This document shows, piece by piece, positions 1 to 64,000 of a stretch of 64,000 nucleotides of DNA (positions are counted from its first letter, which is position 1; each line of letters opens with the position of its first letter). The translations under genes and the position numbers were made by a program. The notes beneath the pieces were generated by a model that searched no databases, had not been told where the DNA came from, and saw only the letters and a list, made by a program, of their open reading frames with translations. Source of the stretch: Rhodospira trueperi (GTDB lineage: Bacteria > Pseudomonadota > Alphaproteobacteria > Rhodospirillales > Rhodospirillaceae); contig NZ_FNAP01000004.1 in NCBI RefSeq assembly GCF_900101965.1, positions 186,001 through 250,000 of the forward strand, written 5' to 3'.

Positions 1-2685
1 AACGAGGCCGGGCTGGGGCAGGTGGACATCTCCGGCTTTTCCGACCGTCAGATCCGCATCGAACTGGCCACGGAGACCCTGCGTCGCCACGGTCTCAGCC
101 TCGCCGACATCGCCACCTTGATCCAGCGCCAGAGCCAGGATCGGCCCTCCGGCCGGGTGGAGACCGAGGACGGCGAGGTGATCGTGCGCTTCGCCGATGA
201 GCGGCGCTCGGCCGCCGCGCTGCGTGACCTGGTGATCGTCGCCGGCGATCAGGGCGGGGAGTTGCGTCTGGGCGACATCGCCACCGTCACCGACCGCTTT
301 GAGCGGGACGAGGACAAGGTGCTGTTCAACGGCCAAAGGGCGGCCCTGCTGGACGTCACCAAGACCCGCGCCGAGGATACCCTGGTGGTCATGGATCGGC
401 TGTCCGGGTTTCTGGAGGCGGAACGCGCGCGTGCGCCCGCCGGGGTCAGCCTGACGGTGACCCGGGATTCGGCCACCATCGTGCGTGACCGTCTAACCAT
501 GCTGCTCGACAACGGGGTGCTCGGCCTGGGGATGGTGTTCCTCACCATGTTCCTGTTTTTCTCGCTGCGCTTCAGCTTCTGGGTGGCCATGGGCCTGCCG
601 GTGTCGTTCATGGGTGGCCTGTTCCTGATGGGGGTTCTGGGCCTGACCATCAACATGATTACCATGGTCGCGCTGTTGATCGCGGTCGGCCTGCTGATGG
701 ACGACGCCATCGTCATCTCCGAGAACATCGCCCGACACCTGAAGCTGGGCAAAGGCCCTTACGACGCCGCCATCGACGGCACGCGGGAGGTCATGCCGGG
801 CGTGGTCTCGTCGTTCGTGACCACCATCTGCATCTTCGGCGCGCTGGCGTTCCTGGGGGGCACCATGGGTGAGATCATGCGCGCGCTGCCCATGGTTCTG
901 CTGTTGGTGTTGGCGGTCAGCCTGCTGGAGGCCTTCCTGGTCCTGCCCCACCATCTGGCGCATTCGCTGCAGTCCCACGCGGAAAAACCCCCGTCGGGCT
1001 GGCGGCGGCGGTTCGAGGCGGGGTTCGACTGGTTGCGCGAGACCGTGATGGGCCGGCTCGTCGATCTGGCCATCCGGTGGCGCTACCTCACGCTGGGACT
1101 TCTGCTGTTGATGTTCCTGGCCACGCTGTCGCTGATCGCCGGCGGTCTGGTGAAGTTCCGCGCCTTCCCGCACCTGGACGGCAACACCATCCAGGCCGAG
1201 ATCCTGCTGCCCCAGGGCACGCCCCTGGCCCGGACCGAGGCCCTGGTGGACCGGATCGTCGCGGCGGTGGACACCGTGGGGCGTGACCTTTCGGAGTCAC
1301 TGCCGGCCAAGGCCGATGACGGTGAGGAGTCCACCATCGGTGGGCTGCTGGTGCGCAATGTCGTGACCCTCTACTCGGTCAACAAGAGCGCGTCGGAGAG
1401 CGGGGCGCACGTCGCCACCGTCAGCGTCGATCTGGTGGACTCCGACAGGCGGCCGGACCTGCCGGCCACCGCCGTGGCCGCCGCATGGCGCGAGGCCGTC
1501 GGCGAGGTGCCCGACGTCCTGTCGCTGAAGTTCGGGGAACGGGTCATCGGCCCCGCCGGTCTGGACATCGAGATCCGCCTGAAGGGCCATGACCTGGAGG
1601 CGCTCAAGGCGGCCTCCCTGGACCTGCGCCAGTGGCTGATGGGGTATGAGGGGGTGCATGACGTCATGGACGACATGCGGCCCGGCAAGCCGGAGGCCCG
1701 TCTGAGCCTGCGGGACGGGGCCAGCGCGCTTGGCATCCGCGCCGATACGGTGGCCCAGCAGATCGCCGCCGCCTTTCAGGGCGTGACGGTCGACGAGATC
1801 CAGGTCGGCGACGAGGCCTATGAGATCGATGTGCGGGTCAGCGCGGAGGATCGCGATTCCCTCGCTGATCTTGACAATTTCATGGTGACGACGGAGGCCG
1901 GCGAAACCATCCCGCTGTCCAACGTGGCGATCATCGAACGGTCGCGCGGCTGGGGGCGTGTCAGCCGGGTGGACGGCTGGCGCACCATCACTGTGATCGG
2001 CGACGTTGAGGACGCCGTGGCCAACGCCGACCAGATCGTCAAGCACACCCGCGCGGAGTTCTTTCCCGACCTGATGGAACGTCACCCGGACGTTCATCCC
2101 GACTTCGAGGGTCAGGCCGCCGAGATGAAGGCCACCATGGGGTCGATGCAGCGCAACATGCTGGTCGGCCTGATCGGGGTGTTCCTTCTGCTGTCGTTCC
2201 AGTTCCGCAGCTACGTTGAGCCGGTGATCGTCATGGTCGCCATTCCCATGGCCCTGATCGGCGCCATCCTGGGGCACCTCGCCCAGGGGCTGGAGATGTC
2301 CATGCCGTCGATGATCGGGTTGGCCTCGCTGGCTGGGGTGGTGGTCAACGATTCCATCCTGCTGGTCATGTTCATCAAGCAGTACCGCCTGGAGGGAGGC
2401 ACGGCCACCGAGGCGGCCGCCAAGGCCGCGCGGGCGCGGTTTCGCCCCATCCTGTTGACCTCGCTGACGACCATCATGGGGTTGACGCCGTTGCTGGCGG
2501 AAACGAGCCTCCAGGCCCAGGTGATGATCCCGTTGGCCACCAGTCTTGCCTTCGGCCTGACGTCGGCGACCGTGTTGGCGCTCGTGCTTGTGCCGGTGGT
2601 TTACGTCATCCTCGACGACCTCAGGGTGACGCGGCGTGTGCGACCGGAGGACGTGGGAACAGTGGCACGCGAGTCGTCCTTGTAA
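1..2685 (+). CDS. RND efflux permease (AcrB family), 5' truncated by window edge
   Basis: Inner-membrane pump of the resistance-nodulation-division family, expected to export drugs or lipophilic compounds with a periplasmic adaptor and outer-membrane channel. The frame is open from base 1 and gives 894 residues. AcrB-type proteins are about 1040, so roughly 150 N-terminal residues lie outside. Visible: a hydrophobic block at about residues 165-310 with the paired aspartates of the proton relay (LLMDDAIVISENI), a second periplasmic porter region, and a second membrane block from about 720. Where AcrB has AKNAIL, this protein has VNDSIL, so the relay lysine is absent, as in some RND subfamilies. 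No adaptor gene is visible; it may lie upstream. Substrate unknown. Confidence 0.93.
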   Translation, partial: NEAGLGQVDISGFSDRQIRIELATETLRRHGLSLADIATLIQRQSQDRPSGRVETEDGEVIVRFADERRSAAALRDLVIVAGDQGGELRLGDIATVTDRFERDEDKVLFNGQRAALLDVTKTRAEDTLVVMDRLSGFLEAERARAPAGVSLTVTRDSATIVRDRLTMLLDNGVLGLGMVFLTMFLFFSLRFSFWVAMGLPVSFMGGLFLMGVLGLTINMITMVALLIAVGLLMDDAIVISENIARHLKLGKGPYDAAIDGTREVMPGVVSSFVTTICIFGALAFLGGTMGEIMRALPMVLLLVLAVSLLEAFLVLPHHLAHSLQSHAEKPPSGWRRRFEAGFDWLRETVMGRLVDLAIRWRYLTLGLLLLMFLATLSLIAGGLVKFRAFPHLDGNTIQAEILLPQGTPLARTEALVDRIVAAVDTVGRDLSESLPAKADDGEESTIGGLLVRNVVTLYSVNKSASESGAHVATVSVDLVDSDRRPDLPATAVAAAWREAVGEVPDVLSLKFGERVIGPAGLDIEIRLKGHDLEALKAASLDLRQWLMGYEGVHDVMDDMRPGKPEARLSLRDGASALGIRADTVAQQIAAAFQGVTVDEIQVGDEAYEIDVRVSAEDRDSLADLDNFMVTTEAGETIPLSNVAIIERSRGWGRVSRVDGWRTITVIGDVEDAVANADQIVKHTRAEFFPDLMERHPDVHPDFEGQAAEMKATMGSMQRNMLVGLIGVFLLLSFQFRSYVEPVIVMVAIPMALIGAILGHLAQGLEMSMPSMIGLASLAGVVVNDSILLVMFIKQYRLEGGTATEAAAKAARARFRPILLTSLTTIMGLTPLLAETSLQAQVMIPLATSLAFGLTSATVLALVLVPVVYVILDDLRVTRRVRPEDVGTVARESSL

Positions 2686-2724
2686 TGGCGTGGGGGACGT
2701 TCTTGTAATGGCGTTGGGGACGCT
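2680..2724. repeat. short tandem duplication over the RND stop codon
   Basis: Two copies of a 22-base unit beginning TTGTAATGGCGT and ending GGGGACG plus two bases, with a period of 23 bases and three mismatches. The first copy contains the stop codon of the efflux gene; the second repeats it just downstream. It looks like a local duplication; no function is evident. Confidence 0.7.
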
Positions 2725-2753
2725 GGGGCCGCAGAATGTCCTTGTCTTCCCTG

Positions 2754-2781
2754 TTGTGTTCTCCGTTCGGTTTCGGATACA
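2754..2781 (+). promoter_or_regulatory. weak candidate promoter for pal
   Basis: TTGTGT, a 16-base spacer and GATACA lie about 130 bases before the pal start. Recognised by eye only. It would give pal its own transcription, consistent with the unrelated gene upstream. Confidence 0.25.
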
Positions 2782-2811
2782 ACGCAAGGGTCCTTGTCCG
2801 GCGGTCATCCG

Positions 2812-2830
2812 CGCGCGACGGTGTCGCGCG
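2812..2830. other. small GC hairpin between RND gene and pal
   Basis: Perfect 7-bp inverted repeat CGCGCGA/TCGCGCG with a 5-base loop. There is no T-run after it, so it is at best a weak attenuator or an RNA-stabilising hairpin in the pal leader. Confidence 0.3.
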
Positions 2831-2910
2831 TGCCTGTGAGGCAAGTGGACCGTCCGGTTTCCCCCGGCCCAAAATGCCGACCATTCATCGGTTCTGGAGA
2901 CCTCCCTGCC

Positions 2911-3396
2911 ATGAAGTTGAAAGCGCTCTTGGTCTTGGCTGCCGCCGCAGCGCTCGCCGCCTGTTCCTCCACGCCCAAGACCGACTCTGGACAGACCGGT
3001 GGCGGCGCCGCACCCGTGACCGCGCCCAGCGGACCGGCCGCCGGCAGTCAACAGGAATTCGTCCAGGAAGTCGGCGACCGCGTGTTCTTCGCCCTCGATT
3101 CCTATAACCTGGACAGTCAGGCCCAGCAGACGCTGCGGCGTCAGGCCGCCTGGTTGCAGCAGTACGGCCAGTATTCGATCGTTGTCGAAGGGCACTGCGA
3201 TGAGCGCGGCACCCGTGAGTACAACCTCGCGCTCGGTGACCGCCGCGCCAACGCCGTCCGGAACTATCTGGTGTCCCTGGGTGTTCCCGCCAGTCGCGTG
3301 CGCTCGGTGTCCTATGGCAAGGAGCGCCCGACCTGCACGCAGTCCGGTGAAAGCTGCTGGTCGCGCAATCGGCGTGGTGTGAGCGCTCTTCAGTAA
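2911..3396 (+). CDS. pal: peptidoglycan-associated lipoprotein Pal
   Basis: Outer-membrane lipoprotein that anchors the envelope to peptidoglycan and acts with TolB in the Tol-Pal constriction system. The 161-residue product starts with a lipoprotein signal ending in the lipobox LAAC (lipidated Cys about residue 17), then a Gly/Pro/Ala linker, then an OmpA-like domain with VEGHCDERGTREYN and LGDRRANAVRNYL, the peptidoglycan-binding core. The ATG was chosen because it gives an intact signal peptide and follows a TGGAGAC ribosome site; upstream codons in frame only add non-signal sequence. tolB, the usual upstream neighbour, is absent: an efflux pump gene sits there instead. A hairpin terminator follows. 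Confidence 0.96.
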   Translation: MKLKALLVLAAAAALAACSSTPKTDSGQTGGGAAPVTAPSGPAAGSQQEFVQEVGDRVFFALDSYNLDSQAQQTLRRQAAWLQQYGQYSIVVEGHCDERGTREYNLALGDRRANAVRNYLVSLGVPASRVRSVSYGKERPTCTQSGESCWSRNRRGVSALQ

Positions 3397-3526
3397 GCGC
3401 GGACGCTCCGGCGTTCGGGGGCGCCGGAGCCCGGATTGCGGGGCGAGGCTTGGTCTGCTGTCGTGCCGCCGGCCCGGGCGGTGCGCGCGGTCGCAAGGGG
3501 ATGTTGGGCGTCCTGACGAAAATCGG

Positions 3527-3559
3527 AAAGGCGCTTTCCTCGGGGGGAGGCGCCTTTTT
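3527..3559 (+). terminator. rho-independent terminator after pal
   Basis: Stem AAAGGCGC/GCGCCTTT around a 15-base loop, followed directly by a T-run. It lies 130 bases after the pal stop and 75 before cpoB, suggesting that pal and cpoB are at least partly separate transcripts. Confidence 0.7.
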
Positions 3560-3633
3560 CGTGTCATGAAATTGCGTTACAGCACAGGACGTCCGTGGCC
3601 TGCAGGCGCATCCGACACTAAGGGGAGCGAACC

Positions 3634-4524
3634 GTGATGACCCGTTCCATCGTTGCGACACCTCAGTCCCGGCCCTTGCGGGCGGTGACCCAGACCGCCG
3701 CCGACCGGCTCTCGCGCGGTGTCGTTGTGGTCTGCGTCGCCGCTTCGGTGCTGCTGGCCACGCCGGCTCTGGCGCAACAGGACTCGCGCTCCCTGATCGC
3801 TGAAATGCAGATCAGGATCACTCAGCTTGAGGACTTGGTGCGCTCCCAGACGGGCGAACTCGAACAGGCGCGCTATCAGATCCGTCAACTCGAACAACGC
3901 ATCGATCTGCTGGAACGGACCCAGGACATGGCCCTGGGGGGCACCGCAGGCGGGCAGGCGCCCACGGCGATGTCCGGCCCAGGCGTCCCTTCCGGTTCCG
4001 GGGCCATGGACGGCGGCCCTCGATCGCTGGCGCCCGATACCGGTGTTCTGGGATACATCGAGCGGCCCGCGCCCGGGTCCGCCGGATTGGACAGCCCGGC
4101 GTTGCCCTCGGCGGCTGCAAATCAAGCGGTGCTGCCGTCGGGGCTGCCGGAGGAACAGTACCAACACGCCTTTTCGCTGCTGCGCGAGGGGAATTACGCC
4201 GCCGCCGAACGGGCGTTCTCCGAGTTCGTCGAGCGTTATCCCCAGAATACACTGGCGGGCAACGCCCAGTACTGGCTGGGTGAAACCTACTACGCCCGAG
4301 GCGACTACGAGGCTGCGGCGGTCGCCTTTGCCAAGGGCTACCGGGAATTCCAGGATGGCACCAAGACGCCGGACAACCTGTTCAAGCTGGGCATGTCGAT
4401 GTCCGCCCTGGGCCGCAAGCGCGAGGCTTGCGCGGCCTTCCAGAAGCTGCGGGCCGATTATCCGAACGTCGCGGGAACGCTGCAGCGGCAGGTCTCGGAC
4501 CAAATGGCCCGCAACGGCTGCTGA
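3634..4524 (+). CDS. cpoB: Tol-Pal system coordinator CpoB/YbgF
   Basis: Periplasmic protein that links peptidoglycan synthesis to Tol-Pal-driven outer-membrane constriction. The 296-residue product (GTG, or 295 from the adjacent ATG at 3637) has a long N-region and a signal sequence ending ATPALAQQ near residue 48. A coiled coil follows (about 50-95, with heptad-like ITQLEDL and IRQLEQRIDLLER). After a Gly/Pro-rich linker come three C-terminal TPR-like repeats (QHAFSLLREGNYAAAERAF, AQYWLGETYYARGDYEAA, LFKLGMSMSALGRKREA). This is the family architecture. It lies downstream of pal, as is usual. A GGGGAGC ribosome site precedes the start. Confidence 0.94.
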   Translation: MMTRSIVATPQSRPLRAVTQTAADRLSRGVVVVCVAASVLLATPALAQQDSRSLIAEMQIRITQLEDLVRSQTGELEQARYQIRQLEQRIDLLERTQDMALGGTAGGQAPTAMSGPGVPSGSGAMDGGPRSLAPDTGVLGYIERPAPGSAGLDSPALPSAAANQAVLPSGLPEEQYQHAFSLLREGNYAAAERAFSEFVERYPQNTLAGNAQYWLGETYYARGDYEAAAVAFAKGYREFQDGTKTPDNLFKLGMSMSALGRKREACAAFQKLRADYPNVAGTLQRQVSDQMARNGC

Positions 4525-4577
4525 ACCAGGGTTCGCCGCCCGTGAGATCATCGAATGGGCGAAAGCAATCGTTCGTG

Positions 4578-4692
4578 CGTCATTGCGAGGCGCGAAGTCC
4601 AAACAAGATATATGGGGCAATCCAGGGTGGGTATCTGCGTTCCATGCCCTGGATTGTTTCTCCCTCGTCTTGCGACGCGGGTTGCAATGACG
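4578..4692. repeat. dispersed palindromic element, copy 1 (CGTCATTGCGAG family)
   Basis: About 115 bases bounded by CGTCATTGCGAG and TTGCAATGACG, with an inner inverted repeat CAATCCAGGG/CCCTGGATTG. It fills nearly the whole cpoB-tilS gap. The same order of blocks appears on the opposite strand at about 42599-42697, and the terminal palindrome alone sits inside menC at 49736. The first ATG of the tilS frame (4687) is made by the terminal repeat itself. Confidence 0.8.
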
Positions 4693-6156
4693 GATCATGT
4701 GCCCTCACGAGCGAGGGGCTCCTGCTTGGACGCCGCGAAACGTGACGACGAGAGCCCCTTGAGCCGGGAGACCGGTCCTCTTGACGCTGCCGCGTTCGCG
4801 GGCCTCATGGCGCCATTGGAGCCGTTCGGGGATCGGCCGCACCTGGCCGTCGGTGTTTCCGGCGGCGCGGACAGTCTCGCGCTGGCGCTGTTGGCGCGGG
4901 ATTGGGTCGCGGGGCGCGGCGGGCGGCTCACCGCGCTGACGGTCAATCACGGGCTGCGTCCAGAGGCCGGGGACGAAGCGCGCGCCGTGGCGGCGTGGAT
5001 GGAGGCCGCCGACATCGCCCATGATATCCTGACCTGGACCGGACCGCGCCCGGTGGCCGGAATCCAGGCGGCGGCCCGGGAGGCCCGGCTGTCTCTGCTG
5101 GAGGACTGGTGTCGTCGCAACGGGGTCGTCGACCTGATGCTGGCGCACCATCTGGATGACCAAGCCGAAACCGTGTTGCAGCGGCTGGGCAAAGGCAGTG
5201 GACCGGACGGATTGTGCGGCATGGCGCCGGTCTCGTACCGTCGGGCCGTTCGGGTGCTGCGGCCGCTGTTGTCCGTGCCCGGGGATCGGACGCGGGCCAC
5301 GCTGGAGACTCGCGGGCATCCATGGATTGAGGACCCGTCGAACGACGACGCCACCTACCAACGGGTTCGACTGCGCTATCTCCGCCCGGCTTTGGCGGAC
5401 GCCGGTCTTACCGCCTCCGGTCTCGCCCTGACCGCCGAACGGGCGGCGGAGGCTCGGTCGGAGCGCCTCGCCCGCCTGAATACGCGTCTGGCGGCGGGCG
5501 TTTGCCTCGACCCGTTGGGGTTCGCCCGCGTGGACCTGACCGTCCTGCTGGCCCCGCCGGACAGTGAAGCCCGGGACGCGCTGGGGCGGGTGTTGGCCTG
5601 TGTCGGCGGGCTCGCCCGGCCGCCGCGCGCCGACGCCCTGGAGCGCCTGCGTCGGCACCTCATGGCGCGTCCGGCGCCGTCAGCCGGGATCACTTTGGGG
5701 CGCTGCCATCTCTCCCCGGATCGTCACGTCTCGAAAGGTTGGCTGGTCTGCCGGGAAGTGCGGCACTTGCCGGACCCGCAACCCGTTTTTTCCGGCTCGG
5801 CGGTGATCTGGGATGGTCGCTTCGACGTTTCATTCATGCGTGAAGAGACGTCGGACAGTCCCCTTGTCCTCGGGGCGCTTGGCCCGGTGGGATGGCGGGA
5901 GGTTCGCGGCGACCCGGAGCGCACGAACGGAGGTGAGCCAGTCGCGGTATCGCACACGGTGGCGGTGACCCTGCCGGCCCTTCGGACTCCGTCCGGCACG
6001 GTTTGTGCCGTGCCTCAGTTGCGGTATTGTGACCGACCGGGGTCCGCCGCGCTGGCCGTTCGCAGCCGGTTCGCGCCGCGCGTGCCAGTGTTCGGGGGCG
6101 GTGCGGGCCACGGGCGTTGCGGCTTGCATGCCGGGGCCGACGGCCTATGTCAGTGA
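4687..6156 (+). CDS. tilS: tRNA(Ile)-lysidine synthase TilS
   Basis: ATP-dependent enzyme that converts C34 of tRNA-Ile(CAU) to lysidine so that AUA is read as isoleucine; essential and cytoplasmic. The product has the PP-loop signature GVSGGADSLALALLARDW and the family motifs NHGLRPEA, AHHLDDQAETVLQRL and IEDPSNDD. About 489 residues from ATG 4687. The start is uncertain because this ATG lies in a repeat element. TTG 4726 (preceded by GAGGGGCT) and TTG 4759 are alternatives, all ahead of the conserved core at about 4845. The C-terminus is poorly conserved with a Gly/Cys-rich tail. It sits between cpoB and ftsH, the usual alphaproteobacterial order. Confidence 0.92.
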   Translation: MTDHVPSRARGSCLDAAKRDDESPLSRETGPLDAAAFAGLMAPLEPFGDRPHLAVGVSGGADSLALALLARDWVAGRGGRLTALTVNHGLRPEAGDEARAVAAWMEAADIAHDILTWTGPRPVAGIQAAAREARLSLLEDWCRRNGVVDLMLAHHLDDQAETVLQRLGKGSGPDGLCGMAPVSYRRAVRVLRPLLSVPGDRTRATLETRGHPWIEDPSNDDATYQRVRLRYLRPALADAGLTASGLALTAERAAEARSERLARLNTRLAAGVCLDPLGFARVDLTVLLAPPDSEARDALGRVLACVGGLARPPRADALERLRRHLMARPAPSAGITLGRCHLSPDRHVSKGWLVCREVRHLPDPQPVFSGSAVIWDGRFDVSFMREETSDSPLVLGALGPVGWREVRGDPERTNGGEPVAVSHTVAVTLPALRTPSGTVCAVPQLRYCDRPGSAALAVRSRFAPRVPVFGGGAGHGRCGLHAGADGLCQ

Positions 6157-6241
6157 GACGGATCCGGCCGGGATCCGATGATCGGTGAAGCGGATCGGGC
6201 ACGAGAGAGCTCCGGCCGCCGCAGGGGAAAGGTGCAAGGCC

Positions 6242-8173
<1,932 letters not shown>

Positions 8174-8178
8174 CGGGT

Positions 8179-9393
8179 ATGCAGCGGGACGGGATCACGT
8201 CCATTGACGCGTCGTCCGCGCCCTCGACCGGCGCCGCGCTTCCCCGGGGACTGTTCCGGGGCGGTGCGGCGCCGCACCCTCTCAAGGGGTTGCTGTTGTG
8301 CCCGACGGGTCTGCTGCGCGGCGTGGCCGCCCGGCAGGCCGTGGCGGCGGGCCGCGCCCGGCCGCTGGCCGGCAGTGGGACCGCGTTTTCCTCCGTGACT
8401 GTGTTCCTGCGGCCGGACGCCGAGACCCCGCCATGGCACGTCCATACCGCCGATCTGGGGAGCCTGACCGCCTGGGCCGAGGACCATGGCCCCGCCATGG
8501 TGGCGATCATGGGCGCGGTTCTGGCCCGCCTGTGCAGTGTTCGCGCGCCCTTCGCGGGGCTGACGCTCGACCGGCCCCGCGTCATGGGTATCGTCAACTG
8601 CACACCGGATTCCTTTAGTGACGGGGGCGACCATTTCGCCGCCCGCGATGCCATCGCCCGCGGCCTGGCCATGTTGGAGGCGGGGGCGGACCTGATCGAT
8701 GTGGGCGGGGAAAGCACCCGCCCCGGCGCCGAACCCGTGGATCCGGAAGAGGAGCGGCGCCGCGTTCTGCCGGTGGTCAAGGCCCTGGCCGCCCGGGGGG
8801 CGGTGGTTTCCATCGACACCCGGCACGCGCGGGTCATGGAGGCCGCGCTTGATCACGGCGCCACCATCGTCAATGATGTCACCGCCCTGACCCATGATCC
8901 GGAGGCGCTGGCCACGGTGGCGCGCGCGCGGGCGTCGGTCATCCTCATGCACATTCGGGGCGAGCCCCGTTCCATGCAGGTTGATCCGACCTATGATCGG
9001 GCGCCGGCCGACGTGTATGCGTGGCTGGCGCGGCGCGTCGCGCTGTGCCAGTCGGCCGGGATTCCGCCCGGGCGGTTGTGTGTCGATCCGGGCATCGGCT
9101 TCGGCAAGATGCTGGACCACAACCTCGACCTGCTGCACCACATCGGCCTGTTCCACGGCCTGGGCTGCGCGGTGGCCCTGGGCGCCTCGCGCAAGAGCTT
9201 CATCGCCCGGGCGGCCGGTGCGGTCGATGCCGAGGGGCGGCCGACCGACCATCCCAAGGCGCGCCTTGGGGGATCGCTGGCGGCCGCGCTGTCCGCCGTC
9301 GAGCAGGGCGTGCAGATCCTGCGCGTCCACGATGTCCCGGAGACGGTGCAGGCGGTGACGGTGGCCATGGGGATTCGCGACGGCGGCTCTTGA
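8179..9393 (+). CDS. folP: dihydropteroate synthase FolP
   Basis: Joins p-aminobenzoate to 6-hydroxymethyl-dihydropterin pyrophosphate in folate synthesis; the sulfonamide target. Of 404 residues, the last 270 are the TIM-barrel enzyme, with NCTPDSFSDGG from residue 140, DVGGESTRPGAEPV, SIDTRHARV, NDVTAL, DPGIGFGK and LGASRKSFIA. The first 130 residues are an Ala/Arg/Gly-rich extension with no motif I recognise, so the mature start may be later, though a reading frame immediately after ftsH suggests translation of the whole. It lies in the ftsH-folP pair common in proteobacteria. The usual next gene, glmM, is not present. Confidence 0.95.
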   Translation: MQRDGITSIDASSAPSTGAALPRGLFRGGAAPHPLKGLLLCPTGLLRGVAARQAVAAGRARPLAGSGTAFSSVTVFLRPDAETPPWHVHTADLGSLTAWAEDHGPAMVAIMGAVLARLCSVRAPFAGLTLDRPRVMGIVNCTPDSFSDGGDHFAARDAIARGLAMLEAGADLIDVGGESTRPGAEPVDPEEERRRVLPVVKALAARGAVVSIDTRHARVMEAALDHGATIVNDVTALTHDPEALATVARARASVILMHIRGEPRSMQVDPTYDRAPADVYAWLARRVALCQSAGIPPGRLCVDPGIGFGKMLDHNLDLLHHIGLFHGLGCAVALGASRKSFIARAAGAVDAEGRPTDHPKARLGGSLAAALSAVEQGVQILRVHDVPETVQAVTVAMGIRDGGS

Positions 9394-9425
9394 CCCGCGA
9401 CGGTCGCGAGGGGGATAACCGACGC

Positions 9426-9710
9426 ATGTTCGGACTCAGCCTTGGCAAGGTGCTGTTCACGGCCGTCGTGGTGGTCGTGGTCTGGGGCGCCTTTAAGTAT
9501 TACAGCCGCGCCGTCGGCGGGCGTACGCCCGGTGACCGGCCGAGTCTGCGCGAGCGGGTCGAAAAGGCGGCGGAAGACGCCGTGCGCAAGCGCATGGACG
9601 AGCGCGGTCACGGCACCGCGCCGCCGCCGGCCGAGGACTTGGTGCGCTGTCCCAACTGCGGCGCCTGGCACGCCAAGGGTGCGGCGTGCGACTGCGGATA
9701 CGGGCGCTGA
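9426..9710 (+). CDS. small membrane-anchored zinc-ribbon protein
   Basis: A 94-residue protein with one N-terminal membrane segment (KVLFTAVVVVVVWGAFKYY, residues 7-25), a charged middle rich in Glu/Arg/Lys, and a C-terminal CPNCG...CDCGYGR pattern that could hold one zinc ion. It begins 32 bases after folP behind a GAGGGGG site, so it is probably the last gene of that transcript. Function unknown. The cysteine spacing resembles rubredoxin-like knuckles, but the ribbon is very short. Coding status is supported by start, ribosome site and composition. Confidence 0.72.
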   Translation: MFGLSLGKVLFTAVVVVVVWGAFKYYSRAVGGRTPGDRPSLRERVEKAAEDAVRKRMDERGHGTAPPPAEDLVRCPNCGAWHAKGAACDCGYGR

Positions 9711-9745
9711 CCGATCACGGCGGCTCCTTCGGGCCCTCCCCCCGC

Positions 9746-9775
9746 TTGTGCCGGGCCGTCCGGCGCCCCTATACA
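9746..9775 (+). promoter_or_regulatory. candidate promoter for the DsbA-like gene
   Basis: TTGTGC, 18 bases, TATACA, ending 65 bases before the start codon. The same CTTGTGC upstream box precedes the zinc-ribbon gene at 20241. Pattern match by eye. Confidence 0.35.
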
Positions 9776-9840
9776 GACACAATGGACCGGAAACCTGCAC
9801 CCGGTCCCTGTTCATTGTCCCAGGATGGAGTTCCTCCGCG

Positions 9841-10530
9841 ATGTCCCAGACCCCGTCCCGCCGTCGCCTGCCGCTGGCCATTGTCGCCATTACCATTCTG
9901 ACCCTGGCCGGCGTCGGGGCGCTCTATGCCGTGGTCATGCCCGCCAGCAGCGATGCCACGGAGCCGGAGCCGGCGAAGGCCGATGGTCCCATCGTCGAGG
10001 CCCTGCCGTATGAGCCCCACACCTGGGGCGACGCCGACGCGCCGGTCGAAATCCTGGAGTTCTCCTCGTACACCTGCGGTCACTGCGGGCACTTCCACCA
10101 GGACACGTTTCCGGTGCTGAAGGAGCGCTACATCGACACCGGCAAGGCGAGACTGGTTCTGGTCGATTTTCCGCTCGACAATGTGGCCGGCGCGGTCTCG
10201 CTCGTGACCCACTGCGCGCCGCCCGAGGTTGGACGGAAACTGTCGGAGATTTTCTACGCCGACCAGCAGGCCTGGATGACGCGAACCCCCGCCGAATCCA
10301 TCGCCGGGATCGCTCGCCTTGGCGGCATGGCGCCCGAGGACGTCGACGCCTGCCTGACCAACGAGGACCTGTATCAGTCCATCCTGGACGGTCGTTCGCT
10401 CGCCGATGCGCGTTACGACATCAGCGGCACGCCCACGTTCGTCATCAATGGCGAAATCCTGCGGGGTGCGCACGACGCGGAGGAGATGTCGGCCGTCATC
10501 GACGCCGCCCTGGAACAGGCTGGCGAATAG
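9841..10530 (+). CDS. DsbA-family thiol:disulfide oxidoreductase
   Basis: Predicted periplasmic protein with a thioredoxin fold. The 229-residue product has a signal anchor at about residues 11-33, the active site CGHC at 79-82 within YTCGHCGHFH, and the cis-proline loop GTPTF near the C-terminus. This fits DsbA/BdbD-like enzymes (thioredoxin_4 type) that oxidise or isomerise cysteine pairs. A DsbB is encoded at 27766-28299, so an oxidation cycle is available. ATG 9841 was chosen because it begins the signal anchor and follows a GGATGGAG site; the frame upstream overlaps the previous gene. smc begins 21 bases downstream. Confidence 0.92.
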   Translation: MSQTPSRRRLPLAIVAITILTLAGVGALYAVVMPASSDATEPEPAKADGPIVEALPYEPHTWGDADAPVEILEFSSYTCGHCGHFHQDTFPVLKERYIDTGKARLVLVDFPLDNVAGAVSLVTHCAPPEVGRKLSEIFYADQQAWMTRTPAESIAGIARLGGMAPEDVDACLTNEDLYQSILDGRSLADARYDISGTPTFVINGEILRGAHDAEEMSAVIDAALEQAGE

Positions 10531-10551
10531 GCCGGTCCCGCCCGCTTCGAC

Positions 10552-13500
10552 ATGGTCGCGTTCACCCGCCTGCGCCTGACCGGCTTCAAGTCGTTCGTTG
10601 ATCCGACCGATCTGGTGATCGAACCGGGCCTGACCGGCGTGGTCGGCCCCAACGGCTGCGGCAAGTCGAATCTGGTCGAGGCGCTGCGCTGGGTCATGGG
10701 CGAAACCTCCGCCAAGCAGATGCGCGGCGGCGAGATGGACGACGTCATCTTCGGCGGCACCGGGCAGCGGCCGGCCCGCAACATCGCCGAGGTGACCATC
10801 GATCTCGACAACGCGGACGGGTCCGCCGCCGTCTTCCGCCAGTTCCGTGAGTTGGAGATCACCCGCCGCATCGAGCGTGGTTCCGGGTCCGTGTATCGCG
10901 TTAACGGCAAGGAGGCACGGGCGCGCGACGTGCAGCTTCTGTTCGCCGACGCCGCCACCGGGGCGCGCTCGACGGCCATGGTGTCTCAGGGGCGGGTCGG
11001 GGCGATCATCGCCGCCCGTCCGGCCCAGCGCCGCGCCCTGCTGGAGGAGGCCGCCGGCATCGGCGGCCTGCACGCCCGCCGGCACGAGGCCGAAACCCGC
11101 CTGAAGGGGGCCGAAGCCAACCTGGAACGCCTGGACGACGTTCTGGGGGCGCTCGACGGGCAGGCCCGCAATCTGCGCAAGCAGGCGCGGCAGGCCGCGC
11201 AGTACAGGGAGGTCTCCGAGGGCATCCGCCACGCCGAGGCCGTGGTGCTGCGGCTGCGCTGGCTGACGGCGATCCGGGGGCTGGACGCCGCCCGGACGGC
11301 CGCGCGGGAGAGTGAGCGGATCGTGGGCGAGCTGACCGCCCGCGCCACCACCGCCGAGCGAATCCACGACGAGGCCGCCGAGGCGTTGGCTCCCCTGCGT
11401 GACCGTGCGGCGGAAGCGGCCGCCGCCGTGCAACGCCTGTCAGTGGAGCGCGAGCGACTGGACGCCGAGGATGCCCGCATTGCCAGCGCGCGAGAGGACC
11501 ACCGTGCCCGCCTGGAGCAGACCGGCCGCGACACCGGCCGCGAGCAGACCCGCGCCGCCGATGCCGAGGCGGCGCTGTCGCGTCTGGCCGAGGAGGCGGA
11601 GTCGCTGACGGCGGCCTCCGAGGGCGAGGCCGAGGCGCGCGAGGTCAGCCAGCGGCGGCTTCAGGCGGTCAACACCGAGGTCAACGATCTGGATGGGCAG
11701 GCCACCCGGGCGACCCAGGCCCTGGCCGACGCCGAGGCGCGCCGCGCCGCGTTGGACCGGCGTGTGGCCGAGGCGACTCAGCGGGCCGAACGGCTGGCCC
11801 GGCGCAAGGACGATCTGGTGCGGGATTTGGAGGCCGCGCGCGCCCGGGCGCTGGAGGATGGTGCCCTGGAGGCCGCCGGCGCCGCCGTGGCGGCCGCTGA
11901 ACAGGGGCAGGCCGAGGCCATCACCGCGCGCGAGCGGGCCGAGGCGGCGCGGGGTGAGGCTCGCGGCGGCTTCGACGATGCGCGCGAGGCGCTTCAGGGC
12001 GTCGCGGCCGAACGCGCCAGCCTGCGCGCCGAGGTCGAGGCCCTTGAGGGGATGCTGGCCCGCGAGGCACCGGAGAGCACCGCCGGCCCGCCGGTGCTGG
12101 AATCGTTGTCGGTGGCGTCGGGGTTTGAGACCGCCCTGGGTGCGGCCCTGGGCGATGACCTGACGGCCTCGCTGGACGCGGCGACGCCCGCGCACTGGGT
12201 CGATCTGCCGCCGTTGCCCGACTTGGCGCCGTTGCCGGCCGGCGTGGAGCCCTTGGCCGATCACGTCCAGGCGCCGACCGCCCTGGCCCGGCGGTTGTTG
12301 CAGGTGGGTGTGGTCCGTGACCGCGACACCGGCGATTCGCTCCGCCACGATCTGCGGCTGGGCCAACGCTTGGTCAGCGCGGAGGGCGACCTGTGGCGCT
12401 GGGATGGGCTGACGGTGCGCGCGGGCGCGGGCGCGGCGGCGGGGGACCGGGCGGCGGCGCGGCTGCGCACCCGCAATCGGCTCGCGGACTTGCGCGAGGC
12501 GCTGTCGGGCGTCGAGGCCCGCGTGACCGACGCCGAATCCGCCGTGCAGGCGGCGCGTGACGCGCTGACCCGTACCGAGGAGGCCGAACGCGTTGCCCGC
12601 GACGCGGTCAAGGCCGCCGACCGGGCGCTGGCCACGGCACGCAGCGAGCAGGAGGGCTTGCGCCGCAAGGCCGCCGAGGCGGACGCCGCCCTGGCCTCAC
12701 TGCGGGCCACTCTGGCCCAGGTCGAGGCCGACGGCTCCGAGGCCGCCGCCCAGGCCGAGGCGGCCCGGGCCGAGCGCGCCGATCTGGGGACCGGAGATGC
12801 GGCGCGGGCGGATCTGGACCGCCTGCGGGCGGCTCTGACCGAGAAACGCACGACGCTCGTCGAGGCCCGGGCCGATCACGATCGGCTGCTGCGTGAGATC
12901 GGCGACCGCGACCGCCGGGTCAAGGCGATGGAGGTCGACCGGCGCTCCTGGACCGAGCGTCTCGAACAGGCGCGCGCTCAACTCGTGGACCTCGACAAGC
13001 GTCAGGCCGATCTGTCCGCCGCCCTGGCCGAGCTGGACGCGGCGCCGGCGCGTCTGGCCACCGAACGGGCGGCACTGCGGGAGGCGACCGAGGCCGCCGA
13101 GGCCCGCCGCGCCGCCGACTCCGATGCCCTCGCGGCGGCGGAGACAAGGGCGCGCGAAGCGGCCCAGGCCCGCGCCGAGGCCGGCCGCGCCCTCGCCGCC
13201 GCCCGCGAGGAGCGGGTGCGCCGCGACGCCGCCGTCGAGCAGGGGCAGGCCGCGTGCCGTGAGGTGGCCGGGGCTATCGCCGAACGCCTTGATGTGCCGC
13301 CGGACGGACTGCCCGAGGCGGCCGGGCTGCCGACGGACGATGCCCTGCCGTCGCTGGAGGAGGCGGAGGCGGCGCTTTCCAAACTGGCCCGCCAGCGCGA
13401 CGGGATGGGGCCGGTCAACTTGCGCGCCGAGGCGGAGTTGGCCGACCTCGATGAAAAGGTGGCCGGCCTGCGCCATGAGCGCGAGGACCTGACCGGGGCC

Positions 13501-14034
13501 ATCGCCCGCCTGCGTCAGGGCATTTCAGAGATCAACCGCGAGGGCCGGCAACGGCTGGTCGACTCCTTCACCACCGTCAATGGGCACTTCCGCGACCTGT
13601 TTGCCCGCCTGTTCGGCGGCGGTCAGGCGCACCTGGAGATGATCGACAGCGCCGACCCGCTGGAGGCCGGCCTGGAGATCATGGCCAGCCCGCCCGGCAA
13701 GAAGCTGCAAATCCTCTCGCTGCTGTCCGGCGGCGAGCAGGCGCTGACCGCGCTGGCCCTGCTGTTCGCGGTGTTCCTGACCAACCCCGCGCCGATCTGC
13801 GTGCTCGACGAGGTGGACGCGCCACTCGACGACGCCAATGTGGACCGCCTGTGCCATCTGCTGGAAGACCTGGGGGCCACCACCGCCACGCGCTTCCTGA
13901 TGGTTACACACCACCGCATGAGCATGGCCCGCATGGACCGCCTGTTCGGCGTCACCATGATGGAACGCGGAATCTCCACCCTGCTGTCGGTGGACCTGCG
14001 CGAGGCCGAACGGTTGCGGGAGCGGGACGGGTAG
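10552..14034 (+). CDS. smc: chromosome segregation ATPase SMC
   Basis: Core of the bacterial condensin that compacts and segregates the chromosome with ScpA and ScpB. The product is 1160 residues: N-terminal ATPase half with Walker A GPNGCGKS at 32-39, a long Ala/Glu/Arg-rich coiled coil (about 170-500), a globular hinge region (about 500-645) lacking the usual conserved glycines, a second coiled coil, then the signature LSGGEQ at 1058-1063 and Walker B VLDEVD from 1084. Weakly conserved hinges are usual in alphaproteobacterial SMC. Both halves of the ATPase are intact. It probably shares a transcript with the DsbA-like gene 21 bases upstream. Confidence 0.97.
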   Translation: MVAFTRLRLTGFKSFVDPTDLVIEPGLTGVVGPNGCGKSNLVEALRWVMGETSAKQMRGGEMDDVIFGGTGQRPARNIAEVTIDLDNADGSAAVFRQFRELEITRRIERGSGSVYRVNGKEARARDVQLLFADAATGARSTAMVSQGRVGAIIAARPAQRRALLEEAAGIGGLHARRHEAETRLKGAEANLERLDDVLGALDGQARNLRKQARQAAQYREVSEGIRHAEAVVLRLRWLTAIRGLDAARTAARESERIVGELTARATTAERIHDEAAEALAPLRDRAAEAAAAVQRLSVERERLDAEDARIASAREDHRARLEQTGRDTGREQTRAADAEAALSRLAEEAESLTAASEGEAEAREVSQRRLQAVNTEVNDLDGQATRATQALADAEARRAALDRRVAEATQRAERLARRKDDLVRDLEAARARALEDGALEAAGAAVAAAEQGQAEAITARERAEAARGEARGGFDDAREALQGVAAERASLRAEVEALEGMLAREAPESTAGPPVLESLSVASGFETALGAALGDDLTASLDAATPAHWVDLPPLPDLAPLPAGVEPLADHVQAPTALARRLLQVGVVRDRDTGDSLRHDLRLGQRLVSAEGDLWRWDGLTVRAGAGAAAGDRAAARLRTRNRLADLREALSGVEARVTDAESAVQAARDALTRTEEAERVARDAVKAADRALATARSEQEGLRRKAAEADAALASLRATLAQVEADGSEAAAQAEAARAERADLGTGDAARADLDRLRAALTEKRTTLVEARADHDRLLREIGDRDRRVKAMEVDRRSWTERLEQARAQLVDLDKRQADLSAALAELDAAPARLATERAALREATEAAEARRAADSDALAAAETRAREAAQARAEAGRALAAAREERVRRDAAVEQGQAACREVAGAIAERLDVPPDGLPEAAGLPTDDALPSLEEAEAALSKLARQRDGMGPVNLRAEAELADLDEKVAGLRHEREDLTGAIARLRQGISEINREGRQRLVDSFTTVNGHFRDLFARLFGGGQAHLEMIDSADPLEAGLEIMASPPGKKLQILSLLSGGEQALTALALLFAVFLTNPAPICVLDEVDAPLDDANVDRLCHLLEDLGATTATRFLMVTHHRMSMARMDRLFGVTMMERGISTLLSVDLREAERLRERDG

Positions 14035-14401
14035 CGCCGTGCTGCCGTAGGGCGGGTGGCCCCAGGACACCCGCCGTGTCATGCGGATTCCCGGCATTTC
14101 GTTCCTGTCGGTACCGGGGCGTTCGTTTCAGCCGGTCGGTGCCGCCCGGATTCCCTCCCCTGGATAGGGGAGGGCTGGGGTGGGGTTGATATGGACAATG
14201 CTTGGGGTTGACGCCGCAAGCGACATCGGTGCGAAAACCAACGCGCCCCCCTCCCGGCCTCCCCCCGAAGGGGGGAGGAGACGACCGGTGCACACCGAAC
14301 CGGAACGGATACAAGGGCCGCTGTATCACAATCCGCGCGGTGGCTGTCCTGCGGCCAGCCGCCCTAAACTTGCCTTCCACCGCGAGGGATGGGCGCCGTC
14401 C
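14035..14401. other. convergent smc/nrdJ gap filled with palindromes
   Basis: No gene seen. The gap holds a GGGCGGGTG...CACCCGCC palindrome at about 14048-14077, element A of the paired repeat described separately, and a GGCTG...CAGCC palindrome at about 14342-14361. Since both flanking genes end here, some of these stems may stop transcription from either side. Confidence 0.6.
14153..14281. repeat. paired intergenic element, copy A
   Basis: Begins with the hairpin CCCTCCCC-TGGATA-GGGGAGGG, continues GGCTGGGGTGGGG, then a variable middle containing TTGACGCCGCAAGCG, and ends in the hairpin CCTCCCCCC-GAA-GGGGGGAGG. The same blocks in the same order and orientation recur at about 42728-42845. 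Confidence 0.75.
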
Positions 14402-16825
14402 CTACCCGCAGCGGGAGTAGCCGCAACTGGCACAGGTGTCGCATCCCTCCTGACGCATCAGGGTGGGCTGGCCGCATTTGGGGCAGAACCGCATGCCGGC
14501 CGGGCGTCGTCCGGGCGTCGGTGCGCCACCCTCGGTGGCGGCTTCCGGGACGGCCTCCGGCGCGGCCTCTTCCCCGGCGGAGAGGAACCCAGTTTCGATC
14601 ATGTGCCGTTCGATCACCCCGCCGATGGCCGCCAGCAGCGAGGGCACGTAGCGGCCCTCCATCCACTGGCCGCCGCGCGGGTCGAACACGGCCTTCAGTT
14701 CCTCGACCACGAAGCGCACGTCGCCGCCGCGCCGGAACACCGCCGAGATCATGCGGGTCAGGGCCACGGTCCAGGCGTAATGCTCCATGTTCTTGGAGTT
14801 GATGAACACCTCGAACGGCCGCCGCCGGCCCTCGGGTCCGGCCACGTCGTTGACGGTGATGTAGATGGCGTGGTCGCTTTCCGGCCAGCGCACCTTGTAC
14901 GTTCGTCCGGGCAGCACCTGGGGTCGGTCCAGGGGGCGCGTTAGGTGGACCACGCGACCGTCGCCGCGCGCCGCCGGGTCGGTGGTTTCAAAGGCGCCGC
15001 CGCTCTCGTCCGCCGACACGGTGGCGAGGTCGGCGCCGGAGTCGGCCAGGGCCTGCGGGCTCTGTTCGGGCGCGGGCGTGCCTTCGTCCGCCGGGGCCTC
15101 CGGGGCGTCACCATCGGTCGCCACCGACAGCACCGCGCCGGTCACGGGGTTGGGTCGGTAGGTGGTGCAGCCCTTGCACCCCATCTCCCACGCCTGCCGA
15201 TAGACATCCTTGAAGGCCGGGAACGGCAGGTCCTCCGGCACGTTGATGGTCTTGGAGACCGCGCTGTCGACATACTTCTGCACCACGGCCTGCATCACCA
15301 GATGGTCGCGCGGCGCCAGCGTCTGGGCATCCACGAAGGCGTCGGTCAGGGGCGCGTCGGGCCCCTTGATGGCCCGATACAGCCGGATGGCGTAGTCGGA
15401 AACGGTTTCCTCACGCCGGGTGCCGTCCGGTTGCAGCACGGCGCGGGTGTAGCTGAAGCTGAACACCGGCTCCAGCCCGGACGAGACATTGTCGGCGAAC
15501 AGCGAGATGGTGCCCGTGGGGGCCACCGACGTGATGAGGGCGTTGCGGATGCCGTGTTTGGCGATGCCGGCGCGCAAGTCCTCGTCCAACGCGCGGATGG
15601 TCTCGCCCTGAAGGTATTTGTCGCGGTCGAACAGGGGGAACGGCCCCTTCTCGCGCGCCAGATCGATGGAGGCGCGGTAGGCCGCGCGGCGCAGCACGGC
15701 CAACCACCGATCCGTCAGCGCCACCGCCGCGTCGGAGCCATAGCGGGCACCGCACAGGATCAGGGCGTCCGCCAGCCCGGTGATGCCCAGGCCGATGCGG
15801 CGTTTGGATCGGGCCTCGTGCTCCTGTTCGGGGAGAGGGTAGCGCGAGACTTCAATGACGTTGTCGAGCAGGCGCACGGCCGTGGCGGTCAGGTCTTCCA
15901 GCGTCTCGATGTCCAGGCGGGCCGCGTCGGTGAAGGGGTCGCTCACCAGCCGCGCCAGATTGATCGACCCGAGCAGGCAGGTGCCATACGGGGGAAGTGG
16001 TTGCTCTCCGCAGGGATTGCAGCTATTAATTGCTTCGCAATACCATAGATTGTTTTCGCGATTCACCCGGTCGATGAAGATCACGCCCGGCTCGGCGTGG
16101 TCATAGGTGGCGCGCATGATGCGGCCCCACAGGTCCCGGGCGCGCACCGTGCGAAAGACGGAGCCCTCGAAAACAAGGTCCCACGCCGCGTCCGAGTCCA
16201 CCGCTGCCATGAAGGCGTCCGTCACCAGCACCGACAGATTGAACATGCGCAGCCGTCCCGGCTCGCGCTTGGCGTCGATAAAATGCTCAATGTCGGGATG
16301 ATCGCAGCGCAACGTGGCCATCATCGCGCCGCGCCGTGATCCGGCGCTCATGATGGTGCGGCACATGGCGTCCCAGACGTCCATGAAGGAGACTGGTCCG
16401 GAGGCGTCGGCTCCGACGCCATGCACGGGCGCGCCCTTCGGCCGGATCGTCGAGAAGTCGTAGCCGATGCCACCGCCCTGCTGCAGCGTCAGGGCAGCCT
16501 CCCGCAAATGGGCGAAGATGCCGCCCATGTCGTCCGGTACGGTGCCCATGACGAAGCAGTTGAACAGGGTTACCTTGCGGTCGGTTCCGGCCCCGGCAAG
16601 GATGCGTCCGGCCGGTAGAACCCGGAAGCCGTCAAGGGCCTCGGAAAACCGGTCGAACCAGTGTTCCGGCTCTGGTTCGACAGCGGCCAGGGTTCGCGCG
16701 ACCCGGGTCCAGGTGTCCTCGACGGACTTGTCCACAGGCTCCCCGGTCGGCGTCTTGAACCGATATTTCATATCCCAGATTTGATGGGCGATGGGCGCGA
16801 TTGGCGCCGGGGCGCTCTCGGACAC
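14402..16825 (-). CDS. nrdJ: vitamin B12-dependent ribonucleotide reductase (class II)
   Basis: Reduces ribonucleotides to deoxyribonucleotides with adenosylcobalamin, so it works with or without oxygen. The 807-residue product has the class II core (RILAGAG, NCFVMGT, QQGGGIGYDFS, GSRRGAMMATL), the active-site block NPCGEQPLPPYGTCLLGS, and PTGTISLFADNVSSGLEPVF. A low-complexity acidic insert follows, then a C-terminal TSCPD-like domain and a zinc-ribbon tail CPKCG...CDTCASCGYSRCG. The GTG start was preferred to an ATG 51 bases upstream (16876) because AGGGAGG lies at ideal spacing before it. No cobalamin riboswitch was recognised in the leader. This may be the main reductase. Confidence 0.95.
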   Translation of the reverse strand: MSESAPAPIAPIAHQIWDMKYRFKTPTGEPVDKSVEDTWTRVARTLAAVEPEPEHWFDRFSEALDGFRVLPAGRILAGAGTDRKVTLFNCFVMGTVPDDMGGIFAHLREAALTLQQGGGIGYDFSTIRPKGAPVHGVGADASGPVSFMDVWDAMCRTIMSAGSRRGAMMATLRCDHPDIEHFIDAKREPGRLRMFNLSVLVTDAFMAAVDSDAAWDLVFEGSVFRTVRARDLWGRIMRATYDHAEPGVIFIDRVNRENNLWYCEAINSCNPCGEQPLPPYGTCLLGSINLARLVSDPFTDAARLDIETLEDLTATAVRLLDNVIEVSRYPLPEQEHEARSKRRIGLGITGLADALILCGARYGSDAAVALTDRWLAVLRRAAYRASIDLAREKGPFPLFDRDKYLQGETIRALDEDLRAGIAKHGIRNALITSVAPTGTISLFADNVSSGLEPVFSFSYTRAVLQPDGTRREETVSDYAIRLYRAIKGPDAPLTDAFVDAQTLAPRDHLVMQAVVQKYVDSAVSKTINVPEDLPFPAFKDVYRQAWEMGCKGCTTYRPNPVTGAVLSVATDGDAPEAPADEGTPAPEQSPQALADSGADLATVSADESGGAFETTDPAARGDGRVVHLTRPLDRPQVLPGRTYKVRWPESDHAIYITVNDVAGPEGRRRPFEVFINSKNMEHYAWTVALTRMISAVFRRGGDVRFVVEELKAVFDPRGGQWMEGRYVPSLLAAIGGVIERHMIETGFLSAGEEAAPEAVPEAATEGGAPTPGRRPAGMRFCPKCGQPTLMRQEGCDTCASCGYSRCG

Positions 16826-17029
16826 GGACGCGACCTCCCTGTGGAACGAACGATTCCGTCGTTCATATGAACTCAACGCCGAATCCGCCGATCCGGAAAA
16901 GGTGTCGACCTGATTACGCCGCAGGGCTCAGGTGGTCAAGCGATGTTCGCTTTGTGTTCCGCTCCGAATCATCTGGCGCGGATGGGGTCGGTCCCTGTGT
17001 CAAGGCCCGAAAAAAACCGATCCACAATG

Positions 17030-17038
17030 TTATCCACA
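17030..17038 (+). promoter_or_regulatory. consensus DnaA box upstream of nrdJ
   Basis: TTATCCACA, the strict DnaA-box consensus, about 205 bases before the nrdJ start and next to a second partial TCCACA at 17021. It lies near the plsC stop, so it could be chance, but DnaA control of ribonucleotide reductase genes is known in E. coli. Confidence 0.35.
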
Positions 17039-17045
17039 GACGCCG

Positions 17046-17771
17046 TCACAGCGGCGGCGACCCCGGGTGTGGCAAGGCGGCGCCGGCCTCCTCGATCCGG
17101 GTTTGCAGCGTGTCGAGAAACGCCCGTTTGGCGAGGCCCGGCTCCATGGCGGGCAGAACCTTCAGCGTCACCGTGCCGGGGTGTTTCAGAAAAGCCTTTC
17201 GGCCCCACAGCAGGCCGGAATTCAGGGTGACCGGCAGGACCGGCACGTCGGGAAAGCGGGCCGCAAGGGCCGCGATCCCGGGATGGTAGGGACGGCTCTC
17301 ACCGACCGCCACGCGGGTGCCTTCGGGGAAGATGACGATCTGGCGGCCTTCGGCGAGGGCCTCGCCGCAGGCGTCGAGCATGCTCCTCAGAGCCTTGGCG
17401 CCGGCACTCCTGTCGATGCCGATCATCCCGGAGGCGCGCATGTACCAGCCCACCAGCGGAATCCGGAACAGTTCGCGTTTCAGCACATAGACCGGATCGT
17501 CCAGAAGGGCGTGGAACAAAAACGTATCGAACGCGCTCTGGTGTTTCGCGGCGACGATGACGGGGCCGGCGGGCAGGTTCTCCAGGCCCTCGATGCGCCA
17601 GGACACGCCGACGACAAGGCGGGCCAAGCCGCGCAGCCCGGCCAGCCAGATTTTGGTGGCGGCCACAACCACCGAACGGGGCGCCAGCAGCAGGGGCAGG
17701 TACAGAAGCCCCAACAGCAGGGTCGAGACCACGTACAGGATCAGGAACAGCGCCGAGCGAACGACCGTCAT
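17046..17771 (-). CDS. plsC: 1-acyl-sn-glycerol-3-phosphate acyltransferase PlsC
   Basis: Adds the second acyl chain to lysophosphatidate in phospholipid synthesis at the inner membrane. The 241-residue product has an N-terminal hydrophobic segment (about 5-30), the catalytic HX4D motif as H77 and D82 (HQSAFDT), GMIGIDRS and the glycerophosphate-binding FPEGTR. The ATG overlaps the stop of the upstream gene by four bases (ATGA), showing translational coupling. It ends the ftsE-ftsX-DUF218-plsC operon, an order common in Rhizobiales and Rhodospirillales. An upstream in-frame extension was rejected because it lies over the DUF218 gene. Confidence 0.94.
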   Translation of the reverse strand: MTVVRSALFLILYVVSTLLLGLLYLPLLLAPRSVVVAATKIWLAGLRGLARLVVGVSWRIEGLENLPAGPVIVAAKHQSAFDTFLFHALLDDPVYVLKRELFRIPLVGWYMRASGMIGIDRSAGAKALRSMLDACGEALAEGRQIVIFPEGTRVAVGESRPYHPGIAALAARFPDVPVLPVTLNSGLLWGRKAFLKHPGTVTLKVLPAMEPGLAKRAFLDTLQTRIEEAGAALPHPGSPPL

Positions 17772-18418
17772 GGGGACTCCTTTGCGGGCAGAGCGGATGC
17801 CGGCGCCGGGCCTCGGACGCTGAGTCGTGCCCAGGCCACCAGGTACTTGGTGTACTCCCGGGCCAGCAGCAGGGTTGTGCCGGGAAAACGCCACCACTCG
17901 TCCTGCTTGACGTGCGGCGGAAAGACAGGGTGAGGGATCAGGGTCATGCCCGGCATCATCGAACGGAATTCCAGCAGGGCACGGCGCATGTGGTACGCCG
18001 CCGTCACCAGGCGCAGGCTTTGATACCCTTTCTTCCGAACCCAGGCGGCCGTTTCCTCCGCGTTGCCCAGGGTATCGGCGGCGGCATGGCCGAGCACCAC
18101 GCGGTCGGCCATCCCCGCCGACGGCGCGACCCCGAACGCCTGCCACAGGTCATCCTCCGCCACCTGTTCCGGAACGCCGCTAATGAACAGGGCCTCTCCG
18201 AGCCCGGCCTCCAGCAAGGAAAGACCCGCGCGGATCCGTTCGCTCCCGCCGGTCAGCACCACGATGGCATCGACGGGCCGGTCCTCGTCGGCATCGCGCG
18301 GCGCCGGAATGGCGCCGGCAAACCAGACCAGACCAGCCACCCAGGCGAGCACCATCAGTGCCAACACCCCCAGGAGGGTGGCCCGGACGACCAGGGAGGA
18401 AAGCAGGGAGCGCACCAC
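17768..18418 (-). CDS. DUF218 (YdcF/ElyC-like) membrane protein
   Basis: A 216-residue protein with one N-terminal membrane helix (about 12-36) and a DUF218 domain: VDAIVVLTGGSERIRAGL, LFISGV, GNAEETAAWVRKKGYQSLRLVTAAYHMRR, HPVFP. Members such as ElyC and SanA act in envelope integrity, but the reaction is not settled. GTG start at 18418, or the adjacent GTG at 18415. It lies 23 bases after ftsX and overlaps plsC by four, so it is made with division and phospholipid genes. Confidence 0.88.
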   Translation of the reverse strand: MVRSLLSSLVVRATLLGVLALMVLAWVAGLVWFAGAIPAPRDADEDRPVDAIVVLTGGSERIRAGLSLLEAGLGEALFISGVPEQVAEDDLWQAFGVAPSAGMADRVVLGHAAADTLGNAEETAAWVRKKGYQSLRLVTAAYHMRRALLEFRSMMPGMTLIPHPVFPPHVKQDEWWRFPGTTLLLAREYTKYLVAWARLSVRGPAPASALPAKESP

Positions 18419-18441
18419 GGGTCACTCTGTCCAGACTCAGA

Positions 18442-19335
18442 TCACGGCATGCAGGCAAGGGTTCGCAGCACCGTCAGGCGCGCGGTCAGCATCGCCAGCC
18501 CGGCCGCGCCCAGGGGCAGAAGCAACAGCACAGCCCAATCGAGAGCCGACAGGCTGACGCTGGGCACCAGACCGGCCTCGACGCGATCCGCCAGCAGGCC
18601 GACCCCGGCCAGGGTCGGCAAGGCCAGCATGAAACCGCCCATCCCCCCTTTCAACCCCTGAAGCAGGGCGGACCGGGCGAACTGCCGCGCGATGTACTCG
18701 TCCTGCGCGCCGATCATGTGGAGCACTTCGATCACTGGGCGATAGGTCGCAAGCGCGGCCCGGGTAGCGTGCGTCACCGCCACCGCCGTGGCGCCGCTGA
18801 CCACGAGGACCACGGCCAGCCCCAGGGCCCCCAGGGCCTCCCCCAGGTCCATCAGCCGGCCCAGCCACAGCCGGTGCTCGTCCACGGTCGCGCCCGGCAC
18901 GGCCTCACGCAAGGCTTGGGCCAACTGTCCCGGGTTGGCGCGGGCGGCGGCGCCGGGCTTGAGCGTGATGTCCAGCAGGCGGGGCATGGGGAGGTCACGC
19001 ACCAGTTCGCCCGTGCCGATCCAGGGTTCTACCAAGGCCATCAATTCGGCCTCGGCCAGCACCCGGACGGAGGCCACGCCGGGCTGCGCGCGCAGAACCG
19101 CGGCCGCTTGTGCCACCCGCTCGTCGGTCGCCACCCGGGAGGCCTCGCCGAGTCCGGGAACCGGCGGCACCTGCGCGGTCAGACTGCCGGAGACATCGCG
19201 CCGCCAGTCCTCAAGAATATTGCCGAGCGCCAGCGCGCCCGCCGCCGCCAGCACGGCCAGGAACACCATGACCCCCACCAGAACGGGAACCAGCATGGCG
19301 GTCTTGTCGCGGGCCAGGGGCAGATCGCTGTGCAT
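18442..19335 (-). CDS. ftsX: cell division membrane protein FtsX
   Basis: Membrane partner of FtsE; the complex activates septal peptidoglycan hydrolases during division. The product is 297 residues with a cytoplasmic N-tail, a first membrane helix (about 14-40), a periplasmic loop of about 130 residues, and three more helices in the C-terminal half, the FtsX/MacB-type layout. Motifs such as EVLHMIGAQDEYIARQFA match the conserved cytoplasmic loop. It starts 13 bases after ftsE on the same strand. It is less conserved than FtsE, and identification rests on the pairing as well as topology. Confidence 0.93.
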   Translation of the reverse strand: MHSDLPLARDKTAMLVPVLVGVMVFLAVLAAAGALALGNILEDWRRDVSGSLTAQVPPVPGLGEASRVATDERVAQAAAVLRAQPGVASVRVLAEAELMALVEPWIGTGELVRDLPMPRLLDITLKPGAAARANPGQLAQALREAVPGATVDEHRLWLGRLMDLGEALGALGLAVVLVVSGATAVAVTHATRAALATYRPVIEVLHMIGAQDEYIARQFARSALLQGLKGGMGGFMLALPTLAGVGLLADRVEAGLVPSVSLSALDWAVLLLLPLGAAGLAMLTARLTVLRTLACMP

Positions 19336-19348
19336 GGCGGGGCGTCCC

Positions 19349-20119
19349 TCAGGATTGCCGGGGCCGGGGCGGCACCGCGGTCGCCCGGTCGGGGGGAGGG
19401 TCGCCGACCCCGTGCCATGTCAGCCGGCCCGCGTCCAGGTGCAGACGTCCATAGGGGAAGCGCTGCACGAGCTGTTCGTTGTGCGTGGCGATCAGGACCG
19501 TCGTGCCCATCTTGTTCAGTTCCTCGAACAGGTGCAGCAGCCGCATGCCGATACGGTCGTCCACATTGCCCGTGGGCTCGTCGGCCAGCAACAGGTCGGG
19601 ACGATTGATGACGGCCCGGGCGATGGCCACGCGTTGTTTTTGCCCGCCGGAGAGGGTGGGCGGCTTGGCGTTCAGATGGTCGGCAAGTCCGACCCAGGCC
19701 AGCAGTTCCGGCACATGGCGCCGGATATCCGCCTCAGGCGCGCCGGAGACCCGCAGCGGCAGGGCCACGTTGTCCATGGCCGAGAGGTGGTCGATCAGGC
19801 GGAAGTCCTGGAATACCACCCCCATGCGACGGCGCAGGCGTGGCAACAGGCGGCGCGGCAGGCGTGTGACGTCGTGCCCGAACAGGCTGATGCCACCCCG
19901 CGTGGGGCGCAGCGCCAAATAACATAATCCCAGCACCGACGACTTGCCGGCGCCTGATCCGCCGGTCAGAAAATGGAAGGACCCGCGCGGCAGGGTAAAC
20001 CCGATGTCGCGGAAGACCTCGGGCCCCAGGTCATAGCGCAGTCCGACATGGTCGAACCGTACGACCGACTGGCCTTCGGGATCGTCGCGGCGTTCCCGCG
20101 TCCCGGTGTCATGGCTCAT
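19349..20119 (-). CDS. ftsE: cell division ATP-binding protein FtsE
   Basis: ABC ATPase that drives FtsX. The 256-residue product has Walker A GGSGAGKS at 53-60, the Q-loop [10 protein letters not shown], the signature [14 protein letters not shown], Walker [13 protein letters not shown] and the H-loop IATHNE. GNVD and [12 protein letters not shown] are typical of FtsE rather than of LolD. ATG 20119 was chosen over upstream in-frame codons because the longer reading runs into the divergent promoter region. It has an about 18-residue N-terminal extension and a Pro/Arg-rich tail. First gene of the ftsEX-DUF218-plsC operon. Confidence 0.95.
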
Positions 20120-20179
20120 GGCCCTTGGTCCGTGTCCGGTGTGATCCGCAAGTTCCCGCCGCCGTGCCCCGCCCATCGC

Positions 20180-20208
20180 TTGTGCCCAGTCCCTACAGGT
20201 TCTATAAC
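20180..20208 (+). promoter_or_regulatory. candidate sigma-70 promoter for the zinc-ribbon gene
   Basis: TTGTGC, 17-base spacer, TATAAC, about 33 bases before the start codon, in the divergent ftsE gap. This is the best-spaced promoter-like sequence in this part of the window. Confidence 0.5.
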
Positions 20209-20240
20209 GATCACAGCTTTCGCCGCAAACCGATTGCCGC

Positions 20241-21308
20241 ATGAAAATAACCTGCCCCAACTGTACGACACGATTCACTGTTCCCGATCAGGCGCTCGGC
20301 CCGGCGGGACGAACGCTGAAATGTGCGCGCTGCGGCCATCGCTGGCACCAGATGCCGTCCGATGGTGCCGAGGGCAGTGCGACGCGGCCGGAAGCCTCGT
20401 CAGTCGCCGAGCAGCGCGGCGACCATGGGCCGCTTGCCGCGCACCTGGAGACGCCTTCCGCGCCCGCGCCGGCCGACCCCGTCGGCGACGGCGCGGCCGA
20501 TGATCTGCCCCCCGATCCGGTGGCGGAGAGTCCGCGATCATTCCCCGATGAACCGCCGGCCGGGCGCGGCCGCACCATGCTGGACGATGTTCCCCTGACA
20601 CGCGAACCGGGCTCGGACCGCGATCAGCCGCACACCAACGACGATGACGGTCCGGATTTCGACGATATTCTGGCCCGGCTAGAGGACCAGGAACGCGAGC
20701 GCAGCGGTCGGGCGGGGCATGTCGGTGATGATGATGACGTGTTCGACGGTGATGACGACGACCTGACCGCCGGTCTTGGCGGCGGGTCACGAAAGGGCCG
20801 CTCCCGGGGTGGACGCTCTGGTGGACGCTCTGGGGGCCGTCTGGCGCCGCCCTGGGCCTCCTGGACGCTTGGCGCCGTCGTGGTTGTGTTGGGTCTTCTG
20901 GGAGCGCTGTACTTCCTGCGCGACAGCATCGTCGGTTGGGTGCCGGAGTCGGAGGGCGTGTACAACGCGCTGGGCGTGTCGCTGAACCGACCGGGCCTTG
21001 GTCTGCAACTGGAGAACGTGGTGCCGACCCGTGAACTCGTTGACGACGAGGAAATCCTGGTGGTGCGTGGGATCGTCGCCAATGTCAGCGACAGGGTGCG
21101 GCCGGTGCCAGGGATCAATCTGACACTGAACAACAGTGAGGGGGAAATGGTTCAGAGAACGGTCGCGCCGCCGCCCACTGACACGCTTGAACCGGGCACG
21201 ACGATCCCGTTCCGAATCACCATGCGCAATCGGCTGCCAGAGGCCGTGGCCATCGAGGTGACGTTTTCCGACCGGCCCGCCGAACCGATCATGGCGCCAC
21301 CCCAGTAA
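20241..21308 (+). CDS. MJ0042-type zinc-ribbon membrane protein with DUF3426-like C-terminus
   Basis: A 355-residue protein. Residues 1-36 are an MJ0042 zinc ribbon (CPNC...CARCGHRW). Residues 40-210 are acidic and low-complexity (DDDD runs, then tandem SGGR units around 20808-20840). A single membrane helix follows at about 212-235 (LGAVVVVLGLLGALYFL). The C-terminal 120 residues form a beta-rich domain with VVRGIVANVSDRVRPVPGI, as in DUF3426 proteins of proteobacteria. Divergent from ftsE, a common arrangement in related bacteria. Function unknown; the membrane topology suggests the ribbon is cytoplasmic. Confidence 0.88.
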   Translation: MKITCPNCTTRFTVPDQALGPAGRTLKCARCGHRWHQMPSDGAEGSATRPEASSVAEQRGDHGPLAAHLETPSAPAPADPVGDGAADDLPPDPVAESPRSFPDEPPAGRGRTMLDDVPLTREPGSDRDQPHTNDDDGPDFDDILARLEDQERERSGRAGHVGDDDDVFDGDDDDLTAGLGGGSRKGRSRGGRSGGRSGGRLAPPWASWTLGAVVVVLGLLGALYFLRDSIVGWVPESEGVYNALGVSLNRPGLGLQLENVVPTRELVDDEEILVVRGIVANVSDRVRPVPGINLTLNNSEGEMVQRTVAPPPTDTLEPGTTIPFRITMRNRLPEAVAIEVTFSDRPAEPIMAPPQ

Positions 21309-21327
21309 CCGTCCCTGGAAGGGACGG
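21309..21327 (+). terminator. possible terminator hairpin after the zinc-ribbon gene
   Basis: CCGTCCC-TGGAA-GGGACGG begins on the base after the stop codon. No clean T-run follows, so termination is uncertain. Confidence 0.35.
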
Positions 21328-21511
21328 CGCCTGGGCTGGGTTGTTGATCGTCGGTCCCGCTCGGGATAAGCAGGGGGCGTGTTCGCGGTGGACGCCCCCC
21401 CCGTACCCTCGCGTATACTCGCCGCGCCGCCAACCGACCGCCCGTCCGAGGTCAAGCTCAGGGGGACCGTCCGCTGCATCATCGCGGGCGGATCGAATCA
21501 GGGGAAGCCAC

Positions 21512-23065
21512 ATGCCGATTTCCAAGCAGGCCGTCGAGGAACTGGAACGCCGCCGCGCCGCCGCGACCCTGGGGGGCGGTCAGAAAAAGATCGACGCCCG
21601 CCATAACAAGGGGCTGTGGTCGGCGCGTGAACGCCTGGATGCTCTGTTCACCGCCGGCACGTTCCAGGAATTCGGCCTGCATGCTCAGCATGAGAGCCGC
21701 CAGTTCGGCATGGAGGGCAAGGACCTGCCGGGCGACGCCGTGGTCACCGGCGTTGGGTTCATCGACAATCGCCCGGTGGCCGCCTTCAGCCAGGATTTCA
21801 CGGTCGCCGGCGGTTCGCTGGGTTCGAAACACGCCGAGAAGCTCTCCCTGGTCATGGATCACGCCGAACTGAGCGGTGTGCCGGTGGTCGGCTTCAATGA
21901 TTCCGGGGGGGCGCGCATCCAGGAGGGCGTGATCGCCCTGTCCGGCTACGGTCAGGTGTTCAACCGCAACGTCCGCCTTTCGGGCGTGGTGCCACAGATC
22001 GCCGTCATCGCCGGTCCCTGCGCCGGTGGTGCCGCCTACTCCCCGGCGCTGATGGACTTCATCATCATGATCCGGGGCGGCTCGGAGATGTTCATCTGCG
22101 GGCCGGAGGTGATTCGCGGCGTCACCGGGCAGGCCACCAGCAAGGACGAGATCGGCAGCGCCGACGTTCACGCCAGCGTCTCCGGCAACATCCACTTCGT
22201 CGCCGACAGCGAGCAGGACGCCGTGGACATCGTGCGCCGCCTGCTGTCCTACCTGCCCTCCAACAACATGAGCGAGCCGCCCCACCAGATCGCCCCAGAG
22301 GTCGATCTCACGCCGGATCCCGGGATAGAGGACATCCTGCCCGAATCCGGTAAGGTGCCGTTCGACGTCAAGGACGTCATCAACCGTCTGGTGGACCCCG
22401 GCACCTTCCTGGAGGTCCAGCGCGACTTCGCCAAGAACATGGTGGTCGGGTTCGGGCGCATCGACGGCATCGTGGTCGGCTTCATCGCCAACCAGCCGAA
22501 GGAACTGGCCGGCTGCCTGGATATCGACGCCTCCGACAAGGGGGCGCGGTTCATCCGCTTCTGCAACGCCTTCGGCATTCCCATCGTCAACCTGGTGGAC
22601 GTGCCCGGCTTCCTGCCCGGCGTGCGGCAGGAGCGCGGCGGCATCATCCGCCACGGCGCCAAGATGCTGTTCGCCTACGGCGCCACCACGGTGCCCAAGA
22701 TCACCATCATCATGCGCAAGGCCTACGGCGGTGCCTTCCTGGCCATGTGCAGCCGCGACATGGGCGCCGACATCGTGCTGGCGTGGCCGGCGGCAGAGAT
22801 CGCCGTCATGGGCGCCGAGGGCGCGGTCAACATCCTCTACCGGGGCGATCTGGAGAAGGCCGACGACAGGGTCGCGCGGTCGCGTGAGCTGGCCGACGAG
22901 TACCGGGCCCACTTCGCCTCGCCGTACATCTCGGCCGGCAAGCTGTTCGTGCATGATGTCATCATGCCGTCGGAGACCCGGGGACGTGTCTCGCTGGCGC
23001 TGCGCACCCTGCTCAGCAAACGCGAGACCCGGCCGCCCAAGAAACACGGCAACATTCCGCTCTAA
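21512..23065 (+). CDS. mmdA: carboxyltransferase subunit of Na+-translocating (methylmalonyl-CoA) decarboxylase
   Basis: Alpha subunit, expected to transfer the carboxyl group from an acyl-CoA (probably methylmalonyl-CoA) to biotin. The 517-residue product is a full acyl-CoA carboxylase beta-type protein with two crotonase-like halves: GFNDSGGARIQEG, GPCAGGAAYSPALMDF, FICGPEVIRGVTG, LVDVPGFLPGVRQERGGII, GAKMLFAYG and KAYGGAFLAM. Sequence alone cannot separate it from propionyl-CoA carboxylase beta. The next three genes (membrane anchor, biotin carrier, beta pump), with no biotin carboxylase gene beside them, indicate the decarboxylase. ATG with AGGGGAAG upstream. Confidence 0.88.
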   Translation: MPISKQAVEELERRRAAATLGGGQKKIDARHNKGLWSARERLDALFTAGTFQEFGLHAQHESRQFGMEGKDLPGDAVVTGVGFIDNRPVAAFSQDFTVAGGSLGSKHAEKLSLVMDHAELSGVPVVGFNDSGGARIQEGVIALSGYGQVFNRNVRLSGVVPQIAVIAGPCAGGAAYSPALMDFIIMIRGGSEMFICGPEVIRGVTGQATSKDEIGSADVHASVSGNIHFVADSEQDAVDIVRRLLSYLPSNNMSEPPHQIAPEVDLTPDPGIEDILPESGKVPFDVKDVINRLVDPGTFLEVQRDFAKNMVVGFGRIDGIVVGFIANQPKELAGCLDIDASDKGARFIRFCNAFGIPIVNLVDVPGFLPGVRQERGGIIRHGAKMLFAYGATTVPKITIIMRKAYGGAFLAMCSRDMGADIVLAWPAAEIAVMGAEGAVNILYRGDLEKADDRVARSRELADEYRAHFASPYISAGKLFVHDVIMPSETRGRVSLALRTLLSKRETRPPKKHGNIPL

Positions 23066-23167
23066 CGCCGCAGCGGGCCAGTAGACCCGGGACGCATAGG
23101 ACATTCCCGGCTCCGGTGTCAGCGGGACTGCGGCCGGGAGCCAAACGATAGCAACGGGGAGACGCGC

Positions 23168-23557
23168 GTGTTCAAGGGACTGGATATCCTCTTGATCGGT
23201 ATCGCCGTCGTAATGGCGGTGCTGATTCTGCTGTGGACGGCCTGCGCGGTCGTGGGCATGGTCTTCCGCGCCGTCGAAGCCCGCCAGCAGGCCTCGAAGG
23301 CCAAGGACGCCGAGCCCCCGCCGGCTCCGGCCCCCGGCCGCGAGCCGGCGACCGGCGTTCCGCCCCATCACCTGGCGGCGATCGCGGCGGCGGCCGCGGC
23401 CGTGCTGGACCGTCCGCACCGCATTGTCAGGGTGAGCGCGCCCCCGCTGGCCGCCACCGACTGGGGCAATCAAGCGCGTTTGCAGACGTTCAACAAGAAC
23501 CTCCGTCAGGGTGACTGGGGTCGCACCATTTCCGCCCACACCGGGGCGAACACCTGA
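23168..23557 (+). CDS. mmdD: OadG-family (gamma/delta) subunit of the Na+ decarboxylase
   Basis: A 129-residue protein with one N-terminal membrane helix (LLIGIAVVMAVLILLWTACAVVGMVF, about residues 7-33), a Pro/Ala-rich linker, a helix HHLAAIAAAAAAVLD, and a C-terminal basic tail. This is the OadG/MmdD plan, in which the subunit tethers the carboxyltransferase and biotin carrier to the membrane pump. The HHLAAIAAAAA segment resembles the conserved EEVAAI helix of this family. GTG start after a GGGGAGA site. Very divergent alone, but position in the operon makes the assignment firm. Confidence 0.83.
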   Translation: MFKGLDILLIGIAVVMAVLILLWTACAVVGMVFRAVEARQQASKAKDAEPPPAPAPGREPATGVPPHHLAAIAAAAAAVLDRPHRIVRVSAPPLAATDWGNQARLQTFNKNLRQGDWGRTISAHTGANT

Positions 23558-23577
23558 GCTGGCAAGGGAACCATCCC

Positions 23578-23961
23578 ATGAGGAAACTGCGCATCACCGT
23601 GGAGGGCACGGTCTACGACGTGACCGTGGAAACCTTGGACGAAGAGGGCGGCGCGGCGCCGGCCGCTCCTCCGGCGGCGCGTCCCGCCGCTCCTGCGGCT
23701 GCCGCTCCCGCGCCAGCGCCGGCCGCGACGGCTCCGGTCGCCGCCGGCGCCGGTGACATCGTCAGCCCGATGGCCGGGACCGTCGTCTCCGTCGACGTCA
23801 AGGTGGGCGATACCGTGGCGGCGGGCCAGCAGGTGGTGATGTTGGAAGCCATGAAGATGAACACACCGATCCAGGCGCCCCAGGGCGGCACCGTGGCCAG
23901 CGTGGCCGTGCAGGCCGGCGCCACCGTCGCCGAGGGGCAGGTCCTGTTGTCCCTGAGCTAG
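23578..23961 (+). CDS. mmdC: biotin carrier subunit of the Na+ decarboxylase
   Basis: Carries the carboxyl group on biotin from the carboxyltransferase to the membrane pump. The 127-residue product has an N-terminal [17 protein letters not shown] strand region, an Ala/Pro linker (about 25-57), and a biotinyl domain ([19 protein letters not shown]...) with the biotinylation motif EAMKM. The target lysine is K93, 34 residues from the end, the usual distance. It lies 20 bases after the anchor gene. A Pro/Ala linker of this type is typical of MmdC and OadA-derived carriers. Confidence 0.92.
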
Positions 23962-24016
23962 CGCTTCTTCGACGGAGAGCACAAGACATCCGGACCGTCA
24001 CTGGGGAGCGCCGTTC

Positions 24017-25165
24017 ATGGAAACCGTCCAACATCTGTTCGAGTTGACCGCCATCTCCGGGGTCACCTGGCGGATGGCCGTCATGTGGGTCGTTGTGCTG
24101 GTGCTGTTGTACCTGGCGGTCTACAAGAAATTCGAGCCGCTTCTGCTGGTGCCGATTGCTTTCGGCGCCCTGCTGGCCAACCTGCCCACCGAGGGCATCG
24201 TCAACGAACCTGTCGGCGATCATCCGGGCGGGCTGTTCTATTACATTCAGCAGGGCGTTCACCTGGAGATCTTCCCGCCGCTGATCTTCATGGGGGTGGG
24301 CGCGCTGACGGACTTCGGTCCCTTGATCGCCGCCCCGCGAACGCTGCTGCTGGGTGCGGCCGCGCAGTTCGGTGTCTTCGCCACCTTCCTGGGCGCCACG
24401 GCCATCGGCTTCACCGCGCAGGAAGCGGGGGCCATCGGCATCATCGGCGGCGCCGATGGGCCCACCTCGATCTTCCTGGCCAACAAGCTGGCGCCGGATC
24501 TGCTGGCGCCGATCGCCGTGGCGGCCTACAGCTACATGGCTCTGGTGCCGTTGTTGCAGCCGCCGGTCATGCGCGCCCTGACCACCAAGAAGGAGCGGGC
24601 CATCCGCATGCGCTCGCTGCGCAAGGTCTCGCGGCTGGAGAAGCTGATCTTCGCCCTGATCGTGACCGTGGCGGTGATCCTGCTGGTCCCGGCGGCCTCG
24701 GCCCTGATCGGCATGCTGATGCTGGGCAATTTCATGCGCGAAAGCGGCGTCGTGGAACGCCTGAGCAAGGCCGCGCAGAACGAGATCATCAACGCCGTGA
24801 CCATCTTCCTGGGGACCAGTGTCGGCATCACCATGACCGGGGAGCGGTTCCTTCAGGGCGAAACCCTCAAGATCCTGGCCCTGGGCGTGGTCGCCTTCGG
24901 CATCGCCACCGCCGCTGGCGTGCTGATGGCCAAGGGCATGAACCTGTTCATCAAGGAAAACAAGATCAACCCGCTGATCGGGTCGGCCGGGGTGTCGGCC
25001 GTGCCCATGGCGGCGCGCGTCTCGCAGGTGGAGGGCCAGCGCGCCGATCCCGGCAATTTCCTGCTCATGCACGCCATGGGGCCGAACGTCGCCGGGGTGA
25101 TCGGCACCGCCGTGGCGGCCGGTTATTTCATCGCCGTTTTCGGTGGCACCCCCACCGGACACTGA
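24017..25165 (+). CDS. mmdB: Na+-translocating decarboxylase beta subunit (membrane pump)
   Basis: Multi-pass membrane protein that decarboxylates carboxybiotin and exports sodium ions. The 382-residue product has about ten hydrophobic segments and the family's ion-site sequences: [13 protein letters not shown], whose aspartate is essential in the oxaloacetate/methylmalonyl pumps, and [20 protein letters not shown] near the C-terminus. Length fits MmdB/OadB/GcdB. With the three preceding genes it forms a complete pump that turns decarboxylation energy into a sodium gradient. Terminator directly downstream. Confidence 0.95.
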
Positions 25166-25203
25166 CCCTCGCGCCTTGTGCGAGCTGCTGCCGACTCGAC
25201 ACG

Positions 25204-25246
25204 GAAACGCCCACGCCGCGCTGACCGCGCGTCGCGGGCGTTTTTG
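25204..25246 (+). terminator. rho-independent terminator of the decarboxylase operon
   Basis: Stem AACGCCC...GGGCGTT with further pairing across CGCGC/GCGCG, followed by TTTTTG. It begins about 40 bases after the mmdB stop. Confidence 0.75.
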
Positions 25247-25652
25247 TTGGGGTGCGCCCGGCGCCGTCCCCCGTGTCAAAAATACCGTCATGCCTTGCGA
25301 CACCGCCGGATGCGCCCTACGTCCCACCTGGGTAGTAGGTTTTTGCGCTGCGGTATCGTCCGGGATTCGGTGAGGGTGGAGCGATGTCATTGCGTGAGCG
25401 GAAAAATCCGGCTGGCGTGTGGGGCGGAGCCGCGCTTGGCGAACGCCTTGCTGCGCTGCAGCGCGGGTGCGCTATCGAGTCCGCCCCGGTTGACGCCACA
25501 GGGGTATTGTAAATTTCGTGACAAAGTTCCCAGTCCGCAACAAAACAAATTGACTCCTGTTAAATCAGACCATATGAGTCACATATTCGAACGGTCCCCA
25601 CCCATCCGACCGATCAGAGGCCGCAACAGGGACCCAGGGGAGGCCATTGTCC
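25247..25652. other. unusually AT-richer intergenic stretch
   Basis: No gene supported across about 400 bases. The stretch from 25500 to 25600 is clearly AT-richer than its surroundings and holds a candidate promoter. A GC-rich part near 25430-25490 has small stems (GCGCTGCAGCGC) but no recognisable element. Confidence 0.5.
25550..25578 (+). promoter_or_regulatory. candidate sigma-70 promoter for the orphan small gene
   Basis: TTGACT, exactly 17 bases, TATGAG, in an AT-rich stretch, 75 bases before the start codon. Confidence 0.45.
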
Positions 25653-25970
25653 ATGAGCCAGACACAGACCAAGGCAAAGACACAGCCATCGGCCACACGC
25701 CGGACCACCCATTCTTGGCGCGCGGGCGCGTTCCGTGCGATGGGGCACCGTAACCGCTCCGACGCGCGCGGGGTCGCGACCTCTTCGCGGCAGGCGGCTC
25801 TGATTGGAGGCGCCCACGTCTGGGAAAACGACCACGAGCCGGACCTGGCCAGTGTGCTGGCCGATCCCATCGTGGGGCTGGTCATGACCCGCGACGGCCT
25901 GTCGCCGGACGATGTGGCCGGCGTGGTCCGGCAGACGCGGGACCGGCTGCTGGCGGCGCGGGTCTCCTGA
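25653..25970 (+). CDS. small conserved-looking protein of unknown function
   Basis: A 105-residue basic protein I do not recognise. The N-terminal 55 residues are rich in Thr, Arg and Ser and probably unstructured. The C-terminal 40 residues (LADPIVGLVMTRDGLSPDDVAGVVRQTRDRLL) look like a short helical domain of the kind seen C-terminally in many small alphaproteobacterial proteins. ATG 25653 is preceded by AGGGGAGG; TTG 25647 is an alternative. It has its own promoter-like sequence and a strong terminator, so it is probably monocistronic. It could be a small regulator, but no DNA-binding motif is visible. Confidence 0.7.
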   Translation: MSQTQTKAKTQPSATRRTTHSWRAGAFRAMGHRNRSDARGVATSSRQAALIGGAHVWENDHEPDLASVLADPIVGLVMTRDGLSPDDVAGVVRQTRDRLLAARVS

Positions 25971-26012
25971 TCCGGGCCGGTGGTCCCGGCGCATCGAATC
26001 CGACATGTCGAA

Positions 26013-26050
26013 AACGGCGGATGAGACAGGCTCATCCGCCGTTGTTATAT
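26013..26050 (+). terminator. strong terminator after the orphan small gene
   Basis: Perfect 13-bp stem AACGGCGGATGAG/CTCATCCGCCGTT with a 5-base loop, followed by GTTATATT. It separates the small gene from the ChaN-like gene. Confidence 0.75.
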
Positions 26051-26086
26051 TAGGAGAACGTTGGTCCGCCCTTCCAGAACCCGCCG

Positions 26087-27163
26087 GTGGTGTCCATGAT
26101 GTTCGCGTTCTCCCGTTGCCCGACGCCGCGCGCCGTGGCTGTCCTGCTGTTCTCTGCCCTGTTTCTGGCCATGTCCGCCGCCTCCGCCCTGGCTGATCCG
26201 CCCTGGTCCGAGCCCTGGACCACCACCATTCGCGCCGACCATCCGCTGGTCGGGCGCATCCTTGACGCCCGCACCGGCGCCGAACTCGACGGCGCGGCCA
26301 TCGACGCCCGTCTGGCGGTCGCCGACTATGTCATGCTGGGCGAGAAGCACGACAATCCCGATCACCACCAAGCCCAGGCATGGCTGCTGGCGCGCATGGT
26401 GGCCGCCGGGCGCCGTCCCGCCGTGGTGTGGGAGATGCTCGACAGCGGGCAGGCCGACCTGTTGGCCGCCTTTCTGGATCAGTCGGCGGTCGCCGCGTCG
26501 GATCTCGGCTTGGCGGTCGGCTGGGACCGGACGGGGTGGCCGGACTGGACGATGTATCAGCCCATCGCGGCGGTCGCGCTCGATGCCGGTCTGCCGATGC
26601 GGACCGGCAACCTGCTGGCGGACGAGGTGCGCCGCGCCGCGACGGAGGGCTGGGAGGCCGTGGTCGGGCCCGAGGGGTTGGCCCCGCGCGCGCTTGACGT
26701 GCCGTTCCCGGATGCCCAGCGCGACGCGCTCGGCGCGGAGATTCTGCGCGGCCACTGCGACATGCTGCCCGAGGAGGCCGTGCCCGGCATGATCGCGGCC
26801 CAGCGCCTGCGCGACGGCGAGATGGCCCGCGCCCTGCTCGCCGGAGCGGCGCTGCCCGGGACGGACGGCGCGGTGTTGATCGCCGGCAACGGCCACGCGC
26901 GGGCGGATCGTGGCGTGCCCTGGGTGCTCGGGCACCTGGCGCCCGACGCCACCGTGATATCCGTGGGGGTGCTGGAGGTGTCCGAGGACCTGCCCGCCGC
27001 GCCGGAACCGGACGACCTGCGCGAGATCGCCGCGGAGGACGGACGCCCCCCGTACGACCTGATCGTGTTCACGCCGGCGCTGGAGGATATCGACCCGTGC
27101 GAGAAGTTCCGCGCGCAGCTTGAGCGTATGCGCGACCGTCATGGGGCGGGCGGGAACGAGTAA
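26087..27163 (+). CDS. ChaN-family (haem-binding uptake, Tiki-like) secreted protein
   Basis: A protein of up to 358 residues with a signal peptide (VAVLLFSALFLAMSAASALA) and a ChaN/haem-uptake domain: LAVADYVMLGEKHDNPDHHQAQAWLL, RPAVVWEMLD and VLIAGNGHARADRGVPWVL. The GEKHD...H and GNGHAR motifs carry the conserved Glu and His residues of the Tiki/EreA-like superfamily. ChaN relatives bind haem as surface or periplasmic proteins; others are proteases. The start is uncertain: GTG 26087, GTG 26090, ATG 26096 and ATG 26099 are adjacent, and a better signal begins at the ATGs. No lipobox is seen. Convergent with coq7. Confidence 0.85.
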   Translation: MVSMMFAFSRCPTPRAVAVLLFSALFLAMSAASALADPPWSEPWTTTIRADHPLVGRILDARTGAELDGAAIDARLAVADYVMLGEKHDNPDHHQAQAWLLARMVAAGRRPAVVWEMLDSGQADLLAAFLDQSAVAASDLGLAVGWDRTGWPDWTMYQPIAAVALDAGLPMRTGNLLADEVRRAATEGWEAVVGPEGLAPRALDVPFPDAQRDALGAEILRGHCDMLPEEAVPGMIAAQRLRDGEMARALLAGAALPGTDGAVLIAGNGHARADRGVPWVLGHLAPDATVISVGVLEVSEDLPAAPEPDDLREIAAEDGRPPYDLIVFTPALEDIDPCEKFRAQLERMRDRHGAGGNE

Positions 27164-27199
27164 GGGCGGCCGCGTCCACGATACACGGCCGAAACGGCG

Positions 27200-27769
27200 C
27201 TACACCCGCTCCGACACCCAGATCGCGAGGCGCGAGCCGCCCTTGATGACCGACGACAGCAGGGGATAGGCGGGCGCCTGCTCGGCGCCGTTGCGCAGGC
27301 CGATGTCGCGATGCTCCAGTTCCTCGTCGCGGAAGCGCAGCACCGTCTCGCGCAGGCCGCTTTCATCGTCGCCCAGCGCATCGGCCTGTGTCTTGTAGTG
27401 GCCGTCGATGGCCTCCTCGACCGCCACCGTGCAGGCCATCGCCGCCTTCTCCCCCATCAGGGCAGTGCCGGCCCCAAGGGCGAACCCCAGAACGTGCCAG
27501 ACCGGAGCCATCGCGGTGGGGCGCACCCGGCGCTGGCGAATCAGGTCGTTGAAGGTGTCGAGGTGAACCTGCTCCTGGTCGCGCATGTGCCGCAGCACTG
27601 CCGCGTTGGCGGTGCGATTGCCGAGCACGGCCATCTGGCCTTCGTAGATGCGCACGGCGCCGTACTCGCCGGCCTGATCGACCCGGATCATGCGTTCGAG
27701 CTCGGCGCGCGGGGTGCGATCGCCGGGCAGGCGGCGGGGGGGCGGCGCGGCGGTTTCGGAATCGGTCAT
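27200..27769 (-). CDS. coq7: demethoxyubiquinone hydroxylase Coq7
   Basis: Di-iron enzyme that hydroxylates demethoxyubiquinone, the penultimate step of ubiquinone synthesis; membrane-associated. The 189-residue product has the paired iron ligands of the ferritin-like fold: RVDQAGEYGAVRIYEGQ, RDQEQVHLDTF, VEEAIDGHY and RDEELEHRDIG. Identification is firm. It overlaps dsbB upstream by four bases (ATGA), so the two are translationally coupled. Oxygen-dependent ubiquinone synthesis here contrasts with the menaquinone genes at 45.5-50.5 kb. Confidence 0.96.
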   Translation of the reverse strand: MTDSETAAPPPRRLPGDRTPRAELERMIRVDQAGEYGAVRIYEGQMAVLGNRTANAAVLRHMRDQEQVHLDTFNDLIRQRRVRPTAMAPVWHVLGFALGAGTALMGEKAAMACTVAVEEAIDGHYKTQADALGDDESGLRETVLRFRDEELEHRDIGLRNGAEQAPAYPLLSSVIKGGSRLAIWVSERV

Positions 27770-28299
27770 CGTTCTCTCCAGCGGTCGGGCCGGCGGACGC
27801 CCCACAGGGCTAGACCCGCCAGCAACATGGAAATCATCATGTTGTATCCAGCCAGCGAGATTCCAAGCAGCGACCACGGAATGGCATCGCACGGGACGAT
27901 CTCCGGTGCTTCCAGGGCTTGGCGCAGATCCGCCAGATTGGTGGAGAGGTCGACCGGTGGCGCGGTCTCGCCGCCGCACTGGGCCGTTCCCGCCCACCAG
28001 TGCTGCTCGACACCGACGTGATAGCCGGCTAGGCCCGCGCTGGCCAGGAACACCAGACCGATCAGGGCCGTCAGCCGGCGCGCCCAGCGCCCGGGCATGC
28101 GGGGGACTGCGGCCACTCCGGCCAGAACGGCCACCAGCGCTGGCGGAATGCGCTGATAGACGCACAGGATGCACGGCGCGATGCCCATGACATGCTCGAT
28201 GAACAGGGCGCCGAGCACCAAGCCCAGGCCGGCGGTCAGCAAAAGGAATGGAACGGGTCGGAGCGCGCGCGGGGCGCCGACGACAAGGGAGGAGGTCAT
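27766..28299 (-). CDS. dsbB: disulfide bond formation protein DsbB
   Basis: Inner-membrane protein that reoxidises DsbA and passes electrons to quinones. The 177-residue product (ATG 28299; GTG or ATG codons up to 28386 in frame are possible) has four hydrophobic segments, the first cysteine pair C43/C46 in APCILCVYQR, and the second pair C108 and C137 in the following periplasmic loop. This is the full DsbB redox set. The chosen ATG follows GGGAGGAGG. It couples to coq7, which makes the quinone electron acceptor. Confidence 0.93.
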   Translation of the reverse strand: MTSSLVVGAPRALRPVPFLLLTAGLGLVLGALFIEHVMGIAPCILCVYQRIPPALVAVLAGVAAVPRMPGRWARRLTALIGLVFLASAGLAGYHVGVEQHWWAGTAQCGGETAPPVDLSTNLADLRQALEAPEIVPCDAIPWSLLGISLAGYNMMISMLLAGLALWGVRRPDRWRER

Positions 28300-28497
28300 A
28301 TCGGACTCTGCTTCGATGCCCGGGATCGGGGCGGTCATCGTCCCCGGTCGATGGGGACCTGGGCAGGATATGCGCCTTTCTCCCAAGGCTGCGCAAGGGC
28401 GACACGGGGCGATTTCATTCCTATATCAACGGCAGCCGGGCGGGCCGGCCCGCCCGGTCTCCACCGATCCGTCTCCTGCTATCTGGACCCATTCCCC

Positions 28498-29082
28498 ATG
28501 ACCACGCTTGTCGAACGCCTGCAACGCCGCGAATCCACGTCGGCCAAGCATCTGACCGACCCTGGTCCCACCGACGACGAGTTGGCCGAGGTGCTGCGCG
28601 CCGCCGTGGCGGTGCCGGAGCACGGTGCCATCCGGCCGTGGCGGTTCCTTGTGTTGCGCGAACCCGGCCAGCGCCGCCTGAGCGAGGTGTTCGTCGCCGA
28701 CCTGCTGTCCCAAAACCCCGACGCGCCAGAAGAGGAGATCGCCAAGCGCCGCGAAGGACCGGTGCGCGCGCCGCTTCTCCTGGTGGTCGCGGCCTCGCCG
28801 CGCGTTCATCCCAAGGTGCCGGAGGTCGAGCAGGTGGTCAGCGCCGGCTTGTGTGCCTACGTCATCCAGGCGTGCTTTCACGACATGGGGTACGGCGCGG
28901 TGTGGGTGACCGGCAAGCCGGCCTACAGCGACCGTGTCAAGGCGGCGCTGGGCTTGGAGCCCGCCGACCATATCGTCGGGTTCGTTCACGTCGGCACACG
29001 CGGTCCGGAGGCCGGCGCGCGGCCCAAGACGCGCCCGGATCCGGACGGCTTCGTGACGGAATGGACAGGCGCGGACGGATAA
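28498..29082 (+). CDS. nitroreductase family protein (YdjA-like)
   Basis: A 194-residue FMN-dependent oxidoreductase. Motifs RRESTSAKHLTDPGPTDDEL, AVPEHGAIRPWRFLVLR, VSAGLCAYVIQACFHDMGYGAVWVTG and GFVHVGT match the short, YdjA-type nitroreductases, which bind FMN as dimers and reduce quinones or nitro compounds with NAD(P)H. The physiological substrate is unknown. ATG chosen at the point where family similarity begins. Divergent from dsbB. Confidence 0.92.
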   Translation: MTTLVERLQRRESTSAKHLTDPGPTDDELAEVLRAAVAVPEHGAIRPWRFLVLREPGQRRLSEVFVADLLSQNPDAPEEEIAKRREGPVRAPLLLVVAASPRVHPKVPEVEQVVSAGLCAYVIQACFHDMGYGAVWVTGKPAYSDRVKAALGLEPADHIVGFVHVGTRGPEAGARPKTRPDPDGFVTEWTGADG

Positions 29083-29232
29083 CGATTCGATCCGGCTCGG
29101 CCTCAAAATCCCTGATGTTTTCCATGGCAAGGCCGGGGCGCGGGACTTAGACTGTCGGCACGCCGCGCGACGCGGGAGCGGACCCATCCCGTCCCGCGCG
29201 GCGGCCTGGAGGGGACACCAAAGGCGGCGGCG

Positions 29233-30609
29233 ATGAAGACCCTGGAAGACCTGCTGTCACGGCGCATCTATCTCGGCGTCACCGGCCTGTCGCGGGCCGG
29301 CAAGACCGTGTTCGTGACTTCCCTGCTGCACAACCTGCTGCGCGCCGATCCGACGACGGAGGAAAGCCCGCTGCGTGGCTTCGATCCGTTCGACGAGGGC
29401 CGGCTGGTGGGCGCAGTGCTGCGCCACGATGCCAACGCGACGGTGCCGGAGTTCCCGTACCGCAAGGCCGTGGACGCGCTGACCGGCGAGTCGCCCCAGT
29501 GGCCGGAGCCGACGCGCGGCATCAGCCGCATCCGCGCCGATATCCGCTTCAAGCGGGCGGAGGGGCTGGGCGCCAATGCCGCCGCCCAGTTCGGCATGAC
29601 CGAAGCGACGCTGCAATTGGAGATCGTCGACTATCCCGGGGAATGGCTGGTCGATCTGCCCATGCTGGGGCAGGATTTCGATTCGTGGTCGTCCACCATG
29701 GTCGCCCAGGCCCAGCGCGGCAGCCGCGCCGAGCTGGCGCGCGAGTGGCTGGCCTTCGTCAGTGCCCGCGCCCCCGGCGCCGACCATGACGAGGAATGGG
29801 CCGAGCAGGCCGCGGCGCTTTACACGGACTATCTGCACGCCTGTAACGAGGCGCGGCTGCGCTATCTCCAGCCCGGCCGCTTCCTGCACCCGGCGGACCT
29901 GAAGGGCGCCTCCGTGCTGCGCTTCTGCCCGCTGCCCAATCTGGGCGCCAAGGCGCCGCCGGGCAGCCTGCACGCGGCCTTCCGGGGCAAGTTCCAGGAC
30001 TATCAGAACAAGGTCGTGCGCGCCTTCTTCCGCAAGCATTTCGCCGGCCTGGACCGCCAGATCGTGCTGGTGGACACGCTGACCGCGCTCAACGACGGCC
30101 AGGAGGCCTTCGACGACATGAGCGAGGCGCTGGCCAACATCCTGGAGAGCTTCCGCCACGGTAAGAACAGCCTGTTGGGCTGGCTGATGGGCCGGCGCAT
30201 CTCCCGCGTGCTGTTCGCCGCCACCAAGGCGGACCATGTGATTCGCGGCGACCGCCTGCATCTGGAGAACCTGACCCGGCGCATGCTGCATGTGCTGGAC
30301 GAGAAGAACACCATCAAGACCGCCGCCGACATCGATGTCGCCTCGCTGGCGTCGGTGCGCGCCACCCGGGACACCCGGCGTACCGACAACGGCCGCGAGA
30401 TCCTGCTCGGCCGCCGCCCGGGCGACATCGAGGATACCCCGCTGGAGCCGGGCGCCATTCCGCTGGATTTCCCGCCCGACTGGGGGGCGCTGAACTACCG
30501 CTATTGGGACTTCCAGCCGCTGCCCGATCCGGGCTGGCGACACGGCGGCTTTCCTACCCTGCGCATGCCGGAGATCATGAATTTCCTGATCGGGGAGGAT
30601 CTGCGATGA
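29233..30609 (+). CDS. YcjX-family (DUF463) P-loop protein
   Basis: A 458-residue cytoplasmic GTPase-like protein. Walker A GLSRAGKT spans residues 18-25, followed by VFVTSLLHNLL. Later conserved blocks include LEIVDYPGEWLVDLP, which contains the DxxG of G-proteins, and RQIVLVDTLTALN, which resembles a Walker B region. YcjX proteins are paired with YcjF in many Proteobacteria and are often stress-induced. Their function is not established; a dynamin-like role has been discussed. The next gene overlaps its stop (ATGA) and encodes the YcjF partner. Confidence 0.92.
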   Translation: MKTLEDLLSRRIYLGVTGLSRAGKTVFVTSLLHNLLRADPTTEESPLRGFDPFDEGRLVGAVLRHDANATVPEFPYRKAVDALTGESPQWPEPTRGISRIRADIRFKRAEGLGANAAAQFGMTEATLQLEIVDYPGEWLVDLPMLGQDFDSWSSTMVAQAQRGSRAELAREWLAFVSARAPGADHDEEWAEQAAALYTDYLHACNEARLRYLQPGRFLHPADLKGASVLRFCPLPNLGAKAPPGSLHAAFRGKFQDYQNKVVRAFFRKHFAGLDRQIVLVDTLTALNDGQEAFDDMSEALANILESFRHGKNSLLGWLMGRRISRVLFAATKADHVIRGDRLHLENLTRRMLHVLDEKNTIKTAADIDVASLASVRATRDTRRTDNGREILLGRRPGDIEDTPLEPGAIPLDFPPDWGALNYRYWDFQPLPDPGWRHGGFPTLRMPEIMNFLIGEDLR

Positions 30610-31679
30610 ATGACCGTCGATTGCCGCCCGGATCTGTCTCCCGCAAGGGTGGGGTTGGGTCCACGCCGCGCCAGCCGGGCGTGATCGACCCCACCCTGGT
30701 CATGGGCGCCGAGTCGTCGCGCCCCGATCCCCGCCATGCGGCCGAGGCCGAGGCTCCCCCGCCGCGCATGGACGCGCCGCAGTCGGTCCGCGACCCCGGG
30801 GCGTCGGCGCCGCTGCCGGTGGCGTCCGTCGAGGAGATCGCGGCCCCGCGCCCGGAGCGCCCCTCGCGCTGGGGTCGGGTGGTCTGGCTGTTCGTGGCCA
30901 TGGTCGCCAGCTTCCTGCTCTACGACACCGGCCGCGCCCTGGTGGACATCTGGTCCCGCGATTGGATCGGCGCCGCCGTGCTGACGGCGCTGGCCGTTGC
31001 CTTCGTGGCCGCGTTGATTTCGGCCACGCTGATCGAACTGCGCGCCGTGCGCCGGCTCGGCGAGGTGGCCCGCTTCCGCGAGGCCTTGAACCGGTCGCTG
31101 GAGCACGACTCGGGCACCCGGCTGCGCCGCACCCTGGAACCGACGCTGGCCCTGATCCGCGCCCGCCGGCCGGAGCTGGTCAAGGCGTTCGGCCAGCGCA
31201 CCCAGGGCCTGACGGAGTGTGACGCCATCCTGAAGCAGTTCCGGGGAGCCGTTTTGACGCCGCTGGATCAGGAAGCGCGCCGCGTCGTGCGCGCCAACGC
31301 GCTGACGGTGATGGGGGCAACGGCGGTGGCGCCGCACCCGGCGCTCGACGTGGTGATCGTGCTGTGGCGCAGCACCGTCATGGTGCGCCGGGTGGCGGAG
31401 GTCTACGGCCTGCGGCCCAGCGGACTGTCCACCCTGGTGCTGACCAAACAGGTGGTGGTCAACGCCGCCATCGCCGTGGCCGCCGATCCCACCGGGGATC
31501 TGGTCGCCAACACGCTGGGCGGCGGACTGGCGGAGAAGATCTCGGCGCGCTTCGCCGAGGGCTCGATCTCCGGCCTGCGCGCCATGCGCCTGGGCGCCCG
31601 AGCCATCGAGACCTGCCGGCCGCTGCCGTTCGAGCCGGACGAGCGCAAGGGGATGTGGCACACCCTGACCCAGGGGTAG
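30606..31679 (+). CDS. YcjF-family (TIGR01620, DUF697-like) membrane protein
   Basis: A 357-residue inner-membrane protein. The N-terminal 95 residues are Pro/Ala-rich and disordered. Two hydrophobic segments follow (WLFVAMVASFLLYDTG and IGAAVLTALAVAFVAALIS, about 98-140), then a helical region and a DUF697-type C-terminal half (AVAPHPALDVVIVLWRS, PSGLSTLVLTKQVVVNAAIAV). It overlaps the ycjX-like gene by four bases, so the two are made in step and probably act as a complex at the membrane. Function unknown. Confidence 0.91.
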   Translation: MNDRRLPPGSVSRKGGVGSTPRQPGVIDPTLVMGAESSRPDPRHAAEAEAPPPRMDAPQSVRDPGASAPLPVASVEEIAAPRPERPSRWGRVVWLFVAMVASFLLYDTGRALVDIWSRDWIGAAVLTALAVAFVAALISATLIELRAVRRLGEVARFREALNRSLEHDSGTRLRRTLEPTLALIRARRPELVKAFGQRTQGLTECDAILKQFRGAVLTPLDQEARRVVRANALTVMGATAVAPHPALDVVIVLWRSTVMVRRVAEVYGLRPSGLSTLVLTKQVVVNAAIAVAADPTGDLVANTLGGGLAEKISARFAEGSISGLRAMRLGARAIETCRPLPFEPDERKGMWHTLTQG

Positions 31680-31710
31680 GACGGATTCCGGTTCGATCTG
31701 TCGACGATCA

Positions 31711-31814
31711 CGTGTCGGGCGGGTGACCGATGGGCCCCCGCCGCCCCTTGGCTTGGCGGCGGCTGTCCTTCGGCCAGCCGCCCCACAGGTGCGAACGATT
31801 GAGCCGGAAACCGC
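31711..31814. repeat. GGGCGG palindromic intergenic element, copy 1
   Basis: Contains GGGCGGGTGACCGA, CCCCCGCCG, the stem GGCGGCT...AGCCGCC around TTCGGCC, and the tail GTGCGAAC-ATT-GCCGGAAACCG. Similar blocks in the same order occur at about 52787-52890, and partly at 14048-14077 and 14341-14368. It lies between the convergent ycjF-like gene and tyrS and may end both transcripts. Confidence 0.65.
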
Positions 31815-31846
31815 ACCACACAGCCGCGAAGGCGGCGCCCCCGAGC

Positions 31847-33097
31847 CTATCCCACCTTCACCAGGGCGTGTTGTTTCTTGCCGGCGGACAGCTTGATCTC
31901 GCCGCCGGAGAGGTCGGCCGAGGTGATCGCGCGGTTGATGTCGGTGATCGCCGCGCCGTTCAGGCGCGCCCCGCCGCCCTTGATGAGCCGCTTGGCCTCG
32001 CCGTTGGACGCCGTCAGCCCGGCCCGGGTAAACAGCGTCGACGCGGGAATGCCGGCCTCCAAGTCCGCCGCCTCCACGGTCACGGTGGGCAGGTCCTCGC
32101 CCACGCCGCCCTGCTCGAACACCGCCTTGGCGGTTTCCGCCGCCGCCCGCGCGGCCTCTTCGCCGTGCGCCAGCGTGGTCGCCTCGTGCGCGAGGACCTT
32201 CTTGGCCTCGTTGATCTCGGCCCCGCCCAACGCCTCCAACCGGGCGATCTCGTCCAGCGGCAGTTCGGTGAACAGGCGCAGGAAGCGGCCGACGTCGGCA
32301 TCCTCCGTGTTGCGCCAGAACTGCCAGTAGTCGTAGGGGCTCAACTGATCCTCGTTGAGCCACACCGCGCCCTGCGCGCTCTTGCCCATCTTGGCGCCCG
32401 AGGCGGTGGTGATGAGCGGTACCGTCAGGCCGAACAGCGACAGGCCGTCGCAGCGCCGGCCCAGTTCCACGCCGTTGACGATGTTGCCCCACTGGTCGGC
32501 GCCGCCCATCTGCAGGCGCACGCCGTCGCGGCGTGCCAACTCCAGGAAGTCGTAGGCCTGGAGGATCATGTAGTTGAACTCCAGGAACGACAGATGGTGC
32601 TCGCGCTCCAGCCGCAATTTCACCGAATCGAACGTAAGCATGCGGTTGATGGAGAAATGCGGCCCATAATCGCGCAGGAAGGAGATGTACCCAAGGCAAT
32701 CAAGCCAGTCCGCGTTGTTGACCATCACGGCGTCGGTCGGGCCGTCGCCGAACGTCAGGTATTTTGAGAACACGCCCTTGATGCCGGCCATGTTGGCGGC
32801 GATCTCGTCATCGGTCAGCATCTTGCGGACGTCGTCGCGGCCGGTCGGATCGCCCACACGGGTGGTGCCGCCGCCCATCAGAACGACCGGACGGTGGCCG
32901 GCTTTCTGGAGCCATCGCAGCAGCATGATGGACACCAACGAGCCCACGTGCAGACTGGGCGCCGTGCAGTCGTAACCGATATAGGCGGACACGACCTCCT
33001 TCGACAGCACAGCGTCGAGTTCCTCTGTGTGTGTGCAGGCGTCCACGAAACCACGCTCGTGAACGGTGCGCAGGAAGTCGGAGGACAGGGTCGTCAT
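31847..33097 (-). CDS. tyrS: tyrosyl-tRNA synthetase
   Basis: Class I aminoacyl-tRNA synthetase charging tRNA-Tyr. The 416-residue product has the HIGH-like site as [10 protein letters not shown] near residue 46, tyrosine-site motifs ([27 protein letters not shown]), the KMSKS-like loop [13 protein letters not shown], and a C-terminal S4 RNA-binding domain ([21 protein letters not shown]). Length and domains are complete. Divergent from anmK. Confidence 0.97.
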
Positions 33098-33193
33098 GGG
33101 GTCGGCTTTCGTGTGAGTGTGACGCGGGCCCTTGCGGCGGGGGCCGCTCCTTTAGCACACTCGCCGGGTCTGGAAAAGAAAGGGCGACCGCCG

Positions 33194-34363
33194 ATGATCC
33201 CCTTCCCGAAGGGTCTGTCCCGCACACCGGCCGCCCGTCCGGGGCCACTGGGCCCCGTGGCCGACGCGCCGCACGGCTTCGGCGGCACATGGCTGGCTGT
33301 CGGCCTGATGAGCGGGACCTCCATGGACGGCATTGATGCCGCCATCATCGAAACCGATGGCGAGACCGTGGTCGGCGTCGGCCCCTCCCTGACGCTGCCC
33401 TATGACGACGCGTTCCGGGACCGACTGCGCGCCATGCTGGGCCGCACATCGCTGGACGATGAGGACGGGCGCCGCTTGCATCGGGACCTCGCCCTGCGGC
33501 ATGCCGAAGCGGTGCGCGCCCTGCTGAAGGGATCGGAGGTCACGCCGGACCTGATCGGCTTTCATGGCCATACGCTGTGGCACGATCCGAAGGCCGGGGT
33601 GACCGTGCAGGCCGGAGATCCCGCGCTTCTGGCCCGTGAACTCGGTGTTCCCGTGGTGGCCGACCTGCGACAGGCGGATGTCGCGGCGGGGGGCGAGGGC
33701 GCGCCGCTGGTGCCGATCTATCACGCGGCCCTGGCCGAGGGCCTGGACCGGCCGCTGGTGGTCCTGAACATCGGGGGCGTGGCCAACGTCACCTGGATCG
33801 GCAAACGCGGCCCCAAGGACCTGATCGCGTTCGACACCGGCCCCGGCAACGGGCCGCTGGACGACTGGGTGGCCCGTCACACAGGCGAACCCTGCGACCG
33901 GGACGGCCGGCTGGCGGCGGCGGGCTCGCTGGACGAGGTCCGGCTGCTGCGCCTGATGGACCATGCCTATTTCGCGCGTCCGGCCCCGAAGTCGCTGGAC
34001 CGCAAGGACTTCGACCATGTCCCGGGCATCGTCGAGGGCTTGTCGCTGGAGGATGGCGCGACCACGCTGACGGCGTTCATCGTCGCCGCCGTGGTGCAGT
34101 CGGCGACCCACCTCCCACGATCCCCGGTGCGCTGGGTGGTCACCGGCGGGGGGCGTCACAATCCCGTTCTGATGGACACCCTGACCGGCTGGCTGGGCGC
34201 CCCGGTGCAACCGGTCGAGGCGGTCGGCTGGAACGGCGACGCTCTGGAGGCCCAGGCCTTCGCCTTCCTGGCCGCCCGCCACCGGCGCAATCTGCCGATC
34301 ACATTTCCCGGAACCACCGGCGCGCCCGAACCGATGACGGGGGGGCGCCTGTACCGGCCGTAA
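33194..34363 (+). CDS. anmK: anhydro-N-acetylmuramic acid kinase AnmK
   Basis: Phosphorylates 1,6-anhydro-MurNAc while hydrolysing the anhydro ring, recycling peptidoglycan fragments. The 389-residue product has the ATPase-fold blocks GLMSGTSMDGIDAAIIETDG, GFHGHTLWHDP, VADLRQADVAAGGEGAPLVP, LNIGGVANVTWI, DTGPGN and VTGGGRHNPVLM. About 30 non-conserved residues precede the core, so a later start is possible. It is divergent from tyrS, an arrangement often seen for this pair. Confidence 0.95.
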   Translation: MIPFPKGLSRTPAARPGPLGPVADAPHGFGGTWLAVGLMSGTSMDGIDAAIIETDGETVVGVGPSLTLPYDDAFRDRLRAMLGRTSLDDEDGRRLHRDLALRHAEAVRALLKGSEVTPDLIGFHGHTLWHDPKAGVTVQAGDPALLARELGVPVVADLRQADVAAGGEGAPLVPIYHAALAEGLDRPLVVLNIGGVANVTWIGKRGPKDLIAFDTGPGNGPLDDWVARHTGEPCDRDGRLAAAGSLDEVRLLRLMDHAYFARPAPKSLDRKDFDHVPGIVEGLSLEDGATTLTAFIVAAVVQSATHLPRSPVRWVVTGGGRHNPVLMDTLTGWLGAPVQPVEAVGWNGDALEAQAFAFLAARHRRNLPITFPGTTGAPEPMTGGRLYRP

Positions 34364-34497
34364 GACCGGCCGACGAAAGAGCCTCCCTTTGGGCGGCCGT
34401 GGCCACGTCGTGACCCCAAGCCGGACGAGTCATCCTTTTCGTCGCTCGGCTCTATACGAAAACCGCTTGATCGGTTCGCGTTCTTCGACCGGCTTTC

Positions 34498-34592
34498 CGT
34501 AGGTTGGGGTGAGGTGCCACGCACCGCACCCCAACGTTTCGGCCCCCAGAACCGAACGATGTTGGGGTTCGCTACGCTCACCCCAACCTACG
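34498..34592. repeat. long palindrome between convergent anmK and rarA
   Basis: Perfect 16-bp outer arms CGTAGGTTGGGGTGAG/CTCACCCCAACCTACG with further inner pairing ACCCCAAC/GTTGGGGT. Such GTAGGTTGGGGTGAG elements recur in many bacterial genomes. Its place between two converging genes suggests bidirectional termination or mRNA end protection. Confidence 0.75.
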
Positions 34593-34630
34593 CATTTGCG
34601 AACGGATCAAAAGGTCTTCGTATTAGAGGG

Positions 34631-35989
34631 TCACGGGTCTTCCGGCTGTTCCGCCCGTTTCGCCCGCAGTTTGTCCCAATAGGCCAACCGCTTGCGGATC
34701 TCGCGCTCGAAGCCGCGGTCGGGCGGGGCGTAGAACCGCTCCCGCTCCATGCCCTCCGGAAAGTAGTTCTGGCCGGAAAAGCCATCCTCGGTGTCATGGT
34801 CGTAGGCATAGCCGGCGCCGTAGCCCAGGTCCTTCATCATCGCCGTGGGCGCGTTGAGGATGTGCATCGGCGGCATCAGGCTGCCGGTGCGTTTGGCCGC
34901 GCGTCGCGCCGCGCCGAGCGCCACATAGCCGGCGTTGCTCTTGGGCGCCGTGCCCAGGTAGACCACCAGATGGGCGATGGCCAGATCGCCCTCGGGGCTG
35001 CCCAGGCGGTCGTAAATCTCCCACGCGGCGATGGCCTGTTCGGCCGCCGCCGGGTCGGCCATGCCGATGTCCTCCACCGCGAACCGGGTGAGCCGGCGCA
35101 GAATGTAGGCCGGGTCCTCGCCGCCCACTAGCATGCGCGCCAGCCAGTACAGCGCCGCGTCTGTGTCCGATCCGCGCAGCGACTTGTGAAGCGCGGAGAT
35201 GAGGTTGTAGTGCTCCTCGCGGTCCTTGTCGTAGACGGGGGCGCGGCGTTGGGCCACGCGGGCCAGCCCCTCCGGGTTCAGCGGCGCCATGCCCTCGCCC
35301 TCGGCCTGCTTGAGGGCGAACAGCGCCTCGGCCAGGGTGAGCAGGTAGCGGCCGTCGCCGTCGGCCATGGCCCGCAGGGTGGCGCGGGCCTCGTCGGTCA
35401 GGGGCAGCGCTTCGCCGGTGGCGGCCTCGGCCCGGGCCATCAGCCGATCCAGCCCCTCGTCGTCCAACCGCCGCAGCACGAACACCCGCATCCGCGACAA
35501 CAACGCGGCGTTCAACTCGAAGCTGGGATTCTCGGTCGTCGCCCCCACCAGAATGACCGTGCCGTCCTCGACATAGGGCAGAAAACCGTCCTGCTGGGCG
35601 CGGTTGAAGCGGTGGATCTCATCCACGAACAGCAAGGTGCCGCGCTGTTCCCGCCGACGCCGTTCCCGCGCCGCCTGGAACACCTTGCGCAGGTCGGCGA
35701 CGCCGGAGAACACCGCAGACAGCGGCTCGAAATGCAGATCGACGTGATGGGCTAGCAGACGGGCGAGCGTGGTCTTGCCGCACCCCGGCGGCCCCCAGAA
35801 CACGAGGGAGGCCAAGCGCCCCGCCGCCAGCATCTGGCGCAGCGGACCGTCGGCGCCGAGCAGGTGATCCTGCCCGACCACATCGTCGAGCGACTGCGGC
35901 CGCAGGCGGTCGGGCAGCGGCCGCGACGGATCGTCGTCAGGCACCGCCGACGACGCGGACGCCTCCGATGTCCCGAACAGGTCGCTCAT
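34631..35989 (-). CDS. rarA: replication-associated recombination protein RarA (MgsA)
   Basis: AAA+ ATPase of the clamp-loader family acting at stalled replication forks. The 452-residue product begins with a short DLFG motif typical of beta-clamp-associated RarA, then PLPDRLRPQSLDDVVGQDHLLG, Walker A GPPGCGKTT, Walker B LLFVDEIHRFNRAQQD, the sensor GATTENPSFELN, and a C-terminal tetramerisation domain. The ATG overlaps the stop of the upstream protease gene by four bases, so the two are coupled. Confidence 0.96.
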   Translation of the reverse strand: MSDLFGTSEASASSAVPDDDPSRPLPDRLRPQSLDDVVGQDHLLGADGPLRQMLAAGRLASLVFWGPPGCGKTTLARLLAHHVDLHFEPLSAVFSGVADLRKVFQAARERRRREQRGTLLFVDEIHRFNRAQQDGFLPYVEDGTVILVGATTENPSFELNAALLSRMRVFVLRRLDDEGLDRLMARAEAATGEALPLTDEARATLRAMADGDGRYLLTLAEALFALKQAEGEGMAPLNPEGLARVAQRRAPVYDKDREEHYNLISALHKSLRGSDTDAALYWLARMLVGGEDPAYILRRLTRFAVEDIGMADPAAAEQAIAAWEIYDRLGSPEGDLAIAHLVVYLGTAPKSNAGYVALGAARRAAKRTGSLMPPMHILNAPTAMMKDLGYGAGYAYDHDTEDGFSGQNYFPEGMERERFYAPPDRGFEREIRKRLAYWDKLRAKRAEQPEDP

Positions 35990-37431
35990 CCGCCCACCGC
36001 GATGCGCGCGCGCCGGCCCTCGCGCAGGATGTCGATTTGCCACGGCGGGCCGGTGCGCCGCATCAGGGTGTCGAGATCGCTGACGGACGCCGGCTCACGG
36101 CCATTGACCGCCAGGATCACGTCGCCGGGCCGCAAGCCGAACCGTGCCGCCGGGCTGTGCGGGCCGATTTCCAGCACGACCACCGCGCCCTGCCCGTGAG
36201 GCTGGCGCAACTCTTCCGCCAGGGCGGGGTTCAGGTTGGCGACGACGACATCGTTCAGCGGATGGCGTCCGTTCAGCCGGGTGGGGTTGCGTGGCGGATC
36301 CTCCGGCGGCGCCCTGAGGGCGACCGTCAGGTCGCGCGCGCGGCCATCGCGCCAGATCCGCACCGTGGCCGAGCCCCCCACCGCGCTGGTGCCGATGCGG
36401 TAGCGCAGGGCCTCCTCGTCGGGCAGGTCGTGGCCTTCGAACGCCAGCACCACATCGCCCCGGCGCAGTCCGGCGCGCTCGGCCGGGCTGTTGGCGAACA
36501 CGGTTGAGATCAGAACGCCGGCCGGGCGGGGCAGCCCCAGCGACCGGGCGATGTCACTGGTCACGCTCTGGCCGTCGAGCCCCAGCCACGGCCGGGTGAC
36601 GGTGCCGCCGGCCAGCAGGCTGTCCACCACCACCCGCGCCATGGTGGCCGGCACGGCGAAGCCGATGCCGACGCTGCCGCCGTCCTGACTGTAGATGGCG
36701 GTGTTGATGCCCACCAGACGGCCTTGCATGTCCACCAGGGCGCCGCCGGAGTTGCCAGGATTGATGGCTGCGTCGGTCTGGATGAACGAGCGATAGTCGG
36801 TCAGGCTGACAGTGGATCGGGCCAGCGCCGAGACGATGCCCATGGTGACGGTCTGGCCGACCCCGAACGGATTACCGATGGCCAGCACCAGATCGCCCAC
36901 TTCCAGGGCGTCGGAGTCGCCCAACGTGAGCGCGGGCAGCGATTCGGCGCCCACGTCGATGCGCAGAACGGCAAGGTCGGAGCGCTCGTCCGTGCCCACC
37001 AGGGTCGCCTCGAACTCGCGCCGGTCATGCAGCACGACGGTGATCTCGTCGGCGCTCTCAATGACATGGCGGTTGGTCAGGATCACGCCGTTGGGCCGGA
37101 CAATGACCCCGGAGCCGAGCGAGTTCTCCACCCGCTCACGGGTCAGGGGACCGCCGAACGGATGGCCGAAGAAGCGGCGGAACACCGGATCGTCGAACAT
37201 CGGCGGCATGCGGCGCTCGCGCACCACGCGGCGGCTATAGATATTGACCACGGCCGGCGCGGCCCGCTCGACCACCGGAGCGAATGACAGGGTGATCTCG
37301 GCGCGGGATTGGGGACGCTCGCGCGCGGTGGCGCCGTCCTGGGCCATGACGGGGCGGGGCGGAAGAGCGATCACGCTCCCCAGCAGGGCCGCCAGCAGGA
37401 TGGCACCGACACGTCGGGGCAAGGATGGCAT
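35986..37431 (-). CDS. periplasmic Deg/HtrA serine protease
   Basis: Quality-control endopeptidase and chaperone. The 481-residue product has a signal peptide (VGAILLAALLGSVIALPPRPVMA), a trypsin-like domain with catalytic His in TNRHVIES, Asp in RSDLAVLRI and Ser in NPGNSGGAL, and two PDZ domains, the first with SPAERAGLRRGDVV and the second with SPAARFGLRPGDVI. It is a DegP/DegQ-type layout. ATG 37431 was chosen because it directly begins the signal peptide; a longer in-frame reading adds hydrophilic sequence before it. It is the promoter-proximal gene of a pair with rarA. Confidence 0.95.
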   Translation of the reverse strand: MPSLPRRVGAILLAALLGSVIALPPRPVMAQDGATARERPQSRAEITLSFAPVVERAAPAVVNIYSRRVVRERRMPPMFDDPVFRRFFGHPFGGPLTRERVENSLGSGVIVRPNGVILTNRHVIESADEITVVLHDRREFEATLVGTDERSDLAVLRIDVGAESLPALTLGDSDALEVGDLVLAIGNPFGVGQTVTMGIVSALARSTVSLTDYRSFIQTDAAINPGNSGGALVDMQGRLVGINTAIYSQDGGSVGIGFAVPATMARVVVDSLLAGGTVTRPWLGLDGQSVTSDIARSLGLPRPAGVLISTVFANSPAERAGLRRGDVVLAFEGHDLPDEEALRYRIGTSAVGGSATVRIWRDGRARDLTVALRAPPEDPPRNPTRLNGRHPLNDVVVANLNPALAEELRQPHGQGAVVVLEIGPHSPAARFGLRPGDVILAVNGREPASVSDLDTLMRRTGPPWQIDILREGRRARIAVGG

Positions 37432-37590
37432 TGCTGATCCCGTGTTCAGGCGTGGTGATGCGGGTGGTTCCCAAATAGGGTGATCGCCCGCGTGGAGCAA
37501 TCGAGGATCCCAATCCGGCGCGTCCTGATATATGTAGGGCTCGCCGACCCGGCGCGGGCCGGGTCCCCTCTTCCTCTCTATGCGGACGAC

Positions 37591-39381
37591 ATGCCGCCAG
37601 TGCCCAACGCTTCACCGGACTCCCCAATGCCCACCCGCGCGGGAACCGTGGCCCTCATGCGTCGCCTGATGCGCGAGTTCCTCGGCCCGCATGTGCGGAC
37701 GATGGGGCTCGCCGTAACGTTCATGCTGGTGATGGCGCTGGCGACGGCCGCCACGGCATGGCTTCTGGAACCGGCCATCAACGAAGTGTTTCTGGGGAAA
37801 CGCGAAGACGCCCTCTGGTGGGTGGCCGGCGGTCTCCTGGTGGCCTTTCTCCTGCGGGCGGTCGGCAACTACGCCCAATCCCTGCTGGTGACCCGCGTGG
37901 GCTTCCGCATCCTCACCGAGGCCCGTGAGCGACTGCAAGACAAGATCGCGGGGATGGAACTGCGGTTCTTCCGCGCCCACGCCACGGGCGACCTGATTAC
38001 CCGCTTGACGTTTGATATCAACCGGATGCGACATGCCACCGTCAATGCCCTGACGGCGCTTGGCCGCGACCTTATGTTGCTGATTGCGCTGGTCGCCCTG
38101 GTGTTCTGGCAAGACTGGGTTCTGGCGCTGATGGCCTGCGTGGCGGCGCCCCTGACCGTCGTGCCGATCCGGCGCCTTGGCCGCAAGGTGCGCCGACGCG
38201 CCAGCGACACACAGGAGGAGACGGGCCGCCTGCATTCCCTGATGAGCCAGACGCTGCGCGGGATCCGCGTGGTGTGGATCGATGGGCGGGCCCAGGACAT
38301 GCGCGCCCGCGTCGATGCGCTGATCAACCGGATCTTCCGCCGTCAGGTCAGCGGCGAGCGGGCGCGGACCCTGGTGACACCGATCATGGAACTGGCGACG
38401 GGGGCGGGGCTGGGGCTCGCCCTGTTCGTCGGCGGACAGCGGGTGCTTTCGGGCGGCATTGATCCCGGATCCTTGACCTCAATGCTGGCGGCCCTCCTGA
38501 TGGCGTATCAGCCGGCCAAGCGGCTGGCCAACCTGTATTCGATCATCCAGGAGGGGCTGGCGGCGGTCGAACGCCTGTTCCAGCTTCTGGACACGCCGCC
38601 GGACATTGTTGAGCGGCCTGGCGCGATCGCCCTGCCCGCCGGTCCCGGCCGTATTGATCTGCGCGGCGTCGGATTCGCTTATCAGGCGGGGAGCCCGGTG
38701 CTGCACGACATTGATCTGACGGTCGAACCGGGTGAAATGGTCGCGCTGGTGGGGTCGTCGGGCGCCGGAAAGTCAACCTTGCTCAATCTGATCCCGCGCT
38801 TCCTGGAGGCTGAGGAGGGTGCGGTCCTGGTCGATGGCCATGACGTGCGTGACGTGACGATGGCCTCTTTGCGATCCCGGATCGCCCTGGTGACACAGGA
38901 GACCTTCCTGTTCGACGACACCATCCGCGCCAACATCGCCTATGCGCGGCCGGACGCCTCCGAGGAGGCCATTGAGGCCGCCGCGCGCGCCGCCGATGCC
39001 TGGGACTTCGTGTCCGCACTGCCGAAGGGCCTGGACACACCCATCGGAGAGCTGGGCGGGCGCCTGTCGGGCGGCGAGCGGCAGAGACTGGCCATCGCCC
39101 GCGCCCTGCTCAAGGATGCGCCGATCCTGCTGCTGGATGAACCGACGTCCGCGCTGGATTCGGCGGCCGAACACAGGGTTCAACAGGCTCTGGGTACTCT
39201 GAGTCGCGGGCGGACGACGCTGGTGGTGGCCCACAGATTGTCGACGATTATGGACGCCCACCGTATCTGCGTGGTAGACGGCGGTCGCTTGGTCGAACAA
39301 GGCCGCCACACCGAGCTTCTGGACCGGAACGGCCTGTATGCCTATCTCTACCGGGACTCGGGCCGGGGCGGCCCGGCATGA
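37591..39381 (+). CDS. MsbA-like ABC exporter (fused permease-ATPase)
   Basis: A 596-residue half-transporter working as a dimer. Six membrane segments lie in the N-terminal 320 residues. The ATPase domain has Walker A GSSGAGKST, the Q-loop LVTQETFLFDDTI, the signature LSGGERQRLAIARALL, Walker B ILLLDEPTSALD and the H-loop VVAHRLST. MsbA flips lipid A precursors, and VQQALGTLSRGRTTLVVAHRLSTI is typical of the lipid-flippase branch. The substrate is inferred only. ATG 37591 was chosen, with ATG 37627 as an alternative; upstream codons to 37480 lie in the divergent promoter region. Confidence 0.93.
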   Translation: MPPVPNASPDSPMPTRAGTVALMRRLMREFLGPHVRTMGLAVTFMLVMALATAATAWLLEPAINEVFLGKREDALWWVAGGLLVAFLLRAVGNYAQSLLVTRVGFRILTEARERLQDKIAGMELRFFRAHATGDLITRLTFDINRMRHATVNALTALGRDLMLLIALVALVFWQDWVLALMACVAAPLTVVPIRRLGRKVRRRASDTQEETGRLHSLMSQTLRGIRVVWIDGRAQDMRARVDALINRIFRRQVSGERARTLVTPIMELATGAGLGLALFVGGQRVLSGGIDPGSLTSMLAALLMAYQPAKRLANLYSIIQEGLAAVERLFQLLDTPPDIVERPGAIALPAGPGRIDLRGVGFAYQAGSPVLHDIDLTVEPGEMVALVGSSGAGKSTLLNLIPRFLEAEEGAVLVDGHDVRDVTMASLRSRIALVTQETFLFDDTIRANIAYARPDASEEAIEAAARAADAWDFVSALPKGLDTPIGELGGRLSGGERQRLAIARALLKDAPILLLDEPTSALDSAAEHRVQQALGTLSRGRTTLVVAHRLSTIMDAHRICVVDGGRLVEQGRHTELLDRNGLYAYLYRDSGRGGPA

Positions 39382-39612
39382 GGGGCCGGGACCACCCGTC
39401 GTGTGGCGGCATGGCCGTGCGGATCAAACGACACCGGCAATCTCACGTATCGAAAGGCGGAGAGTCGTTTTCGGTGGTCTGCAACGGCGCGGTCTGAAAG
39501 GATACCGTCATGCGCCTCTCCACGCGGTTCAAGTGATCGCGGCTCGGAACCGGGGCGCCTCAATGGTACGTGAGATGGGAACAGCCTGAACGGACGGTCG
39601 CGATTTGGCATC

Positions 39613-42192
39613 ATGACGACGGCCCGGAACGAAGCCATAGCCGTGGGATCCACGGATGCGGGGCACAGCGATCCCGGACAGCGCGGACCGGCGCCAAGCG
39701 AGCCGGGCGCGGCGCGCCTGGATGCGCTGATCGAGTCGATCCCGGGGATCGTGTTTCAGCGCCTCCTTCGTCCCGACGGAACGCTGTCCTACCCCTTCGT
39801 TTCTTCATCGGTGGCGCTGCATACGGGCTACCGGCCGGACCAGTTGCGGCTGGCACGGGACGGCAGCCTGGATGTCATCCACTGGGCGGATCGTGACGCC
39901 AATCTTGCGCGTGTGCATGAGTCGGCGCGGACCCTGAAGACCTGCGACGAGGGCTTCCGAGTGATCGCGCGCACCGGCGAGGTGCGCTGGTTGGCGGGGG
40001 CCAGCGTGCCACGCCGGCTGGAGGACGGCAGCGTGCTTTGGGACGGAACGCTGATCGACGTCACCGACCAAAAGCGGGCCGAGCAGTGGCTTGGCATGGT
40101 CATGGATCACGCTGCCGACGTCATCATCACCATGAATGATGCCGGTCTGATCGATTCGTCCAACGCCGCCTCCAGGGTCGTCTTCGGGTGTGATCCGGAC
40201 AGCCTGATCGGCCAGCCAGCCTCGACCCTGATGCCGCAGTTGGAGCAGGGCGACCTGAGCGAAGTGCTCCGGCAGTATCTCAACACCGGAGAGACCACGC
40301 TCGTCGGTCAGGGACCGCGCGAGTTGATCGGGCGGCATTTTGACGGCCGGCTGTTTCCCATCGAGATGGTGCTGTCGGAGGTCCTGACGGAGGGGCGCCG
40401 CCTCTTTATCGCGGTCATTCGCGACATCAGCCAGCGCAAGGAGACCGAGACGGCCCTGCTGGAAACGCAGCGCCGCCTGACCAACATCGCCGACAACCTT
40501 CAGGGACTTGTCTTTCAGCGCGTTCTGACCGACGACGGGCATCTGCGCTTTCTGTATATCACCGGCATGACCCTGGAGACGCTGGATCTGTCCTCCCAGG
40601 CCGTGATCGACGACGGCGACCTGCTTCTCAACGCCATGGATCCGGAGGACCGCAAGCGGTTTCTCGAGGCGGCGCATCACTCGGCCCGCACCCTCGATCC
40701 GATGGAGGACGACTACAAGATCGTCAGCCGTGAGGGCGCCGAGCGGTGGCTGCGCGGGTGGTCTCGACCCTATCGAACCGACGACGGGACCGTGGTGTGG
40801 GAGGGCGTTACGCTTGATGTGACGGATCGCAAGCAGGCCGAGAAACGGCTGATGTTCCTGGCGTATCACGACGCCCTGACCGGCCTTGGCAACCGCACCC
40901 TGTTTCTGGACAAGTTCGCCGCCCTGATCGGGGGTCAGGGGCCCGGAGAAGAGGGCCGCCCGTCGCGGTGGGCGCTGGTTGCGATTGGTCTGGATCGGTT
41001 CAGCATCATCAACGGCACGCTCGGACATGCCATTGGGGATCGTGTACTGGTCGCGGTTGCTCATCGCCTGCGCGAACCGCTCGGCGGTCATGAACTGCTG
41101 TGCCGAACCGGCGGCGATCGCTTCATGATGCTGTTGACGGACTGCGACACCGACGAGGCGCTTCAACTCGCGTTGAACGAGCTTACGGGCAAGTTCCAAC
41201 GACCCCTGGAAGTCGGGGGCCACCAGTTCGACCTGTCCGTCAGTCTTGGCGTGAGTCTGTTTCCGGATCACGGGCAGGACGCCGAAACGCTCATCATGCA
41301 CGCGGACGCGGCCCTTCACGAGGCCAAGTCGGAGGGCGGAAGCGCCTGCCGCCTGTTCACCCCGGCCATCAGCGAGCAGGCCAACCTGATCCTGACCATG
41401 CGCCACCGCATGCGGCGGGCGCTGGAGGAAAACCAGTTCAAGGCCTACTTCCAGCCCCAGGTGGATCTGGCCACGAACCGCATCGTCGGCTCCGAGGCCC
41501 TGGCCCGCTGGATCGCGCCTGACGGCACGCAGGTGTCTCCCGGCGAGTTCATTCCCATCGCCGAGGAGTACGGCCTGATCGACGAGATCTGCGTTCAGGT
41601 CATGGAGGATGCCTGCCGTTGGACGGCGCACTGGAACACCTTGGGGCTAGGCGATATCACGGTCGCGGTGAACATTTCCGGGCGCCAGTTCCACAATTCG
41701 CGTCAATTGGTGGAGATCGTGGACTCGGCTCTGACGAAATTGCGTCTGGCCCCGCATCTTCTGGACCTGGAACTGACCGAGAGCGCGGCCATGAGCGATC
41801 CGGAAAACGCCAGCCGGGTCATGCGCATGTTCACGGATCGCGGCATCGGCTGTTCGATCGACGATTTCGGGACGGGCCATTCGTCGCTGGCCGTGCTCAA
41901 GCGGTTCACCCTGCGCACGCTCAAGATTGATCGTTCGTTCGTCAAGGATGTCACCAGCGACTCCAACGACGCCGCCATCTGTTCGGCCATCATCGCCATG
42001 GCCCACGAGCTCAACCTGAAGGTCTGCGCGGAGGGCGCGGAGACCCCCGACCAGTTGGAGTTCCTGCGCGCGCACCGGTGCGACAAGGTTCAGGGCTTCC
42101 TGATCGCCAAGCCCCTGCCGCCGGAGGACATGGAGCGGATGTTGAGGGCCGGCATCCCGGAGGCGCTGCGCGGCCCCGTCCCCGCCAACTGA
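39613..42192 (+). CDS. PAS-PAS-PAS-GGDEF-EAL cyclic di-GMP signalling protein
   Basis: An 859-residue cytoplasmic sensor protein. Three PAS regions (about 40-155, 160-280, 285-410) include YRTDDGTVVWEGVTLDVTDRK. The GGDEF domain has the active site changed to GGDRF (500-504), so cyclase activity is unlikely. The EAL domain (about 600-850) keeps its catalytic set: E628 in EALARW, NISGRQF, LELTES, IDDFGTGHSSL, LKIDRSFV, EGAET and QGFLIAKPL. It is therefore probably a phosphodiesterase that lowers c-di-GMP, with GGDRF as a regulatory GTP site. No membrane helix is seen. It precedes a chemoreceptor gene and may act in motility control. Confidence 0.94.
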   Translation: MTTARNEAIAVGSTDAGHSDPGQRGPAPSEPGAARLDALIESIPGIVFQRLLRPDGTLSYPFVSSSVALHTGYRPDQLRLARDGSLDVIHWADRDANLARVHESARTLKTCDEGFRVIARTGEVRWLAGASVPRRLEDGSVLWDGTLIDVTDQKRAEQWLGMVMDHAADVIITMNDAGLIDSSNAASRVVFGCDPDSLIGQPASTLMPQLEQGDLSEVLRQYLNTGETTLVGQGPRELIGRHFDGRLFPIEMVLSEVLTEGRRLFIAVIRDISQRKETETALLETQRRLTNIADNLQGLVFQRVLTDDGHLRFLYITGMTLETLDLSSQAVIDDGDLLLNAMDPEDRKRFLEAAHHSARTLDPMEDDYKIVSREGAERWLRGWSRPYRTDDGTVVWEGVTLDVTDRKQAEKRLMFLAYHDALTGLGNRTLFLDKFAALIGGQGPGEEGRPSRWALVAIGLDRFSIINGTLGHAIGDRVLVAVAHRLREPLGGHELLCRTGGDRFMMLLTDCDTDEALQLALNELTGKFQRPLEVGGHQFDLSVSLGVSLFPDHGQDAETLIMHADAALHEAKSEGGSACRLFTPAISEQANLILTMRHRMRRALEENQFKAYFQPQVDLATNRIVGSEALARWIAPDGTQVSPGEFIPIAEEYGLIDEICVQVMEDACRWTAHWNTLGLGDITVAVNISGRQFHNSRQLVEIVDSALTKLRLAPHLLDLELTESAAMSDPENASRVMRMFTDRGIGCSIDDFGTGHSSLAVLKRFTLRTLKIDRSFVKDVTSDSNDAAICSAIIAMAHELNLKVCAEGAETPDQLEFLRAHRCDKVQGFLIAKPLPPEDMERMLRAGIPEALRGPVPAN

Positions 42193-42267
42193 TTTCGCCC
42201 CAGGTTTCAGGGAAGGGTCGGCGACTGGTCTCGCGACGCTAAGGGGTCGTCTGCGATGGAAGCCGTT

Positions 42268-42314
42268 TGATTGGGTCCCGCTGCGGCAGTCGGTGGCGGA
42301 TCGGGACCCAATCA
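42268..42314. repeat. 13-bp inverted repeat after the EAL gene
   Basis: TGATTGGGTCCCG and its exact complement CGGGACCCAATCA flank a 21-base loop, about 75 bases after the stop codon. It may protect or end the mRNA. There is no T-run. Confidence 0.6.
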
Positions 42315-42392
42315 TCCGGATACCAGCAGGTCTCATTTTGGCCGTGCGGCCTCCGAAGGGAACGGCTGGGCGCCCCAGGCGCGAACCGGACT

Positions 42393-42742
42393 CCCTCCCC
42401 TGGATCTATCATATTCACTCTTCTTCTCGCCGAAGCGGGGGCTCTTCGCTCGCGCGACAAATTGACTCGTCATTGCGAACCCCTCAGGAATCCCCTCATT
42501 TCGGAAAAGGGCCGCAAAATCAATGGGTTTCACGACATCGGCCTGCGCGATAACCTGTTGATTTAATTGCATGTTTAAGAAATGAGGGGATTCCTGAGTG
42601 CGAACCCTCGTCGCAAGACGAGGGTGAAGCAATCCAGGGCACAAAACGCAAATATCCACCCTAAATTGCTTTGTCGCTTCGCTCCTCGCAATGACGAGCA
42701 TAAGTGAAGATATGTGAATATGATAGCCTGGATAGGGGAGGG
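42393..42742. repeat. nested (Russian-doll) inverted-repeat element
   Basis: Four pairs of arms sit inside one another: CTATCATATTCAC (42406-42418) with 42714-42726, extended outward by CCCTCCCC/GGGGAGGG; CTCGTCATTGCG (42466-42477) with 42687-42698; a perfect 20-bp pair (42483-42502 with 42579-42598); and AAATCAA/TTGATTT (42517-42523 with 42558-42564). Between arms lies a reverse copy of the cpoB-tilS element (about 42599-42697). No transposase. It looks like repeat insertions into one another, or a composite MITE-like element. Confidence 0.75.
42599..42697 (-). repeat. dispersed palindromic element, copy 2 (CGTCATTGCGAG family)
   Basis: Read on the minus strand it runs CTCGTCATTGCGAGG, GCGAAG, CAAAGCAATTTAGGG, GATATTTGCG, GCCCTGGATTG and CCTCGTCTTGCGACG, closely parallel to copy 1 at 4578-4692. 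Confidence 0.75.
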
Positions 42743-42845
42743 CTGGGGTGGGGGTGAAAAAAAAGGCCCGTGGGTTGATGCGGCAAGCGGGGTCCGTGCG
42801 GACATCACCTCGCCCCCCTCCGACCTCTTCCCGAAGGGGGGAGGA
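42728..42845. repeat. paired intergenic element, copy B
   Basis: CTGGATAGGGGAGGGCTGGG, then TTGATGCGGCAAGCG, GTGCGGACATC, CGCCCCCCTCCG and CCCGAAGGGGGGAGGAG. Same block order and direction as copy A at 14153. Its left edge merges with the outer arm of the nested element. Confidence 0.72.
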
Positions 42846-43007
42846 GAGCAGGCCGGCCCCGACCGCAACCGGAGTTCTCCCTCCATCCTGAGAATTGCTG
42901 TCCGGACACCGGATCAGTGAAATTCCGAGGCGCGCTGGCCTATTTTTCGGGCATTGTGGCGAATTTTCCGCGTCCGGAACAAAAAATGCGCTGATTGGTC
43001 GAAATAT

Positions 43008-43030
43008 TATAATCACAACTTAGTCTAAGT
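43008..43030 (+). promoter_or_regulatory. TATAAT box and 13-base palindrome upstream of the chemoreceptor
   Basis: TATAAT at 43008-43013 is followed at once by the near-perfect palindrome ACTTAGTCTAAGT (43018-43030), about 155 bases before the start codon. No good -35 box is seen at 17 bases, so an activator-dependent or alternative-sigma promoter is possible. By-eye call. Confidence 0.3.
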
Positions 43031-43184
43031 GACGCCTCTCAAGAAGTCGGTGTCAAACTCCTTCTTGGTCTTCCCCTCCCAATTTCGGTGGTGTTTTACC
43101 GAAGGTTTATGAAATCACTTGCCGGTCCGGGGGGGGCTCTGCGACCATTAATGACGGATTTTCCGGTCGTTGAGGCGCGCCAAA

Positions 43185-45332
43185 ATGAAGATGAAAATCG
43201 CGGCCAAGCTGCCCTTGGCCATTGTGGTTCTGGCCGTGCTTTCGGTCATCGCCACCGGCATCATTGCCTTCAACCAAGCCCAGCAGAGCATGCAGGCCGC
43301 CGCGGCCCAGAAGCTGACTGCCATCAAGGAAGGTCGGCTGGCGGAGATGGAGCGCTACCTGGACTTCATCCACCATGACCTTGCCTCCATCGCCGAAAAC
43401 GACATGACCATCGAGGGTCTGGAGGCCTTCGAGCGCGGCTGGGCCGACCTGGCGGACGGGGGCGACCCGATGACGGTGGCGCAACGCCTCTACATCACCG
43501 ACAACCCCAATCCGGCGGGGGAGAAGCACCGGCTGAGCGATGCCCGTGACGGTTCGCTCTACAGCGAGGTCCACGCGCGCTATCACCCATGGTTCCGCCG
43601 CTTCCTGGAACGGCGCGGCTACTACGACATCTTCCTGGTCGATCACGACGGGACCATCGTCTATTCGGTCTACAAGGAGGCCGATTTCGGCACCAACCTT
43701 GAGACCGGACGCTGGAAGGGCAGCGAAATCGCCGACGTTTACCGCCAGATCAAGGCGGATTTCCGCGACGGCGCCTTTGCCATCACCGATTTCCGCCCCT
43801 ACGCGCCCAGCGACGGCGTGCCGGCCGGCTTCGTCGCCGCGCCTGTGTTCGATCACGCTGGCGAAGAACACGGCGTGTTGATTTTCCAGCTTCCAATCGG
43901 CGGCATCAACACGATCATGCAGCAGACCGCCGGGCTGGGTGAGTCCGGCGAAGCCTACATCGTCGGTGACGATCTGTTGATGCGCTCCGACTCTCGGTTC
44001 TCCAACGTGTCCACCATCCTGAAGCGCAAGGTCGATACGGTGCCCGTGCGTGAAGCCCTGAACGGCGGGAGCGGCGTGACGGTGGCCAACGACTATCGCG
44101 GCGTGCCGGTTGTCTCCGCGTATGGTCCGCTGGAGTGGATGGGCATCAGGTGGGCCTTCCTGGCCGAGGTGGACAAGGCCGAGGTGGACCAGCCCGTCGT
44201 CGCCATGGGCATGGGCATCGCCGTGGCGGGCCTGATCATCGCCGTCGTGGTGGCGGGCATCGGTTTGGTGTTCGCCCGCTCCCTGACCGGGCCGATCAAC
44301 CGCATGGTCGTGGCCATGAAGCGGCTCGCCGACAAGGATTGGACCGCGGAGGTTCCGGCCAAGGAGCGCACCGACGAGATCGGCGACATGGCCGCCGCCG
44401 TGCAGGTCTTCAAGGACAACGGCCTGGAGGTCGAGCGCCTGGAGGCCGAGCAGAAGGAACGCGACCGCCGCGCCGAGGAGGAAAAGCGCCGCGTCATGCT
44501 GCAGATGGCCGACGACTTCGAGGGCGCGGTCGGCGGCGTCGTGGAGGCCGTCTCGTCGGCCGCCACCGAAATGCGGTCCACGGCGCAGAGCATGGCGGCG
44601 ATCGCCGAGGAGACTGAAAACCAGGCCTCCACCGTCGCCGCCGCCGCCGAGGAGGCCAGCACCAGCATCCAGACCGTCAGTTCGGCGTCGGAGGAACTGG
44701 CCGCCTCCATCCAGGAAATCAGCCGTCAGGTCAGCCACGCCAGCGAGATCGCCGGAGAGGCCACGCGGCAGGTCGAGCAGACCAACACCCAGATCGACGG
44801 CCTCAACAACTCGGCCGAACAGATCGGCGAGGTGGTCAAGCTGATTACCGATATCGCCGCCCAGACCAACCTGCTGGCACTGAACGCGACCATCGAGGCG
44901 GCGCGGGCCGGCGAGGCCGGCAAGGGGTTCGCCGTCGTGGCCAACGAGGTCAAGACGCTGGCCAGCCAGACGGCCAAGGCCACCGAGGACATCTCCGACC
45001 GCATCCGGGGCGTGCAGTCCGAAACCCTGGCGGCGGTCAAGGCCGTGCGGTCCATCGGCGATGTCGTGGCCCAGGTCAGCGAGATCAGCCAGTCGATTGC
45101 GTCGGCCGTGGAGGAACAGACCGCCGCGACCCGGGAAATCACCCAGAACGTGGAACAGACCGCGAAGGGTGCCCAGGAAGTGACGATGAACATCCAGAGC
45201 GTCAATCAGGCCGCCGGCGAGGCGGGCAGCGCGTCCAGTCAGGTGCTCGGCGCGGCCGGACAACTGGCCGAGAACGGCGAGGTCCTCAAGCGTGAGGTGG
45301 GCGCCTTCCTCGCCCGCATCCGCAACGGATAG
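43185..45332 (+). CDS. methyl-accepting chemotaxis protein
   Basis: A 715-residue membrane chemoreceptor. It has an N-terminal helix ([18 protein letters not shown]), a periplasmic sensor of about 300 residues with Cache-like character ([47 protein letters not shown]), a second helix near 345-370, a HAMP domain ([21 protein letters not shown]) and a signalling coiled coil. The hairpin tip reads [20 protein letters not shown], the contact for CheA and CheW. ATG 43185 with GAGG at 9 bases was preferred to TTG 43170. Ligand unknown. Single gene with a long repeat-filled leader. Confidence 0.95.
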
Positions 45333-45355
45333 GGCCACCCGGGCCCTACCTGTCG

Positions 45356-45384
45356 GCGGCGGGCGGGCGCGTCTCGCCCGCCGC
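45356..45384 (+). terminator. GC hairpin after the chemoreceptor gene
   Basis: Perfect 10-bp stem GCGGCGGGCG/CGCCCGCCGC with a 9-base loop, 24 bases after the stop codon. No T-run follows, so it may need Rho or act only as an mRNA 3' stabiliser. Confidence 0.45.
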
Positions 45385-45408
45385 GAGACCGTGACCCGCG
45401 CGGGGATT

Positions 45409-45438
45409 TTGACAGGGCCTGCCGTTTCTGGGTAAAGC
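45409..45438 (+). promoter_or_regulatory. candidate sigma-70 promoter of the men operon
   Basis: TTGACA, 18 bases, TAAAGC, ending 35 bases before the menF start. The consensus -35 and the position fit the first gene of a tightly packed operon. Confidence 0.5.
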
Positions 45439-45473
45439 GGGGAACCATTTAACCCTCGTTTCGTCATGGGCCG

Positions 45474-46853
45474 ATGTCAACGTCCCTCCAGACCGTGCTT
45501 GATGAGACCCGCCCCCCAGCCGAACGCGCCGATCCGCTGCACCTGCTGGAACGCGCCATCCTGGAGTCGCTCGACACCATTGAGGCGACCCGCCCGGGCG
45601 GTCTCGTCAGCCTGAGTGTCGCGCTCCCCGATGCCGCGCCAGATGGCGACGCTGCGGTGAACCCGGTTCGGGGCGGGGATTGCCGCTGGCTGTCTCCCGA
45701 CGAGGATCAGACCCTCTATGGGGCCGGGGAGGCCGTACGCCTCACCCTGCCGACGCCGGACGGGTTCGAGGCCCATCGGACGGCCTGGGTGGTCCTGGGG
45801 GAAGAGGGCCTACCGCCGCCCCTTGCTTTCTGGACTGTGCCGCCGGCGCTGGACCCGGCGCCGCCGGAACTCTGGGTGCCGCGTGTGCTGCTGCGCCGGA
45901 CGGGGGGGCGCATGACCCTTACGGTCAGTCTGCGGCGCGGCGATACGCCGGTCGCGGAAGCGGTCCGATGCTGGCTGGCGGAGGCGCGGACGCTGCTGCA
46001 CGGCAGGCCCCGTGACGTCCTGCCCGCCATCGCCGCGCGCGCCCCCAAGACCGACCTCGCCGACTGGACGGATCGGGTGCGGCGCACCACCGAGGCCATT
46101 GCCGCCGGCCGCCTCTCGAAGGCGGTGCTGGCACGGCGGCTGGATATCCGTCTGACCGGGACCGCAGACGCCCAAGTGCTTGCCGACCGGTTGGCGGCGC
46201 TGCATCCCGCGTGCTGCACCTTTGCCCTTGCGCACGGGCAGGGCCATGTGGTGGCGGCCAGTCCGGAGCGGCTGGCGGTCAAGCGGGGGGCCAAGGTCCA
46301 CAGCACCGCGCTGGCCGGCACAGCGCAACGGCATGCCGACCCCGAGGCCGACGCGCGGGCCGCCGGGGATCTTCTGGCCTCGCCGAAGGAACGCCGCGAA
46401 CACGCCATCGTCGCCGACGCCATCGCCGAGGCCCTGGCCGAGGTCTGCGAGTCGGTTGAGCGGCCGGAAACGCCCGACATCATGCGTTTGCGTCAGGTGC
46501 AGCACCTGCACACGCCGGTGACCGGGCATCTGCGCGCCGGTGTGGGGTTCCTGGATGTGGTCTCGCGCCTGCATCCCACGCCGGCGGTTCTGGGATGGCC
46601 CCGACCGGCCGCCCTGGACTGGCTGCGGGCCATGAACGAGGGCCGCGACGGGCTGTACACCGGCGTCGCCGGCTGGATCGACCGCGACGGCGACGGCGAG
46701 GCGGCCATGGTGCTGCGCTCGGCCTATGTCGAGGATCGCGCCGCCGTGCTGTGGGCCGGCGCCGGCATCATGGCCGAGTCGGATCCCGCGCGGGAATGGA
46801 CCGAGACGGACCTGAAGCTCTCGACCCTGCTCAACCTGTTCGGCGATCCATGA
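45474..46853 (+). CDS. menF: isochorismate synthase MenF
   Basis: Converts chorismate to isochorismate, the entry step to menaquinone. The 459-residue product has a divergent N-terminal half and a chorismate-binding C-terminal half: RLSKAVLARRLDI, where K216 is the general base that marks isochorismate synthases rather than anthranilate synthases; STALAGTAQRHADPEAD; LLASPKERREHAIV; LHTPVTGHL; HPTPAVLGWPR; and GLYTGVAGWIDRDGDGEA. Siderophore-type EntC is an alternative by sequence, but menD overlaps its stop by four bases. First gene of menF-D-B-C. Confidence 0.94.
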   Translation: MSTSLQTVLDETRPPAERADPLHLLERAILESLDTIEATRPGGLVSLSVALPDAAPDGDAAVNPVRGGDCRWLSPDEDQTLYGAGEAVRLTLPTPDGFEAHRTAWVVLGEEGLPPPLAFWTVPPALDPAPPELWVPRVLLRRTGGRMTLTVSLRRGDTPVAEAVRCWLAEARTLLHGRPRDVLPAIAARAPKTDLADWTDRVRRTTEAIAAGRLSKAVLARRLDIRLTGTADAQVLADRLAALHPACCTFALAHGQGHVVAASPERLAVKRGAKVHSTALAGTAQRHADPEADARAAGDLLASPKERREHAIVADAIAEALAEVCESVERPETPDIMRLRQVQHLHTPVTGHLRAGVGFLDVVSRLHPTPAVLGWPRPAALDWLRAMNEGRDGLYTGVAGWIDRDGDGEAAMVLRSAYVEDRAAVLWAGAGIMAESDPAREWTETDLKLSTLLNLFGDP

Positions 46854-48550
46854 GCACGCCGGGGGACGTGACCCAGCGATGGGCCGGGGCCTTGATGGAC
46901 GGCCTTGCCGGCGCCGGATTGCGGCGGGTGGTGCTCTCGCCCGGGTCGCGCTCCACGCCGCTCACGCTGGCCGCGCTACGCCATCCGGACCTGACCCCTC
47001 GCGTCGTCATCGACGAACGCTCGGCCGCGTTCCACGCTCTCGGGCTCGCCAAGGCGGAGGGTCGCCCGGCGGCCGTGATCGCCACGTCGGGGTCGGCCGT
47101 GGCGAACTGGTTTCCGGCGGTGGTCGAGGCCGACATGGGCCGCGTGCCCCTGATCCTGCTGTCCGCCGACCGGCCGCCGGAGTTGCAGGACTGCGGCGCC
47201 AATCAGACCATGGACCAGATCGGGCTGTTTGGACCTCATGTCCGCGCGTTCCATCCATTGCCGCCGGCCGAGGCGGACATCGGCTGGCTGGCACCGCTGG
47301 CCGCCCGGGTGATGGCCGCCACCCTCCAGCCCATGCCGGGGCCGGTTCACGTCAACGTGCCCCTGCGCGAGCCGCTGGTGCCGACGGCCGGAACAGGCTC
47401 GGCGGTGTCCGGCCCTGTTCCGCCCCAACGTCTGTCGGCACGGGCGAGACCGTCGAGCGAGACCCTTGAAACCCTGGAGCGCGTGATCGGCGGCGGGCGC
47501 GGCGCCATCGTCTGCGGCACCGAGGACCTGGGCGCCGATGGTCGTGCGGCAGTGCTGCTGCTGGCGGAGCGGCTGCGGGTGCCGGTGTTCGCCGATGGGC
47601 TCTCCGGGCTGCGGTTCGACGCTCGGGCGGGCGCGGCCGTGCTGGCCCATCCGGATGAGGTGGCGCGGGGAGCGCCGCCGGCCGACTGGGTGTTGCGTCT
47701 GGGCGGTGCACCGGTCTCCAAGGCGCTGTCAACGTGGCTGCAAACCGCGCGCGGACGACCCCAGGTGGTGGTCTGTGCGTCCCCCCGGGTGGCCGACCCC
47801 GAAGGCACCGCGACCCATGTTCTTCACGCTGATCCGGCGGAGGTCTGTCGGGATCTCAAAGGATCGCCGGCGCCGGAGTGCTGGTTGCGGGACGTCGTGG
47901 CGATGGACGGTGTCGCCGCCAACGCCGCCGAGGCGATCTGCGCGGAGGACGCACCGTTCGAGGGCAACGTCCTGCGCCGTCTGGTGAGGGGGCTGCCGTC
48001 GGGCACGCCGCTGGTGCTCGGCAATTCGCTGCCGGTGCGGGCGTGCGATTGGCTCGCCGGGCGGGTGCCGGGCGGCCCGCGTCCGTTCGGCAACCGGGGT
48101 GTGTCCGGCATCGACGGCACCCTGTCCACCGCGTTCGGCATCGTGTCCGCGCTCGGCCCCGGCGTTGTCGTGGCGGGAGACCTGACGTTCCTGCACGATC
48201 TGGGCGGGCTTGCCCTGGGACGCGACCTGCCCCTGGCGATCCTGCTGCTCGACAACGGCGGCGGTGGCATCTTCGACCACCTGCCCCAAGCCGGCCTGCC
48301 CGAGTTCGAGCAGGGCTGGCTGACTCCGCCCGCGCTGGACGCGATCACCGCCGCGCGGGCCTTTGGCCTGTCCGCCGAAACGGTCGCCACCACGGATGAG
48401 GCCGTCGCGGCCGTGCGCGCGGCCCTTGACCGCCCGGCCGCCTCGGTCATCCGCCTGCCCATCGACCGGGCCGAGAGCCTGCGCCGGTTCCGGTCCTTTT
48501 TCGCCACCCGTCCCGCCCCCATTCGCCCACCAGGGAGCCCCGCTTCATGA
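46850..48550 (+). CDS. menD: SEPHCHC synthase MenD
   Basis: Thiamine-diphosphate enzyme that joins isochorismate and 2-oxoglutarate. The 566-residue product shows [16 protein letters not shown], the cofactor-activating glutamate in [66 protein letters not shown] and the ThDP/Mg motif [12 protein letters not shown]...[11 protein letters not shown]. The more usual residue before the last Gly run is NN; here it is DN. ATGA overlaps join it to both menF and menB. Confidence 0.96.
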
Positions 48551-49383
48551 CCACCGAGACGTTCGACTGGCAGCCCGCCCCCGGCACCGACTACACCGAC
48601 ATCCTGTTCGATACCTTCGAGGGTATCGCCCGCATCACCATCAACCGCCCGCACGTCCGCAACGCCTTCCGGCCGGAAACGCTGGAGGAGGTCATGGACG
48701 CCCTGCACCGGGCGCGGCTGGATCCGGACGTCGGCGCGGTGATCCTGTGCGGCGCCGGTTCCGAGGCGTTCTGCGCCGGCGGTGACCAGAAGGTGCGCGG
48801 CGAGCATGGCGGCTATAAGAACGAGGCCGGCGTCAACCACCTGAACGCCCTCGACCTGCAACGCATGATCCGCACCCTCCCCATGCCGGTGGTGGCCATG
48901 GTGGCCGGCTGGGCCATCGGTGGCGGCAACGTGCTGCATTTGGTGTGCGACCTGACCATCGCCGCCGACAACGCCCGCTTCGGCCAGACCGGCCCGCGCG
49001 TCGGCAGCTTCGACGCCGGCTTCGGTGCAGGGTTGATGGCCCGCACGGTGGGCCTGAAGAAGGCCAAGGAAATCTGGTTCCTGTGCCGCCAGTACGACGC
49101 CCAACAGGCGTTGGAGATGGGCCTGGTCAACACGGTGGTGGCGCTGGCCGATCTGGAGCGCGAGACGGTCGGCTGGTGCCGCGAGATGCTGGCGCTGTCG
49201 CCGACGGCGCTGCGCGTGCTCAAGGCCGGCTTCAACGCCGACACCGACGGCCTGTCTGGTATTCAGGAACTGGCCGGCAATGCCACCGCCTTGTTCTACA
49301 TGACCGAGGAGGGGCAGGAGGGTCGCAACGCCTTCAACGAGAAGCGCTCGCCGGACTTCGGCCGCTATCCGCGCCGGCCCTGA
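48547..49383 (+). CDS. menB: 1,4-dihydroxy-2-naphthoyl-CoA synthase MenB
   Basis: Crotonase-fold enzyme that closes the naphthoquinone ring from o-succinylbenzoyl-CoA. The 278-residue product has [18 protein letters not shown], the oxyanion-loop sequence [57 protein letters not shown] and the terminal [14 protein letters not shown] typical of MenB. It overlaps menD by four bases; its TGA shares a base with the menC ATG. Confidence 0.97.
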
Positions 49384-50480
49384 TGCGGATTGCGGCCGCG
49401 ACGGTCCATCCCTACGCCCTGCCGCTGGTGCGGCCGTGGGTGGCATCCCGGGCGACGCTGACCGAGCGACGCGGTCGGCTGCTGGCGGTGACGAGCGAGG
49501 ACGGGCTGGTGGGTTGGGGTGACTGCGCGCCCCTGCCCAGTTCCGGCGAGGCGGGCCACGCGCGGGTGTTCCAGGCACTGAACGCGGCGGTGCGGGGGTT
49601 GCCGGGGCGCGATACGGCGGATGTGTCCCCGTCCGACGTGCCCGAAGTGCGCTGGGCCATAGAGACCGCCCTGTTCGACCTGGAGGCCCGCCGCGCCGGC
49701 CTGCCGCTGCGGCGGTTTCTGCGGTCTAGTTTCCCCGTCATTGCGAGCCCCCGTCAGGGGACGGGGGCTCGCAATGACGAGCCACGAACCATCGCCCCCG
49801 TCCGCGTGCCCATCAACGCCGCGCTCGGGCCGCTGGACGCGGGGTGCGCCGACCGCGCCGAGGCGGCGGCGGAAAGGGGCTTCGCGGTCGGCAAGATCAA
49901 GGTCGGGGTCGGGGCCATCGACGACGAACGGCGCGCCCTCGCCGATGTGATCGAGCGGGCGCGGGGCCGGCTGCGGGTCCGCCTGGATGCCAATCGGGCG
50001 TGGCCCGAAGCGGAGGCCCGGCGGTTCCTGGAGTCCCTCGTCGGTCTGCCGATCGACGGTGTCGAGGAACCGCTGGCCGATCCCACGCCGGCGGCGTTGG
50101 CGCACCTGCAAAAGGACCTGCCGTTCCCCCTGGCCGCTGACGAGTCCCTGCCGGTGCTCGGTGTCGACGCCCTGCTGGAGGCCCGGGCCGTGCGGCGGCT
50201 GGTGGTCAAGCCGGCGCGCCTGGGCGGCATCCGCGCGACGCTGGCGTTGGCCGCACAGGCGCAAACGGCCGGGGTTGAGCTGGTCCTCACGTCGGTGGTG
50301 GATTCAACGGTCGGGGTGACGGCCGCCGCCCATCTGGCCGCCGCGCTGCCAACGGAAAACACCCATGGCCTGGGCACGCTCGACTGGCTGACGCGCGACG
50401 TGGCGCCGCCGCCGGTGATCGTCGACGGCGCCCTATGTCTTCCCGCCGGCCCCGGGTTGGGTCTCGTCCCCAAGGGATAG
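49383..50480 (+). CDS. menC: o-succinylbenzoate synthase MenC, with a palindromic insert in the coding frame
   Basis: Enolase-superfamily enzyme that dehydrates SHCHC to o-succinylbenzoate. The 365-residue product has the metal and acid/base set: K171 and K173 in GKIKVG, D202 in RLDANRAW, E229 in VEEPLADP, D253 in AADES, and K276 in VVKPARLGG. Dipeptide epimerases look similar, but the last-gene position in menF-D-B-C supports MenC. Residues about 118-132 (PVIASPRQGTGARND) are encoded by a 19-bp-stem palindrome of the dispersed repeat family. It falls in the linker between the capping domain and the barrel and leaves the frame and active site intact. Confidence 0.92.
   Translation: MRIAAATVHPYALPLVRPWVASRATLTERRGRLLAVTSEDGLVGWGDCAPLPSSGEAGHARVFQALNAAVRGLPGRDTADVSPSDVPEVRWAIETALFDLEARRAGLPLRRFLRSSFPVIASPRQGTGARNDEPRTIAPVRVPINAALGPLDAGCADRAEAAAERGFAVGKIKVGVGAIDDERRALADVIERARGRLRVRLDANRAWPEAEARRFLESLVGLPIDGVEEPLADPTPAALAHLQKDLPFPLAADESLPVLGVDALLEARAVRRLVVKPARLGGIRATLALAAQAQTAGVELVLTSVVDSTVGVTAAAHLAAALPTENTHGLGTLDWLTRDVAPPPVIVDGALCLPAGPGLGLVPKG
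49736..49779. repeat. dispersed palindromic element, copy 3, inside menC
   Basis: Left arm CGTCATTGCGAGCCCCCGT and its exact 19-base complement flank a 6-base loop. The CGTCATTGCGAG terminus is shared with the elements at 4578 and 42466-42698. It is 44 bases, bounded within codons 118-133, and contains no stop in the menC frame. Confidence 0.85.
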
Positions 50481-50516
50481 CAACCGTGTGAGAACGGCTG
50501 CCGGTCGGACCTCCCG

Positions 50517-50545
50517 CTTGCGATCCGGGGCCACTTTGGTACGGT
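50517..50545 (+). promoter_or_regulatory. candidate promoter for the yqgE-like gene, twin of the icd one
   Basis: CTTGCG, 17 bases, TACGGT. The first 15 bases (CTTGCGATCCGGGGC) and the TGGTA before the second box are identical to the sequence upstream of icd at 51243. Confidence 0.45.
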
Positions 50546-50593
50546 TTCGGAGTCCGGTCTCCGGAGCCGGGTCCAGCGGGAGGTGAACGGCCC

Positions 50594-51184
50594 ATGACGG
50601 ATGATCCGGTCCCGCGCGGCGACGCGTCGCGGTGCTCCCTGACCGGCCGCTGTCTGGTGGCCACATCCCGCATGCGGGATCCGATGCTCGCCGGGGCCGT
50701 CATCTACCTGTGCGTCCATTCGGAACAAGGCGCCATGGGCGTGGTCATCAACCGCATCCTGGAGGGCTTCAGTTTCCTCGGCCTGCTGCGGGAACTTCAC
50801 CTTCCCCGGCCCGAACGGGATCCCGAGATCCCGGTTCACTTCGGCGGCCCGGCGGAGCGACAGCAGGGGTTCGCGTTGCACACCGCCGACTATGTCCGCG
50901 ACGACACGGTGGTTCTGAACGCGGCGATGGCCTTCACCGCGACCCGGGAGGCCCTGCGCGACATCGCCCACGGCACCGGGCCGCGCCGCGCCCTGGTGGC
51001 CCTGGGGTATACGGGCTGGCCGCCGGGGCAACTCGACGCGGAAGTGCGCGATGACCAGTGGCTGGTGACGGACGCCGACCCCGATCTGGTGTTCGCCCCC
51101 GAGTCGGACACCAAGGCCGATCTGGCCCTGGCCCGGCTGGGCATCGACCCGGCGCGCCTGTCCGGCGAGGGCGGGCATGCGTGA
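50594..51184 (+). CDS. YqgE/AlgH family protein (UPF0301)
   Basis: A 196-residue soluble protein with LTGRCLVATSRMRDPMLAGAVIYLC, EQGAMGVVINRILEG, PVHFGGPAERQQGFALH and ALGYTGWPPGQLDAEVRDDQWLV, all hallmarks of the family. Its function is uncertain; AlgH in Pseudomonas has been linked to alginate control. Monocistronic by spacing, with a promoter-like sequence 50 bases upstream shared with icd. Confidence 0.94.
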   Translation: MTDDPVPRGDASRCSLTGRCLVATSRMRDPMLAGAVIYLCVHSEQGAMGVVINRILEGFSFLGLLRELHLPRPERDPEIPVHFGGPAERQQGFALHTADYVRDDTVVLNAAMAFTATREALRDIAHGTGPRRALVALGYTGWPPGQLDAEVRDDQWLVTDADPDLVFAPESDTKADLALARLGIDPARLSGEGGHA

Positions 51185-51514
51185 GGGGGCGCCACGCCGA
51201 CGGGATTGCACCGACCGCCGACTCCCCGACTCGGACTTATTCCTTGCGATCCGGGGCGGTCCTGGTAAGGTCGCGCTGTCCGTCGCTGGGTCGGCGGCGC
51301 GCCGTCGGCGCGCCCCATCCGGCACACCGCCCGGACCCCGTCCATGGCCCTGGGGGCGCACCCCCACGGACACGCGCCGTTCCGCGACCGGGAGCGACTC
51401 CCGCCGCCGTCGGCGCCTTTCGCGTCAATCCGTGAGCGGCCCGCCCGAGCGACCGGCCTTTTCCGTCGGCCATGTCGGCTTCGGCCCGGACCGACCAGCC
51501 AAGGGGACCCCACC
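51185..51514. other. leader region of icd
   Basis: No gene supported in 330 bases. It holds the CTTGCG-17-TAAGGT promoter candidate, a strong stem GGCGCGCC-GTC-GGCGCGCC near 51296-51314, and an otherwise featureless GC-rich leader of about 240 bases ending in an AGGGGACC ribosome site. Confidence 0.5.
51243..51271 (+). promoter_or_regulatory. candidate promoter for icd
   Basis: CTTGCG, 17 bases, TAAGGT, with 23 of 29 bases identical to the sequence before the yqgE-like gene. It implies a leader of about 240 bases. Confidence 0.45.
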
Positions 51515-52729
51515 ATGACGAAGATCAAGGTCGCCAACCCGATCGTCGAACTCGACGGCGACGAGATGACCCGCATCATCTGGGCCTTCATCAAGGACAA
51601 GCTGATCCTGCCGTACCTGGACGTCGAGTTGCTGTATTACGACCTCTCGATCCAGAAACGCGACGAGACCGACGACCAGATCACCATCGACGCCGCCGAG
51701 GCGATCAAGAAACACCGCGTCGGCGTCAAGTGCGCCACCATTACGCCCGACGAGGCCCGCGTCGAAGAATTCGGTCTCAAGAAGATGTGGCGCTCGCCCA
51801 ATGGCACCATCCGCAACATTCTCGGCGGCACCGTTTTCCGCGAGCCGATCATCTGCAACAACGTGCCGCGTTATGTGCCGACCTGGACCAAGCCCATCGT
51901 CATCGGCCGTCACGCCTTCGGCGACCAGTACCGCGCGACCGACTTCCTGGTGCCGGGCAAGGGCAAGCTGACCGTCACCTTTACCCCGGACGACGGCGGC
52001 GCGCCGATCACCCACGAGGTGTTCGACTTCCCCGGATCGGGCATCGCCATGACCATGTACAATCTGGACGAGTCGATTCGCGGCTTCGCCCGGGCGTGCA
52101 TGAACTACGGCCTGAACCGGGGCTGGCCGGTCTACATGTCCACCAAGAACACCATCCTCAAGGCCTACGACGGCCGCTTCAAGGACCTGTTCCAGGAGGT
52201 GTTCGATACCGAGTTCAAGGACCGGTTCGACGCCGCCGGCATCACCTACGAACACCGCCTGATCGACGACATGGTCGCCTGCTGCATGAAGTGGGAAGGC
52301 GGTTACGTCTGGGCCTGCAAGAACTATGACGGCGACGTGCAGTCGGACACCGTGGCCCAGGGCTTCGGCTCGCTGGGGCTGATGACCTCGGTGCTGATGA
52401 CCCCGGACGGCCAGACCGTGGAGGCCGAGGCCGCCCACGGCACCGTCACCCGCCATTACCGCCAGCACCAGAAGGGGCAGGAGACCTCGACCAACCCCAT
52501 TGCCTCGATCTTCGCCTGGACCCGGGGTCTGAAGTTCCGGGGCGAGTTCGACGGCACGCCAGACGTGACGCGATTCGCCGACACCCTGGAGCGCGTGTGC
52601 ATTGAGACCGTCGAGGCCGGCCACATGACCAAGGACCTAGCTATCCTGATCGGCAAGGACCAGCCGTGGCTGACCACCCAGCAGTTCCTGGACAAGCTGG
52701 ACGAAGGATTGAAGGCGGCCATGGGGTGA
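51515..52729 (+). CDS. icd: NADP-dependent isocitrate dehydrogenase
   Basis: Oxidises isocitrate to 2-oxoglutarate in the TCA cycle, giving NADPH. The 404-residue product is of the homodimeric, eukaryote-like type common in alphaproteobacteria: [105 protein letters not shown] and [12 protein letters not shown]. The N-terminus [12 protein letters not shown] follows an AGGGGACC site. 2-oxoglutarate is also a substrate of MenD in the nearby operon. Confidence 0.97.
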
Positions 52730-52786
52730 TCCGGAGGCCGATTGATCCGAAAACCGGATCATTGGTTCGGTGAAGCGATGACCAAG

Positions 52787-52890
52787 TGTAGGGCGGGTGA
52801 CCGAAGGGCACCCGCCGTCTCTCGACGTGTAGGGCGGCTTGTCCTTCGGCCAGCCGCCCTACAGGTGCGAACCATTTTTGCCGGAAACCG
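52787..52890. repeat. GGGCGG palindromic intergenic element, copy 2
   Basis: Two stems, GGGCGGGTG...CACCCGCC and the perfect 11-bp GTAGGGCGGCT/AGCCGCCCTAC, then the tail GTGCGAACCATT-GCCGGAAACCG. It parallels the element at 31711. It lies between convergent icd and flhA. Confidence 0.72.
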
Positions 52891-52900
52891 TTTGTGCCGG

Positions 52901-52976
52901 TCCGGATCGCTCGGGATTTGAGTTTTCTGTTGGCGCAAATCGTCGTCTCGATCCGTTCCGGATCGCTCGGGATTTG
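52901..52976. repeat. 20-bp direct repeat at the flhA 3' end
   Basis: TCCGGATCGCTCGGGATTTG occurs at 52901-52920 and again at 52957-52976, ending two bases from the flhA stop. It is probably a local duplication next to the palindromic element. Confidence 0.75.
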
Positions 52977-52978
52977 CG

Positions 52979-55147
52979 CTAGATCTGCCCCAGTGTCTTG
53001 ATCCGGGCCTTGGGGTGGATCTCGTTCTGGGACATGACCACCGTCATCGGACGGAACCGCTCCACGATGGAACGCACATAGGGGCGGATGCCGGGACTGG
53101 TCAGGAGGACCGGCGATTCCCCCTGCATGGCGAAGCGCTCGAAGGTCTGGCGCATGGTCATGATGAATTCCTGCAGGCGCGACGGCGGGATCGACAACTG
53201 CCGTTCCTCGCCCTGCCCGACCAGGGATTCGGCGAATTCCTGTTCCCACTGCGCCGTCAGGGTGACCAGCGGTACCACGCCGTCGGCGTTCACGCTGGCG
53301 TGGCACAACTGGCGCGCCAGTCGCGTGCGGACATGCTCGGTCAGGTGCATGATGTTGCGCGTGGTGGCCGACGCCTCGCTGATCCCCTCCAGAATGGTCG
53401 GCAGATCGCGGATGGAAACGCGCTCGTTCAGCAGGTTCTGCAGCACGCGCTGCACGCCACTGGTCGAGATTTGGTTGGGGATCAGGTCGGCGACCAGCTT
53501 CTGTTGATCCTTGTCCAACTCGTTGAGCAGTTTCTGGGTTTCGGCGAAGGACAGCAGATCGGCCATGTTGTCCTTGACCACCTCGGTCAGGTGGGTGGTG
53601 ACCACGGTGGGCGGATCCACGACCGTGTAGCCCCGGAACATGGCCTCCTCGCGGTTGGAACTGTCCGACCAGACCGCCGGCAGCCCGAAGGCGGGCTCGG
53701 TGGTCTTTTCCCCGGGCAGGGTGATGTCCTCACCGCGCGGGTCCATGACCAGCAGCATGTTCGGGCGCAGGTCCCCGCGTCCGGCCTCCACCTCCTTGAC
53801 GAAGATGACGTAGCTGTTGGCGCCGAGCTGCATGTTGTCCTGGATCCGGACCGACGGCATGATGAAGCCCATTTCGATGGCCAGGGAACGGCGCAGGGCC
53901 TTGATCTGCTCGGTCAGGCGTGACGCGCCGGGGGCGTTGATCATGCTCAGTAGGCCGTAGCCCAACTCCAGGCGCACGAGATCGATTCTGAGTGCGGTGG
54001 AGATCGGCTCCTCGGCCACGGGTGCCACAGGCGCCGGGGCCGCCTCCGCCTCCACCGCCTCGGTTCGGCGGCGTTTCCGTTGCAGGGCCAGGGCGGCTCC
54101 TCCCGCCATAAGCCCGAGCAGCGTGAACGGCAGAAACGGTGTGCCCGGCAGCAGCGCCAAGGCCATCGCCAGCACCGCGCTCATCCCCAGCGCGCTGGGA
54201 TAGGCCTTGAACTGGGCCAGCAGTGTGGCTTCGGCGCTTTCCTTCAACCCGCCTTTGGCCACCATCAGACCGGCCCCGACAGAGACGATCAGGGCGGGGA
54301 TCTGCGAGACCAGCCCGTCGCCGACGGTCAGGCGGGTGTAGACGTCGGCGGCCTCGCTGAAGCTCAGGCCGCCCTGCACCATACCGATGATCATGCCGCC
54401 GACGATGTTGATCAGGGTGATCAGGATGCCGGCGACGGCGTCCCCGCGCACAAACTTCGACGCACCATCCATGGCGCCGAAGAAGTCGGCCTCTTTCTGC
54501 ATCTCCTCGCGCCGGTTGCGGGCCTCGTCCTCGGTGATCAGGCCGGTGGACAGGTCGGCATCAATGGCCATCTGTTTGCCCGGCATGGCATCCAGGGTGA
54601 AGCGGGCGGACACCTCGGCGATGCGCGTGGCCCCCTTGGTGATGACCATGAAGTTGACCAGCACCAGGATGGCGAACACGATCACGCCGATCACGAAATT
54701 GCCGCCCATGATGAAGCCGCCGAACGCCTGGATGACCTCTCCGGCGGCGTCGGGACCCTCATGACCGTTGGCCAGAATCAGCCGCGTCGAGGCCAGATTG
54801 AGGGACAGCCGCAACAGGGTGGCGATCAGCAGCACCATGGGGAACGAGTTGAACTCCATGGATTTGCGCACGTAGATGACGACCATCAGGATCAGGGTCG
54901 CAAAGGTCAGCGACAGCGCCAGCATGATGTCGAGCATCCAAGGCGGCATCGGCAGGATGAGCACCACCAGAATGCCGATAATGCCCAGCGCAAGCCCGAT
55001 CTCGCCCTTGCTCAGAATCGACTGAACCCGGCGAACGGCATCGCCCAGGCTGTCCGCGCCCGAGCCGCCGCCGGCCCGTCCCTGGGGAACGTCGGACTCG
55101 CCTCGGGTGGCCACCGCCTGGCCCTGTGCGCCTGATTCCTCGGCCAT
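52979..55147 (-). CDS. flhA: flagellar export gate protein FlhA
   Basis: Core membrane component of the flagellar type III export apparatus. The 722-residue product has an approximately 45-residue leader, eight hydrophobic segments over residues 45-345 (LALGIIGILVVLILPMPPWM onward), the conserved FHIPEP-type loop region (ARFTLDAMPGKQMAIDADL, then RREEMQKEADFFGAMDGASKFVRGDAVAG), and a large cytoplasmic domain that binds chaperones. Last gene seen of the minus-strand flagellar operon; 60 bases separate it from flbD. Confidence 0.97.
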   Translation of the reverse strand: MAEESGAQGQAVATRGESDVPQGRAGGGSGADSLGDAVRRVQSILSKGEIGLALGIIGILVVLILPMPPWMLDIMLALSLTFATLILMVVIYVRKSMEFNSFPMVLLIATLLRLSLNLASTRLILANGHEGPDAAGEVIQAFGGFIMGGNFVIGVIVFAILVLVNFMVITKGATRIAEVSARFTLDAMPGKQMAIDADLSTGLITEDEARNRREEMQKEADFFGAMDGASKFVRGDAVAGILITLINIVGGMIIGMVQGGLSFSEAADVYTRLTVGDGLVSQIPALIVSVGAGLMVAKGGLKESAEATLLAQFKAYPSALGMSAVLAMALALLPGTPFLPFTLLGLMAGGAALALQRKRRRTEAVEAEAAPAPVAPVAEEPISTALRIDLVRLELGYGLLSMINAPGASRLTEQIKALRRSLAIEMGFIMPSVRIQDNMQLGANSYVIFVKEVEAGRGDLRPNMLLVMDPRGEDITLPGEKTTEPAFGLPAVWSDSSNREEAMFRGYTVVDPPTVVTTHLTEVVKDNMADLLSFAETQKLLNELDKDQQKLVADLIPNQISTSGVQRVLQNLLNERVSIRDLPTILEGISEASATTRNIMHLTEHVRTRLARQLCHASVNADGVVPLVTLTAQWEQEFAESLVGQGEERQLSIPPSRLQEFIMTMRQTFERFAMQGESPVLLTSPGIRPYVRSIVERFRPMTVVMSQNEIHPKARIKTLGQI

Positions 55148-55207
55148 CGCCGTTGTCTTTCCTCTTTCGTGTCGTCGGGCGGTCGCGCGCCGTCACGCGA
55201 CGCCGGG

Positions 55208-56584
55208 TTACGGCGGTGCGGGGTGTCCGTTCGAGGCCTCGCCGGCAACGCCGACGCCCGGCGCGGGAACCGCGGTCCCCTCGTCGGTGTACTGGCGCAG
55301 TTTGTTGCGGAGCGTGCGGATCGAGATTCCTAGGATCGTGGCCGCATGGGTTCGGTTGCCCAGGCAATGGCGCAGGGTGTCGATGATCAGGTCCCGCTCC
55401 ACATCGGCGACCGTGCGTCCCACCAAGCGGCCGGTTCCTCCGTCCTCGCTCGAAGGCCCCGGCGAACCGTCGGGTTGCGGTGGCGCGATGCCCTCGATCA
55501 GCACGGCATTCGGGCCGATGTCGTCGCCCTGGGCCAGCAGCACGGCCCGATGCAGGGTGTTTTCCAGCTCACGCACGTTGCCCGGCCACGCATGGGCCCG
55601 CAGCATGGCCAGCGCGGCGTTCGACAGCGGACGGTCGGGCAGGGCGTTGGCCTGGGCATATTTGCGGGCGAAGTGCGTTGCCAGCATATCGATGTCGGCC
55701 GGGCGTTGCCGCAGCGGCGGCAGCACCAGGGTGATGACGTTCAGGCGGAAGAGCAGGTCTTCCCGGAAGCGCCCGGCGGCGACCTCGGCGCGCAGGTCCC
55801 GGTTGGAGGTGGCGATGATGCGGGTATCGACCCGCACGGGCTTCTTGCCGCCGATGCGGTCGATCTCCCGCTCCTGAAGGACCCGAAGCAGCTTGGCCTG
55901 AAGGCGCGCATCCATCTCCGAGATCTCATCAAGCAGCAGGGTGCCGCTGTTGGCCTCCTCGAATTTGCCGATGCGCCGGGCCACGGCGCCGGTGAACGAA
56001 CCCTTTTCGTGCCCGAACAACTCGCTTTCCAGCAGGGCCTCGGGGATGGCGGCGCAGTTCACGGCGATGAACGGGCCGTCGGCCCGGCGGCTGCTCTTGT
56101 GCAGATGGCGGGCGATCAGTTCCTTGCCGGTGCCGGATTCGCCGGTCACCAGCACGCTGGCGTCGCTGGGCGCGACCTGATCCGCCATGGCGACCACCCG
56201 GGCCATGGCCGGATCGCGGAAGACCAGGGCATGGCGGTCCTCGGCCACGGCCTCCAGGACGGCGGCGATCAGGTCCGGGTCCGGTGGCAGGGGAATGTAC
56301 TCCTTGGCGCCGGCCTTGATGGCCCGCACGGCGGCGCGGGAATCGGAGCCCACACCATAGGCCACGACCGGAACGACGATGTGTTCGGCGACCATGGAGT
56401 CGATCAGCCCGGCGACATCGAAACGGCCGTCGATCATCACTACGTCGGCGCCGCGCCCCGCGCGCAGGGCTTCCAGGGCCGCCGGCACATCGTTCGCCTG
56501 CTCCACCTTGGCGCCCCGTTGCACGGCGATCCGCGCCGCTGCGCCGACCTGCCCTTCCATGGCGCCGATAATCAGGACGCGCAT
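55208..56584 (-). CDS. flbD: sigma-54-dependent flagellar regulator FlbD
   Basis: Enhancer-binding transcription factor for late flagellar genes. The 458-residue product has an N-terminal receiver-like domain without the usual acidic pocket (VLIIGAM in place of an Asp pair), though an Asp remains at VVMIDGRFD. The AAA+ domain has GESGTGKELIARHLH, the sigma-54 contact loop as GSFTGA rather than GAFTGA, and LLLDEISEMD. A Fis-type helix-turn-helix (HAATILGISIRTLRNKLRQY) follows. ATG 56584 has GGAGG at 7 bases; an adjacent GTG at 56587 is possible. Caulobacter FlbD is similar and is controlled by FliX rather than by a kinase. Confidence 0.93.
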   Translation of the reverse strand: MRVLIIGAMEGQVGAAARIAVQRGAKVEQANDVPAALEALRAGRGADVVMIDGRFDVAGLIDSMVAEHIVVPVVAYGVGSDSRAAVRAIKAGAKEYIPLPPDPDLIAAVLEAVAEDRHALVFRDPAMARVVAMADQVAPSDASVLVTGESGTGKELIARHLHKSSRRADGPFIAVNCAAIPEALLESELFGHEKGSFTGAVARRIGKFEEANSGTLLLDEISEMDARLQAKLLRVLQEREIDRIGGKKPVRVDTRIIATSNRDLRAEVAAGRFREDLLFRLNVITLVLPPLRQRPADIDMLATHFARKYAQANALPDRPLSNAALAMLRAHAWPGNVRELENTLHRAVLLAQGDDIGPNAVLIEGIAPPQPDGSPGPSSEDGGTGRLVGRTVADVERDLIIDTLRHCLGNRTHAATILGISIRTLRNKLRQYTDEGTAVPAPGVGVAGEASNGHPAPP

Positions 56585-56644
56585 CACGGAGCCTCCCCGG
56601 AAGCCGGGTGGCGGCGTATGGAAGACAGGGGTTTGCGGTTCCTG

Positions 56645-57484
56645 TCAGACATGGAGGCGGCGCACTCGCTGATGGGGCGGCAGAACGCTGTTGAGCAGCA
56701 TTTCCAGCCGCCGTGGGTTTTCCTTGCGGGCAATGGACAGAACGCCCACCACGTAGAGGTGGTTGACGAGGTGTTCCTCGGTGGCGTTGCGCTCCAGTTT
56801 GCTGGCCAGGGGAGAAAACACGACGTTAGACAGGATGGCGCCGTAGAACGTCGTCAGCAGGGCCACGGCCATGCTGGGGCCGATGCGCTCGGGATCATCG
56901 AGGTTGCCCAGCATCTGGACCAGCCCCACCAGGGTGCCGATCAGTCCCATGGCCGGAGAGACCTCGGCAGCCCGGCGCAACACCCCGACCCCGCGTCCGT
57001 GGCGGGCCGCCGTGGCGTCCATTTCCTGTCGCAGCATGGCCTCGACCTCGTCCTCGGCCACGCCGTCGATCACCAGTCCCAGGCCCTTGTACAGAAACGG
57101 CTCGTCGGCGGTGCTCTCCAGGGGCGCTCCCTGCAGCTTCAACAGTCCCCGCGCGCGCGCCAGTTCCGCCAGATCGATCAGGCGCTCGGCCGCGTCGCCC
57201 GGATCAATGCGTGGGTGCAGCACGGTACGCGGCAGGACGGAGAGGGTCGCCGACACCTCGTTGAAGGTGAACGAGGCCAGCGTGACCGATCCGGTGCCCA
57301 GGATCACGATCAGGATGGCCGGAAGATCGACGAAGGACCCGGGGGAGCCGCCCAGCAGCATGGCCAGGGCGATCAGGGCCAGCGCGCCGCCGATGCCGAT
57401 GACGGTCGCCAAGTCCACGCCGGCGTAATCATTGCCGGCATCATCGGCGCGGGTGCGTCCGTACAGGGAGCCGCTGTCGGCCAT
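56645..57484 (-). CDS. MotA/TolQ/ExbB-type flagellar stator-like protein
   Basis: A 279-residue membrane protein with two N-terminal helices (about 25-75), a cytoplasmic loop with LIDLAELARARGLLKL, and two C-terminal helices. It includes the proline motif AAEVSPAMGLIGTLVGLVQ, matching the conserved MotA proline, and AVALLTTFYGAILSNVVFSPLASKL. It lies six bases after fliN and ahead of flbD in the flagellar operon. No MotB gene is adjacent in this window, so it may pair with a MotB encoded elsewhere or be an additional stator subunit. Calling it the main MotA would be a guess. Confidence 0.88.
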   Translation of the reverse strand: MADSGSLYGRTRADDAGNDYAGVDLATVIGIGGALALIALAMLLGGSPGSFVDLPAILIVILGTGSVTLASFTFNEVSATLSVLPRTVLHPRIDPGDAAERLIDLAELARARGLLKLQGAPLESTADEPFLYKGLGLVIDGVAEDEVEAMLRQEMDATAARHGRGVGVLRRAAEVSPAMGLIGTLVGLVQMLGNLDDPERIGPSMAVALLTTFYGAILSNVVFSPLASKLERNATEEHLVNHLYVVGVLSIARKENPRRLEMLLNSVLPPHQRVRRLHV

Positions 57485-57490
57485 CGGGTC

Positions 57491-57856
57491 TCAGCTCCGA
57501 TCCGTTTTGATGATCTCGGTCATGGTCACGCCGAGGCGTTCCTCAACGACCACCACCTCGCCGCGCGCGACCAGCCGGTTGTTGACGTAGATGTCGATGG
57601 CCTCGCCGACCTTGCGGTCGAGTTCGACGACGGCGCCCCGACCCAGCTTCAGCAACTGATTGACCTGCATGTGCGACTTGCCGAGCACCGCCGAGACCTG
57701 GACCGGAATGTCATAGACCGCCTCCAGGTCGGACGCCGAGCGGGGCCGATCCGGGACATGGGTGGGGGGGTCCTCGCCCATGTCGCCGCCTTCGCCTTCG
57801 GCGGACCGTTTCGCCTCGTCAAGTTCGTCAAGATTGAAGTCCGTCTCGTCGGCCAT
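57491..57856 (-). CDS. fliN: flagellar motor switch protein FliN
   Basis: C-ring component controlling rotation sense and export. The 121-residue product has an acidic N-terminal 45 residues and a SpoA domain: VYDIPVQVSAVLGKSHMQVN, LLKLGRGAVVELDRKVGEA, DIYVNNRLVARGEVVVVEER and LGVTMTEII. This is the standard short FliN. GGGAGATC ribosome site; 15 bases after fliH. Confidence 0.96.
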   Translation of the reverse strand: MADETDFNLDELDEAKRSAEGEGGDMGEDPPTHVPDRPRSASDLEAVYDIPVQVSAVLGKSHMQVNQLLKLGRGAVVELDRKVGEAIDIYVNNRLVARGEVVVVEERLGVTMTEIIKTDRS

Positions 57857-57871
57857 GATGTCGTGATCTCC

Positions 57872-59101
57872 CTATGGACGGCTGGGCCGGTCGTCCCCGA
57901 GCGGGCTGTCGGAGGGCGTCGGGGGGACCTCCGGTGCATTCTGGTCCGCATGCCCATCCGGTTCCGGGTCTGTCATTGAAAGGGCGGTCTTCGGTTCCAC
58001 GCCCGCATCCTCTTCGATCTCTGGTTCGAACGCGGGTTCGGAGTCCGCCGCGTCCACCTCCAGTTCCGATTCCGGTTCCGGTTCCGGTTCGATTTCGGTT
58101 TCGGGGTCCGGGTCCGCTGTCGCGTCCGTTTCAGGCTCGGGCTCGGGCTCCGGCTCCGGCTCGGTTTCGGGGTCCGGGTCCGGGTCCGCTGTCACGTCCG
58201 TTTCAGGCTCGGGCTCCGGCTCCGGCTCGGGCTCCGGCTCGGTTTCGGGGTCCGGGTCCGCTGTCACGTCCGTTTCAGGCTCGGGCTCCGGCTCGGGTTC
58301 GGGCTCCGGCTCGGGTTCGGGCTCCGGCTCGGGTTCGGGCTCCGGCTCTGGCTCGGGGGGCACGGGTTCTTTCAATTGGCGTTCCACCGCCGCCTCGATT
58401 TCTGACCACAGCCGGGCCGTGTCCCGCTCGATCCCGCCGTCTCCCCATTCGACGCGACAGTCGGCGGGTTCTAGCGTCGGATCGGCTCGCACCATGATGC
58501 GCCCTTCGTACCCCGTGGTGGTCTCCAGGTCGCGGACCGCCTCGCGCACGGTGTCTGTGACCGCATCATGGACCCGGATGACCAGACGCGGGCGGTCGAT
58601 GAGATCAGGCAGGATACTGCTGACCAGACCGGCGATCTCGTCGGCTGCCGCCGCATCCATGGTTCTTGGGAACAGCCGCCGGGTGATGACCACGGCCAAG
58701 CGGATGGCCTCCTGTTCCATGGCGTCGTAGTACGCCAGGAGAGTTTGGTCCGCGCGGTCGACGGCATCGGCGATGGTCTTCAGCGCCGTGGCCTGGAGGT
58801 GCTCGTCCGCCTTGGCGGCTTCTTCCTGAGCCTCGGCGTGGCCCCGGATGTAGCCCTCTTCCCGCGCCGCCTCCAGTTGGGCGGCCGTGTAAAGGTCCGG
58901 CGGAGGGACCGTGGGCTGGGCGGCGGCCCGTCGGCGCCGGTCCAGACCGGCAAAGGTCTCGGCTTCGCTGTCGCTGTCGCTGTTGGCGGCCTGCGGTACC
59001 TCTTCGCCGACATCGCGCGACGGTGCGGCCGCCGCGTTCACGCGTGCGCGGCCCGGGTCGTCAAAGGAGCGGTCGAAAAGGAATTTCTCCACCGAGACCA
59101 T
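57872..59101 (-). CDS. fliH: flagellar assembly protein FliH with a Glu-Pro repeat tail
   Basis: Regulates the export ATPase FliI and links it to the C-ring. Of 409 residues, the first 240 match the FliH/YscL plan: FLFDRSFDD start, [35 protein letters not shown], and [17 protein letters not shown]...[19 protein letters not shown]. The remaining 165 residues are an acidic extension, with (Pro-Glu)n at about 245-347 broken by [12 protein letters not shown] units, repeated three times with variation. Such a tail is not part of the known fold and is made by a hexanucleotide-like repeat. Function of the tail unknown. Confidence 0.9.
58072..58358. repeat. coding minisatellite for Glu-Pro repeats in fliH
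   Basis: Runs of GGCTCC/GGCTCG/GGTTCG hexamers on the plus strand, which encode Glu-Pro on the minus strand. They are arranged as larger units separated by GTCCGCTGTCACGTCCGTTT-type spacers. Slippage could change its length between strains. Confidence 0.85.
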
Positions 59102-59249
59102 GAACTGGCGGCTCCATCAGGGGCTGGGTCTCCGCGCCGCGACGGAGGGGGCTTGAGATTTGCGGCACCAGCCCCCTTCTTCCCCGGCCTCCCGAACGGG
59201 ACCCCGAAGCGGGCCAGGTGGGGCGGCGGGCTGGCGGGGGCGTCAACGC

Positions 59250-60269
59250 TCAGTACACCAGTTCGTCGTCTTCCTTGCCTTCGGAGATGACGATCTGGCC
59301 GGTGTTGGCCAGTTCCTTGGCCAGGGTGACGATGGAATTCTGGGCCTCGTCGACCTCGCGCACGCGCACCGGCCCCATGGCCTCCATGTCCTCGCGCAGC
59401 ATCTTGCCGGCGCGCTCCGACATGTTCTTGAAGAACAGGTCCTTGACGGTGTCCGAGGCGCCTTTCAGGGCGAGGCCCAACTTGTCCTTCTCCACATGGC
59501 GCAGCAGGACCTGCACACCCTGAGCATCGAGCCGCACCAGATCCTCGAAAGTGAACATGAGCTGCTTGATGCGCTCGGCGGACTCGCGGTTGCGTTCCTC
59601 CAGCGCGGTGACAAAGCGATTTTCGGTGTTGCGGTCGAGGCTGTTGAAGATCTCGGCCATCATTTCGTGCGCGTCGCGGCGCGCCGTGCGGGCCAGGTTG
59701 GACATGAATTCCGTCCTCAGGGTCTTTTCCACGCCGTCCAGCACCTCTTTCTGCACCGCTTCCATGTGCAGCATGCGCATCACCACTTCCATGGCGAAGT
59801 TCTCGGGCAGCAACGCCATGACGCGCGCGGCATGATCAGGCTTGATCTTGGAGAGCACCACGGCGACCGTCTGCGGATACTCGTTCTTGAGGTAGTTCGC
59901 CAGCACCTGCTCGCTGACATTGCCCAGCTTGTCCCACATGGTGCGACCGGCGGGACCACGGATTTCCTCCATGATCAGTTCGACGCGGTCCTTGGGCAGC
60001 GCGCGGCCCAGCAGGCGCTCGGTGGTATCGAAAGAGCCGACCAGGGAGCCGGTGTTGGAAATGGCGTCGGCGAATTCCACGAACAGGCGCTCGACCAGGG
60101 TCGAGTTGATGGTGCCCAGGGAGGACATCACCTGCGACAACTCGCGGATTTCCTCGTCGTCCATCAAGGCGAACAACTTCGCGGAATGATCCTCGCCCAG
60201 CGACAGCATCATGATGCCGGCTTTCTGAGGGCCTGTGAGGCTGCGATAATCTTCCTTGACACGCGCCAC
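59250..60269 (-). CDS. fliG: flagellar motor switch protein FliG
   Basis: Rotor protein that transmits torque from the stators. The 339-residue product (GTG start) has the N-terminal FliF-binding region ([21 protein letters not shown]), the middle-domain motif [11 protein letters not shown] (EHPQ in many species, here EYPQ), a Gly-linker region, and the charged C-terminal torque helix [19 protein letters not shown]. Thirty bases after fliF on the same strand. Confidence 0.97.
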
Positions 60270-60299
60270 GGTCGAGTCTCCGTGCTGAACCGTCTAAGC

Positions 60300-61952
60300 C
60301 TAGCTTTCCTGATACATCCAGTTGCGGATGATGCTCAGGGCCTCTTCCGGATGCTTGTCCACAATCTCGCCAATCTTGCGCAAACTGGACGCCTTTACCC
60401 GGCCCTCGACTTTTTCGATGTCGATCAGTTCGTCGGGATCGTCGAATTCGTCGTCGCCCAGCCCGATCGGCACCGGCGCGGTGGCCGGTCCCGGAAGCTG
60501 CGGGGCCCCCGCCGCCTCGGCCGACAGAAGACCCGTTGCGCCGCCATCGGCCCCGGACGGCAGGCTCTCGAAGGCCCGCGTGACCAGGGGACGGACCACC
60601 AGAAGGATGACCAGGATGGCGACGATGGCCACGCCCAGCCCCTCCGCCATGCGCATGATCTCGTCCTTGGTGAAGCCCATGAACATCCAGGGCTCTTCCT
60701 CGGCGAACAGGGCGTCGAGATCGGCGAAGCGCATGTTGAGGACCTCGATCTGGTCCCCCCGCGCGGCGTCGTACCCGACGGCGGACTGCACCAGGGCCGT
60801 GATCTGCTCCATTTCCTCTGCGGAACGCGCCTCGTACGTCGCCTCGCCGTCGGGGCCGGTGCCCCGGATGCCGTCCACCAACACGGCCACGCTGAGGCGG
60901 CCGATCATGCCGGCTTCGCGGACTTGGTTGGTCACCCGGCGGGAAATCTCGTAGTTGACCGTCTCCTCGGTGCGGTTCTCGCTGGTGGTCGCGGTGGCGG
61001 AGCCTCCGGTTTCCTGCAAATCGGCGTCCGGCAGATTGGTGCCCACCGAAACGGGCGGCGGTTCGGAGTCGCTGCTCTCGAAGACCTCCTCGACCGTGAC
61101 CGTGGAGCGGGCCACCTGTTGGTCGGGATCATAGATCTCCTCGTTGGTGACCACCCGGTCGAAGTTCATGTCGGCATGGACCTCGGCGCGCACGGTGTCG
61201 GGCCCCAGGGTTCGGGTCAGGAGCCCCTCGATCGAGCGCGCCAGCCGCTGTTCCTGGGTGCGCCGGGCCTCCTCGCGCGTCAGGGCGGCGAGGCTGCCAT
61301 CCTCGTCCATGCCCCGGGTCAGCATATTGCCCCGTTCGTCGATGATCGAAACGCGCTGCGTGCTCATTCTCGGGACCGCAGCCGCGATCAGGTTCTGGAT
61401 CGCGACCACCTGACCGGCATCCAATTGGGCGCGACCGGTGGCGACCATGACCGACGCGGACGGCTCATTGGTCTCGCGCGAGAACACCTCGCGTTTGGGC
61501 AGCACGAGGTGAACACGCGCGGTGCGTACGCCCTCGATGGAGCTGATGGTGCGTGCCAGTTCGCCTTCGAGGGCGCGCACCAGATTGATGTTCTGGATGA
61601 AATTGGTGGTGCCCAGGATGCTGGATTCGTCGAAGACTTCATAGCCCACCGTCGCGCCGCCGCCGGCCGCCAGTTCGGCCGTCTGCAACCGCATGCGGTC
61701 ACGCTGATCGGCCGGCACAAGAATCTCGGTGCCGTTTGCCGCCAGTTGATACGGGATATTCTGCTCTTCCAGGCTCTGCACGATGGCCCGGGCCTCGTCC
61801 TGTTCCAGGCCGCCGTAAAGCAACTCGAACTGCGGCGCGGCGAAGCGGGTGATGAAGAAAATGACGAGGCCGATCAGGGCCACGGCCACGCCGGCCATGG
61901 CGGCCAGACGCGCGGGGCCGAGATTGCGAAGCTGGTCCATGAAGCCACTCAA
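60300..61952 (-). CDS. fliF: flagellar MS-ring protein FliF
   Basis: Forms the MS-ring, the base on which the flagellum is assembled. The 550-residue product has two membrane helices (about 16-38 and 430-450), YscJ-type ring-building domains (FELLYGGLEQDEARAIVQSL, VRTARVHLVLPKREVFSRE), an acidic loop, and the FliG-binding C-terminus PEEALSIIRNWMYQES. The TTG start was chosen because LSGFMDQLRNLGPARLAAMAG aligns with the usual N-terminus; ATG 61940 is an alternative. First gene of the fliF-fliG-fliH-fliN-motA-like-flbD-flhA operon. Confidence 0.96.
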   Translation of the reverse strand: MSGFMDQLRNLGPARLAAMAGVAVALIGLVIFFITRFAAPQFELLYGGLEQDEARAIVQSLEEQNIPYQLAANGTEILVPADQRDRMRLQTAELAAGGGATVGYEVFDESSILGTTNFIQNINLVRALEGELARTISSIEGVRTARVHLVLPKREVFSRETNEPSASVMVATGRAQLDAGQVVAIQNLIAAAVPRMSTQRVSIIDERGNMLTRGMDEDGSLAALTREEARRTQEQRLARSIEGLLTRTLGPDTVRAEVHADMNFDRVVTNEEIYDPDQQVARSTVTVEEVFESSDSEPPPVSVGTNLPDADLQETGGSATATTSENRTEETVNYEISRRVTNQVREAGMIGRLSVAVLVDGIRGTGPDGEATYEARSAEEMEQITALVQSAVGYDAARGDQIEVLNMRFADLDALFAEEEPWMFMGFTKDEIMRMAEGLGVAIVAILVILLVVRPLVTRAFESLPSGADGGATGLLSAEAAGAPQLPGPATAPVPIGLGDDEFDDPDELIDIEKVEGRVKASSLRKIGEIVDKHPEEALSIIRNWMYQES

Positions 61953-62225
61953 GGCATGGCCCTCTGATCAGACGGTTCGGGTGTGAAACCGCGTAGGGTG
62001 ATCGAAGCGGGCGCGGGGCGGAGTCCGTTCCGATCTTCCGCGGGGGCGCGATGCCGTGTCGCCGAACCTTGGAGACCGCCCTGACCCACGCTCAGGCTAG
62101 CCGTGCGCGGTTAAAGAACTCCTTAACAGTAGGCAGATCTTGCCGCATGCCGGGGTTCCCCTCGATTCGTCCGTGTCCTCGTGATACTGAGTTCGGCGAC
62201 AGCCACAGCGCAGGGAGGCCCCGCC

Positions 62226-62957
62226 ATGTCCGCCCGCACAGGTCCGATCGTCATTCTGACCGGCGCCGGTATTTCCAAGGAATCCGGCCTGGACACCTTC
62301 CGCTGCGCCGGCGGCATCTGGTCTCAGGTGCGCCTGGAGGATGTGGCGACACCGGAGGGGTTCATGCGAGATCCCGACCGCGTGCAGGCGTTCTACAACG
62401 ACCGTCGGCGCGGCTTGCTGACCGACAACATCCGACCCAATGCCGCGCACGAGGCTCTGGCCCGGCTGGAATGTGAATGGGACGATGAGGTGTTCCTGGT
62501 CACCCAGAACATCGACGACCTGCACGACCGGGCGGGCTCTTCCAACCTGCTGCACATGCACGGGGAATTGCTGAAGGTCCGCTGCGAGGTCTGCCACGGC
62601 GTCCACGAGTGGCGTACCGACCTGGGCACCGGCGAGGACACCTGCCCGGCCTGCGGCGCGCTGGGCCGGTTGCGTCCGCATGTCGTCTGGTTCGGCGAGA
62701 TCCCGCTCGGCATGGACCGGATCGCCGATGCGCTGGAGCGCTGCGCGCTGTTCATGTCGGTGGGCACGAGCGGGACGGTCTACCCGGCCGCCGGCTTCGT
62801 CGCCGAGGTCACCCGCGTCGGCCGCGCCCACACCGTGGAACTGAACATGGAGGCCAGCAACGGCGCCTCGCTGTTCCGCGAGGTCCTCCAGGGACCGGCC
62901 ACCGAGCTTGTGCCGGCCTACGTGGACCGGCTGCTGGCCGAGGGGATTCCGGGGTAG
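62226..62957 (+). CDS. cobB: Sir2-family NAD-dependent deacylase CobB
   Basis: Removes acyl groups from lysines using NAD. The 243-residue product has GAGISKESGLDTFR, TQNIDDLHDRAG, the catalytic His in HMHGEL, a zinc site CEVC...CPAC, and GTSGTVYPAAGFV. Y57 and R60 in FYNDRRR match the Tyr/Arg pair that gives class III sirtuins (SIRT5, E. coli CobB) activity on succinyl- and malonyl-lysine, so desuccinylation is predicted. ATG 62226 was chosen where similarity begins. Divergent from the flagellar operon. Confidence 0.95.
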   Translation: MSARTGPIVILTGAGISKESGLDTFRCAGGIWSQVRLEDVATPEGFMRDPDRVQAFYNDRRRGLLTDNIRPNAAHEALARLECEWDDEVFLVTQNIDDLHDRAGSSNLLHMHGELLKVRCEVCHGVHEWRTDLGTGEDTCPACGALGRLRPHVVWFGEIPLGMDRIADALERCALFMSVGTSGTVYPAAGFVAEVTRVGRAHTVELNMEASNGASLFREVLQGPATELVPAYVDRLLAEGIPG

Positions 62958-62963
62958 TCACCC

Positions 62964-63560
62964 GTGCCGACTCTGGACGAGACCGCCGCGGCGGCGCGCG
63001 CTTGCACGCTGTGCGCTGATCACCTGCCGCTGGGACCGCGCCCGGTGCTGCGGGCGCGCGGGACGGCGCGGATTCTGGTCATCGGTCAGGCCCCGGGCAC
63101 GAAGGTCCACGCCACCGGCCTGCCCTGGAACGATCCCTCCGGCGACCGGCTGCGGGCGTGGATGGGGGTGGACCGCGAGACCTTCTACGACGACCGCCGG
63201 ATCGCCATCATCCCGATAGGCCTGTGCTACCCGGGCCGCCTGCCGCGCGGCGGCGACGCCCCGCCCCGGCCCGAATGCGCGCCGACGTGGCATCCGGCGC
63301 TGCTGGCCGGGCTGCCCGATGTGGCGTTGACGCTGCTGGTGGGGCAGTACGCCCAGGCGCGCTATCTGGGCGAAGGGCGCGGCCGCACCCTGACCGAGAC
63401 CGTGCGCGCCTTCGCCGCGCCGTTGGAGGGGGCAGGGCTGTTGCCGCTGCCGCACCCGAGTTGGCGCAATACCGCGTGGCTGCGCCGCCATCCCTGGTTC
63501 GAGGCCGAGCTTCTGCCTGTGCTTAGGGACCGTTTGGCGACGCTGCTCGAACGGCCTTGA
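62964..63560 (+). CDS. uracil-DNA glycosylase-like protein with four-cysteine Fe-S pattern
   Basis: Predicted DNA-repair glycosylase of the UDG superfamily. The 198-residue product has C14 and C17, then C88 and C105 (a CX16C pair), the pattern that holds the 4Fe-4S cluster in family 4 enzymes. Motif A reads GQAPG (41-45) instead of the usual GEAPG, followed by TGLPWNDPSGDRLR. The motif-B-like sequence is LPHPSWRN. The Glu-to-Gln change and Asn-containing WNDPSG suggest a separate clade whose base preference is unknown. GTG start six bases after cobB, so probably co-transcribed. Confidence 0.87.
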   Translation: MPTLDETAAAARACTLCADHLPLGPRPVLRARGTARILVIGQAPGTKVHATGLPWNDPSGDRLRAWMGVDRETFYDDRRIAIIPIGLCYPGRLPRGGDAPPRPECAPTWHPALLAGLPDVALTLLVGQYAQARYLGEGRGRTLTETVRAFAAPLEGAGLLPLPHPSWRNTAWLRRHPWFEAELLPVLRDRLATLLERP

Positions 63561-63633
63561 CGGCGGCGGGCCGGCGCGAGACAACCGCTTCGTCCCGACC
63601 GTTTCCCCTTTCCCTCGCGCCGGATTTTCCCGC

Positions 63634-64000
63634 ATGGACGCCACCACGGCCGCCCGGGCCAGCCTTGCCGACTATCTCGCCGACAGCCAGGACGTGCTGC
63701 GCCGGACCCGCGAGGCCGGCCTGGAGGGCGCGATGGACCGGGCGGTGGCGGTCATCGCGGACGCGCTGGGCGCCGGCCGGCCGCTGTTGGTGGCCGGCAA
63801 TGGCGGCTCCATGGCCGATGCGCTCCACATCGCCGGCGAGTTGACGGCCCGTTTTCTGCTGGAGCGGCGCGGTTTGCCGGTCATCGCCCTGGGCGCGAAC
63901 TCCTCGACCCTGACGGCCTGGAGCAACGACGTCGGCTACGCCAGCCATCTGGCGCGCGAGGTGGAGGCGTATGGAACGGCCGGGGGCGTGCTTCTGGCGA
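63634..64000 (+). CDS. gmhA: phosphoheptose isomerase-like SIS protein, cut by the window edge
   Basis: SIS-domain sugar-phosphate isomerase. GmhA converts sedoheptulose 7-phosphate to the heptose phosphate used in LPS. The frame is open from ATG 63634 to the last base (122 residues, no stop). The visible part has VAGNGGSMADALHIAGELTARFLLER, close to the GmhA signature CGNGGSM..HFAEELTGRF, then LPVIALGANSSTLTAWSNDVGY. The usual length is about 190, so the C-terminal third is missing. DiaA-like proteins are an alternative. Confidence 0.88.
   Translation, partial: MDATTAARASLADYLADSQDVLRRTREAGLEGAMDRAVAVIADALGAGRPLLVAGNGGSMADALHIAGELTARFLLERRGLPVIALGANSSTLTAWSNDVGYASHLAREVEAYGTAGGVLLA

Follow-up and report, generated by a model that had tools for sequence, protein, structure and literature searches.

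REPs and REPINs are usually treated as extragenic sequences. In the genome of Rhodospira trueperi, a palindrome carrying the CGTC tag of a dispersed repeat family lies in frame within menC (o-succinylbenzoate synthase). The gene lies in the window, the whole stretch of 64,000 nucleotides that was analysed (assembly GCF_900101965.1, contig NZ_FNAP01000004.1, positions 186,001 to 250,000), and window coordinates are used below unless a locus or contig is named. The palindrome is probably an intragenic, internally deleted copy of the genus's CGTC-tagged REP heterodimer, a REPIN-like element usually 104 bp long, the full dimer having presumably entered menC before two species split and then been trimmed in frame.

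The palindrome and its host gene

The palindrome occupies positions 49736-49779 (no strand assigned), as established by palindrome search, folding and a two-piece fit to the repeat family, and reads CGTCATTGCGAGCCCCCGTC-AGGG-GACGGGGGCTCGCAATGACG. Its left arm (20 bp, 49736-49755) begins with the tag CGTCATTGCGAG, and its right arm (20 bp, 49760-49779) ends with the inverted tag. The initial annotation had described a perfect stem of 19 bp with a 6-base loop; the palindrome is indeed perfect, but its size is slightly better given as a 20-bp stem with a 4-base loop. As DNA it has a predicted folding energy of -29.3 kcal/mol (shuffle mean -9.37), and as RNA it is predicted to form a very stable hairpin (z -5.81); in neither case did any of 200 shuffles equal it. 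No RNA family was matched when menC was searched against Rfam at gathering thresholds. As had been read from the sequence at the outset, the element lies wholly within the menC frame, with no stop and no frameshift, and encodes about 15 residues, namely V119 to D132 whole together with parts of codons 118 and 133.

The host gene (49383-50480, plus strand) was identified as menC by NCBIfam and gene context. Its start codon overlaps the stop codon of menB (48547-49383, plus strand; NCBIfam 469 bits, cut-off 380), which is directly upstream, and an ORF at 46595-48550 (plus strand) holds menD (NCBIfam 404.6 bits, cut-off 244.2). The menD match begins at residue 96 of this ORF, and the true menD start is therefore probably downstream of the ORF start. 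MenC itself scores 129.7 bits, just below the cut-off of 130.55; thus, the name of the gene rests partly on the context of menD and menB.

Six residues of MenC (K171, K173, D202, E228, D253 and K276) are invariant in all 15 aligned sequences. Among the catalytic residues first named as intact, K171, K173, D202 and D253 stand, whereas E229 probably does not: E228 aligns with the glutamate of VEQP in 1jpm, which we take to be a metal ligand, and on this alignment E228 is more likely than E229 to be the metal-binding glutamate. K276 is an invariant lysine beyond those named.

An AlphaFold2 model built from the 15-row alignment (mean pLDDT 91.2, pTM 0.90) has enolase-superfamily enzymes, such as 2pgw and 1jpm, as its top Foldseek matches in the PDB. 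The sole stretch of the model with pLDDT below 50 is residues 123-136, which sit between helix 109-116 and strand 141-144. The model bears out the proposed position of the insert in the linker joining capping domain and barrel, and it fits a tolerated, disordered loop at that junction; in the protein the repeat probably appears as an additional floppy loop between the two MenC domains. Outside the insert, menC of the window and of its sister species (see below) agree at 84.7% of bases and at 69.6% of third positions, and low agreement at third positions is as expected if purifying selection has acted with the insert present. Harmlessness of the insert is plausible because third positions diverge more than the other two and the loop is disordered in the model.

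The repeat family and a probable trimmed dimer

The terminus of the palindrome had been thought common to dispersed elements elsewhere, and this proved correct: the genome of 4.21 Mb contains 67 exact copies of CGTCATTGCGAG, 34 of them forward and 33 reverse, and none of a reversed-pattern control. Within the window the tag is found five times at no more than one mismatch (4 exact, 1 mismatched) against 0.55 expected, a number reached by 0 of 100 shuffles, and two of the five are the ends of the menC palindrome itself. The 67 exact tags correspond to 48 distinct places, 41 of which are inverted REP dimers of 103-117 bp whose far end is the inverted tag with at most 3 mismatches. Exactly 104 bp is the length of 27 of these 41 full dimers, and 40 of them were seen by inspection to pair two different REP types, the exception being L016. 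Of the remaining seven places, one is the menC copy and three are dimers into which, close to one end, a small inverted-end element has been inserted; a further dimer is broken by another element, one copy is truncated, and at L019 the tag looks like a chance match inside coding sequence. Besides the menC copy, the window contains a second dimer of 115 bp (4578-4692, minus strand by the convention of placing REP-a first), which is decayed at one end, and a third (42468-42696, no strand assigned), which is one of those interrupted by the small element. Matches to a model of the dimer in the genus numbered 97 in this genome (G000), 132 in the sister species (G002), 92 in G005, 7 in G004, 1 in G003 and 0 in G001, all rough counts for which 150 of about 3000 candidates per genome were scored and a near-palindromic copy can match both strands. 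The six genomes are patchy in both traits, the repeat ranging from 0 to 132 model matches and MenC being matched (1e-30) in 2 of 6.

Several sequences associated with the dimers were also noted. The small element inserted inside REP dimers (window 42468-42696; L112, L114, L116) has inverted ends of CAGGAATCCCCTCATTT, with 112 bp between the outer motif ends. This end motif has 13 matches in the genome, and seven loci were examined, five of which have both ends; three of the seven fall in REP dimers, so REPs may be targets of the element. Near position 1501 of L012, a REP dimer is seemingly broken by an element of another kind, whose ends read GGCTTATCCCCCTG and CAGGGGGATAAGCC. By eye, several dimers (L011, L016, L028, L029, L075, L080, L081, L083, L087, L094, L097 and others) have common flanks beyond the tags, aactYtact-like upstream and AGTCA...GCGAG downstream, as though a larger repeat were built around the dimer.

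The full dimers consist of two inverted REPs and a spacer and are predicted to be able to fold as one hairpin. Thirty of the 41, those of 103-105 bp, were aligned for folding, with a mean column identity of 86%. Columns 1-4 (CGTC), A5, T6 and A40 are invariant and T41 is conserved in at least 90% of copies, as are C43 and A44 of the CCA tail, of which C42 is invariant; in the menC copy the inner end carrying CCA is deleted. RNAalifold predicts a three-way junction made up of an outer stem from the two tags, a stacked hairpin and a second branch at columns 35-94 (60 nt). The inner stem has 9 pairs and, in most copies, a 4-base loop, and below it, past an internal loop, comes another stem, ATTGC/GCAAT. 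In this predicted fold 97.8% of cells pair, compared with 29-45% in slid registers, the structure having been derived from the same 30-copy alignment on which pairing was tested. Both sides have changed in 5 of the 34 pairs, and the covariation score was reached by 0 of 500 shuffles; all the compensatory changes (5 pairs) fall in the inner stem of 9 bp, and neither of the two remaining helices has any.

Removal of columns 35-94 (60 bases) from an ordinary dimer leaves a 44-base palindrome of the menC type. In a two-piece fit against the 41 full dimers, the menC 44-mer was matched as prefix plus suffix of the dimer at G000:C10:11467-11570, with a 60-bp (20-codon) deletion and 2 mismatches in 44, the minimum among 2000 shuffles and 1010 other menC windows being 18 mismatches. 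The 60 bp deleted are one whole branch of the predicted three-way junction, and the menC copy is left without the spacer and most of one REP. In 35 of the 41 full dimers the menC reading frame is free of stops, so an ancestral full insert could have been translated. Among 317 genomes of the order, only one contained two exact tags in inverted orientation separated by 2-32 nucleotides, and the same was true among 385 genomes sampled from the class (the samples overlap by five genomes); in both cases this was the menC copy. The 44-mer as an independent mobile unit was rejected, there being no second copy in the 317 or the 385 genomes; the results fit the menC copy being a 44-bp derivative of a dimer of about 104 bp rather than a typical unit.

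The insert in related species and its history

MenC was matched at 1e-30 in 16 of the 317 genomes of the order, the window's own included. The closest other genome is that of an uncultured Rhodospira (the MAG G002, apparently NZ_CAKZOT010000077.1), the sister species, whose MenC is 86% identical. Its menC has an insert at the same site, in which the right arm is the same at 23 of 24 nt of the compared codons and the left half at 12 of 21 nt; the right flank of the insert is also near-identical in the two species. The initial annotation had raised recent mobility, which the sister insert at this position does not support; recent insertion in the window lineage alone was accordingly rejected. 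As both species share the site, the insertion is most likely older than the split between them.

The sister insert is itself explicable as a trimmed dimer. Its 41-mer fits a dimer with a 63-bp (21-codon) deletion and 4 mismatches in 41, the best of 2000 shuffles having 17 mismatches and the best of 1013 windows 14. Its inner left bases match the other REP type at 12 of 13 positions, which 6 of 20,000 shuffles do. Neither copy can be derived from the other by deletion alone, and both deletions, of 60 bp and 63 bp, are multiples of three.

Fourteen MenC homologues were aligned, comprising 11 of the 13 loci of one match set (L073 and L074, at 30% identity, were left out) and 3 loci from the search of the order, partial matches being left out. 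The segment of residues about 118-133, which was expected to be missing from relatives, is absent in 12 of the 14; it is present in the sister species, and in the remaining homologue, L063 (75-76% identity), the linker exceeds that of most others by about 9 residues. As a candidate decayed copy of the repeat, the segment of L063, picked by eye, was equalled by 1 of 3000 shuffles in its fit to the window copy and by 126 of 3000 in its fit to the sister copy. When the L063 locus was scanned, the corresponding place ranked second for the window copy and fell outside the top four for the sister copy and for a composite dimer. The linker of the window MenC is about 21 residues longer than those of the shortest homologues, or about 19 bp beyond the 44-bp element.

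The simplest history, judged from the sequences compared, would be a full dimer in the common ancestor followed by two different in-frame deletions. We infer the ancestral full dimer, since none was seen at the menC site in any genome examined. Before the species split, a full dimer would have entered the linker-coding part of menC in a mostly stop-free frame, and MenC would have accommodated some 35 additional residues, since it is a surface loop that links the capping domain to the barrel. Shortening in frame would then have removed 60 bp in the window lineage, with loss of one branch of the fold and retention of a perfect palindrome, and 63 bp in the sister lineage.

Two other histories start from a repeat as well. 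A single trimming before the split may have left a short asymmetric form, as in the sister species, after which a template switch across the inverted tags in the window lineage replaced the left arm by a copy of the right, which gave a perfect palindrome. This would account for a right arm nearly unchanged (23 of 24 nt) beside a left half that differs (12 of 21 nt) and for a left arm that is the exact complement of the right, and homogenisation of inverted-repeat arms by template switching has described precedent (PMC8604942, PMC7202029). It is nonetheless unlikely, since one deletion, at a cost of 2 mismatches, is enough to derive the 44-mer, with its REP-a 5' arm and 4-base loop, from an ordinary dimer, and no templated step is needed. 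That two repeats entered the same menC site independently in the two species is quite improbable: the left halves differ and both genomes are rich in the repeat (97 and 132 model matches), but the site is the same, the right arm and right flank are near-identical, and the dimer that best fits the menC copy also shares the best fit for the sister copy.

The segment might instead be native to MenC, and palindromic by chance or by selection for a ribosome-pausing mRNA hairpin at the domain boundary. The site at the boundary of capping domain and barrel, the very stable RNA hairpin (0 of 200 shuffles as good) and the longer linker of L063 are all in keeping with such an origin, which is nevertheless scarcely credible for a segment that matches the dispersed family almost letter for letter in tag and inner stem and is absent from 12 of 14 homologues. 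The hairpin, moreover, is not conserved, since the sister species does not keep the left arm. Under the preferred history of an ancestral full dimer trimmed differently in each lineage, a more general process can be proposed tentatively, although we would not rely on it: REP dimers in genes may be worn down by structure-guided, frame-keeping deletions, in which a branch is lost at its base, or by arm homogenisation, such that about 35 residues become a flexible loop of 14, and sister species record different trims.

Known systems and other intragenic copies

The occurrence of CGTC-tagged REPs in coding sequence is already published. Di Nocera et al. 2013 (PMC3733652) describe such repeats with CCA tails, head-head dimers, a bias to the alphaproteobacteria, copies in genes and no associated transposase. 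The family described here shares with them a terminal CGTC, a stem that opens with an A-T pair followed by T-A, and CCA after the stem, as well as head-head dimers with the tags outside (41 of 48 places here), some units in genes and, for the Y1_Tnp class surveyed, the lack of an associated transposase gene. The two differ in that the published repeats have a plain stem of 8-9 bp closed by 4-5 loop bases, whereas the stem here is broken into two parts, ATTGC/GCAAT and the inner stem of 9 bp. The menC copy, moreover, is a collapsed 44-bp dimer, for which the CGTC-4 dimers of Wolbachia, reported with a deleted spacer, offer a precedent of collapse (PMC3733652).

The initial annotation had likened the insert to the palindromic elements of Rickettsia, and the comparison is apt: RPE-6 and RPE-4 of R. 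conorii have been placed in CGTC-tagged REP families (PMC3733652). Like them, the menC copy is palindromic and sits in frame in a gene that probably remains functional, and it is absent from most homologues; the genus and the sequences are different, and the likeness is one of kind. The same source suggests that REPs in genes may be neutral when they fall in flexible linkers (PMC3733652). Translated inverted repeats or small mobile sequences are also known as coding palindromes in nematomorph mitochondria (PMC6649704) and as enterobacterial RU elements in genes (PMC2759123), although the nematomorph arms encode conserved protein, whereas those of menC encode a loop absent from most homologues, and the RU elements belong to other families. 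The broader proposal of a mobile repeat family that lands in genes is borne out as regards membership of a dispersed family and an in-frame copy in a linker.

In the literature searched, no paper on a CGTC-tagged repeat in menC was found. As CGTC-tagged REPs in genes have been published (PMC3733652), what is added is one well-documented case, not a new class; less usual is an orthologous pair of differently trimmed copies in sister species. If the proposed history is true, two in-frame trims of one orthologous copy show a selfish repeat becoming ordinary protein sequence, and the menC pair is a clean one for testing the neutrality of such inserts. If structure-guided trimming is true, it becomes possible to time the process and to follow what happens to selfish DNA within proteins.

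REPINs are doublets copied by RAYTs (PMC8049555), and the dimers here resemble them in having two inverted REPs and a spacer, in being able to fold as a hairpin and in sharing a genome with a RAYT gene. One Y1_Tnp gene was found in the genome (L031 1408-1938, on G000:C10; product of 176 aa), which NCBIfam identifies as a RAYT (191.5 bits, cut-off 80). No CGTCATTGCGAG tag occurs at 2 or fewer mismatches in its 3.3-kb locus, and in this survey of the Y1_Tnp class no CGTC repeats flank the transposase gene. REPINs are moved by RAYTs (PMC8049555), whereas the link of the RAYT gene here to the CGTC family is only putative; the single RAYT-like tyrosine transposase is thus only a candidate mobiliser of the dimer. 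A transposase gene located away from the CGTC tags is also reported in other genomes that bear them (PMC3733652).

Other copies within genes were sought among the 48 places. Open frames alone are too loose a guide, there being 134 over the 48 elements. By codon usage, only for the menC copy do the two flanks both look strongly coding on a single strand (14 on each flank), in rough scores for which training ORFs were chosen by a crude rule and included one wrong-strand ORF over menC. Open frames that reach 40 codons or more on each side numbered 21 (window excluded); Pfam was applied to 20 of these, the frame left out being one reading of the chance match L019, and 2 of the 20 had hits. One is a LysR gene, in which the repeat is upstream of the first domain. 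The other is a copper-type P-ATPase (L079, G000:C16:18340-20340) with a full REP dimer in an in-frame insertion. These incomplete tests place 2 of the 48 repeats within genes, in menC and in the copper-type P-ATPase. The P-ATPase insertion, which looks composite, measures 339 bp by comparison with G002 and 333-348 bp by comparison with three further congeners; all four lack it.
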